Source of the DNA: Bacteroidota bacterium
GTDB taxonomy: Bacteria; Bacteroidota; Bacteroidia; Flavobacteriales; JADGDT01
Assembly: GCA_039714315.1 (NCBI GenBank)
Contig: JBDLJM010000010.1
Span: 1 to 40,806 of the forward strand
DNA: 40,806 nucleotides
Direction of reading: 5' to 3'
Positions 1 to 40,806 of the stretch are shown one piece after another. Within the stretch, counting starts at the first letter, position 1. Every line of letters starts with the position of its first letter. A model generated the notes under the pieces. The model worked only from the letters and a program-made list of their open reading frames with translations, was not told where the DNA came from and ran no database searches. The position numbers and the translations under genes were made by a program.

Positions 1-1
1 A

Positions 2-2995
2 ATTCCCAGTGTTAGGGTTGGCGGACCGTATACTATTACTGTATCATTTATCGGATACAATAATTTTGAAGTTAAAGATGTAAATCTTCAACTTGGTGAA
101 ACTTATTCTATTAATGCTAATATGACTGATTCGTCTGTAGCATTGGAAGATGTAGTTGTTGTTGCAGAAAAAAATGCTGTATTCGATAAAAGAAGAACAG
201 GTTCTGCAGTAAACATTACAAGTAAAACCATTAAAGAAATTCCAACAATTTCAAGATCTCAAGGAGATTTAACAAAACTAACTCCTAGTAGTGACGGAAA
301 CTCTTTTGGAGGTAGAAATAACCAATATAACAGTTTCTCTTTGGATGGATCTATATTTAACAATCCATTTGGATTGGATGCTGCTACACCTGGAGGTCAA
401 ACAAGTGCTCAACCAATTTCGCTTGATGCAATTGAGCAAGTTCAGGTTGCTATTGCTCCTTACGATGTAACTCAAGCTGGTTTTACCGGAGCAGCAGTAA
501 ATGCAGTAACAAAATCAGGAACAAACGAATTTAAAGGAACTGTTTACGGTTTTTACAGAAACCAAAATATGACTGGTAATAAAGTTGGCGGTGTAGAAAT
601 AGACAGAGCAGACTTAAATCAATTCCAATCAGGTTTATCCGTAGGAGGCCCATTAATTAAAAACAAATTATTTTTCTTTGCAAACTTCGAAGTTGAGCAA
701 AGACAAGATTTAGGTTCTCCAATGAAAGCTAACAGAGGAGAAGCTGTTGAAGGTAATATTTCAAGAATATCAGCTGCTGATATGGATGCTGTAAGCGATG
801 CTCTTTACAATGCATATGACTATGAAACCGGAGCTTATGAAGGCTATATGCACGATACGAAAAACACAAAAGGTATTGTGAAAATAGACTGGAATATATC
901 TGACCAACACACTCTTTCGGCAAAGTACAACTGGCTTGATGCATCTCAGGATAAAAATGCTCATCCAAATGCAATTATCCAAAGAGGGCCTAACAGAAAT
1001 ACTCTTCAATTTGAGAATTCAGGATACCAGATAAATAATCAAATTAATTCTGGAATTATAGAATTAAACTCTCGTTGGGAAAATGCATCGAACAAATTAA
1101 TGGCAGGATATACTAAGTTTCATGATTTTAGAAATCCTTTCTCTGATCCATTCCCTGTAATAAATATTCTACAGGCAGGAACAAACGGAATTGTTGCCGG
1201 TCACGAACCATTTTCTATCAATAACGTACTAAATCAGGAAGTATATCAGTTTACTGATAACTTTAACTATTATTTAGGTAACCATGTAATTACGGCTGGG
1301 GTATCATTTGAAAAATTCAAATTTGCCAACTCTTTTAACCTTGTAGCTTACGAAAACTGGTTTAACCCTGACTTAATTCCTTATGGTAGTCCTTACTATG
1401 GTACTTTTAGTCCATGGTTCGACCAAGAGGATGGGACAAGAGCTGTAGATAATTTTATAAATGCTGTAAATGCAGGTGCATTTGATGCAAACGTACAGAA
1501 CGCTAAAGATGTAAATGCTGCTGCAAACTGGAGTTGGGCATATACAAATGTTGGTCAGTTTGCTACTTATATACAAGACAAATGGTCTGTAAACGAAAAC
1601 TTTACACTTACAGCAGGTTTACGTATTGATATGCCATTATATTTTGACACATCAGAAAATATTACTCCTAATACTGACGATATTACATATTTCGATCCCG
1701 AAGGAAACCCTATCAAGTTTGATAACACTAAACTTCCAAACCAAAAACCATTATTCTCTCCTAGGTTTGGATTTAACTGGGATGTTACAGGAGATAAAAG
1801 AACACAAATTCGTGGGGGATCAGGTCTGTTTACAGGACGTTTACCATTTGTATGGATTGGAAATCAGGTACAGAATACCGGTACAGGATACTTTAACGTA
1901 ACAAACCCTAATTTCGAATTCCCACAAGTTTGGAGAACTAACTTAGGTGTTGACCACAACTTTGGTCAAGGATGGATTGTTGAAGCTGATGTTCTTTATA
2001 CTAAAGATATGAATGCAGCGATGGTTCGTAACTATGCGTTAGGAACTCCATCAGGAAACCTTAAAGGTGTTGGCGATACAAGACCTGTTTACGTAGGTGA
2101 TGATGTTGTACGCTATGATGACGGTTTTGGAGGAACACCTGTTGCTAATGCATATATATTTGACAATGTAAGTGAAGGATATAGTTTTAACTTCTCTGCT
2201 ACTGTTAAAAAATCATTTGAAAATGGTCTTTACACCAGCTTAGGATATAACTATCTTGATGCAAAAGATGTTTCTTCAATTTCTGCTGAAATTTCGGGAG
2301 ATGCTTTTGATAGAAACCCTATTAGTGGAAACTCTAATAACCCGGTATTAGCTCCTTCAATGTACGGTAACAAACACCGCTTTGTGATGGTAGCAGCCAA
2401 AACTGTAGAATGGAATGAAAAATGGGTATCTACTTTCTCTCTTGTAGGTGATATAGCTAAAGGTGGAAGATATTCTTATACATATTCAGGAGATCTAAAC
2501 GGAGATACGTCTCCATTGAACGACCTTATCTATATTCCTACTGAAACTGAATTGCAGAATATGCAATTTTCAGATTATACAGATTATTTAGGTAATACTG
2601 TTGCAGCTGCTTCTCAAAAAGATGCTTTCGAAGCATTTATTAATCAGGACGAATACTTAAGTGCAAACAGAGGTAATATAGCTGAAAAATATGCAATATT
2701 AAGTCCTTGGTATTCTAAATTTGATTTTAGATTCATGCAGGATTTCAACTTTAAAGTTGGAAGCAGAACTAATACTATTCAATTTACTTGGGATATCTTG
2801 AATGTTGGAAACTTACTTAACTCAAATTGGGGAGTATACCAATTACCGGTAAATACTCAACCACTTGGTGTTACTGTTGACTCAGATCAAATCCCATCTT
2901 ACACATTCGATGTAGAGCAGAAATCAACTTTTGTTGATGATTTCAGTTTAATGAGCCGTTGGCAAATGCAATTTGGTATAAGATATATTTTCTAA
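2..2995 (+). CDS. TonB-dependent receptor, Oar-like (5' truncated by window edge)
   Basis: Outer-membrane TonB-dependent receptor of the Oar type, in which a carboxypeptidase-regulatory-like domain precedes plug and barrel. The frame is open from the first bases of the window: the part before the first internal Met reads VGGPYTITVSFIGY, typical of the end of the regulatory-like domain, so the true start lies upstream. A plug-like stretch follows (LDGSIFNNPFGL, then IEQVQVAIAPYDVTQAGFTGAAVNAVTKSGTNEFKG in two pieces), then a long barrel rich in aromatic and Asn residues, ending in FGIRYIF with a C-terminal Phe as usual for outer-membrane barrels. About 997 codons are visible. The substrate cannot be read from the sequence; Oar-like proteins are linked to peptide or protein handling at the surface. 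A strong hairpin terminator follows the stop. Confidence 0.93.
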   Translation: MPSVRVGGPYTITVSFIGYNNFEVKDVNLQLGETYSINANMTDSSVALEDVVVVAEKNAVFDKRRTGSAVNITSKTIKEIPTISRSQGDLTKLTPSSDGNSFGGRNNQYNSFSLDGSIFNNPFGLDAATPGGQTSAQPISLDAIEQVQVAIAPYDVTQAGFTGAAVNAVTKSGTNEFKGTVYGFYRNQNMTGNKVGGVEIDRADLNQFQSGLSVGGPLIKNKLFFFANFEVEQRQDLGSPMKANRGEAVEGNISRISAADMDAVSDALYNAYDYETGAYEGYMHDTKNTKGIVKIDWNISDQHTLSAKYNWLDASQDKNAHPNAIIQRGPNRNTLQFENSGYQINNQINSGIIELNSRWENASNKLMAGYTKFHDFRNPFSDPFPVINILQAGTNGIVAGHEPFSINNVLNQEVYQFTDNFNYYLGNHVITAGVSFEKFKFANSFNLVAYENWFNPDLIPYGSPYYGTFSPWFDQEDGTRAVDNFINAVNAGAFDANVQNAKDVNAAANWSWAYTNVGQFATYIQDKWSVNENFTLTAGLRIDMPLYFDTSENITPNTDDITYFDPEGNPIKFDNTKLPNQKPLFSPRFGFNWDVTGDKRTQIRGGSGLFTGRLPFVWIGNQVQNTGTGYFNVTNPNFEFPQVWRTNLGVDHNFGQGWIVEADVLYTKDMNAAMVRNYALGTPSGNLKGVGDTRPVYVGDDVVRYDDGFGGTPVANAYIFDNVSEGYSFNFSATVKKSFENGLYTSLGYNYLDAKDVSSISAEISGDAFDRNPISGNSNNPVLAPSMYGNKHRFVMVAAKTVEWNEKWVSTFSLVGDIAKGGRYSYTYSGDLNGDTSPLNDLIYIPTETELQNMQFSDYTDYLGNTVAAASQKDAFEAFINQDEYLSANRGNIAEKYAILSPWYSKFDFRFMQDFNFKVGSRTNTIQFTWDILNVGNLLNSNWGVYQLPVNTQPLGVTVDSDQIPSYTFDVEQKSTFVDDFSLMSRWQMQFGIRYIF

Positions 2996-3026
2996 TAGAA
3001 AATTTATAAACCACACAAAATAAACA

Positions 3027-3061
3027 CAAAAGCTGCCTTTCACAAAAAGGCAGCTTTTTTT
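3027..3061 (+). terminator. Rho-independent terminator after the Oar-like receptor
   Basis: A GC-containing inverted repeat (AAAAGCTGCCTTT paired with AAAGGCAGCTTTT, short CACAA-type loop) starts about 30 bases after the receptor stop and runs into a T-tract. It is nearly symmetrical but no minus-strand gene ends here. Confidence 0.85.
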
Positions 3062-3252
3062 ATGACATATATCATAAAAACAATACTTTGAATAATTAAT
3101 TAATAGAATATATTTGCAAGCGCAAAAGCTTATAAATACATATAAAGACTACTCTTTAGCATAATTTATAGTTTAGATTACTATAATCCCTACTGAATAT
3201 AAATTTCATAATAACCCACTAAATTCAAAAGAGTAATTTATCATAGTAACAT

Positions 3253-3283
3253 TTGTATTAACGTAATGTTTTTCTTACATTTG
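3253..3283 (+). promoter_or_regulatory. Bacteroidota-type promoter for the 3368 lipoprotein gene
   Basis: TTG at 3253-3255 (TTTG from 3252), a 20-base spacer, then TACATTTG at 3276-3283. This fits the known Bacteroidota consensus TTG-N17-23-TAnnTTTG read by the primary sigma factor. Transcription would start near 3290, giving a leader of about 75-80 bases. The rest of the 372-base gap (2996-3367) holds the terminator and AT-rich sequence in which I see nothing else. Confidence 0.7.
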
Positions 3284-3367
3284 CACTGACGTCCGTATAG
3301 ATAATTCTTACATTCGTCTTAAGTAATTATTACAAGAACTTATTTAGATATATATATAATTTTTTAC

Positions 3368-4069
3368 ATGCTAAGCATTAGAAATATCGTTTTTTTATTT
3401 GGTGTTTTATCATTGGTATCGTGTGTGTTGGGAAAAGAAGAAAACGAACTGATTGAGACAAAAACAAGCTTGTCTTCAATTGAAATCAGCAACTATCTTC
3501 CAAACTCTAGAAATTCGATCAGCAACGGTTACACAAAACTTTCTTATTCTCTAATTGGCACGAAAAACGCTGCTAATCTAGAGGAGAATTTTGGTCAGGG
3601 TGATTTAAACAACAAAGAATTATATTTTGACTCTTCTAACTATAATTTTCTTAAAAATATTCCCAAAACTACTCTGCTCACTACTGAGCTGGTAGAATCT
3701 ATTATTCGAAAAAATATTTCGCGATTTAATACAGGTTATACCGAATTAGAAAATGAAAAAATGGAACTGGCAGGTGTTATTTCCAGATTAGAAAGAGATT
3801 TGATGATTACATTGGAGGTACCTGAGAATAAAACCCTTAATTGGTCTGTAGTAAAAATTTGGACTATGGATAAAGAAAATTCAAGACCTCAAATTCATTC
3901 AGTATTATTTGCGAAAGCCAACAATTTTAGCTCTATAGGGTTAATCAAAAATAACGTGATGCTAAAAGACGGAGATTTTGTTTACAGACTTGTACTAAAC
4001 GATGAATTACAGTTCCATAAAGACATGAATATATATGTGTCGGTAAATATGGATGAGTTACTGGATTAA
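3368..4069 (+). CDS. Predicted lipoprotein of unknown function
   Basis: A 233-residue protein with a short N-terminal hydrophobic segment and a lipobox-like LVSC (Cys19), so probably an exported lipoprotein. The mature part is hydrophilic and mixed alpha/beta, with no motif I recognise; the C-terminal third has beta-rich, hydrophobic-alternating stretches. It has its own consensus promoter upstream and is followed by 195 AT-rich bases before the next gene, so it is probably monocistronic. Cellular role unknown. Confidence 0.75.
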   Translation: MLSIRNIVFLFGVLSLVSCVLGKEENELIETKTSLSSIEISNYLPNSRNSISNGYTKLSYSLIGTKNAANLEENFGQGDLNNKELYFDSSNYNFLKNIPKTTLLTTELVESIIRKNISRFNTGYTELENEKMELAGVISRLERDLMITLEVPENKTLNWSVVKIWTMDKENSRPQIHSVLFAKANNFSSIGLIKNNVMLKDGDFVYRLVLNDELQFHKDMNIYVSVNMDELLD

Positions 4070-4264
4070 AAACATATTTCTACTCTTATTTTATACCCTA
4101 CTCTACCAAATTATTTCATTCTCAAATCTAAGCAAGAAAATACTCAACATTTCTATACACTTTTTTTTCTCCGGATAAAATAGTTAATATATTCTGATAT
4201 CATATATTTATGGACTATTAAACAAAGATTTTATTACAATATAGATCTCATAAATTAACCATCT

Positions 4265-5602
4265 ATGAATACTAAAATAGTTACAATATTTTTATTAATA
4301 ATTGTCCCATTTACAGTTTTTTCTCAAAGTTATCCTGACCAACAAATAATTCTAAAAAACGGTTCCGAACTTTTGTCCAATATTGAGGAAAGTAAAAATA
4401 TTATTCAAAACAGCAATAATTCGTTGGAACTGGCAAGTGATGCTTTAGACGGATATTTCATTCTGAAACCTCAAAATTCTGATGATTATTTTAACAGGGG
4501 ATTGCCTTCCTGGAACGGCTTTGCACCTGAAAATGAAAATTCGTCATTTAAAGTGATGATGAGGTTTAAAGTTTATAATCAGTGGCAAAGATGGGTAACA
4601 GTAGGTTATTGGGATAAGGAAATTTGGTCGAGCTATGGTTATACATCATTTACAGGAGGAAATATAGCTATAGACTATGTAAAACTAAATGAATATATCA
4701 GTGAATTTCAATTCAAAGTAGTTTTTAAACGAAACAGTACTAACTACGCTCCGCCCTCAATTGAACAACTTAGTTTTTTTGTAAGTGATTCAAAAACAAC
4801 CGATAATTTATCATTGACTGATATTTACAATGATAATCCCGACGAAATATTTATTCCTACCGACCATATATATCAATATGATGTTGATGATGAGATTGGA
4901 GCAGATATATGCTCTCCTTCTACAACTTCAATGATCCTGAAAAGCTATGATATAAATGTTGATCCTTACGAATTTGCACTGAGAACCAAAGATAAGTACT
5001 GGGACTTATTCGGAGTTTGGCCAAGAGTTGTTCAGCATGCGCATGAATATGGTCTGGAAGGAACTGTAAACAGGTACAGAACATGGAGTGAAGCATACGA
5101 AGCTCTTAAATCAGGAAAAAGAATTGCCATGTCGATTGGACAGCCTTTATACAGTGGCCATCTTGTTATGTTAGCAGGATTTGACAAAAACGGTAATCCA
5201 ATAGTACATGATCCTGCAAAAAGTGACGGTTACAGTAAAGTTTACAGCAAATATGACATCTCAAAGGCCTGGTTTAACAAAGGAGGGATTGCATATACAT
5301 TTTACTTTAATGAAAATACAACCGCTATTGAAGATATTGAAAACTTAAATAAAAGCGTAAAAATAAGCCCCAACCCTGTGACAGGAAAATTTACTATCAG
5401 TGTTAATATTGAAAAAACTACTAAATTAAGTATCTCTATAGCAGATATCAAGGGAGTACTTATTGGCAAAATATTAGAAAAGGAGAAAGTACTGGATGGT
5501 AAATATATTCTCCCTGTAAATGAGGACTTAACTCCCGGGATATATTTTATAAAATTAAAAACAAACGAAACTACGGTGGTAAAAAGATTAATTAAGAGAT
5601 AA
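4265..5602 (+). CDS. Secreted C39-like (papain-fold) cysteine peptidase with T9SS sorting tail
   Basis: Residues 1-21 form a signal peptide (MNTKIVTIFLLIIVPFTVFS). Residues about 30-180 are an N-terminal beta-rich region of unknown function. Residues about 195-350 resemble the C39_2 peptidase-like domain: Cys216 in DICSPSTTSM, His299 in SGHLVMLAGF and Asp316 in IVHDPA have the order and local sequence expected for a Cys-His-Asp active site. Residues about 364-445 (VKISPNPVTGKF to VVKRLIKR) are a type A T9SS sorting domain, so the protein should leave the cell through the porin-like T9SS. Whether it is a peptidase or a related amidase cannot be decided. Separate from the preceding lipoprotein gene by 195 bases. 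Confidence 0.85.
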   Translation: MNTKIVTIFLLIIVPFTVFSQSYPDQQIILKNGSELLSNIEESKNIIQNSNNSLELASDALDGYFILKPQNSDDYFNRGLPSWNGFAPENENSSFKVMMRFKVYNQWQRWVTVGYWDKEIWSSYGYTSFTGGNIAIDYVKLNEYISEFQFKVVFKRNSTNYAPPSIEQLSFFVSDSKTTDNLSLTDIYNDNPDEIFIPTDHIYQYDVDDEIGADICSPSTTSMILKSYDINVDPYEFALRTKDKYWDLFGVWPRVVQHAHEYGLEGTVNRYRTWSEAYEALKSGKRIAMSIGQPLYSGHLVMLAGFDKNGNPIVHDPAKSDGYSKVYSKYDISKAWFNKGGIAYTFYFNENTTAIEDIENLNKSVKISPNPVTGKFTISVNIEKTTKLSISIADIKGVLIGKILEKEKVLDGKYILPVNEDLTPGIYFIKLKTNETTVVKRLIKR

Positions 5603-5684
5603 GCTGTTTATACTCAACTGAGGTATTCAATCCTAATTAATTAATACCTTAAATACACAAAATAATTAGAATATAATATCGAGT

Positions 5685-5727
5685 AAAAAAAAAGGTCATT
5701 TCAACTCAAGAAGTTGAAATGACCTTT
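5685..5727 (-). terminator. Strong terminator between convergent T9SS cargo genes
   Basis: A perfect 16-bp stem (5691-5706 with 5712-5727, loop CAAGA). On the minus strand the 3' arm is followed by nine T residues, so it chiefly ends the 5752-6846 gene; it may also act on the plus-strand gene ending at 5602. Confidence 0.85.
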
Positions 5728-5751
5728 ATATAAGTTGGATTCGTTCTGGTT

Positions 5752-6846
5752 TTACTTCATAATAACTTTAGCAGAACGTACTTTTCCTTTTTCATCCTGA
5801 AGCTGTACAAAGTATAATCCCTGTTTAACAGCACTAACATTTATATCTGTCTTTCCTTCAATTGTTTTTGACATTACAATTTGTCCTATGCTATTGAAAA
5901 GTCTGAATTCTGACTTCCCTTTTGCTTCAATAGTTAAGATATCAGAAGTAACCGGATTAGGAGAAATTTTTAATACAGAACTTTTATGATCATGGCTAAC
6001 AATGCCTAGCTGAGTCTGTGGTGAACCTAATTCTGCAATTTCAGCATCACTTAAAGTAGAAGCGAAAACTGAAACCATATCAATATCTTTATCTCCATCC
6101 CTGTCAACTTCATTGTTACCAGCCACTTTGAATGCTGCATTATCTGAATGTTCATCTGCACTGTATGGTGCAGGTCGACCATCGGTAAAGTCTCCCAGAA
6201 TTTCGTGCCACAAAACACCATTTACATAAAATTTTATGTACTCTCCAAGCTTAGCAGCGTAGGTAACGCGGTACCATTCATCTACATTTATCACATTTGA
6301 TGAAAAACCAATTTCAGGCTCTCCTGAAGAAGTATTCCCTACGGTACCAACCTTAAGGTTATCAATCTCCATTTCAGATGTATAACCCGAGCTTTTACTA
6401 TCAGGATTTACTTCGAATAGAGAATATATTCCAGTCGCATTACTAACACGCACATCGACCACAACCGTAAAATCATTTACCCATGAACCACCTCCATTTA
6501 CAGGTATTCCATGCCAAATTTTAATCCAGTTGTTTTTATTAATTTTTACAGCTTTATCGTTAATTCCATCAATAACCATATAATCTGTGCCTTTAACAGA
6601 AGCGACGTCATTACCGTCACCATCTCGATGTAAAACTCCTTCACACGAACGTTCACCCATACCTGAAGCCAAAGGAGAAGTATTATCAAATAAAGTTTCT
6701 TCAGTGCTAAAGGTATATATTCCAGTTGTTTTGTCTAAAATCGATGGACTGACAAAATTTAAATCCTGATATGCCGATTGTTGTGCATAGATTCCGGTAG
6801 AAACCGTCAAAATCAATAATGCTAATAGTAAAGATCTTAATCTCAT
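5752..6846 (-). CDS. Secreted LamG/concanavalin-like protein with T9SS sorting tail
   Basis: A 364-residue secreted protein. Residues 1-21 are a signal peptide ending AQQ. Residues about 85-275 look like a LamG-type jelly roll: DFTVVVDVRV, a central EWYRVTYAAKLGEYIKFYVNG strand pair and a late VSVFASTLSDAEIAELG, the sequence that commonly closes such domains. Residues about 292-364 (LKISPNPVTSD to KVIMK) are a type A T9SS sorting domain. Such domains bind glycans or proteins; no catalytic residues are seen, so this may be an adhesin or carbohydrate-binding surface protein. Ends convergently with the C39-like gene; both are likely clients of the secretion system that PorX controls. Confidence 0.85.
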   Translation of the reverse strand: MRLRSLLLALLILTVSTGIYAQQSAYQDLNFVSPSILDKTTGIYTFSTEETLFDNTSPLASGMGERSCEGVLHRDGDGNDVASVKGTDYMVIDGINDKAVKINKNNWIKIWHGIPVNGGGSWVNDFTVVVDVRVSNATGIYSLFEVNPDSKSSGYTSEMEIDNLKVGTVGNTSSGEPEIGFSSNVINVDEWYRVTYAAKLGEYIKFYVNGVLWHEILGDFTDGRPAPYSADEHSDNAAFKVAGNNEVDRDGDKDIDMVSVFASTLSDAEIAELGSPQTQLGIVSHDHKSSVLKISPNPVTSDILTIEAKGKSEFRLFNSIGQIVMSKTIEGKTDINVSAVKQGLYFVQLQDEKGKVRSAKVIMK

Positions 6847-7100
6847 AAGCTAAGTTTATTAAAGGTTAATTATTAATTAAAAATAAATCCTATTAATTTA
6901 GGATTATGGCTTAATGAATTATTAAACTATGCATGTGTGTAAAAGTTTTACTAATATATTAAATTATTAACAACATTTCCTAACTTTTCTAATCAATAGA
7001 ATATTTTACTCAAACAGTTATTTCAGAAGAACAAATACCACATCAGTACTTTGCCAAAAAAAGCACTATTAAAAGATAAAACTCAAATAATCTAAGTAAC

Positions 7101-7247
7101 TGCGCCAAGGATAGAAGTGGCAGCTTTTTTTCTAAAAACATTGTAAGGTTTTTGTTTGTGTGGCTGACGACAGGAAGACCCCACAAACAAATTTAACCGA
7201 ACATATTTTTAGAGAAAAACTATAACGCATAGCCTGCCCGGGCGCCC
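7101..7247 (+). repeat. Structured intergenic element, copy A
   Basis: Left box TGCGCCAAGGATAGAAGTGG, then a long imperfect hairpin (about 7130-7217) whose inner part pairs TTTGTTTGTGTGG (7151-7163) with CCCCACAAACAAA (7179-7191), then right box AACTATAACGCATAGCCTGC with a GCCCGGGC palindrome at 7236-7243. Boxes and architecture match the minus-strand element at 31191-31341 while the hairpin sequence differs. I recall such elements as dispersed in flavobacterial genomes; it may correspond to a Rfam family such as Flavo-1, which I cannot test. Confidence 0.6.
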
Positions 7248-7266
7248 AAAACAATTTTGCAGTAAT

Positions 7267-7310
7267 GGCAATCAGATCTTTCGGCTGCGTTTCTCGCCGC
7301 TCAAGATGAC
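7267..7310. repeat. Short dispersed palindromic-repeat relative
   Basis: The stretch AGATCTTTCGGCTGCG...CCGCTCAAGATGACG resembles the inner part of the MITE-like element near the right end (TGTTTCGACTCTG...CCGCTCAACATGACG, 40611-40663) and the CGAGCGAAGTCGA word near 31215. It lies in the 602-base non-coding gap 6847-7448, whose first 250 bases are plain AT-rich sequence. Confidence 0.45.
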
Positions 7311-7314
7311 GAAT

Positions 7315-7398
7315 AAAAAGTCACCCTCTCACTACAACCTTTATGAATATTAGTGAGAGGATGACAAAAAAAAAGGGCTCTGCTAATAGCAAAACCCT
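7315..7398 (-). terminator. Tandem terminators of the rnf operon
   Basis: Reading the minus strand after rnfA: hairpin 1 pairs 7374-7384 with 7388-7398 (11 bp including two G-T pairs, 3-base loop) and is followed by nine T residues; hairpin 2 pairs 7320-7334 with 7351-7365 (14 of 15 bp) and is followed by CTTTTTATT. Both begin within 130 bases of the rnfA stop, so readthrough of the first would meet the second. Confidence 0.8.
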
Positions 7399-7448
7399 CG
7401 TTATATATCGAAACTTTAAGCATATTACCTAAAGCTTATAGCCTTTTG

Positions 7449-8024
7449 TTAAGCAATCCCTGCAAATCCCATAAATGCAAGAGCCAACAATCCTGCTGTT
7501 ACAAAAGCGATAGGAATTCCCGCCATACCTTTTGGTACGTTCGATAGCTCTAAGTGCTCTCGTAATCCTGCAAATGTTGAAAGTGCCAATCCAAAACCTA
7601 CTGCGTTTGCTGCTGCAAAAATTACAGACTCTATAAGTCCGAAACCTTCTGTACCAACTGCTAAAATAGCAACCCCAAGTACAGCACAGTTTGTTGTAAT
7701 CAATGGTAAGAAAATACCAAGTGCCTGATACAATGCAGGAGAAACTTTCTTAAGAACGATCTCTACCAACTGCACAAGCGATGCAATTACAAGAATAAAT
7801 ACAATAGTTTGCATGAATTCTATTCCGTAAGGAACTAAGATATAATTCTGAATCAGGAATGTTACAGTTGTAGCAATAACCATCACAAAGGTTACGGCTC
7901 CTGTCATACCAAAAGAAGTTTCAAGTTTTGTAGAAACTCCCATGAATGGACATACACCCAAGAATTTCGCTAAGACGATGTTATTTACAAATATCGCCGA
8001 TATTACAATCATAAATATTTCCAT
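7449..8024 (-). CDS. rnfA: Ion-translocating ferredoxin:NAD+ oxidoreductase subunit RnfA
   Basis: Integral membrane subunit of the Rnf complex, which couples electron flow between reduced ferredoxin and NAD+ to Na+ or H+ transport. The 191 residues are nearly all hydrophobic, with about six membrane segments, and carry the family sequences FVNNIVLAKFLGVCPFMG near residue 12 and LITTNCAVLGVA near 107. These Cys-containing half-membrane loops are known from Rnf/Nqr structures to hold an iron-sulfur cluster shared with RnfE. Length is typical. It is the last gene of the operon, three bases after rnfE, and is followed by a double terminator. Confidence 0.97.
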   Translation of the reverse strand: MEIFMIVISAIFVNNIVLAKFLGVCPFMGVSTKLETSFGMTGAVTFVMVIATTVTFLIQNYILVPYGIEFMQTIVFILVIASLVQLVEIVLKKVSPALYQALGIFLPLITTNCAVLGVAILAVGTEGFGLIESVIFAAANAVGFGLALSTFAGLREHLELSNVPKGMAGIPIAFVTAGLLALAFMGFAGIA

Positions 8025-8027
8025 GGC

Positions 8028-8660
8028 TTATTTCTTTATTGGGTTAATTTCTACCTTTTGAAGTTTAGCTTTTGCTTCCTGCTTACGTTTGTAAATATTA
8101 AGCAATGCAATAATGAATCCTAACCCGAAGAAACCTCCCGGAGCTAGTACGAAAACCAACATTCCGTCACCTTCCATGAATTTCACATCGAATAATGATC
8201 CACTACCTAATACCTCACGAACAGCTCCCAGTAATGTAAGAGCAAATGTAAATCCAAGTCCCATTCCAAGAGCATCAAGAATAGAATCTAAAGTGTTGTT
8301 TTTAGATGCAAATGCTTCGGCACGACCAAGAATTAAACAGTTTACTACAATCAAAGGAATAAACAGTCCTAATGCTGCGAATAATCCAGGTGTAAATGCC
8401 TGCATTACCAATTGAAGAACTGTTACGAAAGATGCGATTACCACAATAAATGCAGGAATACGAACTTTATCCGGAACAAACCCTTTAATCAAAGAAACAA
8501 CGATATTCGACATCAACAATACAAATGTTGTTGCCAGTCCCATACCAAGTCCGTTGATCGCTGAAGTAGTTGTACCCAATACCGGACACAAACCAAGGAG
8601 CATTACGAAAACAGCGTTTTCTTTTAAAAGTCCTCTTGTAAAAATTGATGCTTTACTCAT
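8028..8660 (-). CDS. rnfE: Rnf complex subunit RnfE
   Basis: Membrane subunit homologous to RnfA and NqrD, 210 residues with about six membrane helices. Family sequences are visible: [20 protein letters not shown] near residue 10 and [19 protein letters not shown] near 103, the inverted counterparts of the RnfA Cys loops that together bind a membrane iron-sulfur cluster. Its first eight bases overlap the end of rnfG (8653-8660), and rnfA begins three bases after its stop, which suggests translational coupling through the operon. Confidence 0.97.
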
Positions 8661-9243
8661 GACGTCCCCCTTTCATATAAGCGTCGTAAGCACGGGTAGC
8701 GGCATCAGAAAATGCTCTTGAAGATATTGTAGCTGCAGTAATTGCATCCACTTCTCCACCGTCCTTAGTTACCTTTAAGTTAAACTCTTTTGGATTTTTA
8801 TCTCTAAACTGTACTGACCAATCCGATTTTTTCACATCCATTTTATCACCCAATCCCGGAGTTTCAGCATGACTTAAAACCGCCGTATTGATAATTGTTC
8901 CATCAGGCTTAAATCCAACCATAATATCGAATCTACCTGAGAATCCAAGTTTTGTATATGTAGAAATAGCTGTTGCAACAAGTTTCCCGTCTGCATCCAT
9001 CACAGGATAACAAGAAAGAGAATCTTTGTCTGAAGCAATCATATATTTATCTCCATACTGAGCATCCTGCAAATCTGATGGAGAAACCACTTTAATAGCG
9101 TTTTCCAAAATCTTTTTATTTGCAAGGGCTATCGGCTCTTTTGTTATTTGGTAAACAAATCCAAGAAGAGCAGAAGCTACCAGGGCAATTCCCCCGAGGG
9201 CAAGTACCATGTTTACTAATGATGATTCTGTTTTATTTGCCAT
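8653..9243 (-). CDS. rnfG: Rnf complex FMN-binding subunit RnfG
   Basis: Periplasm-facing flavoprotein subunit, 196 residues with one N-terminal membrane helix (about 10-32) and an FMN_bind domain. [13 protein letters not shown] (130-142) and [14 protein letters not shown] (165-178) match the family; FMN would be attached by a phosphoester to Thr172. The usual (S/T)GAT attachment motif reads TAAT here, a Gly-to-Ala change at 170 that may be lineage-typical. It starts three bases after rnfD and overlaps rnfE. Confidence 0.95.
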
Positions 9244-9246
9244 AAC

Positions 9247-10221
9247 TTATTTACCGAATCTTTTAGGTTTCATATATCTATTGATAAGCGGTGTCCATCC
9301 ATTCATAAGAAGAATAGCAAAAGAAACCCCTTCAGGATAAGCTCCCCAGGTACGAATAACTATTGTTAAAAGTCCGATACCGACACCAAAGAAAATTTGT
9401 CCTTTAGCACTCATTGGTGAAGTTACCATATCGGTAGCCATAAATACAGCTCCTAATAGCATACCCCCTGTTAAAAGGTGGAAGCTGGGACAAGCGTATT
9501 TTGTTGGATCAACCAGGTAAAGGATTCCTGCTAAAACTGCAGCTGAAACCAACATTGATACCGGAATATGCCATGTAATAACTTTTTTCCACAACATATA
9601 CAATCCTCCCAGAATAATAGCAACAGCCGAAACTTCTCCAAGAGAACCTCCGATATTACCAATAAACATATCTCCAAGAGAAAGTTGTTTCATTATTTCT
9701 ACAGCCGATTCTCCATTTCTCAATCCTTCACCCATTACTCCAAGTGGTGTAGCACCAGTTGTAGCATCAAGAGCAAAATTAAGAACTTCAGGCACAGGCC
9801 AGGAAGTCATCTCTACAGGAAATGAGATCAATAGAAATACACGACCTACAAGAGCCGGGTTGAATGGGTTTTGACCTAATCCTCCAAACGACATCTTACC
9901 TATTCCGATTGCAACCAATGCACCGATAATGATGATATGAATAGGAAGGTTTGAAGGCAGGTTAAACGCCAATAATAAACCTGTAATAATAGCCGAACCG
10001 TCCATTACTGTCGAATCCTGCTTTAGCAAGTATTTTGTTATAGCCCACTCGAAAAATACAGATGCTGCAACAGCTACTGCCGTTACCATTAATGCACCCA
10101 ATCCGAAGTAGTAAACAGAAACTAGCAAAGCCGGAATCATGGCTATTACAACAGTCCACATCACTTTAGTCATAGAGTTTCCGCTATGAATATGTGGTGA
10201 AGGTGAAAGTGTAAGTTTCAT
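9247..10221 (-). CDS. rnfD: Rnf complex FMN-binding membrane subunit RnfD
   Basis: Membrane subunit with about nine to ten helices, 324 residues, homologous to NqrB. The FMN attachment motif is LDATTGATPLG (151-161), with Thr158 the expected flavinylated residue. Other family sequences are SPHIHSGNSMTKVM at the N terminus and FGGLGQNPFNPALVGRVFL (112-130). It begins 19 bases after rnfC and is three bases from rnfG, the standard Rnf order C-D-G-E-A. Confidence 0.96.
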   Translation of the reverse strand: MKLTLSPSPHIHSGNSMTKVMWTVVIAMIPALLVSVYYFGLGALMVTAVAVAASVFFEWAITKYLLKQDSTVMDGSAIITGLLLAFNLPSNLPIHIIIIGALVAIGIGKMSFGGLGQNPFNPALVGRVFLLISFPVEMTSWPVPEVLNFALDATTGATPLGVMGEGLRNGESAVEIMKQLSLGDMFIGNIGGSLGEVSAVAIILGGLYMLWKKVITWHIPVSMLVSAAVLAGILYLVDPTKYACPSFHLLTGGMLLGAVFMATDMVTSPMSAKGQIFFGVGIGLLTIVIRTWGAYPEGVSFAILLMNGWTPLINRYMKPKRFGK

Positions 10222-10240
10222 ACTAATAATATCTTATAAA

Positions 10241-11587
10241 TTATTTACTAGAATTTTTTCTACGATTCTCTAATACTTTACTCTTATCCAAACGGATGTA
10301 ATCCAATAAAGGACGATCGGAAGGACAAACAAAACTACATGAACCACATTCTATACAGTCCATAGTATCTTCTTGTTCGGCTCTATCCCACATACGTTTT
10401 TCACCAAGAGTCATAAGTAAAAATGGCTCTAATCCTGCAGGACATACGCTAACACACTTAGCACATCTGATACATGCATTCATTTCACCACGCCTGGATT
10501 CGTCCTGCTTCATGATAAGAACTCCTGAAGTACCTTTAGTAACAGGAACTTCAGTATCAGCAATAGCTTTACCCATCATTGGTCCTCCGGAAATAAGTTT
10601 ACCGGTATCTTGTGGTAAGCCTCCTGATTTTTCAACTAATTGTTCTATTGGAGTACCCATACGAACCATGTAGTTTCCAGGATTAGAAACAGACTTTCCT
10701 GTTAGAGTAACAACACGCTCAAGCATAGGCTTGTTTTTTTGTACAGCTTCGTAAACTGCAAAAGCAGTACCTACGTTCTGAACAACACAACCTACATGGA
10801 TAGGAAGTTTTCCGGAAGGAACTTCACGACCAATAAGTGCAGCGATTAATTGTTTCTCACCACCTTGAGGATATTGAACTTTAAGAGGGTGAACAGAAAT
10901 ACCATCGTATTTGGCAGCGATTTGCTCCATGTTTTTGATAGCATCAGGTTTGTTGTTCTCAATTCCGATCATAGCCTTAGTAACACCTAAAGCATTCATC
11001 AAAATTTTGATACCAACCATTATTTCTTCACCTTTTTCAAGCATCATTCTATGATCTGATGTCAGGTAAGGCTCACACTCTACCCCATTGATCATTAAAT
11101 ACTCGGCTTTTTCTCCATCAGGAACAGCAAGTTTTACATGCGATGGGAAAGTTGCTCCACCAAGACCTACAATACCAAATTCTGATACTTTTTTCTTGAT
11201 CTCGTCAGCAGATGCTTTAATTTCGGAAATCAAATCTTCCGAACGGTCGATTGATTCTTCCCATGCATCCTCTCCATCAGCCTGAATAATAACAGCTTCG
11301 CGCTTATAACCCGAAGAATCTGTTACAACATCAATTTTCTTTACTTTTCCTGATACAGAAGAGTGAATATTAGCAGAAACAAAACCACCCGACTGAGCAA
11401 GTAATGTTCCAACTTTCACTTCCTGATTCTTCTTAACAACCACTTTGGCAGGAGCACCGATATGCTGAGATACCGGAATTGCATATAATCCTTTTTCCTG
11501 TGGTGCTATTATTTCTATAGCGGCGTTTGCTGATAATTTATTCTCTTCAGGATGAACGCCTCCTTTTGGAAATGTTTTTAACCCCAT
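10241..11587 (-). CDS. rnfC: Rnf complex NADH-side iron-sulfur flavoprotein subunit RnfC
   Basis: Peripheral cytoplasmic subunit that binds NADH, FMN and two [4Fe-4S] clusters. I place the start at ATG 11587, giving MGLKTFPKGGVHPEENK (448 residues), the usual RnfC beginning four bases after the rnfB stop; a start at 11668 would add 27 atypical residues overlapping rnfB. Visible are GLGGATFPSHVKL (nucleotide/flavin-binding fold), a SLBB-like central part, and two ferredoxin motifs near the C terminus, CIRCAKCVSVCPAGLEP and CIECGSCSFVCPSDRP. Confidence 0.96.
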   Translation of the reverse strand: MGLKTFPKGGVHPEENKLSANAAIEIIAPQEKGLYAIPVSQHIGAPAKVVVKKNQEVKVGTLLAQSGGFVSANIHSSVSGKVKKIDVVTDSSGYKREAVIIQADGEDAWEESIDRSEDLISEIKASADEIKKKVSEFGIVGLGGATFPSHVKLAVPDGEKAEYLMINGVECEPYLTSDHRMMLEKGEEIMVGIKILMNALGVTKAMIGIENNKPDAIKNMEQIAAKYDGISVHPLKVQYPQGGEKQLIAALIGREVPSGKLPIHVGCVVQNVGTAFAVYEAVQKNKPMLERVVTLTGKSVSNPGNYMVRMGTPIEQLVEKSGGLPQDTGKLISGGPMMGKAIADTEVPVTKGTSGVLIMKQDESRRGEMNACIRCAKCVSVCPAGLEPFLLMTLGEKRMWDRAEQEDTMDCIECGSCSFVCPSDRPLLDYIRLDKSKVLENRRKNSSK

Positions 11588-11591
11588 AATA

Positions 11592-12749
11592 TTATTCTTT
11601 TGAAGTTGATAAATTATCATCACCATCTTTCTTAGCTTCTGGCTTTTGGCTTTTGGCCTTTGGCTCAACTTGCTCAGGTGCTGATTCTTTCTTTTCTACA
11701 GCTTTCTCCTCTTCAGCTTTTGGAGCTTCAGTTTTTGGAGCAGCCTCTTTCTTATCGATAGCCTTCTTAACAGCAGCAGGAGCTTTCTTAACTTCCTCTG
11801 CTTGTTTTGGAGCCTTTTCTTTTACCATTTTTGTTAAATCAAGTTCATCAGCTTCAACAGCTTTTTCTACTTTTTTAACAACCGGTTTTTTAGCGGGCTT
11901 CTTGTTAGGATTTTCAGCTTTTCTTGGAGGAAAATTAATATCCAAAATAGCATCTGTAGGACATTCGTAAACACATTTACGACAGCTTGTACAAAGTTCG
12001 TAGTCGATGTAAGCCAAAGAATTTTCTACGGTAATTGCATCCGCAGGACATACCTTAACACATTTACTACAACCTATACATGCAGCCTCACACGCTTTTT
12101 TGGCAACATTTCCTTTTTCCTCGTTCATACAAGCAACATAGATTCGAAGGTTTCTTTTCCCCTTCCCAATCGAACGTAACTCGAACAAGTCTTTCGGACA
12201 AGCCTCAACACATGCGTTACACGCAGTACAGTTGTCTTCATTAACTACAGGTAATCCTGTTACAGGATCCATTGATAATGCATCAAAATCACACACATCA
12301 ACGCACTCTCCTAAACCAACACAGCCAAACGAACACCCTGTTTCACCGGAATAAAGATTAGAAGCAACAGTACAGTTACTAGCACCATCAAACTCATTTG
12401 TTTGAGGACGCATAGCTTCGGTACCATTACAACGAAGAACAGCAATTACACGTTCCTTTTCGGCTACTTCAAGCCCAAGGATTCCGGCAACTTTCTGCAT
12501 AGTTTCGTTACCTCCTACCGGACAGTAAAGATCATCTAGGTTTTCGGCTTTCGTTGTTGCTTCAGCAAACGGACGACAACCGGGATAACCACAACCTCCA
12601 CAGTTCGATAAAGGAAGAACTTCTTCTACTTCTCCAATTAACGGGTTTTCGATTACTTTGAATTTAACAGATGCAAAATAAAGTACAATCGCAAACACTA
12701 CGGCAATAACCACAGCAGTAAGAATTGTATAAATTAAAACAGCACTCAT
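11592..12749 (-). CDS. rnfB: Rnf complex iron-sulfur subunit RnfB with long Lys/Ala/Pro-rich tail
   Basis: Electron-entry subunit that accepts electrons from ferredoxin. An N-terminal membrane anchor (residues 5-27) is followed by the Fe4S domain NCGGCGYPGCRPFAEA (Cys50, 53, 58, with Cys76), then ferredoxin-type motifs CTACNACVEACP, CIGCSKCVKVCP and CTSCRKCVYECP (174-263). A low-complexity extension of about 110 residues (274-385), rich in Lys, Ala, Glu and Pro, follows. Its last part is encoded by a run of GGCTTTT-type repeats (plus strand 11641-11664), probably an intergenic-type repeat captured in frame. Total length of 385 is longer than most RnfB because of this tail. Confidence 0.95.
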   Translation of the reverse strand: MSAVLIYTILTAVVIAVVFAIVLYFASVKFKVIENPLIGEVEEVLPLSNCGGCGYPGCRPFAEATTKAENLDDLYCPVGGNETMQKVAGILGLEVAEKERVIAVLRCNGTEAMRPQTNEFDGASNCTVASNLYSGETGCSFGCVGLGECVDVCDFDALSMDPVTGLPVVNEDNCTACNACVEACPKDLFELRSIGKGKRNLRIYVACMNEEKGNVAKKACEAACIGCSKCVKVCPADAITVENSLAYIDYELCTSCRKCVYECPTDAILDINFPPRKAENPNKKPAKKPVVKKVEKAVEADELDLTKMVKEKAPKQAEEVKKAPAAVKKAIDKKEAAPKTEAPKAEEEKAVEKKESAPEQVEPKAKSQKPEAKKDGDDNLSTSKE

Positions 12750-12800
12750 ATTATAGCAAAGTTTGAAATATAAAAATTAACAATTACACTCTATCTTAAA

Positions 12801-12828
12801 GACAAAAGTAAAAAGACAAAAGTAAAAA
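12801..12828. repeat. 14-bp tandem repeat between rseC-like gene and rnfB
   Basis: Two exact adjacent copies of GACAAAAGTAAAAA (12801-12814 and 12815-12828), followed by related AAAGT words to about 12868. The words resemble AAAGT-rich intergenic repeats common in flavobacteria. It occupies most of the 120-base spacer inside the rnf operon. Confidence 0.7.
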
Positions 12829-12869
12829 GTGTATCACTTTAAACTTTGGACTTTATACTTTGTACTTGT

Positions 12870-13292
12870 TTACTTATCATTATCAAATCTAAATTCGAAC
12901 AACGCCCGAATATTATTCTTTAAAAAGAACAGACCTGCATAATAAATTGGTAGTACTCCAAGGGCTACCAGTCCTTTTATTAAATCACTTTCAGTAAAAA
13001 ATGAAGAAACTACCATTGCTGCTACCATCAATATAAATGGTAAAAGATAACCTATAAATAAGGCTATAAATCCTTCACTTCGAGTGAAAACAATGTTTAC
13101 TTTATCACCCTTTTTGTAGTTACGATTCTTAATAGGTACCTGCACCTCCTTAATACTAGATTCCGACGAACTACATGCTCCGGTTAATTCACATGAAGCA
13201 CATGATGTTTTTTGTAAAATTTCGACAGTTGCAATCTCACCGTCAATCGACTTAATTACACCTTCGTGATCTATCTCCTGAAAATCTCCCAT
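12870..13292 (-). CDS. RseC/MucC-family protein (SoxR-reducing system type), first gene of the rnf operon
   Basis: A 140-residue membrane protein. The N-terminal soluble part has a four-Cys cluster CASCELTGACSSS, preceded by a short beta-rich GVIKSIDGEIATVEI stretch; two membrane helices follow at about 76-97 and 105-123. This matches RseC/MucC proteins, which accompany Rnf in many bacteria and are part of the system that keeps SoxR reduced in enterobacteria. In this lineage it probably serves assembly or redox function of the Rnf complex. It lies 120 bases before rnfB on the same strand. A possible -7 box (TATCTTTG, minus strand, 13361-13368) precedes it, without a clear -33 partner. Confidence 0.88.
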   Translation of the reverse strand: MGDFQEIDHEGVIKSIDGEIATVEILQKTSCASCELTGACSSSESSIKEVQVPIKNRNYKKGDKVNIVFTRSEGFIALFIGYLLPFILMVAAMVVSSFFTESDLIKGLVALGVLPIYYAGLFFLKNNIRALFEFRFDNDK

Positions 13293-13510
13293 TTCTCTTC
13301 AAAATAACTTCTAAAACTCCCAAATTCTAAAAACGGCACAAATTTACTGAAAACCGCGTGCAAAGATATGATAAATAACAGTTTATATACTAAAGAGTCG
13401 AACATAAAATCATATCGTTATATTTCAATAAGTTATACCTTAATTAAGAAATATTCTAAATACTAATAGTGAAATACGGACATATTTGATATATGAACTT
13501 AATATAATTA

Positions 13511-13539
13511 CAAAAAAAACACCTCCAAAAGGAGATGTT
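13511..13539 (-). terminator. Terminator of the SPOR-like gene
   Basis: On the minus strand ACATCTCC (13538-13531) pairs with GGAGGTGT (13526-13519) with one G-T pair and a TTTT loop, followed by seven T residues. It lies about 30 bases after the stop of the 13571-14188 gene. Confidence 0.8.
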
Positions 13540-13570
13540 AACAACAATTTTCTGTAAAATTTAAAAAATA

Positions 13571-14188
13571 CTAACTCTTCTCAATTTTAACAGCCTCTTT
13601 TAAGTTTATACTTTCACCTTTATATTCGGCTATCATGAAGGCTGACCTAATTCCCATCTTTCTTACTTCCCTTTCAAACTTTAAAGCCTCTTTATAGTGA
13701 TTAAAAACACCTAATGAATACTTATTAAATCCTCTGTCATTCTTTTCAAGAACTCCTGATAAATCAGGACTGTACATCCCCATTTTAAACTTTTGAAATG
13801 CACCAATCTGTACTCTGTATACTAAATCTGATTCTAAAACATTATCATTGGCATTTTCTTCCAATAGAGTATTGAGGTTTTCTATCTTAACCTTGTAATC
13901 TAAATTTTCTGCATTTAATTTTTCAAGCTTTGAAGACAGATATTCTGAATTGGAAACCTTTGTCTTATACTCTCCAAGTATTGGTCCAAACACATAAGTG
14001 TAACCCAATAAAGTTATTAAAACAGCTAAAAATCCATAAAGACTGTATATAACAGTTTTACGATTCTCTTTTTCTCTGTTTAAACCTGTTACTTGACCAA
14101 TTAATTCTTTTTTTTGATTTTCAAGATTTTCAATATTAGACATAAGTGTTGCTATTTGCTCTTTTGCCTCTTGGGGAATGTAGACCAT
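13571..14188 (-). CDS. Membrane-anchored coiled-coil protein with SPOR-like C-terminal domain
   Basis: A 205-residue protein. Residues 1-42 form a hydrophilic heptad-like helix, 47-70 a membrane helix (YSLYGFLAVLITLLGYTYVF), 75-115 another coiled coil. The C-terminal part begins LVYRVQIGAFQKF and contains FNKYSLGVFNHYKEALKFEREVRKMG in sequence, the pattern of SPOR domains that bind denuded peptidoglycan at division sites. It could tether envelope machinery to the cell wall. It lies downstream of the beta-barrel gene and the HD-gene remnant; a -7-like TATATTTG at 14225-14232 (minus) suggests separate transcription. Confidence 0.75.
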   Translation of the reverse strand: MVYIPQEAKEQIATLMSNIENLENQKKELIGQVTGLNREKENRKTVIYSLYGFLAVLITLLGYTYVFGPILGEYKTKVSNSEYLSSKLEKLNAENLDYKVKIENLNTLLEENANDNVLESDLVYRVQIGAFQKFKMGMYSPDLSGVLEKNDRGFNKYSLGVFNHYKEALKFEREVRKMGIRSAFMIAEYKGESINLKEAVKIEKS

Positions 14189-14249
14189 TTTACTGCTTTA
14201 TTTTGTTAGAATAAAATTTATACTCAAATATAATTTATCCCAACTCTCT

Positions 14250-14411
14250 TTAGTCTTTAAAATTATATTTTTTCATTACTTCACACATAACTGTAAAACA
14301 CTGCAATACATAAAAATACACCCCTACCTTAACTTCCACTTTCTTTTTAAGTAAGAAAATACTATCATGATCTTTCCTGAATATAAACTGTAAATCTTTA
14401 AACTTATAACA
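14250..14411 (-). pseudogene. Decayed second copy of the 3' end of the HD phosphohydrolase gene
   Basis: A minus-strand frame without any ATG, GTG or TTG start after its upstream in-frame stop reads KDHDSIFLLKK, then 21 residues, then VMKKYNFKD and a stop at 14250-14252. The intact HD protein (20811-22052) has KDHDSIFLLKK at 368-378, 21 residues, then AMKKY: identical spacing. At the DNA level 14265-14374 aligns without gaps to 20841-20950 with about 75 of 110 bases identical, and AAAATACTATCATGATCTTT is identical in both (14356-14375 and 20932-20951). I read this as a gene remnant. It occupies most of the gap between the SPOR-like gene and the beta-barrel gene. Confidence 0.75.
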
Positions 14412-14451
14412 TCTAAGAAACTACCCCCAACTATCATTATTTCTTTCTTTA

Positions 14452-15618
14452 TTAATCAAATAATGAAATATTTACACCAAATAGGACTTCGTAGGTACTA
14501 TAAGACCGTCTGGTAACTGCATAGTCCAATTCGGAATTTGAATCTCTATTATCAGAAATAATATTCAAGAAAAGGTCTACTTTTTTTAATATTTCATATT
14601 GGATTTTAAAATCATACTTTAAGTAATTATAAATAAGCAAATCAGAATTTTCGACAATGGTATATGCATATCTTACATCATAATTATACTTTTTATAAGC
14701 TGCATTTAAATATACCAACAACCTCTTATCTGAATATTTCATTTTTAATTTTGGGCTTAAATAAGTATAGCTGTAATACCCATTGTATAAGTCATCGCGT
14801 TTTGTATAATTAAATCCGGGACTAACCGAAAAATTTTCAAACATCTTTAAAGAATAGTTTACACCAATCGAATAATATTGATAATGTCTTAAAGGATAAC
14901 CACTTTTAATACTTCCCAAGCTATCGGAAGCTGTATAATATTTATACTTTCGATCAGTAAAATTAGCTGTTAGTCTTATTTTATTTTTTTTATTTATTGA
15001 ATACTCTATATCAAAACGCATTCTTAGATTAGAATGATCTAATGGCGTATTTGAATTATCATCATAGTATTTCTTAATCTGGTAAGTACTTCCTAGTTTT
15101 AGATCAAAATTATTCAAATTGTCTACTTTAAAATAAATACCCGGAGTATTTCCTATATATTTTACTGAACGCAGCAATTCATCACCAGAAATTGTAGTCC
15201 CCAACTTGTCGTTCCACGAAAAGCCATATTCCATACCAACAATCATGTTTCTTGAAATAAACCTTTCATATCTGGAGCTCACTCCAAGTTTTGTTTGATT
15301 TACATTTGGATATTGGAAATATCTTCTATGCCATAACTTACTGCCTATTTCAAATATATACTTGCCTTTTTTCTTCTTGCTAAATTTTGTATCGTATCCT
15401 AAATCAATAAAATAATCTGATAATATTAGGGCATCCTTATTTATATATTCATCGATATCACGATCAAATAATATTTCCGGACTGTTGTATATGTTATACT
15501 CATAGCCTCCATATGTAAAAAGCTTCGTTTTATACTTTGTTTGCGCGATTACATTTGTTGAAAGCACAGACATTAACATTACAATAGATAATATATTTCT
15601 AATAATACTGGGTGTCAT
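14452..15618 (-). CDS. Predicted outer-membrane beta-barrel protein, last gene of the transglutaminase/ATP-grasp operon
   Basis: A 388-residue protein with a signal peptide (about 1-25, ending VIAQT). The mature part is a series of alternating-hydrophobicity strands rich in Tyr, Phe, Asn and Lys with short turns (for example YEFGF-like GMEYGFSW, RMRFDIEYSI, IRLTANFTD, YSIGVNYSL, LLVYLNAAYKKYN), and ends in VLFGVNISLFD. That is the profile of an outer-membrane barrel of about 16 strands. I recognise no named family. It starts 30 bases after the TPR gene and probably forms the outer-membrane component of that operon. Confidence 0.75.
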   Translation of the reverse strand: MTPSIIRNILSIVMLMSVLSTNVIAQTKYKTKLFTYGGYEYNIYNSPEILFDRDIDEYINKDALILSDYFIDLGYDTKFSKKKKGKYIFEIGSKLWHRRYFQYPNVNQTKLGVSSRYERFISRNMIVGMEYGFSWNDKLGTTISGDELLRSVKYIGNTPGIYFKVDNLNNFDLKLGSTYQIKKYYDDNSNTPLDHSNLRMRFDIEYSINKKNKIRLTANFTDRKYKYYTASDSLGSIKSGYPLRHYQYYSIGVNYSLKMFENFSVSPGFNYTKRDDLYNGYYSYTYLSPKLKMKYSDKRLLVYLNAAYKKYNYDVRYAYTIVENSDLLIYNYLKYDFKIQYEILKKVDLFLNIISDNRDSNSELDYAVTRRSYSTYEVLFGVNISLFD

Positions 15619-15648
15619 TTATCAATAGCTTTTTAGTTTTATTATGTA

Positions 15649-17973
15649 TTAAATACTATTCTCTTCATCTGTTTTAATTTCTCTACCATCTTTTTTAACA
15701 ATATTTATTTCCTTTTTGTGTACAATTTTAAAATCTGGATCTATTTTAAGCAGTCGCTGATAATAAATATCGGCCTTTTCTTTTATGCTTTTAAGCTCAT
15801 AAACCTGTCCCAAACGGTAAAGGGCAAATTTATGCTTAGAGTCCATTTTTAATGATTTCTTAAAGTAATTAATCGACTGATCATATTCCTTTAAATCAAA
15901 TTGTATCATCCCTACCCAGTAAGCTGTCCAACTTTTTTTAGCACCGTTCTTTTCCGCTAACTCAAACGCACTTATAGCTTTTTCATACTCTTTCAATTTA
16001 TACAATTCCTTCCCTACGGAGTATAACTCTTTTCCGTCAGGATTCAGTTTCAGCCAATTTAACCTGGTACTTAGAGCATTTGGAGTATCATTGGCGTTTT
16101 GGTATAGTCCTACCAGCCTGTTATATGCTTTAGTATAATTACGTTTAAGTTGAATAGCTCTAATGTATTGGTAAATTGCATCGTCAAATCGTCCGGCCTT
16201 CTCATATTGAAGAGCCAGATTGAAACGTAATCCAGGATTTTCAACATCTCTATCAGTGGCATCTTCAAATGTCTTTATAGCCATATTTATATCTCCTGTA
16301 CGAGCATATAATACTCCAATGTTAATTTTAGCTTTTATATTTTCGGGATCAATCTCAATAACTTTCAAATAGGCTTCAATAGCCTTGGGGTATTGTTGCG
16401 ATTTAGTATAAGCTAATGCCATATTATAATAAGCTCGGGCATAATTTGGATATTTTTTTACAAGGGACTGATAATTACCTATAGCATTATTAAATTGCTT
16501 AAGTTTTGAATATAAAACTCCTAAAGATGAAAGAGCCTTAAGGTAATCGGGTTTGACCCAAATAGCCCTCTTATACGCTTCAACTGCTTTGTCATATTTT
16601 TGTTGCTTTTCATAGATCGATGCAAGGCCGTACCAGCTTTTGAATGATTTAAAATTGTATTTAATTGCTAATTTATAATTGGAAACAGCATTTTTTACAT
16701 CTTCCATATCTGTATATAACAATGCAAGATTATAATATGCAAATGAATAATTAGGTTTCATTTTAACTGCCAACAGATAACTTTCAATTGCTTTTTTCAG
16801 TTCTTTTTTGTTTTTGTACAAAACAGCCTGATTTAAAGTTGCTTCCGGGTAATCAAAACCTGATTTTTTTATTGCCAGTCCATACAACTTAATTGCTTCA
16901 TCGATATTACCTTTTTTAGAAGCTAGTTTTGCTTCATGAAAATATGTTTGTGGCAAAGTCTCATAAAGAGAAAAACCGGCAATAATTAATTCAGCTTCAT
17001 CATATCTCTCCTGCTTAACTAAAAACGCACTAAGCTCTTCAATAATCTTTTCATCATTTGGATTTATCTCTAATGCCTTTCGTAAATGATACTCAGCTTT
17101 AGGAATTTGATTATCTTCCGAATAAAGTTTCCCGAGATAAAAGTTGGCATAGTAAGAATTTGTATTTAATCTATATACCTTTAAAAGTTCATTTTCTCTA
17201 ACCTGTTTATCTTCACTTATCATAGCCAGATAAACCCTTGGCAGTTGATATTTAGGTTTATATTCAATAGATTTATTAAAGCTTTTAGTTGCTGATATTG
17301 TATCCAATAACTTTAATTTTGCAATTCCGTAATAACAATAACTCTTTGCTTTTACTTCTCCTGAAGAAAGTTCAATACTTTTTTTTAGTTCAGCTTCAGC
17401 TTCATCCCATCTTTCCAGATTTGACAACAATAATGCAAGGTTAAAATGAGGTTTAGGATTCAACTCATTAATGGTTATGGCTTTTCTATAGGCGATCTCA
17501 GCATTACTGTACTGGCGTAATTTTGACGATGACACAGCAAGGTTAATATAAGCGGCAAAGAATGTTGAATCAAGTAATGTAGCAGTCTTAAAATACTTGT
17601 ATGCATCTCCATATTTGTGTTTTTTAAGAGAAACTAATCCTAAATAATTGCTAACCAACGAATTATTACCCCTCAACTCAAGGCGCTTAAATATCTTCAA
17701 AGCCTTATCATAGTTTTCATTTTTATAATGCCTTCTGGCTATTATATAAGTAGAGTCATTCTTTAATAAATTTCTTTTTAGTGTAGTTGAGGATTCATCA
17801 ATTTCGAAACTCACAATATTCTCCGATTCTACAACATTACCTGCTTTTATATTTATTACTTCCGGAGCTCCGGATATTTGTTCAGCATAGGAATTAAGAT
17901 AGATAATTAATACAAAAACACCTATAAGCAGAATAATAAATGGAATAAAACTATTTAATATTTTTTTTATCAT
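15649..17973 (-). CDS. Membrane-anchored tetratricopeptide-repeat protein
   Basis: A 774-residue protein: an N-terminal membrane anchor (about 7-28), a linker to about 75, then an almost continuous array of 34-residue TPR units to about 760 (for example AAYINLAVSSSKLRQYSNAEIAYRKAI and ARAYYNMALAYTKSQQYPKAIEAYLKVIEIDPEN in pieces), roughly 18-20 repeats. TPR arrays scaffold protein complexes; long anchored periplasmic TPR proteins pair with outer-membrane barrels in several export systems. It overlaps the ATP-grasp gene by four bases (ATGA) and is 30 bases before the barrel gene. The function is inferred from context only. Confidence 0.85.
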   Translation of the reverse strand: MIKKILNSFIPFIILLIGVFVLIIYLNSYAEQISGAPEVINIKAGNVVESENIVSFEIDESSTTLKRNLLKNDSTYIIARRHYKNENYDKALKIFKRLELRGNNSLVSNYLGLVSLKKHKYGDAYKYFKTATLLDSTFFAAYINLAVSSSKLRQYSNAEIAYRKAITINELNPKPHFNLALLLSNLERWDEAEAELKKSIELSSGEVKAKSYCYYGIAKLKLLDTISATKSFNKSIEYKPKYQLPRVYLAMISEDKQVRENELLKVYRLNTNSYYANFYLGKLYSEDNQIPKAEYHLRKALEINPNDEKIIEELSAFLVKQERYDEAELIIAGFSLYETLPQTYFHEAKLASKKGNIDEAIKLYGLAIKKSGFDYPEATLNQAVLYKNKKELKKAIESYLLAVKMKPNYSFAYYNLALLYTDMEDVKNAVSNYKLAIKYNFKSFKSWYGLASIYEKQQKYDKAVEAYKRAIWVKPDYLKALSSLGVLYSKLKQFNNAIGNYQSLVKKYPNYARAYYNMALAYTKSQQYPKAIEAYLKVIEIDPENIKAKINIGVLYARTGDINMAIKTFEDATDRDVENPGLRFNLALQYEKAGRFDDAIYQYIRAIQLKRNYTKAYNRLVGLYQNANDTPNALSTRLNWLKLNPDGKELYSVGKELYKLKEYEKAISAFELAEKNGAKKSWTAYWVGMIQFDLKEYDQSINYFKKSLKMDSKHKFALYRLGQVYELKSIKEKADIYYQRLLKIDPDFKIVHKKEINIVKKDGREIKTDEENSI

Positions 17974-18854
17974 AATTGTATATTTTTATCTACGCTCTCC
18001 TTCAACCCTATTTTATTAATATTTTGTATTTGAAGTCCGGGACGGGCATTTACCTCTATAACCATAGGTCCCGAATAACGGTCTAAAATAATATCCACTC
18101 CCAAATAGTCAAGAGGGAATAATTTAGATGTTTCAATAGAAATTTCTAATGTTTTACTCCAGTCAGGTATTACTTTACCTGCAAAGTAATTTCCTGAATC
18201 CGGATGATAGTCTACATATTTATTTTTATAGAAACCCTGAGTAACAATCCCTCTGTCCATATCTACACCTATCCCTATCGCTCCCTGATGTAAATTCGCT
18301 TTTCCTCCCGATTTATTGGTTGGTACACGAAGCATTGCCATCAAAGGGATACCTTTGAGAAGAATTATCCTAAAATCAGGAATACCTTTGTCGTATATTC
18401 CTGTTAGAAACGGATGTGGTGTCAGGCAGTATTCGATAATGGCTTTATCTTTATCTCCGCTTGAATACACCCCATAGAGTATTGAAGCCAAGTGATGATA
18501 AAGTTTATTTTTTTTATACACCTCTCCCGAATGCGTCGTCCAAACACCTTCGTCCTTTTGAAATAAAATTAATATTCCGCCTCCTCCACTTCCATTAGCA
18601 GGCTTTATCACTATCTCTTTTTGAATTAAAATTTGCTCTAATATTGTACTTATCTCCCATAACTCATTTACAACCGCATAAGTAACAGGAACAGGAACTC
18701 CATTTTTTTCAAGAATAGACTTGGCCAATACCTTGTCATTTGCCAATGGGAAATGTTTTCGAGGATTATTTGGATATACATATTCGAGATTCCGCTGATT
18801 AATACCAACCAAGTACTCACTTGCATTCAAAATCTTTTTTAATAATTTCTTCAT
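17970..18854 (-). CDS. ATP-grasp amide ligase, alpha-L-glutamate-ligase-related
   Basis: A 294-residue RimK-like ATP-grasp enzyme of the family annotated as alpha-L-glutamate ligase-related, known to co-occur with 7TM transglutaminase-like proteins. Visible: FPLANDKVLAKSILEKNGVPVP (36-56), ATP-binding Lys84 in VIKPANGSGGGGILIL, substrate-loop-like NLHQGAIGIGVD (187-198), and the Mg-binding end LGVDIILDR...MVIEVNARPGLQIQN with Glu267 and Asn269. It should activate a carboxylate as acyl phosphate and join it to an amine in the cytoplasm; substrates are unknown. It overlaps both neighbours by four bases, so the three genes are tightly coupled. Confidence 0.85.
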   Translation of the reverse strand: MKKLLKKILNASEYLVGINQRNLEYVYPNNPRKHFPLANDKVLAKSILEKNGVPVPVTYAVVNELWEISTILEQILIQKEIVIKPANGSGGGGILILFQKDEGVWTTHSGEVYKKNKLYHHLASILYGVYSSGDKDKAIIEYCLTPHPFLTGIYDKGIPDFRIILLKGIPLMAMLRVPTNKSGGKANLHQGAIGIGVDMDRGIVTQGFYKNKYVDYHPDSGNYFAGKVIPDWSKTLEISIETSKLFPLDYLGVDIILDRYSGPMVIEVNARPGLQIQNINKIGLKESVDKNIQL

Positions 18855-20476
18855 CTCAATAAAACTCTAAAACGGATAAACTCAATAACCCTAATTCCTA
18901 TCCATTGACCTAATAAAAGATTTAATCCTATAATGACTAAAAACAGCTCAGGAAAAGCTAAAAAGAAAGCCTCCATAGAGTCAGAATTCATTGCGAAATA
19001 TGCAACAGACGACACTATAAGCGTTTGTAATGTAATTAACAAGGCCTGTACAAATCCTTCCTCACTTATTGTTCTGGCGAACCTCTCGGCACTTATAGTA
19101 AGTATTACAATAGGGAAAAGAGCTATATATGCAAGAGAACTAATATTTAATTCAATAGAGAGATAGGATATTATAAGAAAAAGTATAACTACTGCTACCA
19201 GCATAATCACCAACTTAGGAGTATATAATATGCCCCATTTTTCGAGAGGAAAATGTACCAGGCTTACAACTCCTATAACTATCATAAAAGCTATTAATCC
19301 CCAAAACAATCCGGTTTCGCGACTTGCAACAGCTATTAATGCTGGCAGAAAAACACCAAATGTTTGCATTCCTATTACATTGCGGAAAATTGCCACAATC
19401 AATGCTCCCAATGGAAGTAATAACACGATTTTTAATAGTCCGATTGGAATTCCGATACTCTCGAACAGTTTCCACAACTGGTATGCATTAAAAGGGTGTG
19501 ACTTTAATTCTTGTTGAAGTAATGGATTTGGACTTAGTCTTGACTTAACATTAAACTTGTATTCAAAATTAATGTTTTTTGTGTGTGAAAACAGAAATTT
19601 ATCACCGCGATACATGGATAAATAATTATGTGGCAAAAATGCAAAATGGTTGTTCAATGGATCAAATGGTACCCATTCATTGCCTATATAAGCCTCAACC
19701 CATTGATGTGAAGTTTTTTTTGTGCCGGATTCCAAAATTATCCCTCCAACCAAACGCGAAGGTATATTTGCAGAACGAGCTAACGCTATAAACAGTCTAC
19801 TTTTTCCATTACACGATGCTTCTCCCAGTCTTGCTGCTGTAAGAGCATCTGTAACCCCCTTAAATGGTCTTGATTTAAGTGAATTAGTGTAACTCTGAAT
19901 ATTGGCAAGCACCTCCAATATTTGATCATTATCTCCTACTTCCTCTTGGAAAATTCGATTTATCTGTGGATGTTTTACCTGTATGTTTTTGGTTGTCTTT
20001 AAGTATTCGTTAAAACTTGGAGGATATGTTTTAGGTATAATCAGGGTAGAATCAATGTTATATTTTATAGCCCTTCCAATAAATTCAAAAGAATACCTTA
20101 TAGGTAACATTCCATTTCCATTCATTGTATTCCATGTTCCTACTCTACCAGATTTAGTCTGTTCTACTAAAAAATTTAAACTCGGACTATTATTTGTTTC
20201 ATAACTAATTGTCTGTCTGTTATCTGATATTGGCAGGTAAGTGGAAATATTAACAGGCTGACTAAATCCCCTCGAAGAAATATCAATATTGACCTCATAC
20301 TTTTTTTGAGGTAAGATATTTTTAAAAGTATATTCCCATGAAATAAATTTTACAGAAATAACACCGATAGTAATTAATATAAATGCAAATGAAATTAATC
20401 GAGCTACGTTCATGGATATGATATTTATGTGATATGAATCATCTTTTTTTCGAAAGCGCGAATATAAAAAAATCAT
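18851..20476 (-). CDS. Transglutaminase-like domain fused to seven membrane helices
   Basis: 541 residues: an N-terminal membrane helix (about 28-46), an extracytoplasmic part with a transglutaminase core (about 185-280), and seven C-terminal helices (about 343-525). The family is described as an inactive transglutaminase fused to 7TM (Transglut_i_TM plus 7TM_transglut), yet here GEASCNGKSRLF (Cys222), TSHQWVEAY (His257) and WVPFDPLN (Asp272) give a complete Cys-His-Asp triad. ATG 20413 (MNVARLISF, 520 residues) is an attractive alternative start, since it puts the helix right after the N terminus. First gene of the four-gene operon; a weak promoter-like TTTG-N22-CTGTTTTG lies just upstream. 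Confidence 0.87.
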   Translation of the reverse strand: MIFLYSRFRKKDDSYHINIISMNVARLISFAFILITIGVISVKFISWEYTFKNILPQKKYEVNIDISSRGFSQPVNISTYLPISDNRQTISYETNNSPSLNFLVEQTKSGRVGTWNTMNGNGMLPIRYSFEFIGRAIKYNIDSTLIIPKTYPPSFNEYLKTTKNIQVKHPQINRIFQEEVGDNDQILEVLANIQSYTNSLKSRPFKGVTDALTAARLGEASCNGKSRLFIALARSANIPSRLVGGIILESGTKKTSHQWVEAYIGNEWVPFDPLNNHFAFLPHNYLSMYRGDKFLFSHTKNINFEYKFNVKSRLSPNPLLQQELKSHPFNAYQLWKLFESIGIPIGLLKIVLLLPLGALIVAIFRNVIGMQTFGVFLPALIAVASRETGLFWGLIAFMIVIGVVSLVHFPLEKWGILYTPKLVIMLVAVVILFLIISYLSIELNISSLAYIALFPIVILTISAERFARTISEEGFVQALLITLQTLIVSSVAYFAMNSDSMEAFFLAFPELFLVIIGLNLLLGQWIGIRVIEFIRFRVLLR

Positions 20477-20810
20477 GATATAAATAGGAGAATTCTAAAC
20501 AAAACAGCTCTGATTATATCGATTTTTTTCAAACTCAATGCCAGGTATTACAGGCATTGTAGGCATTCTCCTTAAGGAGGTAGTAGTGTAAAATTACTAA
20601 GCCGTAATTTCTTTGTAAGAAGAAAAAAAGGCTTTGATTATTGCCAACAAAGTATAAATAATAATAGCTAATAGATTTCAATAAAATATAACAACATGAA
20701 ACCCCAAATAAGTATTTACGTTATACTAATTAAATTTCAAGATGATCTGTTAGAAAAGATAATGTGTATTAGCTGCGCTGAACCTAAAAGTTTTTGATGT
20801 TTATTTTGTA
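20477..20810. other. 334-base non-coding gap with small inverted repeats
   Basis: Between two minus-strand genes. It holds an inverted repeat CAATGCC (20536-20542) / GGCATTG (20553-20559), a 12-bp palindrome CTCCTTAAGGAG (20568-20579) and AAATTAC (20591-20597) / GTAATTT (20604-20610), all within 75 bases upstream of the transglutaminase-7TM gene, where an operator or leader structure is possible. No terminator for the HD gene and no gene are seen. Confidence 0.5.
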
Positions 20811-22052
20811 TTATTCTACTTCCCGCGGATAGATCAGATAATATTTTTTCATTGCTTCAGAAATTGCCGAAACACTTTGCTGATCAGGAGAAAATGCAAT
20901 ATCCTGTACCTCTCCATCTTTTTTTAGTAAAAAAATACTATCATGATCTTTTATGTAGGCATTGTTTTCTACTTTTCCCTGTATAATATAATTCTCTGTT
21001 TCTTCAAAAGAAATATCAAAAGCCTTTGCAACTTTACTCCTTAAACTGTCAACGTAAGATGACTCTATTGGAACATCTCCTAAGCGAATCTTCAACAACT
21101 TTCTATCGGTAAGTCTTTTTGACAAATCTGATAATATTTTATCATTGTGGTTTGTCCACTCCTTTATCGCGCCAAAAACATCATAGTCGTCCAATTTGGA
21201 AAACATTTCTAGGTCCTCCTGTTCAAATTCATTTACATCCCAATTTCGTTTAAGAAAATAACTTAAAGAACTACTTGAAAATAACTCTACACCTTCTAAC
21301 GCAAGTTTTCTGGCACGCGACAAAGCTTTTGTCAACAGTTTTTCTGATACAATCACCGTTTTATGTAAATATACCTGCCAGTACATTAGTCTGCGTGCAA
21401 CCAAAAATTTTTCAACTGAATAAATACCTTTATCATCTATAGCCAGGTTATCGTTAGCTACATTAAGCATAGTAATCAATCTTTTAGAATTGATAGCCCC
21501 TTCTACTACCCCACTATAAAACGAATCGCGATTGAGGTAATCCATACGATCCATATCAAGTTGGGATGAAATTAATTGATGGAGGAATTTCTTTTTATAA
21601 CGATTTTCAAAAATCTGAATTGCTAAACTCAGCCTATTATTAAATTCTTCATTCAGTTTATGCATAAACCTTACCGAAATCTCTTCATGAGTCACTGAAG
21701 GAACAATACTATGTTCCAATGCGTGCGAATACGGACCATGTCCCATATCGTGAAGTAAAATGGCAATTAAGGTGGCCAATTCTTCTTCTTCACTTATTTT
21801 ATGCCCCTTGAACCTTAATACTTCTATAGCGTTCTTGGTCAGGTGCATTGCACCTATCGCATGATGAAAACGTGTATGATGGGCTCCTGGATAAACATAT
21901 GATGTTAGAGCTGTTTGGCTAATTCGGCGTAATCGTTGAAAATAGCGATGTTCTATTATATCAAAAATTAATTCATCAGTAATGGCAATAAAGCCATAAA
22001 CCGGGTCGTTAATAATTTTTAACTTATTTCTATCCTTCTTATTAGCAAGCAA
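20811..22052 (-). CDS. HD-domain phosphohydrolase (COG1078 / dNTPase-like)
   Basis: A 413-residue metal-dependent phosphohydrolase of the dGTPase-like HD superfamily. The family start KIINDPVYGFI is followed by HHTRFHHAIGAMHL (metal His63/64), LLHDMGHGPYSHALEH (the HD pair at 101-102) and SSQLDMDRMDYLNRDSFYSGV, a family signature. The only in-frame start before KIINDPVYGF is TTG at 22052, as an upstream stop occurs five codons earlier. The C-terminal 46 residues (from KDHDSIFLLKK) are partly repeated in the remnant at 14250-14411. Diverges from porX with a 55-base gap; a minus-strand TAAATTTG (22077-22084) may be its -7 box. Confidence 0.9.
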   Translation of the reverse strand: MLANKKDRNKLKIINDPVYGFIAITDELIFDIIEHRYFQRLRRISQTALTSYVYPGAHHTRFHHAIGAMHLTKNAIEVLRFKGHKISEEEELATLIAILLHDMGHGPYSHALEHSIVPSVTHEEISVRFMHKLNEEFNNRLSLAIQIFENRYKKKFLHQLISSQLDMDRMDYLNRDSFYSGVVEGAINSKRLITMLNVANDNLAIDDKGIYSVEKFLVARRLMYWQVYLHKTVIVSEKLLTKALSRARKLALEGVELFSSSSLSYFLKRNWDVNEFEQEDLEMFSKLDDYDVFGAIKEWTNHNDKILSDLSKRLTDRKLLKIRLGDVPIESSYVDSLRSKVAKAFDISFEETENYIIQGKVENNAYIKDHDSIFLLKKDGEVQDIAFSPDQQSVSAISEAMKKYYLIYPREVE

Positions 22053-22107
22053 AGCAAAAGAGTTTTAAATTCGTAACAAATTTAATGTTTTAATACATAC
22101 AATTAAG

Positions 22108-23658
22108 ATGGCTAAAATCAAAATATTATGGGTCGATGATGAAATCGAGCTATTGAGACCGCATATAATTTTTCTGGAAAAAAAAGGATATTATGTTGAT
22201 ACATGCACAAATGGTACTGATGCTATCGATAAAATAGACCAGGAAACTTTCGATATTGTATTTCTGGATGAAAATATGCCAGGTATTACGGGACTTGAAA
22301 CATTGATGATAATCAAGGAAAAACGCCCCAGTCTGCCTATTGTTATGATTACTAAAAGTGAGGAAGAGTTAATTATGGAAGAAGCCATTGGCTCTAAAAT
22401 CTCAGACTACCTTATAAAACCTGTTAATCCTAATCAAATTCTGTTAAGCTTAAAGAAAAGTCTTGATACATCCAGACTGGTTTCAGAAAAAACTACTTCT
22501 AATTATCAGCAGGAATTTAGAAAAATATCTATGGATTTAATGGATGTTCGTACTTACGAAGATTGGATTAACATCTATAAAAAATTGCTTTATTGGGAGA
22601 TTGAGCTTGAAAGAATTCAGGATGAAGGAATGGTTCAAATTCTTGAAACACAAAAAAAAGAAGCAAATTCCTTATTTTTCAAGTTCGTAAAAAACAATTA
22701 TGAAGATTGGTTTTACGAGGAAGATAAGCCGGTTATGTCGCACATGGCCTTTAAAGAATATATTTATCCAAAGTTAAAAGATGGCGAACGATCAGTATTA
22801 TTAATGATTGACAACCTGCGTTATGACCAATGGAAAATATTGGAGCCAATCATTAACGAATATTACAACACTGTTAAAGATGATGCATATTACGCTATTC
22901 TGCCAACAGCGACACAATATGCCAGAAATGCTTTTTTCGCCGGTTTAATGCCATTAGAAATTGAGAAACGCTTTCCCGAATTATGGAAAAACGACACAGA
23001 TGAGGGAGGTAAAAACTTGTATGAGAAAGAGCTTTTACTGGATCAAATAAAAAGGTTGGGGATGAATATTAATACTCATTATTCCAAAATATCAAGCTTA
23101 AATGCAGGTAAAAAGTTCGTTGAAAATTTTAAAAATATATCAACCAGTAACCACTTTACAGCTGTAGTTTACAACTTTGTCGACATGCTTTCGCATTCGA
23201 GAACTGAGATGGAGGTTATTAAGGAATTAGCTTCAAACGATAAGGCCTACAGATCGTTAACTATAAGCTGGTTCAAAAACTCTCCTTTATTTGAGATCAT
23301 TAAACTGGCCGCTAAATCCGGATTAAAACTCTATATTACAACAGATCACGGAACGATAAACGTAAACACTCCTTCAAAACTTGTGGGTGACAAAAACACA
23401 AGTCTTAACTTAAGATATAAACAAGGAAAAAGTTTGTCATACGAAAAACGGGATGTATTGGCTATTAAAGACCCTCACGATGTTTTCCTGCCAAAAATTA
23501 ATGTGAGCAGTTCTTATGTTTTTGCAAAAGAAGATATGTTTTTTGCTTATCCTAACAATTATAACCATTATGTTAAGTACTATAAAAACACTTATCAGCA
23601 CGGTGGAGTTTCATTAGAAGAAATGATAATTCCTTTTATAGAACTGGAACCAAAATAG
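22108..23658 (+). CDS. porX: T9SS response regulator PorX (receiver plus PglZ domain)
   Basis: 516 residues. The receiver domain (1-125) has the acidic pair Asp10/Asp11 in WVDDE, phosphoacceptor Asp54 in FLDENMPG and Lys104 in LIKP. A helical linker follows, then a PglZ domain of the alkaline-phosphatase superfamily (about 205-516) with LLMIDNLRYDQWK, the catalytic-loop sequence PTATQYARN (Thr267/269), VVYNFVDMLSH, ITTDHGT and a final YQHGGVSLEEMIIPF. This is the arrangement of PorX, which with the kinase PorY controls T9SS genes; phosphorylation-dependent dimerisation and oligonucleotide phosphodiesterase activity are reported for the family. Consistent with the T9SS cargo genes at 4.2-6.8 kb. 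Confidence 0.95.
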   Translation: MAKIKILWVDDEIELLRPHIIFLEKKGYYVDTCTNGTDAIDKIDQETFDIVFLDENMPGITGLETLMIIKEKRPSLPIVMITKSEEELIMEEAIGSKISDYLIKPVNPNQILLSLKKSLDTSRLVSEKTTSNYQQEFRKISMDLMDVRTYEDWINIYKKLLYWEIELERIQDEGMVQILETQKKEANSLFFKFVKNNYEDWFYEEDKPVMSHMAFKEYIYPKLKDGERSVLLMIDNLRYDQWKILEPIINEYYNTVKDDAYYAILPTATQYARNAFFAGLMPLEIEKRFPELWKNDTDEGGKNLYEKELLLDQIKRLGMNINTHYSKISSLNAGKKFVENFKNISTSNHFTAVVYNFVDMLSHSRTEMEVIKELASNDKAYRSLTISWFKNSPLFEIIKLAAKSGLKLYITTDHGTINVNTPSKLVGDKNTSLNLRYKQGKSLSYEKRDVLAIKDPHDVFLPKINVSSSYVFAKEDMFFAYPNNYNHYVKYYKNTYQHGGVSLEEMIIPFIELEPK

Positions 23659-23708
23659 TACCTTCCCATCTTGGAATTAGAATATTAAGTTTATCAAAAT
23701 AATAAAAA

Positions 23709-24131
23709 TTGAAGAAAGAATACAAAAGCACATCAACATACGATCTGCCAAACATTGCTAAATCGATAATTTCAGATTTTTCCGGTGGAAGGATATTCTT
23801 ATTTTACGGTTCTATGGGGGCCGGTAAAACAACTCTTATAAAGTCACTTGTTCACGAATTAGGCATTGAGGATGTTGCAAACAGTCCAACATTTGCTTTG
23901 GTAAATGAGTATTTTTCTAAAAAAAATGGAACAATTTTTCATTTTGATTTTTATCGTTTAGAGGATGAAACAGAGGCTTTAGACATGGGATATGAGGATT
24001 ATTTTTATTCAAATTCCTATTGTTTTGTTGAATGGCCCGAAAAAATCCCTAACTTATTGCCTTCAAATATAATAGAAGTAACTATTGATGCTTCACCAGA
24101 AGAACGTTTAATAACGGTTAAATCTAATTAG
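23709..24131 (+). CDS. tsaE: tRNA threonylcarbamoyladenosine biosynthesis ATPase TsaE
   Basis: A 140-residue P-loop ATPase that works with TsaB and TsaD to make t6A at position 37 of ANN-decoding tRNAs. Walker A is GSMGAGKTT (34-42), the switch-like SPTFALVNEY (59-68) and HFDFYRLEDETEALDMGYEDYF follow, then FVEWPEKIPNLLP, all typical. Length is normal. Start is TTG at 23709 giving MKKEYK; the next gene (ald) begins directly after its stop, so the two are probably co-transcribed. Confidence 0.95.
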   Translation: MKKEYKSTSTYDLPNIAKSIISDFSGGRIFLFYGSMGAGKTTLIKSLVHELGIEDVANSPTFALVNEYFSKKNGTIFHFDFYRLEDETEALDMGYEDYFYSNSYCFVEWPEKIPNLLPSNIIEVTIDASPEERLITVKSN

Positions 24132-25337
24132 ATGAACGATTTTTCAGAACTAAGCCCATTTTCCCACAAAGAACTACTGCCTCAGGAAGAAATGCTTGAG
24201 GTAGAAAGAAAAAAGGGGAAGCTATTTATTGGCATTCCAAAAGAAACCCAATATCATGAAAAGCGAATATGCCTTACTCCTGATGCTGTAACTGTATTAA
24301 CAGCAAATGGACATGATATTATAATAGAATCAGATGCCGGATTAGGAGCTAATTTTTCTGATAAAGAATTTTCAGATGCCGGTGCAAAAATTTCATATGA
24401 TACAAAAGAAGTCTTCGCTTCAAATATTGTTCTAAAAATTGCACCGCCCACATTAGAAGAAATAAAAATGATGAAACCTGAATCATTTTTAATATCTACG
24501 ATGCAATTTCATACCCGTAAGAAAGAATATTTCGAGGCTTTAGGTAATTTGAAAATATCAGCTATTGCTCTCGACAACCTAAAAGACAGTCACGGTTCAA
24601 TACCAGTACTAACAACCTTATCTGAAATTGCCGGAACAACTTCTATACATATTGCTGCCGAATTGATGAGTAATATTAATGCCGGCCAGGGATTGATGCT
24701 TGGTGGCGTTACCGGAGTCTCTCCAACAGAAGTTGTTATTATAGGTGCCGGTGTTGTAGCCGAATATGCTGCAAAAGCAGCGATTGGTTTAGGTGCCACA
24801 GTTAAAGTTTTTGATAATTCAATAACAAAACTCAGGAGAATTCAGGAATCATTAGGTCAAAGAATTTTCACCAACACTATTCATCCAAAAATTTTAGGCA
24901 AAGCATTACGCCGATGCGATGTTCTCATTGGCGCTATACGTTCTGAAGGCAGAACTCCCACAATTGTATCTGAAGACATGGTTCAGCTAATGAAAGATGG
25001 ATCTGTTATAATTGATGTAAGTATAGATTCGGGAGGAATTGTAGAAACTTCGGAACTTACTTCTCACGATGTTCCAACTGTGGTAAAACACGGGGTAATA
25101 CATTATGGTGTTCCAAATATCCCTTCAAGGGTATCAAGAACTGCTTCTTTATCTATCAGTAACTATTTCACCCCTTACTTACTCGACATTGCTAACCGGG
25201 GAGGTATAGAAAGTGTACTTCCATTTGATAAAGGACTACAGACCGGAGTTTATATGTACCACGGAATACTAACTTCAGCAGCTATTGGTGAGCACCTGAA
25301 AATTCCATCTAAGGATATTAACTTATTGATGTTTTAA
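24132..25337 (+). CDS. ald: Alanine dehydrogenase
   Basis: A 401-residue AlaDH/PNT-family enzyme catalysing NAD-dependent interconversion of L-alanine with pyruvate and ammonia. GIPKETQYHEKRICLTPDAV (34-53) carries the substrate-binding Arg; MQFHTRKKEYFEAL (124-137) holds the likely catalytic His127; TEVVIIGAGVVAEYAA is the dinucleotide-binding loop; VIIDVSIDSGGIVETS and PNIPSRVSRTAS are late family signatures. The N terminus has about 30 residues before the catalytic domain, as in other Bacteroidota homologues. ATG directly abuts the tsaE stop. A weak imperfect hairpin at about 25361-25394 may end transcription. Confidence 0.93.
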   Translation: MNDFSELSPFSHKELLPQEEMLEVERKKGKLFIGIPKETQYHEKRICLTPDAVTVLTANGHDIIIESDAGLGANFSDKEFSDAGAKISYDTKEVFASNIVLKIAPPTLEEIKMMKPESFLISTMQFHTRKKEYFEALGNLKISAIALDNLKDSHGSIPVLTTLSEIAGTTSIHIAAELMSNINAGQGLMLGGVTGVSPTEVVIIGAGVVAEYAAKAAIGLGATVKVFDNSITKLRRIQESLGQRIFTNTIHPKILGKALRRCDVLIGAIRSEGRTPTIVSEDMVQLMKDGSVIIDVSIDSGGIVETSELTSHDVPTVVKHGVIHYGVPNIPSRVSRTASLSISNYFTPYLLDIANRGGIESVLPFDKGLQTGVYMYHGILTSAAIGEHLKIPSKDINLLMF

Positions 25338-25509
25338 ACAAAAACCAGTTAAATCATTAAAAATGACAGCCTTCAGGCTTTAGTGTTGATTTTAAGGATT
25401 TTTATTTCACTTTGAGACACCAAAATATTAAAATGTTTTTCGGAGAAAAAAGTATGTTATTGATCATAAAACTTTATTTTTGAACAACTTTAAACCTATG
25501 ATAATATAA

Positions 25510-25881
25510 ATGGATTTCGCTAAGCGATTAATTTGGTATGCTTTTGGGGTAGGAATTGGAATTATTTTCGTGATAATTTTTTTTGGCAATAGAACTAATA
25601 TTTCGTGCAACTACTTTCCTGATGCAAGAGTGAAAAGCAATATACAAAGAAAAACAATCAACTATAACCGTGAAATAATAGATAAACTTAAAAATATTGG
25701 ATTAGATTCATCTGATATATCTAAGCTTTTAAAAAACGGTGATGTTATTTTTTCAAAAAGTAATACAAAACCTGACTCATGTAAAACTTATTTCATCGAA
25801 AACAGTGAAATAAATGCAATTTTCGAAAATTGTGATTCATTAGTTAATATTATTAATGTAGAAAAGAGCATCTTAAAGTAA
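25510..25881 (+). CDS. Small single-pass membrane protein (possibly DUF4258-like)
   Basis: 123 residues: a membrane helix at about 9-27, then a soluble domain with SCNYFPDARVKSNI and LLKNGDVIFSKSNTKPDSCKTYFIEN. This resembles small Bacteroidota proteins often annotated DUF4258 and found beside ald, but I cannot confirm the family. Two Cys (in SCNYF and DSCKTY) could pair if the domain is extracytoplasmic. A -7-like TATTTTTG sits at 25475-25482, without a well-spaced -33. The next gene follows after 23 bases. Function unknown. Confidence 0.72.
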   Translation: MDFAKRLIWYAFGVGIGIIFVIIFFGNRTNISCNYFPDARVKSNIQRKTINYNREIIDKLKNIGLDSSDISKLLKNGDVIFSKSNTKPDSCKTYFIENSEINAIFENCDSLVNIINVEKSILK

Positions 25882-25904
25882 TTAATTTTCATAAAACGTA
25901 TTTA

Positions 25905-26849
25905 ATGAATATCGTAATTTTAGACGCATCGACGCTAGGAAAGGTAAACAACCTACAGCTACTTGAAAAGTATGGCTCTGTAACATCATTTGGATCTACA
26001 AAAGCTTCGCAAATAGTAGAAAGATCAGCTAATGCAGATATTATACTTACAAACAAAGTAATATTTAATAAAGAAGAATTAGACCAGCTTCCAAACCTGA
26101 AACTTATTTGTATTACGGCCACAGGGATGAATAATGTAGACCTGGAGTACGCAAATAAAAAAGGAATTACCGTAAAAAACGTTGTTGGGTATTCAACAGA
26201 CTCTGTAAGTCAGGTAACTTTTAGTATGGTTTTGAGATTGTTGAGCAATCTGTGCAAATACGATTCTTACGTAAAAAGTAAAGACTATGCATTATCTCCA
26301 ATTTTTACTCACCTTGCCAATGGGTTCGATGAAATAAAAGGTAAAAAATGGGGAATAATCGGAATGGGTAATATTGGTAGAAATGTGGCTAATATTGCTA
26401 CTGCATTTGGTGCTGAAGTATCATACCATTCCACTTCCGGAGTAATTAGAGATGAAGGCTATCCTGAAATTTCATTGGAAAAACTGTTAAGTGGATCAGA
26501 CATAATTTCTGTTCATTCTCCACTAAATGATAAAACCAATAACCTCATTAGTAAAAGAGAACTAAATAAAATGAAACCAAATGCTATTTTAATAAATGTA
26601 GCACGGGGTGGAATTGTTAATGAAAAAGATTTAGTAAGCGCTTTAAATGAGAACAGAATTGCAGGTGCCGGTGTTGATGTTTTTACAAATGAACCGATAG
26701 AAAAGGAATCTCCATATTTCAATGTTATCAATCAGGAGAAGATAGTATTATCTCCTCACATTGCTTGGGCCAGTACTGAAGCAAGGCATAAACTTATTGA
26801 AAAGGTTATTGAGAATATTGAAGAATTTTTAAATAAGGATAATAATTGA
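25905..26849 (+). CDS. D-2-hydroxyacid dehydrogenase
   Basis: A 314-residue NAD(P)-dependent D-2-hydroxyacid dehydrogenase. The nucleotide-binding loop is IIGMGNIGRN (151-160); the catalytic set is Arg234 in NVARGGIV, Glu263 in TNEPIE and His285 in LSPHIAW. The pattern is closest to glycerate/hydroxypyruvate-type enzymes, but substrate cannot be fixed from sequence. No ACT domain, so it is not a full-length regulated SerA. The TGA stop overlaps the TTG start of the PAP2-type gene (TTGA), indicating coupling. Confidence 0.9.
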   Translation: MNIVILDASTLGKVNNLQLLEKYGSVTSFGSTKASQIVERSANADIILTNKVIFNKEELDQLPNLKLICITATGMNNVDLEYANKKGITVKNVVGYSTDSVSQVTFSMVLRLLSNLCKYDSYVKSKDYALSPIFTHLANGFDEIKGKKWGIIGMGNIGRNVANIATAFGAEVSYHSTSGVIRDEGYPEISLEKLLSGSDIISVHSPLNDKTNNLISKRELNKMKPNAILINVARGGIVNEKDLVSALNENRIAGAGVDVFTNEPIEKESPYFNVINQEKIVLSPHIAWASTEARHKLIEKVIENIEEFLNKDNN

Positions 26850-27706
26850 AGCCAAAACTAAATATCGTAGATTATTCTACAATTTCATATTTAATCATAA
26901 CAACCTTATTAATTTTTTCATTTTTTGATGAAATAAAAAATCCTGGCTCTCATCTGATGATTAGAGTAGGATTTTTTTCCGTTTTATTATTATCAGCTGC
27001 TTTAAGGGATTATTACAGGGATAGAAATTTCAACATACTCCTAAACCTGATTCCTTTAGCATTTTTAGGATACTTCTATAACGAAACAGCCGATTTCAAC
27101 CATCTGTTCTTCGAAAACCTGGACCCTTATATCGCTCAAATAGAATTTAATATCTTTTCTGTACAACCATCTGTTGTTTTTAGTGAAATATTACCTAACC
27201 TATGGTTTAGCGAGTTAATGAATTTTGGTTATTTCTCTTATTATTTAATAATATTTTCAACTCCGGTTTTATTTTATTTCAAAAAGCCGGAACTATTTAC
27301 TAAAGTTCTTTTCTTAATTCTGAGCTCTTTTTACCTGTTTTACTTTTTTTTCATTATTATCCCCGTTGTCGGACCTCAATTTTATTTTGAAGGTGCAGTG
27401 GGAGAATTTACTCCACAAGGTCCCTTTGGTCATCTGATAAAGTTCATCCAGGAAGTTGGAGAGGTCCCTACAGGAGCTTTTCCAAGTTCTCATGTAGGCA
27501 TTTCTTTGATTTTAGGGTATCTGATCTTCAAACACCTAAGGCAATACTTCACCTCTTTCCTGTTATTAATCAGCATATTAACAATATCGACTATTTACAT
27601 AAAAGCCCACTATTTATTAGATGTAATTGCTGCATTTTTAATCACTCCGTTATTTTATTATATCTCCAATAAATTATATATTTCACTTCATAAACAATAT
27701 CTATAA
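26846..27706 (+). CDS. PAP2-superfamily membrane phosphatase/phosphotransferase (inositolphosphotransferase-like)
   Basis: 286 residues with about seven to eight membrane helices. The active-site motifs resemble the PAP2_3/AUR1-like branch: PVVGPQFYF (motif before the loop), VPTGAFPSSHVGISL (the PSSH His) and YIKAHYLLDVIAAFL (second His and Asp). Members transfer or hydrolyse phosphate esters of lipids at the membrane; AUR1-like enzymes make inositol phosphorylceramide. TTG start overlaps the dehydrogenase stop. Its neighbours, an acyltransferase-like protein and a lipid kinase, also point to lipids. Substrate is not determined. Confidence 0.8.
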   Translation: MKPKLNIVDYSTISYLIITTLLIFSFFDEIKNPGSHLMIRVGFFSVLLLSAALRDYYRDRNFNILLNLIPLAFLGYFYNETADFNHLFFENLDPYIAQIEFNIFSVQPSVVFSEILPNLWFSELMNFGYFSYYLIIFSTPVLFYFKKPELFTKVLFLILSSFYLFYFFFIIIPVVGPQFYFEGAVGEFTPQGPFGHLIKFIQEVGEVPTGAFPSSHVGISLILGYLIFKHLRQYFTSFLLLISILTISTIYIKAHYLLDVIAAFLITPLFYYISNKLYISLHKQYL

Positions 27707-27715
27707 ATCTACCCA

Positions 27716-28837
27716 ATGTCTAGTATAATAATTAAGGAGGTTACTAATAAAAAATTATTAAAACAATTTATCTTTCTCCCTGAAAAAATTCATGAAAAAC
27801 ATATGAATTGGGTTCCTCCAATATATATGGATGAATGGGATTTTTTCAATAAGGATAAAAACCCAAATTTCAAAAAAAATGAAACCATCATGTTTATTGC
27901 CTTCAAGGGAGAAAAAGCTGTTGGCAGAATCATGGGAATAATACCAAAAGTTTATAACTTTTTTCACAAAGAAAATAATGCCCGATTTGCTTTCCTCGAA
28001 ACATACGATGACATTGATGTAACGCAAAAGTTAATAAATGCAGTTAAAGAATGGGCATTGACATTCAACGTAGAAAAATTGATTGGACCTCTTAGTTTTT
28101 CTGATAAAGAGCCGCAGGGCTTTCTATATGAAGGTTATGACAAGCCCCATGTAATTGCCTCAAACTGTAATCTTCGCTACCAGACTAAGCACCTCGTTGA
28201 TTTAGGCTTTAATAACTATAAGGATCTTTTTGTATATAATTTTTCTCTTAATAATGATCTACCTCCTTTGTATTATAAATTGGCTGAAAGAAATTTGAAA
28301 CACGGTTATAAGATTGTGGAATTCAGCAATAAGTTAAAGGCCAGAAAATACATTCATCCTATTTTAAACCTGGTTAATAAAACATATAAAGATATTTACG
28401 CTTCTACTCCTTTCAGCGATGATGAAATGGATGATTTTGCCAATAAATATCTTGCTGTAATTCATCCCAAACTAATTAAGATTATCCTGGATAAGAATGA
28501 CAATCTGGTAGCATTTGTTATTGCAATGCGTGATATTGGAAAAGGCTTAAGGCTGGCAAAGGGAAAACTATTCCCGATTGGGTTCGTGCCATTTTTGTAT
28601 CACCAAAGTAAAACGAAACAGATGAATTTACTGTTAGGTGCTATAGCAAATGACCATAGAAACAGAGGTCTTGATGCATTACTTGGAGTTAGTCTGTTTA
28701 AATCAGCAAAAGAATTAGGACTTGAAGAGGTAGACTCTCACCTTGTTTTAGAAGAAAATGTTATTATGAGGAAAGAATTAGAAAGAATTAATGGTAAAGT
28801 GTACAAAAAATACAGACTTTATTCTATCGACTTATAA
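27716..28837 (+). CDS. GNAT-like N-acyltransferase family protein (YghO-like)
   Basis: 373 residues resembling YghO-like proteins with GNAT fold. The start IIKEVTNKKLLKQFIFLPEKIHEKHMNWVPPIYMDEWDFF (in parts), the middle LIGPLSFSDKEPQGFLYEGYDKP and the late GAIANDHRNRGLDALLGVSLFKSAKELGLEEVDSHLVLEEN are typical of this group; the last segment holds an acyl-CoA-binding-like RNRGLDALL. Substrate is unknown. It lies nine bases after the PAP2-type gene and converges on a lipid kinase. A sphingolipid or other lipid N-acylation role is possible but not shown. Confidence 0.7.
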   Translation: MSSIIIKEVTNKKLLKQFIFLPEKIHEKHMNWVPPIYMDEWDFFNKDKNPNFKKNETIMFIAFKGEKAVGRIMGIIPKVYNFFHKENNARFAFLETYDDIDVTQKLINAVKEWALTFNVEKLIGPLSFSDKEPQGFLYEGYDKPHVIASNCNLRYQTKHLVDLGFNNYKDLFVYNFSLNNDLPPLYYKLAERNLKHGYKIVEFSNKLKARKYIHPILNLVNKTYKDIYASTPFSDDEMDDFANKYLAVIHPKLIKIILDKNDNLVAFVIAMRDIGKGLRLAKGKLFPIGFVPFLYHQSKTKQMNLLLGAIANDHRNRGLDALLGVSLFKSAKELGLEEVDSHLVLEENVIMRKELERINGKVYKKYRLYSIDL

Positions 28838-28844
28838 TAAATAT

Positions 28845-28865
28845 AAAAAGTAATCTATACTTTTT
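28845..28865. terminator. Weak bidirectional hairpin between convergent genes
   Basis: AAAAAGTA (28845-28852) pairs with TACTTTTT (28858-28865) around a 5-base loop. It overlaps the lipid-kinase stop codon and is AT-only apart from one GC pair, so termination would be weak. Confidence 0.4.
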
Positions 28866-29736
28866 GTCCTGGTAAACACACTAACAAATCATCTTCAATA
28901 ACTTTTACAGTTTGTTTACCGGATATTGTTCTTGGTTCTCCATCAATATGAAATGTAAAGCTATCCAGTTCAAAATCTAAGGTGTTAAAATCATACGATT
29001 TTACAAAAGGAAGTTTAAGAATACTTTTTGTAAGCAGAGCCGGTGCCAATAGAGATGCACTTGCTTTGTCTGTTTCTTCAACAATAATAAGCTTAGCCTT
29101 CCCCCCTTTCATACTCGATTCAGGCGATATAAAGAAATCATTTCCCCATTGACAGGAGTTTGCTATAGCGAATAAAAATGCTTTCCCTTTCCTGTTTATG
29201 TCGTTTATGGTAAAATCATACTCTATGGCTTCGTAATTAAAGTATTCCTTTAAAGATAGCTTCGCATAGGTAGCTAAACCACGGCTTGGAGCCTTATCGA
29301 ATTCGTGTGCAATATGTGCATCAAATCCTGCTCCGCCAACTCCCAGTAAAAATTCTCCATTAATACGTATAGTATCTATTTTATGAATACCACTATACCT
29401 AATCTCCTTTATAGCCTTATCGATTTGCATGGATATTTTCAAATGTCGCGCTACTCCATTTCCTGACCCCATTGGAATAATGCCAAAAACAGCTCCGGAT
29501 CCGGCAACTCCTTTTGCAACCTCATGAACTGTTCCGTCTCCGCCTACAGCAATAATATAATCAACTTTATTGGAATATTCTCTGGCTAATTCTGTTGCAT
29601 GTCCTACTCTTTCGGTATACAAAATTTCGTAACTCCATCCTTCCCATCCTTCAATTTGAGTAACCTTTTTAAGAAAATTATCCTTGCTGCCCTTACCGGA
29701 AACAGGGTTTAAAATGAAAGCTATTGATTTTTGCAT
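28855..29736 (-). CDS. Diacylglycerol/lipid kinase family protein
   Basis: 293 residues of the DAGK_cat (YegS/BmrU/sphingosine-kinase-like) family: FILNPVSGKGSKDNF at the N terminus, YIIAVGGDGTVHEVAKGV (GGDGT nucleotide motif), GIIPMGSGNGVARHL, GVGGAGFDAHIAHEF, and FHIDGEPRTISGKQ near the end. It phosphorylates a lipid hydroxyl using ATP at the membrane face; whether diacylglycerol, sphingoid base or another lipid cannot be said. A -7-like TATTTTTG (minus, 29765-29772) lies 30 bases upstream. Confidence 0.9.
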   Translation of the reverse strand: MQKSIAFILNPVSGKGSKDNFLKKVTQIEGWEGWSYEILYTERVGHATELAREYSNKVDYIIAVGGDGTVHEVAKGVAGSGAVFGIIPMGSGNGVARHLKISMQIDKAIKEIRYSGIHKIDTIRINGEFLLGVGGAGFDAHIAHEFDKAPSRGLATYAKLSLKEYFNYEAIEYDFTINDINRKGKAFLFAIANSCQWGNDFFISPESSMKGGKAKLIIVEETDKASASLLAPALLTKSILKLPFVKSYDFNTLDFELDSFTFHIDGEPRTISGKQTVKVIEDDLLVCLPGQKV

Positions 29737-29883
29737 TGATAAGAGAAAATTGTTGTTAGTAATTCAAAAATAAGCAATATAATCGGGTCAGGACATAAAC
29801 ACGGACAGTAATTAGTAAACAGTCACTAAACCCTCAGATTCAACGAAGTTGATGTGGCCATAAATTGACATAACCATTAATAA

Positions 29884-29922
29884 TCACAAAAAAATCCCCC
29901 ATCAAAATATGATGAGGGATTT
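29884..29922 (-). terminator. Terminator of the rpsF-rpsR-rplI operon
   Basis: On the minus strand a 13-bp stem with one mismatch (29922-29910 with 29904-29892, 5-base loop) is followed by seven T residues, 24 bases after the rplI stop. Confidence 0.85.
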
Positions 29923-29945
29923 TATATATAAAGAAAATATATTTC

Positions 29946-30395
29946 TTAAGCCTGTGCTACAACTTCAAATTCGAAGTTAACGATAACATCGCGGTGAAGA
30001 CGGATAGTAGCATCATATTTACCTAATGATTTTACTGAACCACCAACAATTTTGATGAATTTCTTATCGATTGTGAAACCGGCTTCAGCCAACTTAGCAG
30101 CTAAATCCATGCTTGTAACAGAACCGAATAATTTGATACCTGCACCTACTTTAGCAGATATTTTCATTTCTAAAGCTTTCAAAGCTTCAGCAGTTTTTTG
30201 AGCTTCCTCAACAATTGCTTTTTCTCTAAACGCACGCTGACGTAGAGTTTCTTCCAATTGTTTTTTCTCAGAAGGAGTAGCTAAAACTGCCATACCTTGA
30301 GGTATCAAGTAATTACGACCGTAACCATTCTTAACAGATACTACGTCGTCTTTAAAACCTAAGTTTTGTACGTCTTGTTTTAAAATAATTTCCAT
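29946..30395 (-). CDS. rplI: 50S ribosomal protein L9
   Basis: 149 residues with the L9 start MEIILKQDVQNLGFKDDVVSVKNGYGRNYLIPQGMA (in parts), a long connecting helix (about 45-75) and the C-terminal lobe ending VIVNFEFEVVAQA. It binds 23S rRNA near the L1 stalk. Third gene of the rpsF-rpsR-rplI operon, 14 bases after rpsR. Confidence 0.98.
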   Translation of the reverse strand: MEIILKQDVQNLGFKDDVVSVKNGYGRNYLIPQGMAVLATPSEKKQLEETLRQRAFREKAIVEEAQKTAEALKALEMKISAKVGAGIKLFGSVTSMDLAAKLAEAGFTIDKKFIKIVGGSVKSLGKYDATIRLHRDVIVNFEFEVVAQA

Positions 30396-30409
30396 TATCT
30401 CCTTCTTTA

Positions 30410-30706
30410 TTATTTTAACATATCTGCTACGTAAGGCATGATCGCTAAATGACGAGCACGCTTAACAGCTTGAGCAACTTTACGTTGGAATTTCAAAGAT
30501 GTTCCCGTTAAACGACGAGGAAGAACTTTCCCTTGTTCGTTAACAAATTTCAATAAGAAATCCGGATCTTTATAATCAACGTATTTTATTCCATTTTTTC
30601 TGAAGCGACAAAATTTCTTTTTGTTGCTTGTTTCAATTGCAAGTGGAGTTAAATATCTAACATCGTTAGAAGCTCCTGCCTTTGATTGTTTACTTAAATC
30701 AGCCAT
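30410..30706 (-). CDS. rpsR: 30S ribosomal protein S18
   Basis: 98 residues: an N-terminal extension, FCRFRKNGIKYVDYKDPDFL, GKVLPRRLTGTSLKFQRKVAQAVKRARHLAIMPYV in sequence, all typical of S18. It pairs with S6 on the 30S platform. Eight bases after rpsF. Confidence 0.98.
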   Translation of the reverse strand: MADLSKQSKAGASNDVRYLTPLAIETSNKKKFCRFRKNGIKYVDYKDPDFLLKFVNEQGKVLPRRLTGTSLKFQRKVAQAVKRARHLAIMPYVADMLK

Positions 30707-30714
30707 CTTTCTTC

Positions 30715-31062
30715 TTAGTTTGCTTTGATATTCAATTTTGCTCTTCTTCTTTCAGCCCATGAAACAGCATGTTTGTCCATAGCTACTGTAAGAAATCTCA
30801 TTACTCTTTCATCACGACGGAATTCAGTCTCATACTTGTTGATGATAGACCCATCTTCAGTTGTGAATTGAAAAAGACTATAGAAACCACTCTTTTTGTT
30901 TTGAATTGGATAAGCCATTTTCTTTAGCCCCCAATCCTCTTTAACTACCATTGTTGCACCATTTGCAACAAGATAATCTTCGTACTTTTTAACTGCTTCC
31001 TTTACCTGATCTTCAGACAAAACGGGATTTAAAATGAAAACAGTTTCATAATGTTTAGCCAT
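30715..31062 (-). CDS. rpsF: 30S ribosomal protein S6
   Basis: 115 residues: HYETVFILNPVLSEDQVKEAV, GLKKMAYPIQNKKSGFYSLFQF and ETEFRRDERVMRFLTV are S6 signatures. First gene of the rpsF-rpsR-rplI operon with a consensus promoter 75 bases upstream. The leader holds a small CTTAAAA/TTTTAAG stem (plus 31100-31106, 31124-31130); I do not see the S6:S18 CCG-type binding motif. Confidence 0.98.
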   Translation of the reverse strand: MAKHYETVFILNPVLSEDQVKEAVKKYEDYLVANGATMVVKEDWGLKKMAYPIQNKKSGFYSLFQFTTEDGSIINKYETEFRRDERVMRFLTVAMDKHAVSWAERRRAKLNIKAN

Positions 31063-31136
31063 TACTAATACTTATTAATTAATTAAATTTTAATATGTCC
31101 TTAAAATAAAAGCATAACTTCCCTTTTAAGAGCGTG

Positions 31137-31166
31137 CAAATTTAGTAAATTATTTTTGATTAGCAA
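31137..31166 (-). promoter_or_regulatory. Promoter of the rpsF operon
   Basis: Minus strand: TTG (31166-31164), 19-base spacer, TAAATTTG (31144-31137). This is a full match to the Bacteroidota primary-sigma consensus. Predicted transcription start near 31130, a leader of about 68 bases. Confidence 0.72.
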
Positions 31167-31190
31167 TCTAAATCAGAAACTATTGTGGGC

Positions 31191-31341
31191 GTAACCCTGT
31201 GCCGTGACGTTTCCCGAGCGAAGTCGAGGGTCAGCCGAAGCACAGGGTCAGGCTTTCAGCTATATCTTTTTTGTATAATCACTGCCGCTTTGCTCTGTGA
31301 TTATACAAAAAAGGATGCCGCTTCAATCCTTTACGCAAAAA
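31191..31341 (-). repeat. Structured intergenic element, copy B
   Basis: Minus strand: left box GCGTAAAGGATTGAAGCGGC (containing an AGGAT/ATCCT mini-stem), a perfect 16-bp hairpin (31267-31282 with 31297-31312, 14-base loop), right box GATATAGCTGAAAGCCTGAC, then an outer stem ACCCTGTGC (31194-31202) / GCACAGGGT (31240-31248) enclosing a CGAGCGAAGTCGA word. Boxes and order match copy A at 7101-7247. It fills most of the gap between the rpsF promoter and the small gene at 31419. Confidence 0.65.
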
Positions 31342-31378
31342 AAAACATCTTTATTTAAGACAATTTTATCTTAAATTG

Positions 31379-31386
31379 TATTTTTG
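31379..31386 (+). promoter_or_regulatory. Possible -7 box for the small zinc-ribbon gene
   Basis: TATTTTTG matches TAnnTTTG and lies 32 bases before ATG 31419. No good TTG at the -33 distance (a TTTA occurs instead), so this is a partial match. Confidence 0.4.
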
Positions 31387-31418
31387 CCGAAAACAATAAC
31401 TTTTGTAAAGAGAATATT

Positions 31419-31592
31419 ATGTCAAAGAAATGTATTGTGTGCGGTAAAACTCATGAGGAAATTCCCGTAACAAAGTTTTACTATAAGGAGAGTGAATTCT
31501 ATATCTGCCCTCAACATATTCCAATGTTGATTCATAAGCCAACAGAGTTAGCTGGATTAATTCCTGACGCTGAAAATTTTGAAGCAGGTTAG
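31419..31592 (+). CDS. 57-residue zinc-ribbon-like conserved small protein
   Basis: Reads MSKKCIVCGKTHEEIP at the N terminus, ICPQH in the middle (Cys30, His33) and ends NFEAG. Cys5 and Cys8 with Cys30 and His33 form a CxxC...CxxH set that could hold one zinc ion. It is short, but starts with ATG, has a -7-like box upstream and a perfect terminator ten bases after the stop, so it is probably a real gene. Function unknown; small zinc ribbons often bind nucleic acids or proteins. Confidence 0.75.
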   Translation: MSKKCIVCGKTHEEIPVTKFYYKESEFYICPQHIPMLIHKPTELAGLIPDAENFEAG

Positions 31593-31600
31593 ATTAACAG

Positions 31601-31636
31601 AAAAAACGGTGAACATACAAATGTTCACCGTTTTTT
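31601..31636. terminator. Perfect bidirectional terminator
   Basis: A perfect 16-bp stem AAAAAACGGTGAACAT / ATGTTCACCGTTTTTT with an ACAA loop gives T-tracts in both directions, serving the small gene (plus) and the oxidoreductase gene (minus), which converge here. Confidence 0.92.
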
Positions 31637-31659
31637 CTATTTAATAAAACACTTTATAG

Positions 31660-33045
31660 CTACTCAACCAATCTGGCTTTTCTGAATTTTTCTTTCCACG
31701 CATAATAATCGCCGTCAAAACCAACCTTGTTCTGTAATTGTTTTGTTTTAGAATTTATTAAACTAATTACCTCGTCCGATTGTGGTACCCTACATTCAAT
31801 TTCATCAACTATTGAAGACATTTGTCTGTCAACACCCTTTTCTACATTTCGCAAAACATTATTTAACTTATGAATGTATGACCCAAATTCGCCTTCTTCC
31901 CTGTCGTCAGGGTTATCAAGTAAGTGACCTTCAATTATACTTTTAGTAATACCTTTACTGTGTTTAAGAGAATTTACAATATTGCCTTTCCCCGTAACAG
32001 CATTTCCAACGGCAAATACATTTTTATGACCGGCAACTCTACAGGTATTTTTATCTTCAATATCATACAACACTCCTTTAGTAGGTAAACCCGGTATTAA
32101 TTCCGGAATACTTCCTATTGATGATGTTAGAAAAGTAGTTTCGTGTCGTAGTTTTTTATCTCCATCATTTACTAATTTTCCATCCTCAATTTTCATTTTC
32201 TGAAAAATTAGAGCTGAAAGATTATCATTTTCAACTTCAAAATCCTCTAAAACTGAAAGCTCTTCAAATTTAAACAAGAATTTCTTCTTATACTTTGTCA
32301 TTATCTTTAAAGCAATTCGCTGGGCATCGGCGATTTCTTTCTCTGTAATTCTGGGACGCGGAGAAAGTGGCATATCCATTTCTCTACGTCTGTAAATTAA
32401 AGTTGCTCCTTTTAAGCCTAACATCTCAAGAGTGAGATTATGCTTTTCTAGAATCTCAGCAACTCCCCTCTTTTCAAGCTCATACAAACTTTCACCAATA
32501 CCTCTCTTAACAAGAGCTTTTTGAACAGTATCAATCATAAATAGTTTTACAACATCTATAGATGCCAATCCACCCCCTATAACAGTAGCTCCATCAGGAA
32601 TATCATACATTGGCCCATCATATTTTGCTTCATGGTAATGGTTGAACCAGTATAATAACGGGTTTTGATATACTAAACCTTTATTAATATAATCATCAAT
32701 ATTTTTTAAACCTAGCGGTCTGTCTTTCCATGCTCCTGTAGCAAACAATATCGCAGAAAACCCCCACTCATTTGTAAGTGCTTCAAACGAAATGTCACGC
32801 CCTATTTTTACCCCGGGAACAAAACGTATGCTCTCATGTAGAATTTTATCATCGATTTTAGCTATCTCTTTCTCTCTAAGCTTATAGTGCCATTTAGGTA
32901 AGCCATCTTCAATTTTACCGTAAGGTAACATCATTTGATCAAAAACTACAACTCTATATCCTTGTTCTGCCAAATTATATGCTGCTTCTGCCCCTGCTAC
33001 AGCTCCCCCAACCACTGCTACAAAATGTTTTCCTGAGTATTTCAT
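31660..33045 (-). CDS. FAD-dependent pyridine-nucleotide oxidoreductase (adrenodoxin-reductase/GltD-like)
   Basis: 461 residues. FAD-binding start VAVVGGAVAGAEAAYNLAEQGYRVVVFD (in pieces; the usual GxGxxG reads GGAVAG), followed by LPYGKIEDGLPKWH and ILFATGAW. A second nucleotide fold begins ATVIGGGLASIDVVKL, then GATLIYRRREMDMPLSPR, as in ferredoxin-NADP reductases and glutamate-synthase small subunits. Near the C terminus NVFAVGNAVTGKGNIVNSLKHSKG gives the FAD-contact GN motif. No iron-sulfur cysteine motif is present. It probably moves electrons between NAD(P)H and ferredoxin or a similar partner; the partner is unknown, though an Rnf complex in the same cell uses ferredoxin. Confidence 0.85.
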   Translation of the reverse strand: MKYSGKHFVAVVGGAVAGAEAAYNLAEQGYRVVVFDQMMLPYGKIEDGLPKWHYKLREKEIAKIDDKILHESIRFVPGVKIGRDISFEALTNEWGFSAILFATGAWKDRPLGLKNIDDYINKGLVYQNPLLYWFNHYHEAKYDGPMYDIPDGATVIGGGLASIDVVKLFMIDTVQKALVKRGIGESLYELEKRGVAEILEKHNLTLEMLGLKGATLIYRRREMDMPLSPRPRITEKEIADAQRIALKIMTKYKKKFLFKFEELSVLEDFEVENDNLSALIFQKMKIEDGKLVNDGDKKLRHETTFLTSSIGSIPELIPGLPTKGVLYDIEDKNTCRVAGHKNVFAVGNAVTGKGNIVNSLKHSKGITKSIIEGHLLDNPDDREEGEFGSYIHKLNNVLRNVEKGVDRQMSSIVDEIECRVPQSDEVISLINSKTKQLQNKVGFDGDYYAWKEKFRKARLVE

Positions 33046-33412
33046 ACCTTTATATTTATTTTATCCCGGTATTAGTTATTTTGATATTTACAAAAACACC
33101 AAGTATTAATACAATTATTAAAATTAGCTTATTACTAACCTAATATTCTCTTAAATAGAATGCAGTAAAATTACAAATTTGGGTCTAATGCTAAATAGTC
33201 ACAGCAATTTGCTTATAATTATTAATAATTATTACAAACGCATTTACAATAAGTGTCAATTTTACACTAATAACATTGTCTTATAAGTAAATTGTCACAA
33301 AACATTGGAATAATTATTAAACCAATAATCACTACTTAGTATTAATATTTGTTTAATTTTGATCTAAAACTAATACTATACAGACAAAGATTAAAACTGA
33401 TGAAACGAGCAT
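33046..33412. other. AT-rich intergenic region between divergent genes
   Basis: No coding potential is seen. It contains a TAATTTTG -7-like box at 33354-33361 (plus) without a clear -33, which could serve the M64 gene through a leader of about 145 bases. Confidence 0.4.
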
Positions 33413-33430
33413 GAGCAAAGTTTACTCAAA

Positions 33431-33486
33431 CAGGGGAATGACTATTTGCGAGTTCCATCCCTGCCTGACTACAGCACGCAGGCAGG
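33431..33486 (+). repeat. Hairpin-forming element upstream of the M64 gene
   Basis: Two stems share bases: CAGGG (33431-33435, with GAA/TTC extension) can pair with CCCTG (33459-33463), while CCTGCCTG (33460-33467) can pair with CAGGCAGG (33479-33486). The region is GC-rich compared with its surroundings and ends 26 bases before the M64 start. Confidence 0.55.
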
Positions 33487-33512
33487 TGACCGAAATATAA
33501 AATTATAGACAA

Positions 33513-34796
33513 ATGAAAATAAATAAGTCCCTACTTACAATATTATTGCAACTCACTATATTTAATATTTTTGCCCAAAACATAGAATTTGATCAATATT
33601 TCTCAAATGGGTCACTCCGATTTGATTATATCCATTCCGGAACATATAATAAAGAAAGTATATCTGCAGAAATGTTTAAGTATGAACCTTTTTGGGGAGG
33701 AACAAAAACTAAATTAATTTCACCGTTTGATTACGGCAAATATAAATTAGTAGTAAAAGATTCTGCCACATCGAAACCCATTTACAGCAGTGGTTATTCA
33801 ACCTTATTCATGGAATGGCAAACTACGGAAGAGGCAAAGAATATGAACAAATCATTTTACGAAAGTGTAATTATGCCATTCCCGAAAAACACAGTGATTA
33901 TTGAAATATTGAGTATTGATTTCAATCAAAATTGGACAACTATATATAAAGAGTATTTAAATCCGGGAAATTATTTCATTCACAGAGAAAGTATTCCTTC
34001 ATTTCCTGTGTTACAAATTAACGGGAACAAAACTCCCGATAAAGCCCTGGATATAGTGATCATTCCGGAAGGTTATACCAAATCAGAAATGAGTAAATTT
34101 TATCAGGATGCTAAAAGAATGAGCTCATACTTATTCGAAGTTTCTCCGTTTAAGGAATATGCCGAAAGCATCAATATAAAAATAGTTATGGCTCCTTCCG
34201 AAGAGAGCGGAACCGATATTCCGGGTAAAGGAGTATGGAAAAATACTTTATTGAATTCAAACTTTTACACTTTCAACAGTGAAAGGTACTTAACTACTAC
34301 CGACATTAAATCTTTAAGAGATATAGCTTCAACAACATATTACGATCAAATTTACATCCTTGTTAATACTGAGAAATACGGAGGAGGAGGTATTTACAAC
34401 TTCTATAATTTATGTACATCCGATAATAAATATACACGAGAAGTATTTACCCACGAATTTGGTCATGGGTTAGCATGGCTTGCAGATGAGTATTTCTATG
34501 ATGATGAAATGAGTAATTTTTACGATAAATCTATCGAACCCAGAGAAGCTAATATAACAACACTGATAGACTTCGAAAAAAAATGGGAAAATAAAATTCC
34601 TAAAGATGTAAAAATCCCTACTATTGCCACTCCCGAAAACCTAAATGATATTGGAGTTTATGAAGGCGGAGGATATACATCGAAAGGAGTGTATCGCGCT
34701 TATCAAAACTGTAAAATGAAATCTAACAGTACCAATGAATTTTGCGAAGTTTGTAATGATGCTATCATCGAAATGATGAAATTCTATAGTGAATAA
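33513..34796 (+). CDS. Secreted M64-family metallopeptidase
   Basis: 427 residues with a signal peptide (1-21, ending IFAQN). An N-terminal beta domain (about 25-165) is followed by the M64 catalytic domain: ALDIVIIPEGYTKSEMSKFY (178-197), ISPF-like VSPFKEYAESINIKIV and the zinc motif THEFGHGLAWLADEY (313-327; His314, Glu315, His318, with Asp325 as likely third ligand). M64 peptidases were first known as IgA-cleaving enzymes in gut Bacteroidota, but most have unknown targets. There is no T9SS tail, so it is probably periplasmic or surface-bound by other means. Confidence 0.9.
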   Translation: MKINKSLLTILLQLTIFNIFAQNIEFDQYFSNGSLRFDYIHSGTYNKESISAEMFKYEPFWGGTKTKLISPFDYGKYKLVVKDSATSKPIYSSGYSTLFMEWQTTEEAKNMNKSFYESVIMPFPKNTVIIEILSIDFNQNWTTIYKEYLNPGNYFIHRESIPSFPVLQINGNKTPDKALDIVIIPEGYTKSEMSKFYQDAKRMSSYLFEVSPFKEYAESINIKIVMAPSEESGTDIPGKGVWKNTLLNSNFYTFNSERYLTTTDIKSLRDIASTTYYDQIYILVNTEKYGGGGIYNFYNLCTSDNKYTREVFTHEFGHGLAWLADEYFYDDEMSNFYDKSIEPREANITTLIDFEKKWENKIPKDVKIPTIATPENLNDIGVYEGGGYTSKGVYRAYQNCKMKSNSTNEFCEVCNDAIIEMMKFYSE

Positions 34797-34826
34797 TTAT
34801 TAATTAAAAATACACATTAAGAAATT

Positions 34827-35447
34827 TTGACAGATAAAACTGAAACAATGCAAAAAAAATGGTCGGCTCCAATGCGTATATATCATTGGATTAATTCATT
34901 AGTTATAACCTTACTGCTTATAACGGTTGTACTGAGGAAAACGGTTCTCGACAAACATCTTTTAAATCAAAATATTCAAAATTTCTTAGAGGAAAATAAT
35001 TTTGAAATTGCTAAAGACCTCACCTTGAATCTGGCAAAACAAATTCGCTCTGAAATGTGGGATTGGCACTATGTTTTTGGTTTTATTTTAGCATCTTTAA
35101 TCGTTATCAGGGTAGTTTTGTTTTTTACAAAATCAGGAATAACTGTAATTAAAGATGGATTCAGTTTCTTAACAAAGAAGAAAAAAAACAATTACTGGAT
35201 ACAACTCCTTTATCTGGCCGTATATCTTGCTATTTTCATTATTTCACTTACCGGAGTGTTAATGTATTTCTACAAAAACCTTGGCTGGACACATGACACA
35301 AAAGAACTGTTAGAAAGTATTCATGTATCAATAATGAACATCATCATATACTTCATTCCTATTCATATTATTGGGATTGTTTTAGCCGAAAATGAAGATG
35401 AAAAAGGTATAACATCAGATATGATTAACGGTGGAAATATCAATTGA
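34827..35447 (+). CDS. Cytochrome b561 family membrane protein
   Basis: 206 residues with four membrane helices (about 22-40, 80-100, 125-147, 165-183). Candidate haem ligands are His24 in MRIYHWINSL and His81 in WDWHYVFGF, with further His in the last two helices (ESIHVSIMN, YFIPIHIIG), as in prokaryotic cytochrome b561 / Ni-Fe hydrogenase b-type subunits. It transfers electrons in the membrane; partner unknown. Start TTG 34827 or ATG 34848 (MQKKWSAPMRIYHW); the latter is closer to family length. Begins 30 bases after the M64 gene. Confidence 0.85.
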   Translation: MTDKTETMQKKWSAPMRIYHWINSLVITLLLITVVLRKTVLDKHLLNQNIQNFLEENNFEIAKDLTLNLAKQIRSEMWDWHYVFGFILASLIVIRVVLFFTKSGITVIKDGFSFLTKKKKNNYWIQLLYLAVYLAIFIISLTGVLMYFYKNLGWTHDTKELLESIHVSIMNIIIYFIPIHIIGIVLAENEDEKGITSDMINGGNIN

Positions 35448-35449
35448 AT

Positions 35450-35583
35450 CTCCAAATGCTCAAATAAATTTGAAGTATTTTTTTGTTTTTCAAATTTCAA
35501 ATTTATTGCATAGCCTGAGCTACGGAATAAATTTTAAATGAAGTGAAACTGAAAAAGACAAAAAAGTTAATGAGCATTTGGAG
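35450..35583. repeat. Nested inverted-repeat element (134 bp)
   Basis: Outer perfect 13-bp ends CTCCAAATGCTCA (35450-35462) and TGAGCATTTGGAG (35571-35583); inner perfect 12-bp repeat AATAAATTTGAA (35463-35474) / TTCAAATTTATT (35496-35507). It contains GCATAGCCTG, a word also in copy A of the structured element. It fills the gap between the cytochrome and phosphoesterase genes. No obvious target duplication. Confidence 0.65.
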
Positions 35584-35613
35584 GTTTAACTGATATATAT
35601 TAAATAAATAGAT

Positions 35614-36648
35614 TTGGACAAAAGAAAAAATATTAAAATAGTATTCTTCTCTGATACTCACCTTGGGTTTGATTATCCGCTAAAAACAACTTCTAAACCG
35701 CATAGAGGTGAAGATTTCTATAATAACTTCACTAGAGTATTAGATAGAGCAAAAAAAATTAATGCCGATCTTATTATTCACGGAGGCGATTTATTTGATA
35801 AAGCAGATGTCAGTCAGAAAATTATAGACAGATGTTACGATGCTTTATACCAGGTTGCCGACTTTGGTATCCCTACTATTTTAATTCCGGGAAATCACGA
35901 TAAAAAAAAGCTTCCAACCTCCTTATTTGTTGAACACCCAAACTTATATTTTCAAAACTACACCTCCAGTATTACTTTAAAACTTAATGGAAAGGAGTTT
36001 GATATACACACATTACCATACCTTAAGGAAATTGGAAATACGATTGAAGGTGAACTTTCAAAATTAATAACTGATGATGATAGCAATAATTATAAAATTC
36101 TTTTGATGCATCAAAGCTTAGAAGGTTCAAAGGTAGGGCCGGTTGATTTTACTTTTAAAAACACGAAAGACACAGTTGGACAAAGTCAAATACCATCGCA
36201 TTATGACTTAGTACTTTCCGGACATATTCACCGTTATCAGGTTCTGGAAATAGCTACAGATGAAAATAAAAAAATACCTTTCATATATAGTGGATCGACA
36301 GAAAGAACATCTTTTTCAGAAATAAAAGAGGAAAAAGGTTTTGTAGTTTTGGAATTCAAAAGAAACAAATCTTTTTTATCTCCCGAAATTACCTTCGAGA
36401 AACTACCTATGCGTACAATGCACGATATAATTATTGAAAGAAATATTACCGACGATAAAGAAATAGAAAAAGAACTCATACAAAGAGCCAAAGACATTGA
36501 AGCAAACGCAATAATAAGAGTTGTTAGCGACAATGATGAAACCAAACTCAAACTAAAAACAAAGCTTTTAAAAAAATGCTTTAGTGAAAGTTCAATTGTG
36601 AGTGTCAAAGGGCTTTCTTCTTTGTACAGAACGCCTAAATATAAATAA
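35614..36648 (+). CDS. SbcD/Mre11-like metallophosphoesterase
   Basis: 344 residues. Calcineurin-like metal motifs are in order: FFSDTHLG (13-16 core), IIHGGDLFDKAD, IPGNHDKKK, LMHQS and LSGHIHRY. The arrangement, length and capping region resemble DNA-repair exonuclease SbcD/Mre11-type phosphoesterases, which cleave DNA with an SbcC/Rad50 partner. No sbcC-like ATPase is near, and this may be a stand-alone relative. Start is TTG (MDKRKN). Sixteen bases before the LOG gene, so likely the first gene of a three-gene transcript. Confidence 0.87.
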   Translation: MDKRKNIKIVFFSDTHLGFDYPLKTTSKPHRGEDFYNNFTRVLDRAKKINADLIIHGGDLFDKADVSQKIIDRCYDALYQVADFGIPTILIPGNHDKKKLPTSLFVEHPNLYFQNYTSSITLKLNGKEFDIHTLPYLKEIGNTIEGELSKLITDDDSNNYKILLMHQSLEGSKVGPVDFTFKNTKDTVGQSQIPSHYDLVLSGHIHRYQVLEIATDENKKIPFIYSGSTERTSFSEIKEEKGFVVLEFKRNKSFLSPEITFEKLPMRTMHDIIIERNITDDKEIEKELIQRAKDIEANAIIRVVSDNDETKLKLKTKLLKKCFSESSIVSVKGLSSLYRTPKYK

Positions 36649-36664
36649 TTAACAAAGAAAATAA

Positions 36665-37246
36665 ATGCAAAGTTTATCAGTATTCTGTGGTGCAAGTGCA
36701 GGAAATAAGGAAATATACAGATTAAAGGCCGAAGAACTCGGCAGAAAGATGTGCGAACGAAATATTGATTTGGTCTTCGGTGGAGGAAAAGTTGGCATGA
36801 TGGGATTTATTGCTGATGAAGTAATAAAGAACAACGGAAAAGTAACCGGTGTTATTCCACATTTTTTATCCAGTAAAGAAGTTGAACACGATGGATGCAG
36901 TGAAATAATTCGGGTTGATACTATGCACGATCGTAAAATGGAAATGTTCAAAATCAGTCAGGGAGCTATTGCTATGCCGGGAGGATATGGTACTTTCGAT
37001 GAAGTTTTTGAAATGCTTACCTGGGCTCAGTTAGGCCTTCACACCTATCCTATCGGTTTTCTAAACATCAATTCATATTTCGACAGTTTATGCGAAATGG
37101 TAGAAAACATGTACAAAGAAGGCTTCCTAAAACAAAGTCATCTAAATATGATAATAATTGAAGAAGATATTGATATTTTACTTGACAAAATGGAAAAATA
37201 TCAGGCACCTGAAGTACCTAAATGGATTAGATCTGAAAATATTTAG
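36665..37246 (+). CDS. LOG-family protein (TIGR00730, nucleoside 5'-monophosphate phosphoribohydrolase type)
   Basis: 193 residues. SVFCGASAGNKE (5-16), LVFGGGKVGMMG (36-47) and AMPGGYGTFDEVFEMLTWAQLG (103-124) are LOG signatures; Arg90-Lys91 and Glu113 are the expected catalytic residues that release free base from a nucleoside monophosphate. In plants and some microbes this yields cytokinins; in most bacteria the physiological substrate is unclear. Three bases before the PhoD-like gene. Confidence 0.92.
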   Translation: MQSLSVFCGASAGNKEIYRLKAEELGRKMCERNIDLVFGGGKVGMMGFIADEVIKNNGKVTGVIPHFLSSKEVEHDGCSEIIRVDTMHDRKMEMFKISQGAIAMPGGYGTFDEVFEMLTWAQLGLHTYPIGFLNINSYFDSLCEMVENMYKEGFLKQSHLNMIIIEEDIDILLDKMEKYQAPEVPKWIRSENI

Positions 37247-37249
37247 ATA

Positions 37250-38266
37250 ATGAGACTTAATAACGTTAAAGTACTATCCTTTTCATTTCTTTCATTATTA
37301 ATTTTCTCATGTGATAATGATACTCCTAAAGAGGTCCATTATGCATTTGGTTCATGTAGTAACCAAATGTTTAAAGAACAAATGTGGGACGAAATAAACC
37401 AGTCAAATCCTGAACTATGGATTTGGGGAGGAGATGCTGTATATTCCGACACAGAAGACCCTGAGTATATGAAAGAACAGTACCGAATCCAAAAATCAAA
37501 TCCCGGTTATCAAAAACTATTGACTCAAAGCAAGGTGATTGGGACTTGGGACGACCACGATTATGGAGCAAATGATGCCGGAGAAGAGTACCCAATGAAG
37601 TATGAAAGCAAGAAAATGTTTTTAGACTTTTTGGATGTTAAAGAGGATGACGTCAGAAGGTCTAGAGATGGTGTTTACACAAGTTATAACTATGATTATG
37701 GGAAAGCCTCAATTAAGGTAATATTGTTAGATGCCAGATTTTTCAGAACAAAACTTACTCCCGATTCAACAGGAAATAAACGATATCTTGAAAATAAAGA
37801 TTCAAAAGGTACTATTCTTGGTGAAAAACAATGGGATTGGCTCTCTGACGAATTAAACAACTCAAATGCTAACTTTAATATTATTGTAAGCGGAATTCAG
37901 GTACTATCAAATTTACACGGTTTCGAATCTTGGGGTAACATGCCACATGAAAGAGAAAAGCTTTTGAAAACCATAGCAAACTCAAAAGCCAAAGGCACCT
38001 TTATTTTAAGTGGTGACCGTCATGTATGTGAAATTTCTAAAATTGAATTAGAAAATATGAAATATCCTGTTTACGACATTACATCAAGTGGGCTAAGTCA
38101 TTCATACAGAAATGTTGGCAGGGAAGACAACCCGTATAGAGTTAGTGAATTAATCGGCCTCCGTAATTACGCTTTTTTAAATTTCAACCTGGAAAACAAC
38201 TATGTTAATGTAGAATTAAGAGGAAATAATAACAAAGTGTTAATAAAACAAAAATTACAATATTGA
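37250..38266 (+). CDS. PhoD-like phosphatase lipoprotein
   Basis: 338 residues with a lipobox LIFSC (Cys21), so a lipid-anchored exported enzyme. The PhoD-like metallophosphatase pattern is seen as FGSCSNQ (33-39), WGGDAVYSD (59-67), GTWDDHDYGANDAG (98-111), LDARFFR and LSGDRHVCE. PhoD-type enzymes hydrolyse phosphomonoesters or phosphodiesters with Ca/Fe; the exact substrate here is open. It follows the LOG gene by three bases. Confidence 0.9.
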   Translation: MRLNNVKVLSFSFLSLLIFSCDNDTPKEVHYAFGSCSNQMFKEQMWDEINQSNPELWIWGGDAVYSDTEDPEYMKEQYRIQKSNPGYQKLLTQSKVIGTWDDHDYGANDAGEEYPMKYESKKMFLDFLDVKEDDVRRSRDGVYTSYNYDYGKASIKVILLDARFFRTKLTPDSTGNKRYLENKDSKGTILGEKQWDWLSDELNNSNANFNIIVSGIQVLSNLHGFESWGNMPHEREKLLKTIANSKAKGTFILSGDRHVCEISKIELENMKYPVYDITSSGLSHSYRNVGREDNPYRVSELIGLRNYAFLNFNLENNYVNVELRGNNNKVLIKQKLQY

Positions 38267-38422
38267 AATACGTATATGTTTAACAGGGTATTAACACATA
38301 ATACCAATACTATAATTTAAATTTGTATTAGTTATAAGTAATCTGTGTAATGAATAATGTTGAGAAAATCTTGAAATTACACCGTTGTACTTTATATTTT
38401 TTTCAATTAAAAATTTGAACTT

Positions 38423-39871
38423 TTGAATAAATTAGTTTTCAATATATTGCCCTTTGTATTACTCTTTCTTTCTTCATGTAATATTGATTCTTCGGATAAG
38501 CCTGAAGGAGGCGATATAGTATACCTTGGCGGTAATATCATAAATCCGGTTGATTCGGTAGTATACTTTTATTCCAAAGAAAAAGAATCTGAGAAAATAT
38601 CTACTAAATTAGATGAAGACAATTTCTTCCTGTTTGAACTTGACTCCTTAAAAAGAGGATTATATACTTTCCGTCATGGAAAAGAAATACAATATGTATA
38701 TCTCGAAAAAGAGGACTCCTTAATGCTAAGGCTCAATACCTCTGAATTTGACGAATCTCTTGTATACACAGGTGTAGGTGCTGCTGTAAACAATTACCTA
38801 ATTAAAAGATTTTTACAGATTGAAGATAACAAGATTAATATGGCAGATCTGTATTCTTTGGAAATAGATGACTTTGAACACGCAATTGACTCATTAAAAA
38901 CAATCGAATACAACTTACTAAGCGATTATAATTATGAAGGGAGTGGCTTTTCGCCAAATGCATTGAAGTATACTAAAAATATGCTCAAATATTCAGAGTA
39001 TGCAGTTAGGGAACTATATCCGATTAATCATACAAAAATGACCAAATTAGATTCATTAACACCTCTAAATGAGCATTACTTTGACTTTAGAGCTAATGTT
39101 AATTTAAATGACTCTTCTTTAAACTCAAATGAATATTACCTTGAGTATCTATATTATCGTTTAGCAAATTTCACTATTGACAGCATTATAAAGGTTATTC
39201 CTCAAAAAGATTTTTTTAATAATACTGAGAACTACGATATTCAATATTCTCAAATTAGAAATTATTTTATATCCGATATTTTTACTGATCAAAAAATTAA
39301 AAACTCTTTATTATTTCATTCTGCTTATAACCTATTGGGAAGAACTCTAACTGTTAAAGAAATTAAAAAAGAATTAATTCCTTTTTACTCAAATGTTACA
39401 GATTCTGCAAAAATTGAAATTATAAACAACTTACTGTTAAGATATACTGAATTACAACCCGGCTCTCCAGCTCCGGATTTTAATATTTGTGATGGAAGTT
39501 TTGATCAAAAGGAAAAAATGCTTTCTGATTATTTCGGAAAACCTATCTACCTTTTCTTCTGGTTAAGTCCGGGAAGATATTCATGGAACCTTAATTTAAC
39601 ATCTGAGTATAATAAATTAAAAAAACAATATCCTAATATAGAGTTCGTAAGTGTTTTTCTTGATTATCCGGAATTATGGAACGAAAGCAAGAAAAACAGT
39701 AATGCCAATGGCATTCAATTAATGGCTGATTATAAAATTGTAAAGAAAAAATACTTACTCAGCAGAAGCACCTCTTTTGTTTTAATAGATAAGGAAGGAA
39801 TAATTATTGAAACAAATACAAGTTGGCCGACCAGCGAACTAATAAAAAAGAAACTCGAAAAGCTTAACTAA
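38423..39871 (+). CDS. TlpA-like thioredoxin-fold lipoprotein lacking the CxxC
   Basis: 482 residues with a lipobox FLSSC (Cys19). An N-terminal beta domain and a helical middle precede a thioredoxin-like C-terminal domain (about 345-482): GSPAPDFNICDG, PIYLFFWLSPGRYSWNLN, IEFVSVFLDYPE, TSFVLIDKEGIII. This is the layout of Bacteroidota TlpA/AhpC-like lipoproteins, but the active-site position that normally reads W-C-x-x-C has SPGRYSW, so there is no redox pair. It may be a binding or chaperone protein. Start is TTG at 38423. A strong terminator overlaps its stop. Confidence 0.8.
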   Translation: MNKLVFNILPFVLLFLSSCNIDSSDKPEGGDIVYLGGNIINPVDSVVYFYSKEKESEKISTKLDEDNFFLFELDSLKRGLYTFRHGKEIQYVYLEKEDSLMLRLNTSEFDESLVYTGVGAAVNNYLIKRFLQIEDNKINMADLYSLEIDDFEHAIDSLKTIEYNLLSDYNYEGSGFSPNALKYTKNMLKYSEYAVRELYPINHTKMTKLDSLTPLNEHYFDFRANVNLNDSSLNSNEYYLEYLYYRLANFTIDSIIKVIPQKDFFNNTENYDIQYSQIRNYFISDIFTDQKIKNSLLFHSAYNLLGRTLTVKEIKKELIPFYSNVTDSAKIEIINNLLLRYTELQPGSPAPDFNICDGSFDQKEKMLSDYFGKPIYLFFWLSPGRYSWNLNLTSEYNKLKKQYPNIEFVSVFLDYPELWNESKKNSNANGIQLMADYKIVKKKYLLSRSTSFVLIDKEGIIIETNTSWPTSELIKKKLEKLN

Positions 39872-39904
39872 AAAAATCCCGAATTTAATATTCGGGATTT
39901 TTTT
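39871..39904 (+). terminator. Terminator of the TlpA-like gene
   Basis: AAAAAATCCCGAAT (39871-39884) pairs with ATTCGGGATTTTTT (39890-39903) around TTAAT, followed by further T. It begins at the last base of the stop codon and is symmetrical enough to serve the convergent DUF493-like gene as well. Confidence 0.9.
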
Positions 39905-39922
39905 AGTTATAGACCTCTATTC

Positions 39923-40204
39923 CTATAAAGATACAATTCCTTCTATAGACTCACATTCTCGGTATTTTAATATAATTGATTCCGACGAGGGCATAATTAC
40001 TCTAATTGTAATACTATTATATTTACCTGTTTTTGATGAACGAGTTGTTATTACTGCTCCATAATCTTTGAAAATTCCCTCAATTCTAGACAAACCATCT
40101 CCGGCAGCAGGCACAATAAATTTATACATATACTCACCGGGCCATTTACCTGTATCATCTAATTGCCCCCTTAATTTTCTATAAAACTCTTCCTTATTTT
40201 GCAT
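39923..40204 (-). CDS. DUF493 (YbeD-like) family protein
   Basis: 93 residues: EEFYRKLRGQLDDTGKWPGEYMYKFIVPAAGD (in pieces), IEGIFKDYGAVITTRSSKTGKYNSITIRVIMPSSESIILKYRECESIEGIV in sequence. This matches the small ferredoxin-like-fold DUF493/YbeD family, often found near lipoate genes in proteobacteria; in Bacteroidota the role is unknown. It converges with the TlpA-like gene across a bidirectional terminator. Confidence 0.8.
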   Translation of the reverse strand: MQNKEEFYRKLRGQLDDTGKWPGEYMYKFIVPAAGDGLSRIEGIFKDYGAVITTRSSKTGKYNSITIRVIMPSSESIILKYRECESIEGIVSL

Positions 40205-40466
40205 CTTATTATTATCGATAATGAAACTTTACAACTTTTATACTACCCCTCAGTTGACTGAACAGTAAGTATAAACTGATGGCAAAAATAATCAGAATTT
40301 TAATTCTATTCACCCGGACTTAATTATATTTTATCCCACTCCAAATATTTTAAAACTTTTAAGCATCTTTTAACAAAGGACCTCCTCAATAAGCATCACA
40401 GGTAATTTTGAAATTATAAAATCAATTTTCGTATAATTATGTTAATATAAATATTGATGTTGACGA

Positions 40467-40715
40467 GATTATTTGGGTCTATGTCGTTTGTAGTGGGTGA
40501 GGTATTCACAATTTTTTGAAATAAGCACATCGTCACCTTGAGCGGAGCTTGCGGAGTCGAAAGGTCTATTACGATAAATATACACTAGCTATTATCTCTG
40601 TAGAAATAGATGTTTCGACTCTGTTTCCGCCGCTTTGCTTTGGAAACTCCGCTCAACATGACGTACTTAAAAGAATAACATTTACCCACTATATTTGACA
40701 TAGACCCGATTATTT
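40467..40715. mobile_element. MITE-like element (233 bp) with 8-bp target duplication
   Basis: Element 40475-40707: ends GGGTCTATGTC / GACATAGACCC are perfect 11-bp inverted repeats and extend to 24 bp with 20 matches (inner TAGTGGGT / ACCCACTA). It is flanked by GATTATTT on both sides (40467-40474 and 40708-40715). Inside are nested inverted repeats: 40531-40547 with 40647-40663 (15 of 17 bp) and GAGTCGAAA (40554-40562) with TTTCGACTC (40613-40621). There is no room for a transposase, so it is non-autonomous. Confidence 0.85.
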
Positions 40716-40806
40716 GATCAATAACTAAACTTAAAAAGGCAGAATAGGCAGCAATAAGATTATTTATTACATCTTTAACATCATCCCTGTTAGCATATAC
40801 AACTAA
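40585..40806 (-). CDS. Possible 3' end of a gene entering from beyond the window, running into the MITE-like element
   Basis: A minus-strand frame is open from the window edge for 73 codons to TAG at 40585-40587. The first part reads LVVYANRDDVKDVINNLIAA, then AYSAFLSLVIDQII up to the target duplication; the rest is encoded by the element and is basic (SKAKRRKQSR). If the element is removed, the frame would continue for nine codons and stop (DQIISSTSIFILT). Only 33 native codons are visible, so coding status is uncertain. Confidence 0.3.
   Translation of the reverse strand, partial: LVVYANRDDVKDVINNLIAAYSAFLSLVIDQIIGSMSNIVGKCYSFKYVMLSGVSKAKRRKQSRNIYFYRDNS

Follow-up and report, generated by a model that had tools for sequence, protein, structure and literature searches.

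Arrangement of the Locus

The window, the whole stretch of 40,806 nucleotides that was analyzed, raises the question of how an operon of four genes came to lie between two copies of the 3′ end of a gene for an HD-domain phosphohydrolase, and how that gene remained whole. The assembly, apparently a draft, is in 273 contigs. The elements of the locus are, in order of position:

13571..14188, minus strand, SPOR-like membrane gene, the ancestral downstream neighbor of the HD gene, 40% identical to the gene right after HD in the same-genus genome G001
14262..14375, minus strand, left copy of the HD 3′ end, decayed, at the ancestral HD-SPOR junction and collinear with G001 from the HD end to the SPOR start
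14376..14451, no strand assigned, 76-bp stretch without resemblance to HD, forming the left border of the insertion
14452..15618, minus strand, cassette gene 4, probable outer-membrane β-barrel of 388 residues, 29–33% identical to the fourth gene of the operons L044, L045, and L047 described below
15649..17973, minus strand, cassette gene 3, TPR protein of 774 residues with an N-terminal hydrophobic anchor (TPR families), overlapping gene 2 by 4 bp
17970..18854, minus strand, cassette gene 2, ATP-grasp ligase of 294 residues (PF14397, E 4e-68), overlapping gene 1 by 4 bp
18851..20476, minus strand, cassette gene 1 (the lead gene), transglutaminase-like domain fused to seven transmembrane helices, 541 residues (PF14402, 154.8 bits; PF01841), with the Cys-His-Asp triad intact
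20477..20724, minus strand, intergenic operon leader (248 bp) that probably holds the promoter and the 5′ UTR
20725..20809, no strand assigned, internally deleted copy of a MITE-like dispersed repeat, reaching to within 1 nt of the HD stop codon, with related sequence at about 20708–20815
20811..20951, minus strand, intact, native right copy of the HD 3′ end, 141 bp to the stop codon, with homology to the left copy detectable over the first 114 nt
20811..22052, minus strand, HD-domain phosphohydrolase gene, intact, 413 residues (PF01966, PF19276), 80% identical in amino acids to its G001 orthologue

The arrangement is likely the outcome of the insertion of a horizontally acquired operon into the 3′ end of the HD gene, with duplication of the target, after the split from G001.

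An Empty Site in a Congener

The sequence-only reading had suggested looking among close relatives for a genome in which the HD gene is followed directly by the SPOR-like gene without the cassette, and G001 shows such an empty locus. This genome, 97% complete, is the only informative congener; the other, G002, is 68% complete and has no HD match. The HD and PorX genes of G001 (80 and 87% amino acid identity, respectively) stand in the same divergent arrangement as in the window, and the SPOR-like gene has an orthologue (40%) that starts 59 bp past the HD stop codon with nothing between. The first codons of the SPOR-like gene are almost identical in DNA in the two genomes. Neither G001 nor the 68%-complete G002 yielded a match to the cassette lead gene.

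Downstream of the SPOR-like gene the gene order differs, with RseC and an Rnf operon in the window (7449–13571) and with rubrerythrin, an amino-acid permease, TrkH, and MarC in G001 (L033, 9918–15834), which is an unrelated rearrangement. The idea that the region after SPOR is a hot spot for insertions was rejected, since in G001 ordinary metabolic and transport genes follow. A further divergent PorX-HD pair occurs in the window's own genome (G000) on contig C206 (L035, 3993 bp), 64 and 52% identical to the pair in the window, where G001 has a single HD gene; this contig is possibly a contaminant in the draft assembly. In genome G051, the HD gene (contig C14:106269–107475) is broken into two adjoining frames, a frameshift or assembly error.

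The Two Copies of the HD 3′ End

The 20-bp perfect repeat that had been claimed for this locus, AAAATACTATCATGATCTTT, lies in the same orientation at exactly 14356–14375 and 20932–20951 and occurs exactly twice in the window; in dinucleotide shuffles of the window the mean number of matches was 0.05, and none of 100 reached two, even with three mismatches allowed. Four open reading frames sit between the two copies and none encodes an integrase, as the sequence-only reading had it. From the repeat onward, an ungapped alignment of the left copy with the 3′ end of the HD gene runs over 114 nt with 78 identities (68%). The roughly 75 of 110 matching bases reported earlier thus hold as an overall figure, whereas the 36 mismatches are unevenly spread, with two in the first 32 nt (30/32 matching), 32 in the next 60, and two in the last 22. 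Judging from the alignment, small compensating indels may be the cause of the mismatch cluster in the middle 60 nt: in a gapped alignment of the copies, several small indels cover part of this region. Consequently, the apparently open frame of the left copy may be partly luck. This minus-strand frame has no start codon and was correctly read before as KDHDSIFLLKK...VMKKY; it ends ...VMKKYNFKD*.

The homology breaks off sharply upstream of AAAGATCATG, and the 76 nt from the left copy to the outer-membrane protein gene are unlike HD (381 of 1000 shuffles score as well against the HD upstream sequence). The left copy is not part of another conserved gene. A chance similarity, for which the AT-rich DNA and the length of only 114 nt might speak, has a negligible probability and is refuted by shuffles and position: the alignment outscored all 2000 dinucleotide-preserving shuffles, and the left copy lies exactly where the HD 3′ end lies in G001, its ATGAAAAAATAT block being 90 bp before the SPOR start in the window and 101 bp before it in G001.

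Ancestry of the Two Copies

The 114 aligned sites were classified by their states in the left copy, the right copy, and G001. All three agree at 64 sites and all differ at four; the left and right copies share a state against G001 at 14, the left copy and G001 at four, and the right copy and G001 at 28. Private changes thus number 28 in the left copy against four in the right. By these site patterns the left copy groups with the right copy and has changed about seven times more; it is a same-lineage duplicate that decayed under relaxed constraint. The 22 differences between the right copy and G001 are mostly at third codon positions (12), whereas those between left and right copies are spread over the three positions (15, 12, and 9). 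A duplication older than the split of G000 and G001 predicts that the 14 and four shared states should be about equal; the two-sided binomial p value of about 0.03 (our own arithmetic) moderately favors a duplication later than the split, as judged from these sites.

The DNA identity of the HD gene to G001 is 80.1% within the duplicated part and 73.6% in the rest, without a drop across the repeat, and so the intact end is not foreign. The foreign replacement end proposed in the sequence-only reading does not survive this comparison, the right copy being native (80 versus 74% to G001) and the left copy sharing 14 states with it as against four with G001. A substitute 3′ end carried by an element is likewise rejected by the site patterns and the HD identity profile; a very closely related donor would still fit.

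Origin of the Cassette

The genome-wide search covered the lead gene, which was found in two of 298 genomes of the order and six of 396 of the phylum, both counts including the window's own genome. Its nearest homologues are in a Bacteroidales metagenome-assembled genome (MAG; L045, 63% identity) and a Caldithrix MAG (L044, 59%), whereas the lead gene of the other carrier of the same order, G137, is 37% identical. PorX, used as a housekeeping control, gave the reverse ranking, with 67% for G137, 55% for the L045 genome, and 44% for the L044 (Caldithrix) genome. All four genes are present, in the same order as in the cassette, in L044, L045, and a further Bacteroidales MAG, L047. In these operons the lead gene is 57–63% identical to that of the window and, for L044 and L045, the third gene is 35–39% identical to cassette gene 3; unlike in the window, no HD, SPOR, or PorX gene is nearby. 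In the lead-gene tree the window and L045 are joined with support of 99/96, and the ATP-grasp tree gave no supported placement for the window. The cassette is, as judged from the distribution of the lead gene and its identity ranking versus that of PorX, horizontally acquired. A foreign base composition was rejected, GC and GC3 (0.25–0.29 for the latter) being as in the flanks; the transfer would then be old or the donor of similar composition. That the lead gene came from a plasmid or phage was also rejected, with two distant matches in the plasmid collection and no match to phage sequences.

The Right Border

The MITE-like repeat has imperfect inverted ends, ACCAAATAAACATC and ACCAATTAAATTTC. 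Searching its own genome with the copy from the window gave 19 places, and with a longer copy 46; G001 has two weakly matching places. Members of the family (about 85–270 bp, with a variable interior) also lie at 640–945 of L056 and at other places in G000. By these counts the family is a lineage-specific expansion; a search for an autonomous element of the family found none. As the repeat abuts the HD stop codon, the right border is hidden and the full length of the duplication is not measurable. The left border contains no sequence repeated in its own genome. A composite element flanked by MITEs was rejected, there being a single copy at the right border only, and the lack of one at the left border makes it unlikely that the repeat carried the cassette.

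Mechanism of Insertion and Alternatives

Taken together, the findings give good support to an insertion that duplicated 114 bp or more of the target, and break repair or an equivalent illegitimate event is the preferred mechanism. The four-gene RloB/RloC-like envelope operon would have arrived by horizontal transfer and landed within ∼140 bp of the end of the HD gene once the lineage had split from G001, duplicating at least 114 bp and up to 141 bp or more of the target. The right copy would have stayed in the HD reading frame, leaving the gene whole and under selection, and the left copy would have stayed joined to the SPOR gene, where, coding for nothing, it decayed. Insertion and duplication were presumably one event, the duplication arising from the break or strand exchange itself, by staggered-end fill-in or by tandem duplication with capture. 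An insertion without duplication would cut 46 codons off HD, so that the duplicates would be the survivors. Such an outcome has a precedent in the integrative conjugative element (ICE) Tn5253, whose insertion in rbgA duplicates a long stretch of the target and thereby makes the coding sequence whole again (PMC8571831). The present locus resembles it in the insertion inside a gene and the long restoring duplication and differs in that Tn5253 is a circle-forming element, whereas the cassette consists of four cargo-type genes without a recombinase and one of the copies has decayed.

A break-repair insertion, or a tandem duplication followed by insertion, fits the data as well as a site-specific element does. 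The latter duplication route would take two events: the HD 3′ end would first have been duplicated in tandem, and the operon would have entered between the copies later; it needs no special machinery and gives the same final arrangement. This sequence of events is possible but doubtful, as it demands two happenings at one place, and the left copy begins exactly where the cassette-side sequence starts, with no leftover tandem sequence seen. Site-specific integration, in which a recombinase of the element would have cut in HD and the attachment site brought a substitute 3′ end, as for Tn5253 in rbgA, the integrase being since lost or provided in trans, appears somewhat less likely still. The sharp start of the repeat and its 30/32 match followed by 60 poorly matching nucleotides are as for an attachment core, and an ICE that restores its target gene by duplicating attB, up to 84 bp, is known (PMC8571831). 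The right copy, however, is native rather than donor-like, the four cassette genes show no mobility or phage function, and the plasmid-collection matches of the lead gene are distant. Moreover, no integrase lies between the copies or elsewhere on the contig, where a profile search with PF00589 gave no match (contig C10), in agreement with the earlier statement that none is visible; three tyrosine recombinases, two of them XerC/XerD-sized, are on other contigs.

A variant in which the operon moves between phyla as compact cargo and landed through a 32-bp HD core recognized by a trans-acting recombinase, as an integrase-less cassette that restores gene ends, is improbable. That the genus had the cassette from the start and G001 lost it through recombination between the direct repeats is slightly more improbable again: the repeats would permit a precise deletion leaving an empty site, but 296 of 298 genomes of the order lack the lead gene, which was found in neither congener, and the states shared by left and right copies that G001 lacks (14 versus 4) speak weakly against it. 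The gene-end-restoring insertion of the sequence-only reading is thus retained as to the cassette in the HD end and the duplicated 3′ end beyond it, the check it proposed being borne out by the empty site in G001, whereas its site-specific element is unsupported, no integrase lying between the copies or on the contig, and its foreign end fails.

Relationship to the rlo Operon and Possible Function

The cassette has in common with the rlo operon (RloA-RloB-RloC) of Pseudomonas aeruginosa a seven-transmembrane protein with a periplasmic transglutaminase-like domain (PF14402) adjoining a gene for a cytosolic ATP-grasp protein. In P. aeruginosa, RloB is a seven-transmembrane inactive transglutaminase and RloC the ATP-grasp protein, and mutants lacking RloA proteases show osmotic, biofilm, and morphology defects that loss of rloB/rloC suppresses wholly or partly (PMC12239564). 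Loss of a seven-transmembrane inactive transglutaminase in another bacterium leads to more membrane vesicles (PMC12096838). The cassette differs from the rlo operon in its intact Cys-His-Asp triad, which is inactive in RloB, in the score of gene 1 on the RloB model (160 bits against a cut-off of 900), and in the TPR and β-barrel-like proteins that complete the operon. A match to the RloA-type protease (PF05618, secreted retropepsin-like) was absent from G000, and one is present in the L045 genome (contig C37). The ATP-grasp protein scores 287.9 bits on TIGR02291, under the cut-off of 314.2. Cassette gene 4 has no Pfam or NCBIfam match; its predicted structure, of low confidence (pLDDT 46), is all-β with 16 strands and a signal-like N terminus.

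By analogy with these systems, the operon likely encodes a trans-envelope modification system, in which the cytosolic ligase would make an amide-linked product, the membrane transglutaminase-like protein would act in the periplasm, and the TPR and β-barrel proteins would link the system to the outer membrane. The footprint at this locus shows how a whole functional operon can be accommodated within a gene that remains unbroken, and which of two duplicated gene ends is retained by selection. It further reveals a rare operon, present in Bacteroidota and Calditrichota, that is related to the rlo stress-tolerance system but lacks the rlo protease; should this operon be active, the chemistry of the rlo family, so far unknown, would become open to testing.

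The Pfam and NCBIfam families of the transglutaminase-7TM protein are described as inactive, yet the triad is intact here; it is also found in most aligned relatives (L043–L051, L071, and L072), with L073 and L074 being without the Cys. The operon leader (20477..20724) contains no sequence repeated in its own genome outside the MITE part and no Rfam match worth keeping, and an RNA or riboswitch was rejected for want of an Rfam family. At 20538–20568 the leader carries ATGCCAGGTATTACAGGCATTG, which matches 22 nt of the coding sequence for the PorX receiver domain (22276–22297) at 86% identity and reads MPGITGI, a resemblance that is chance or a relic.
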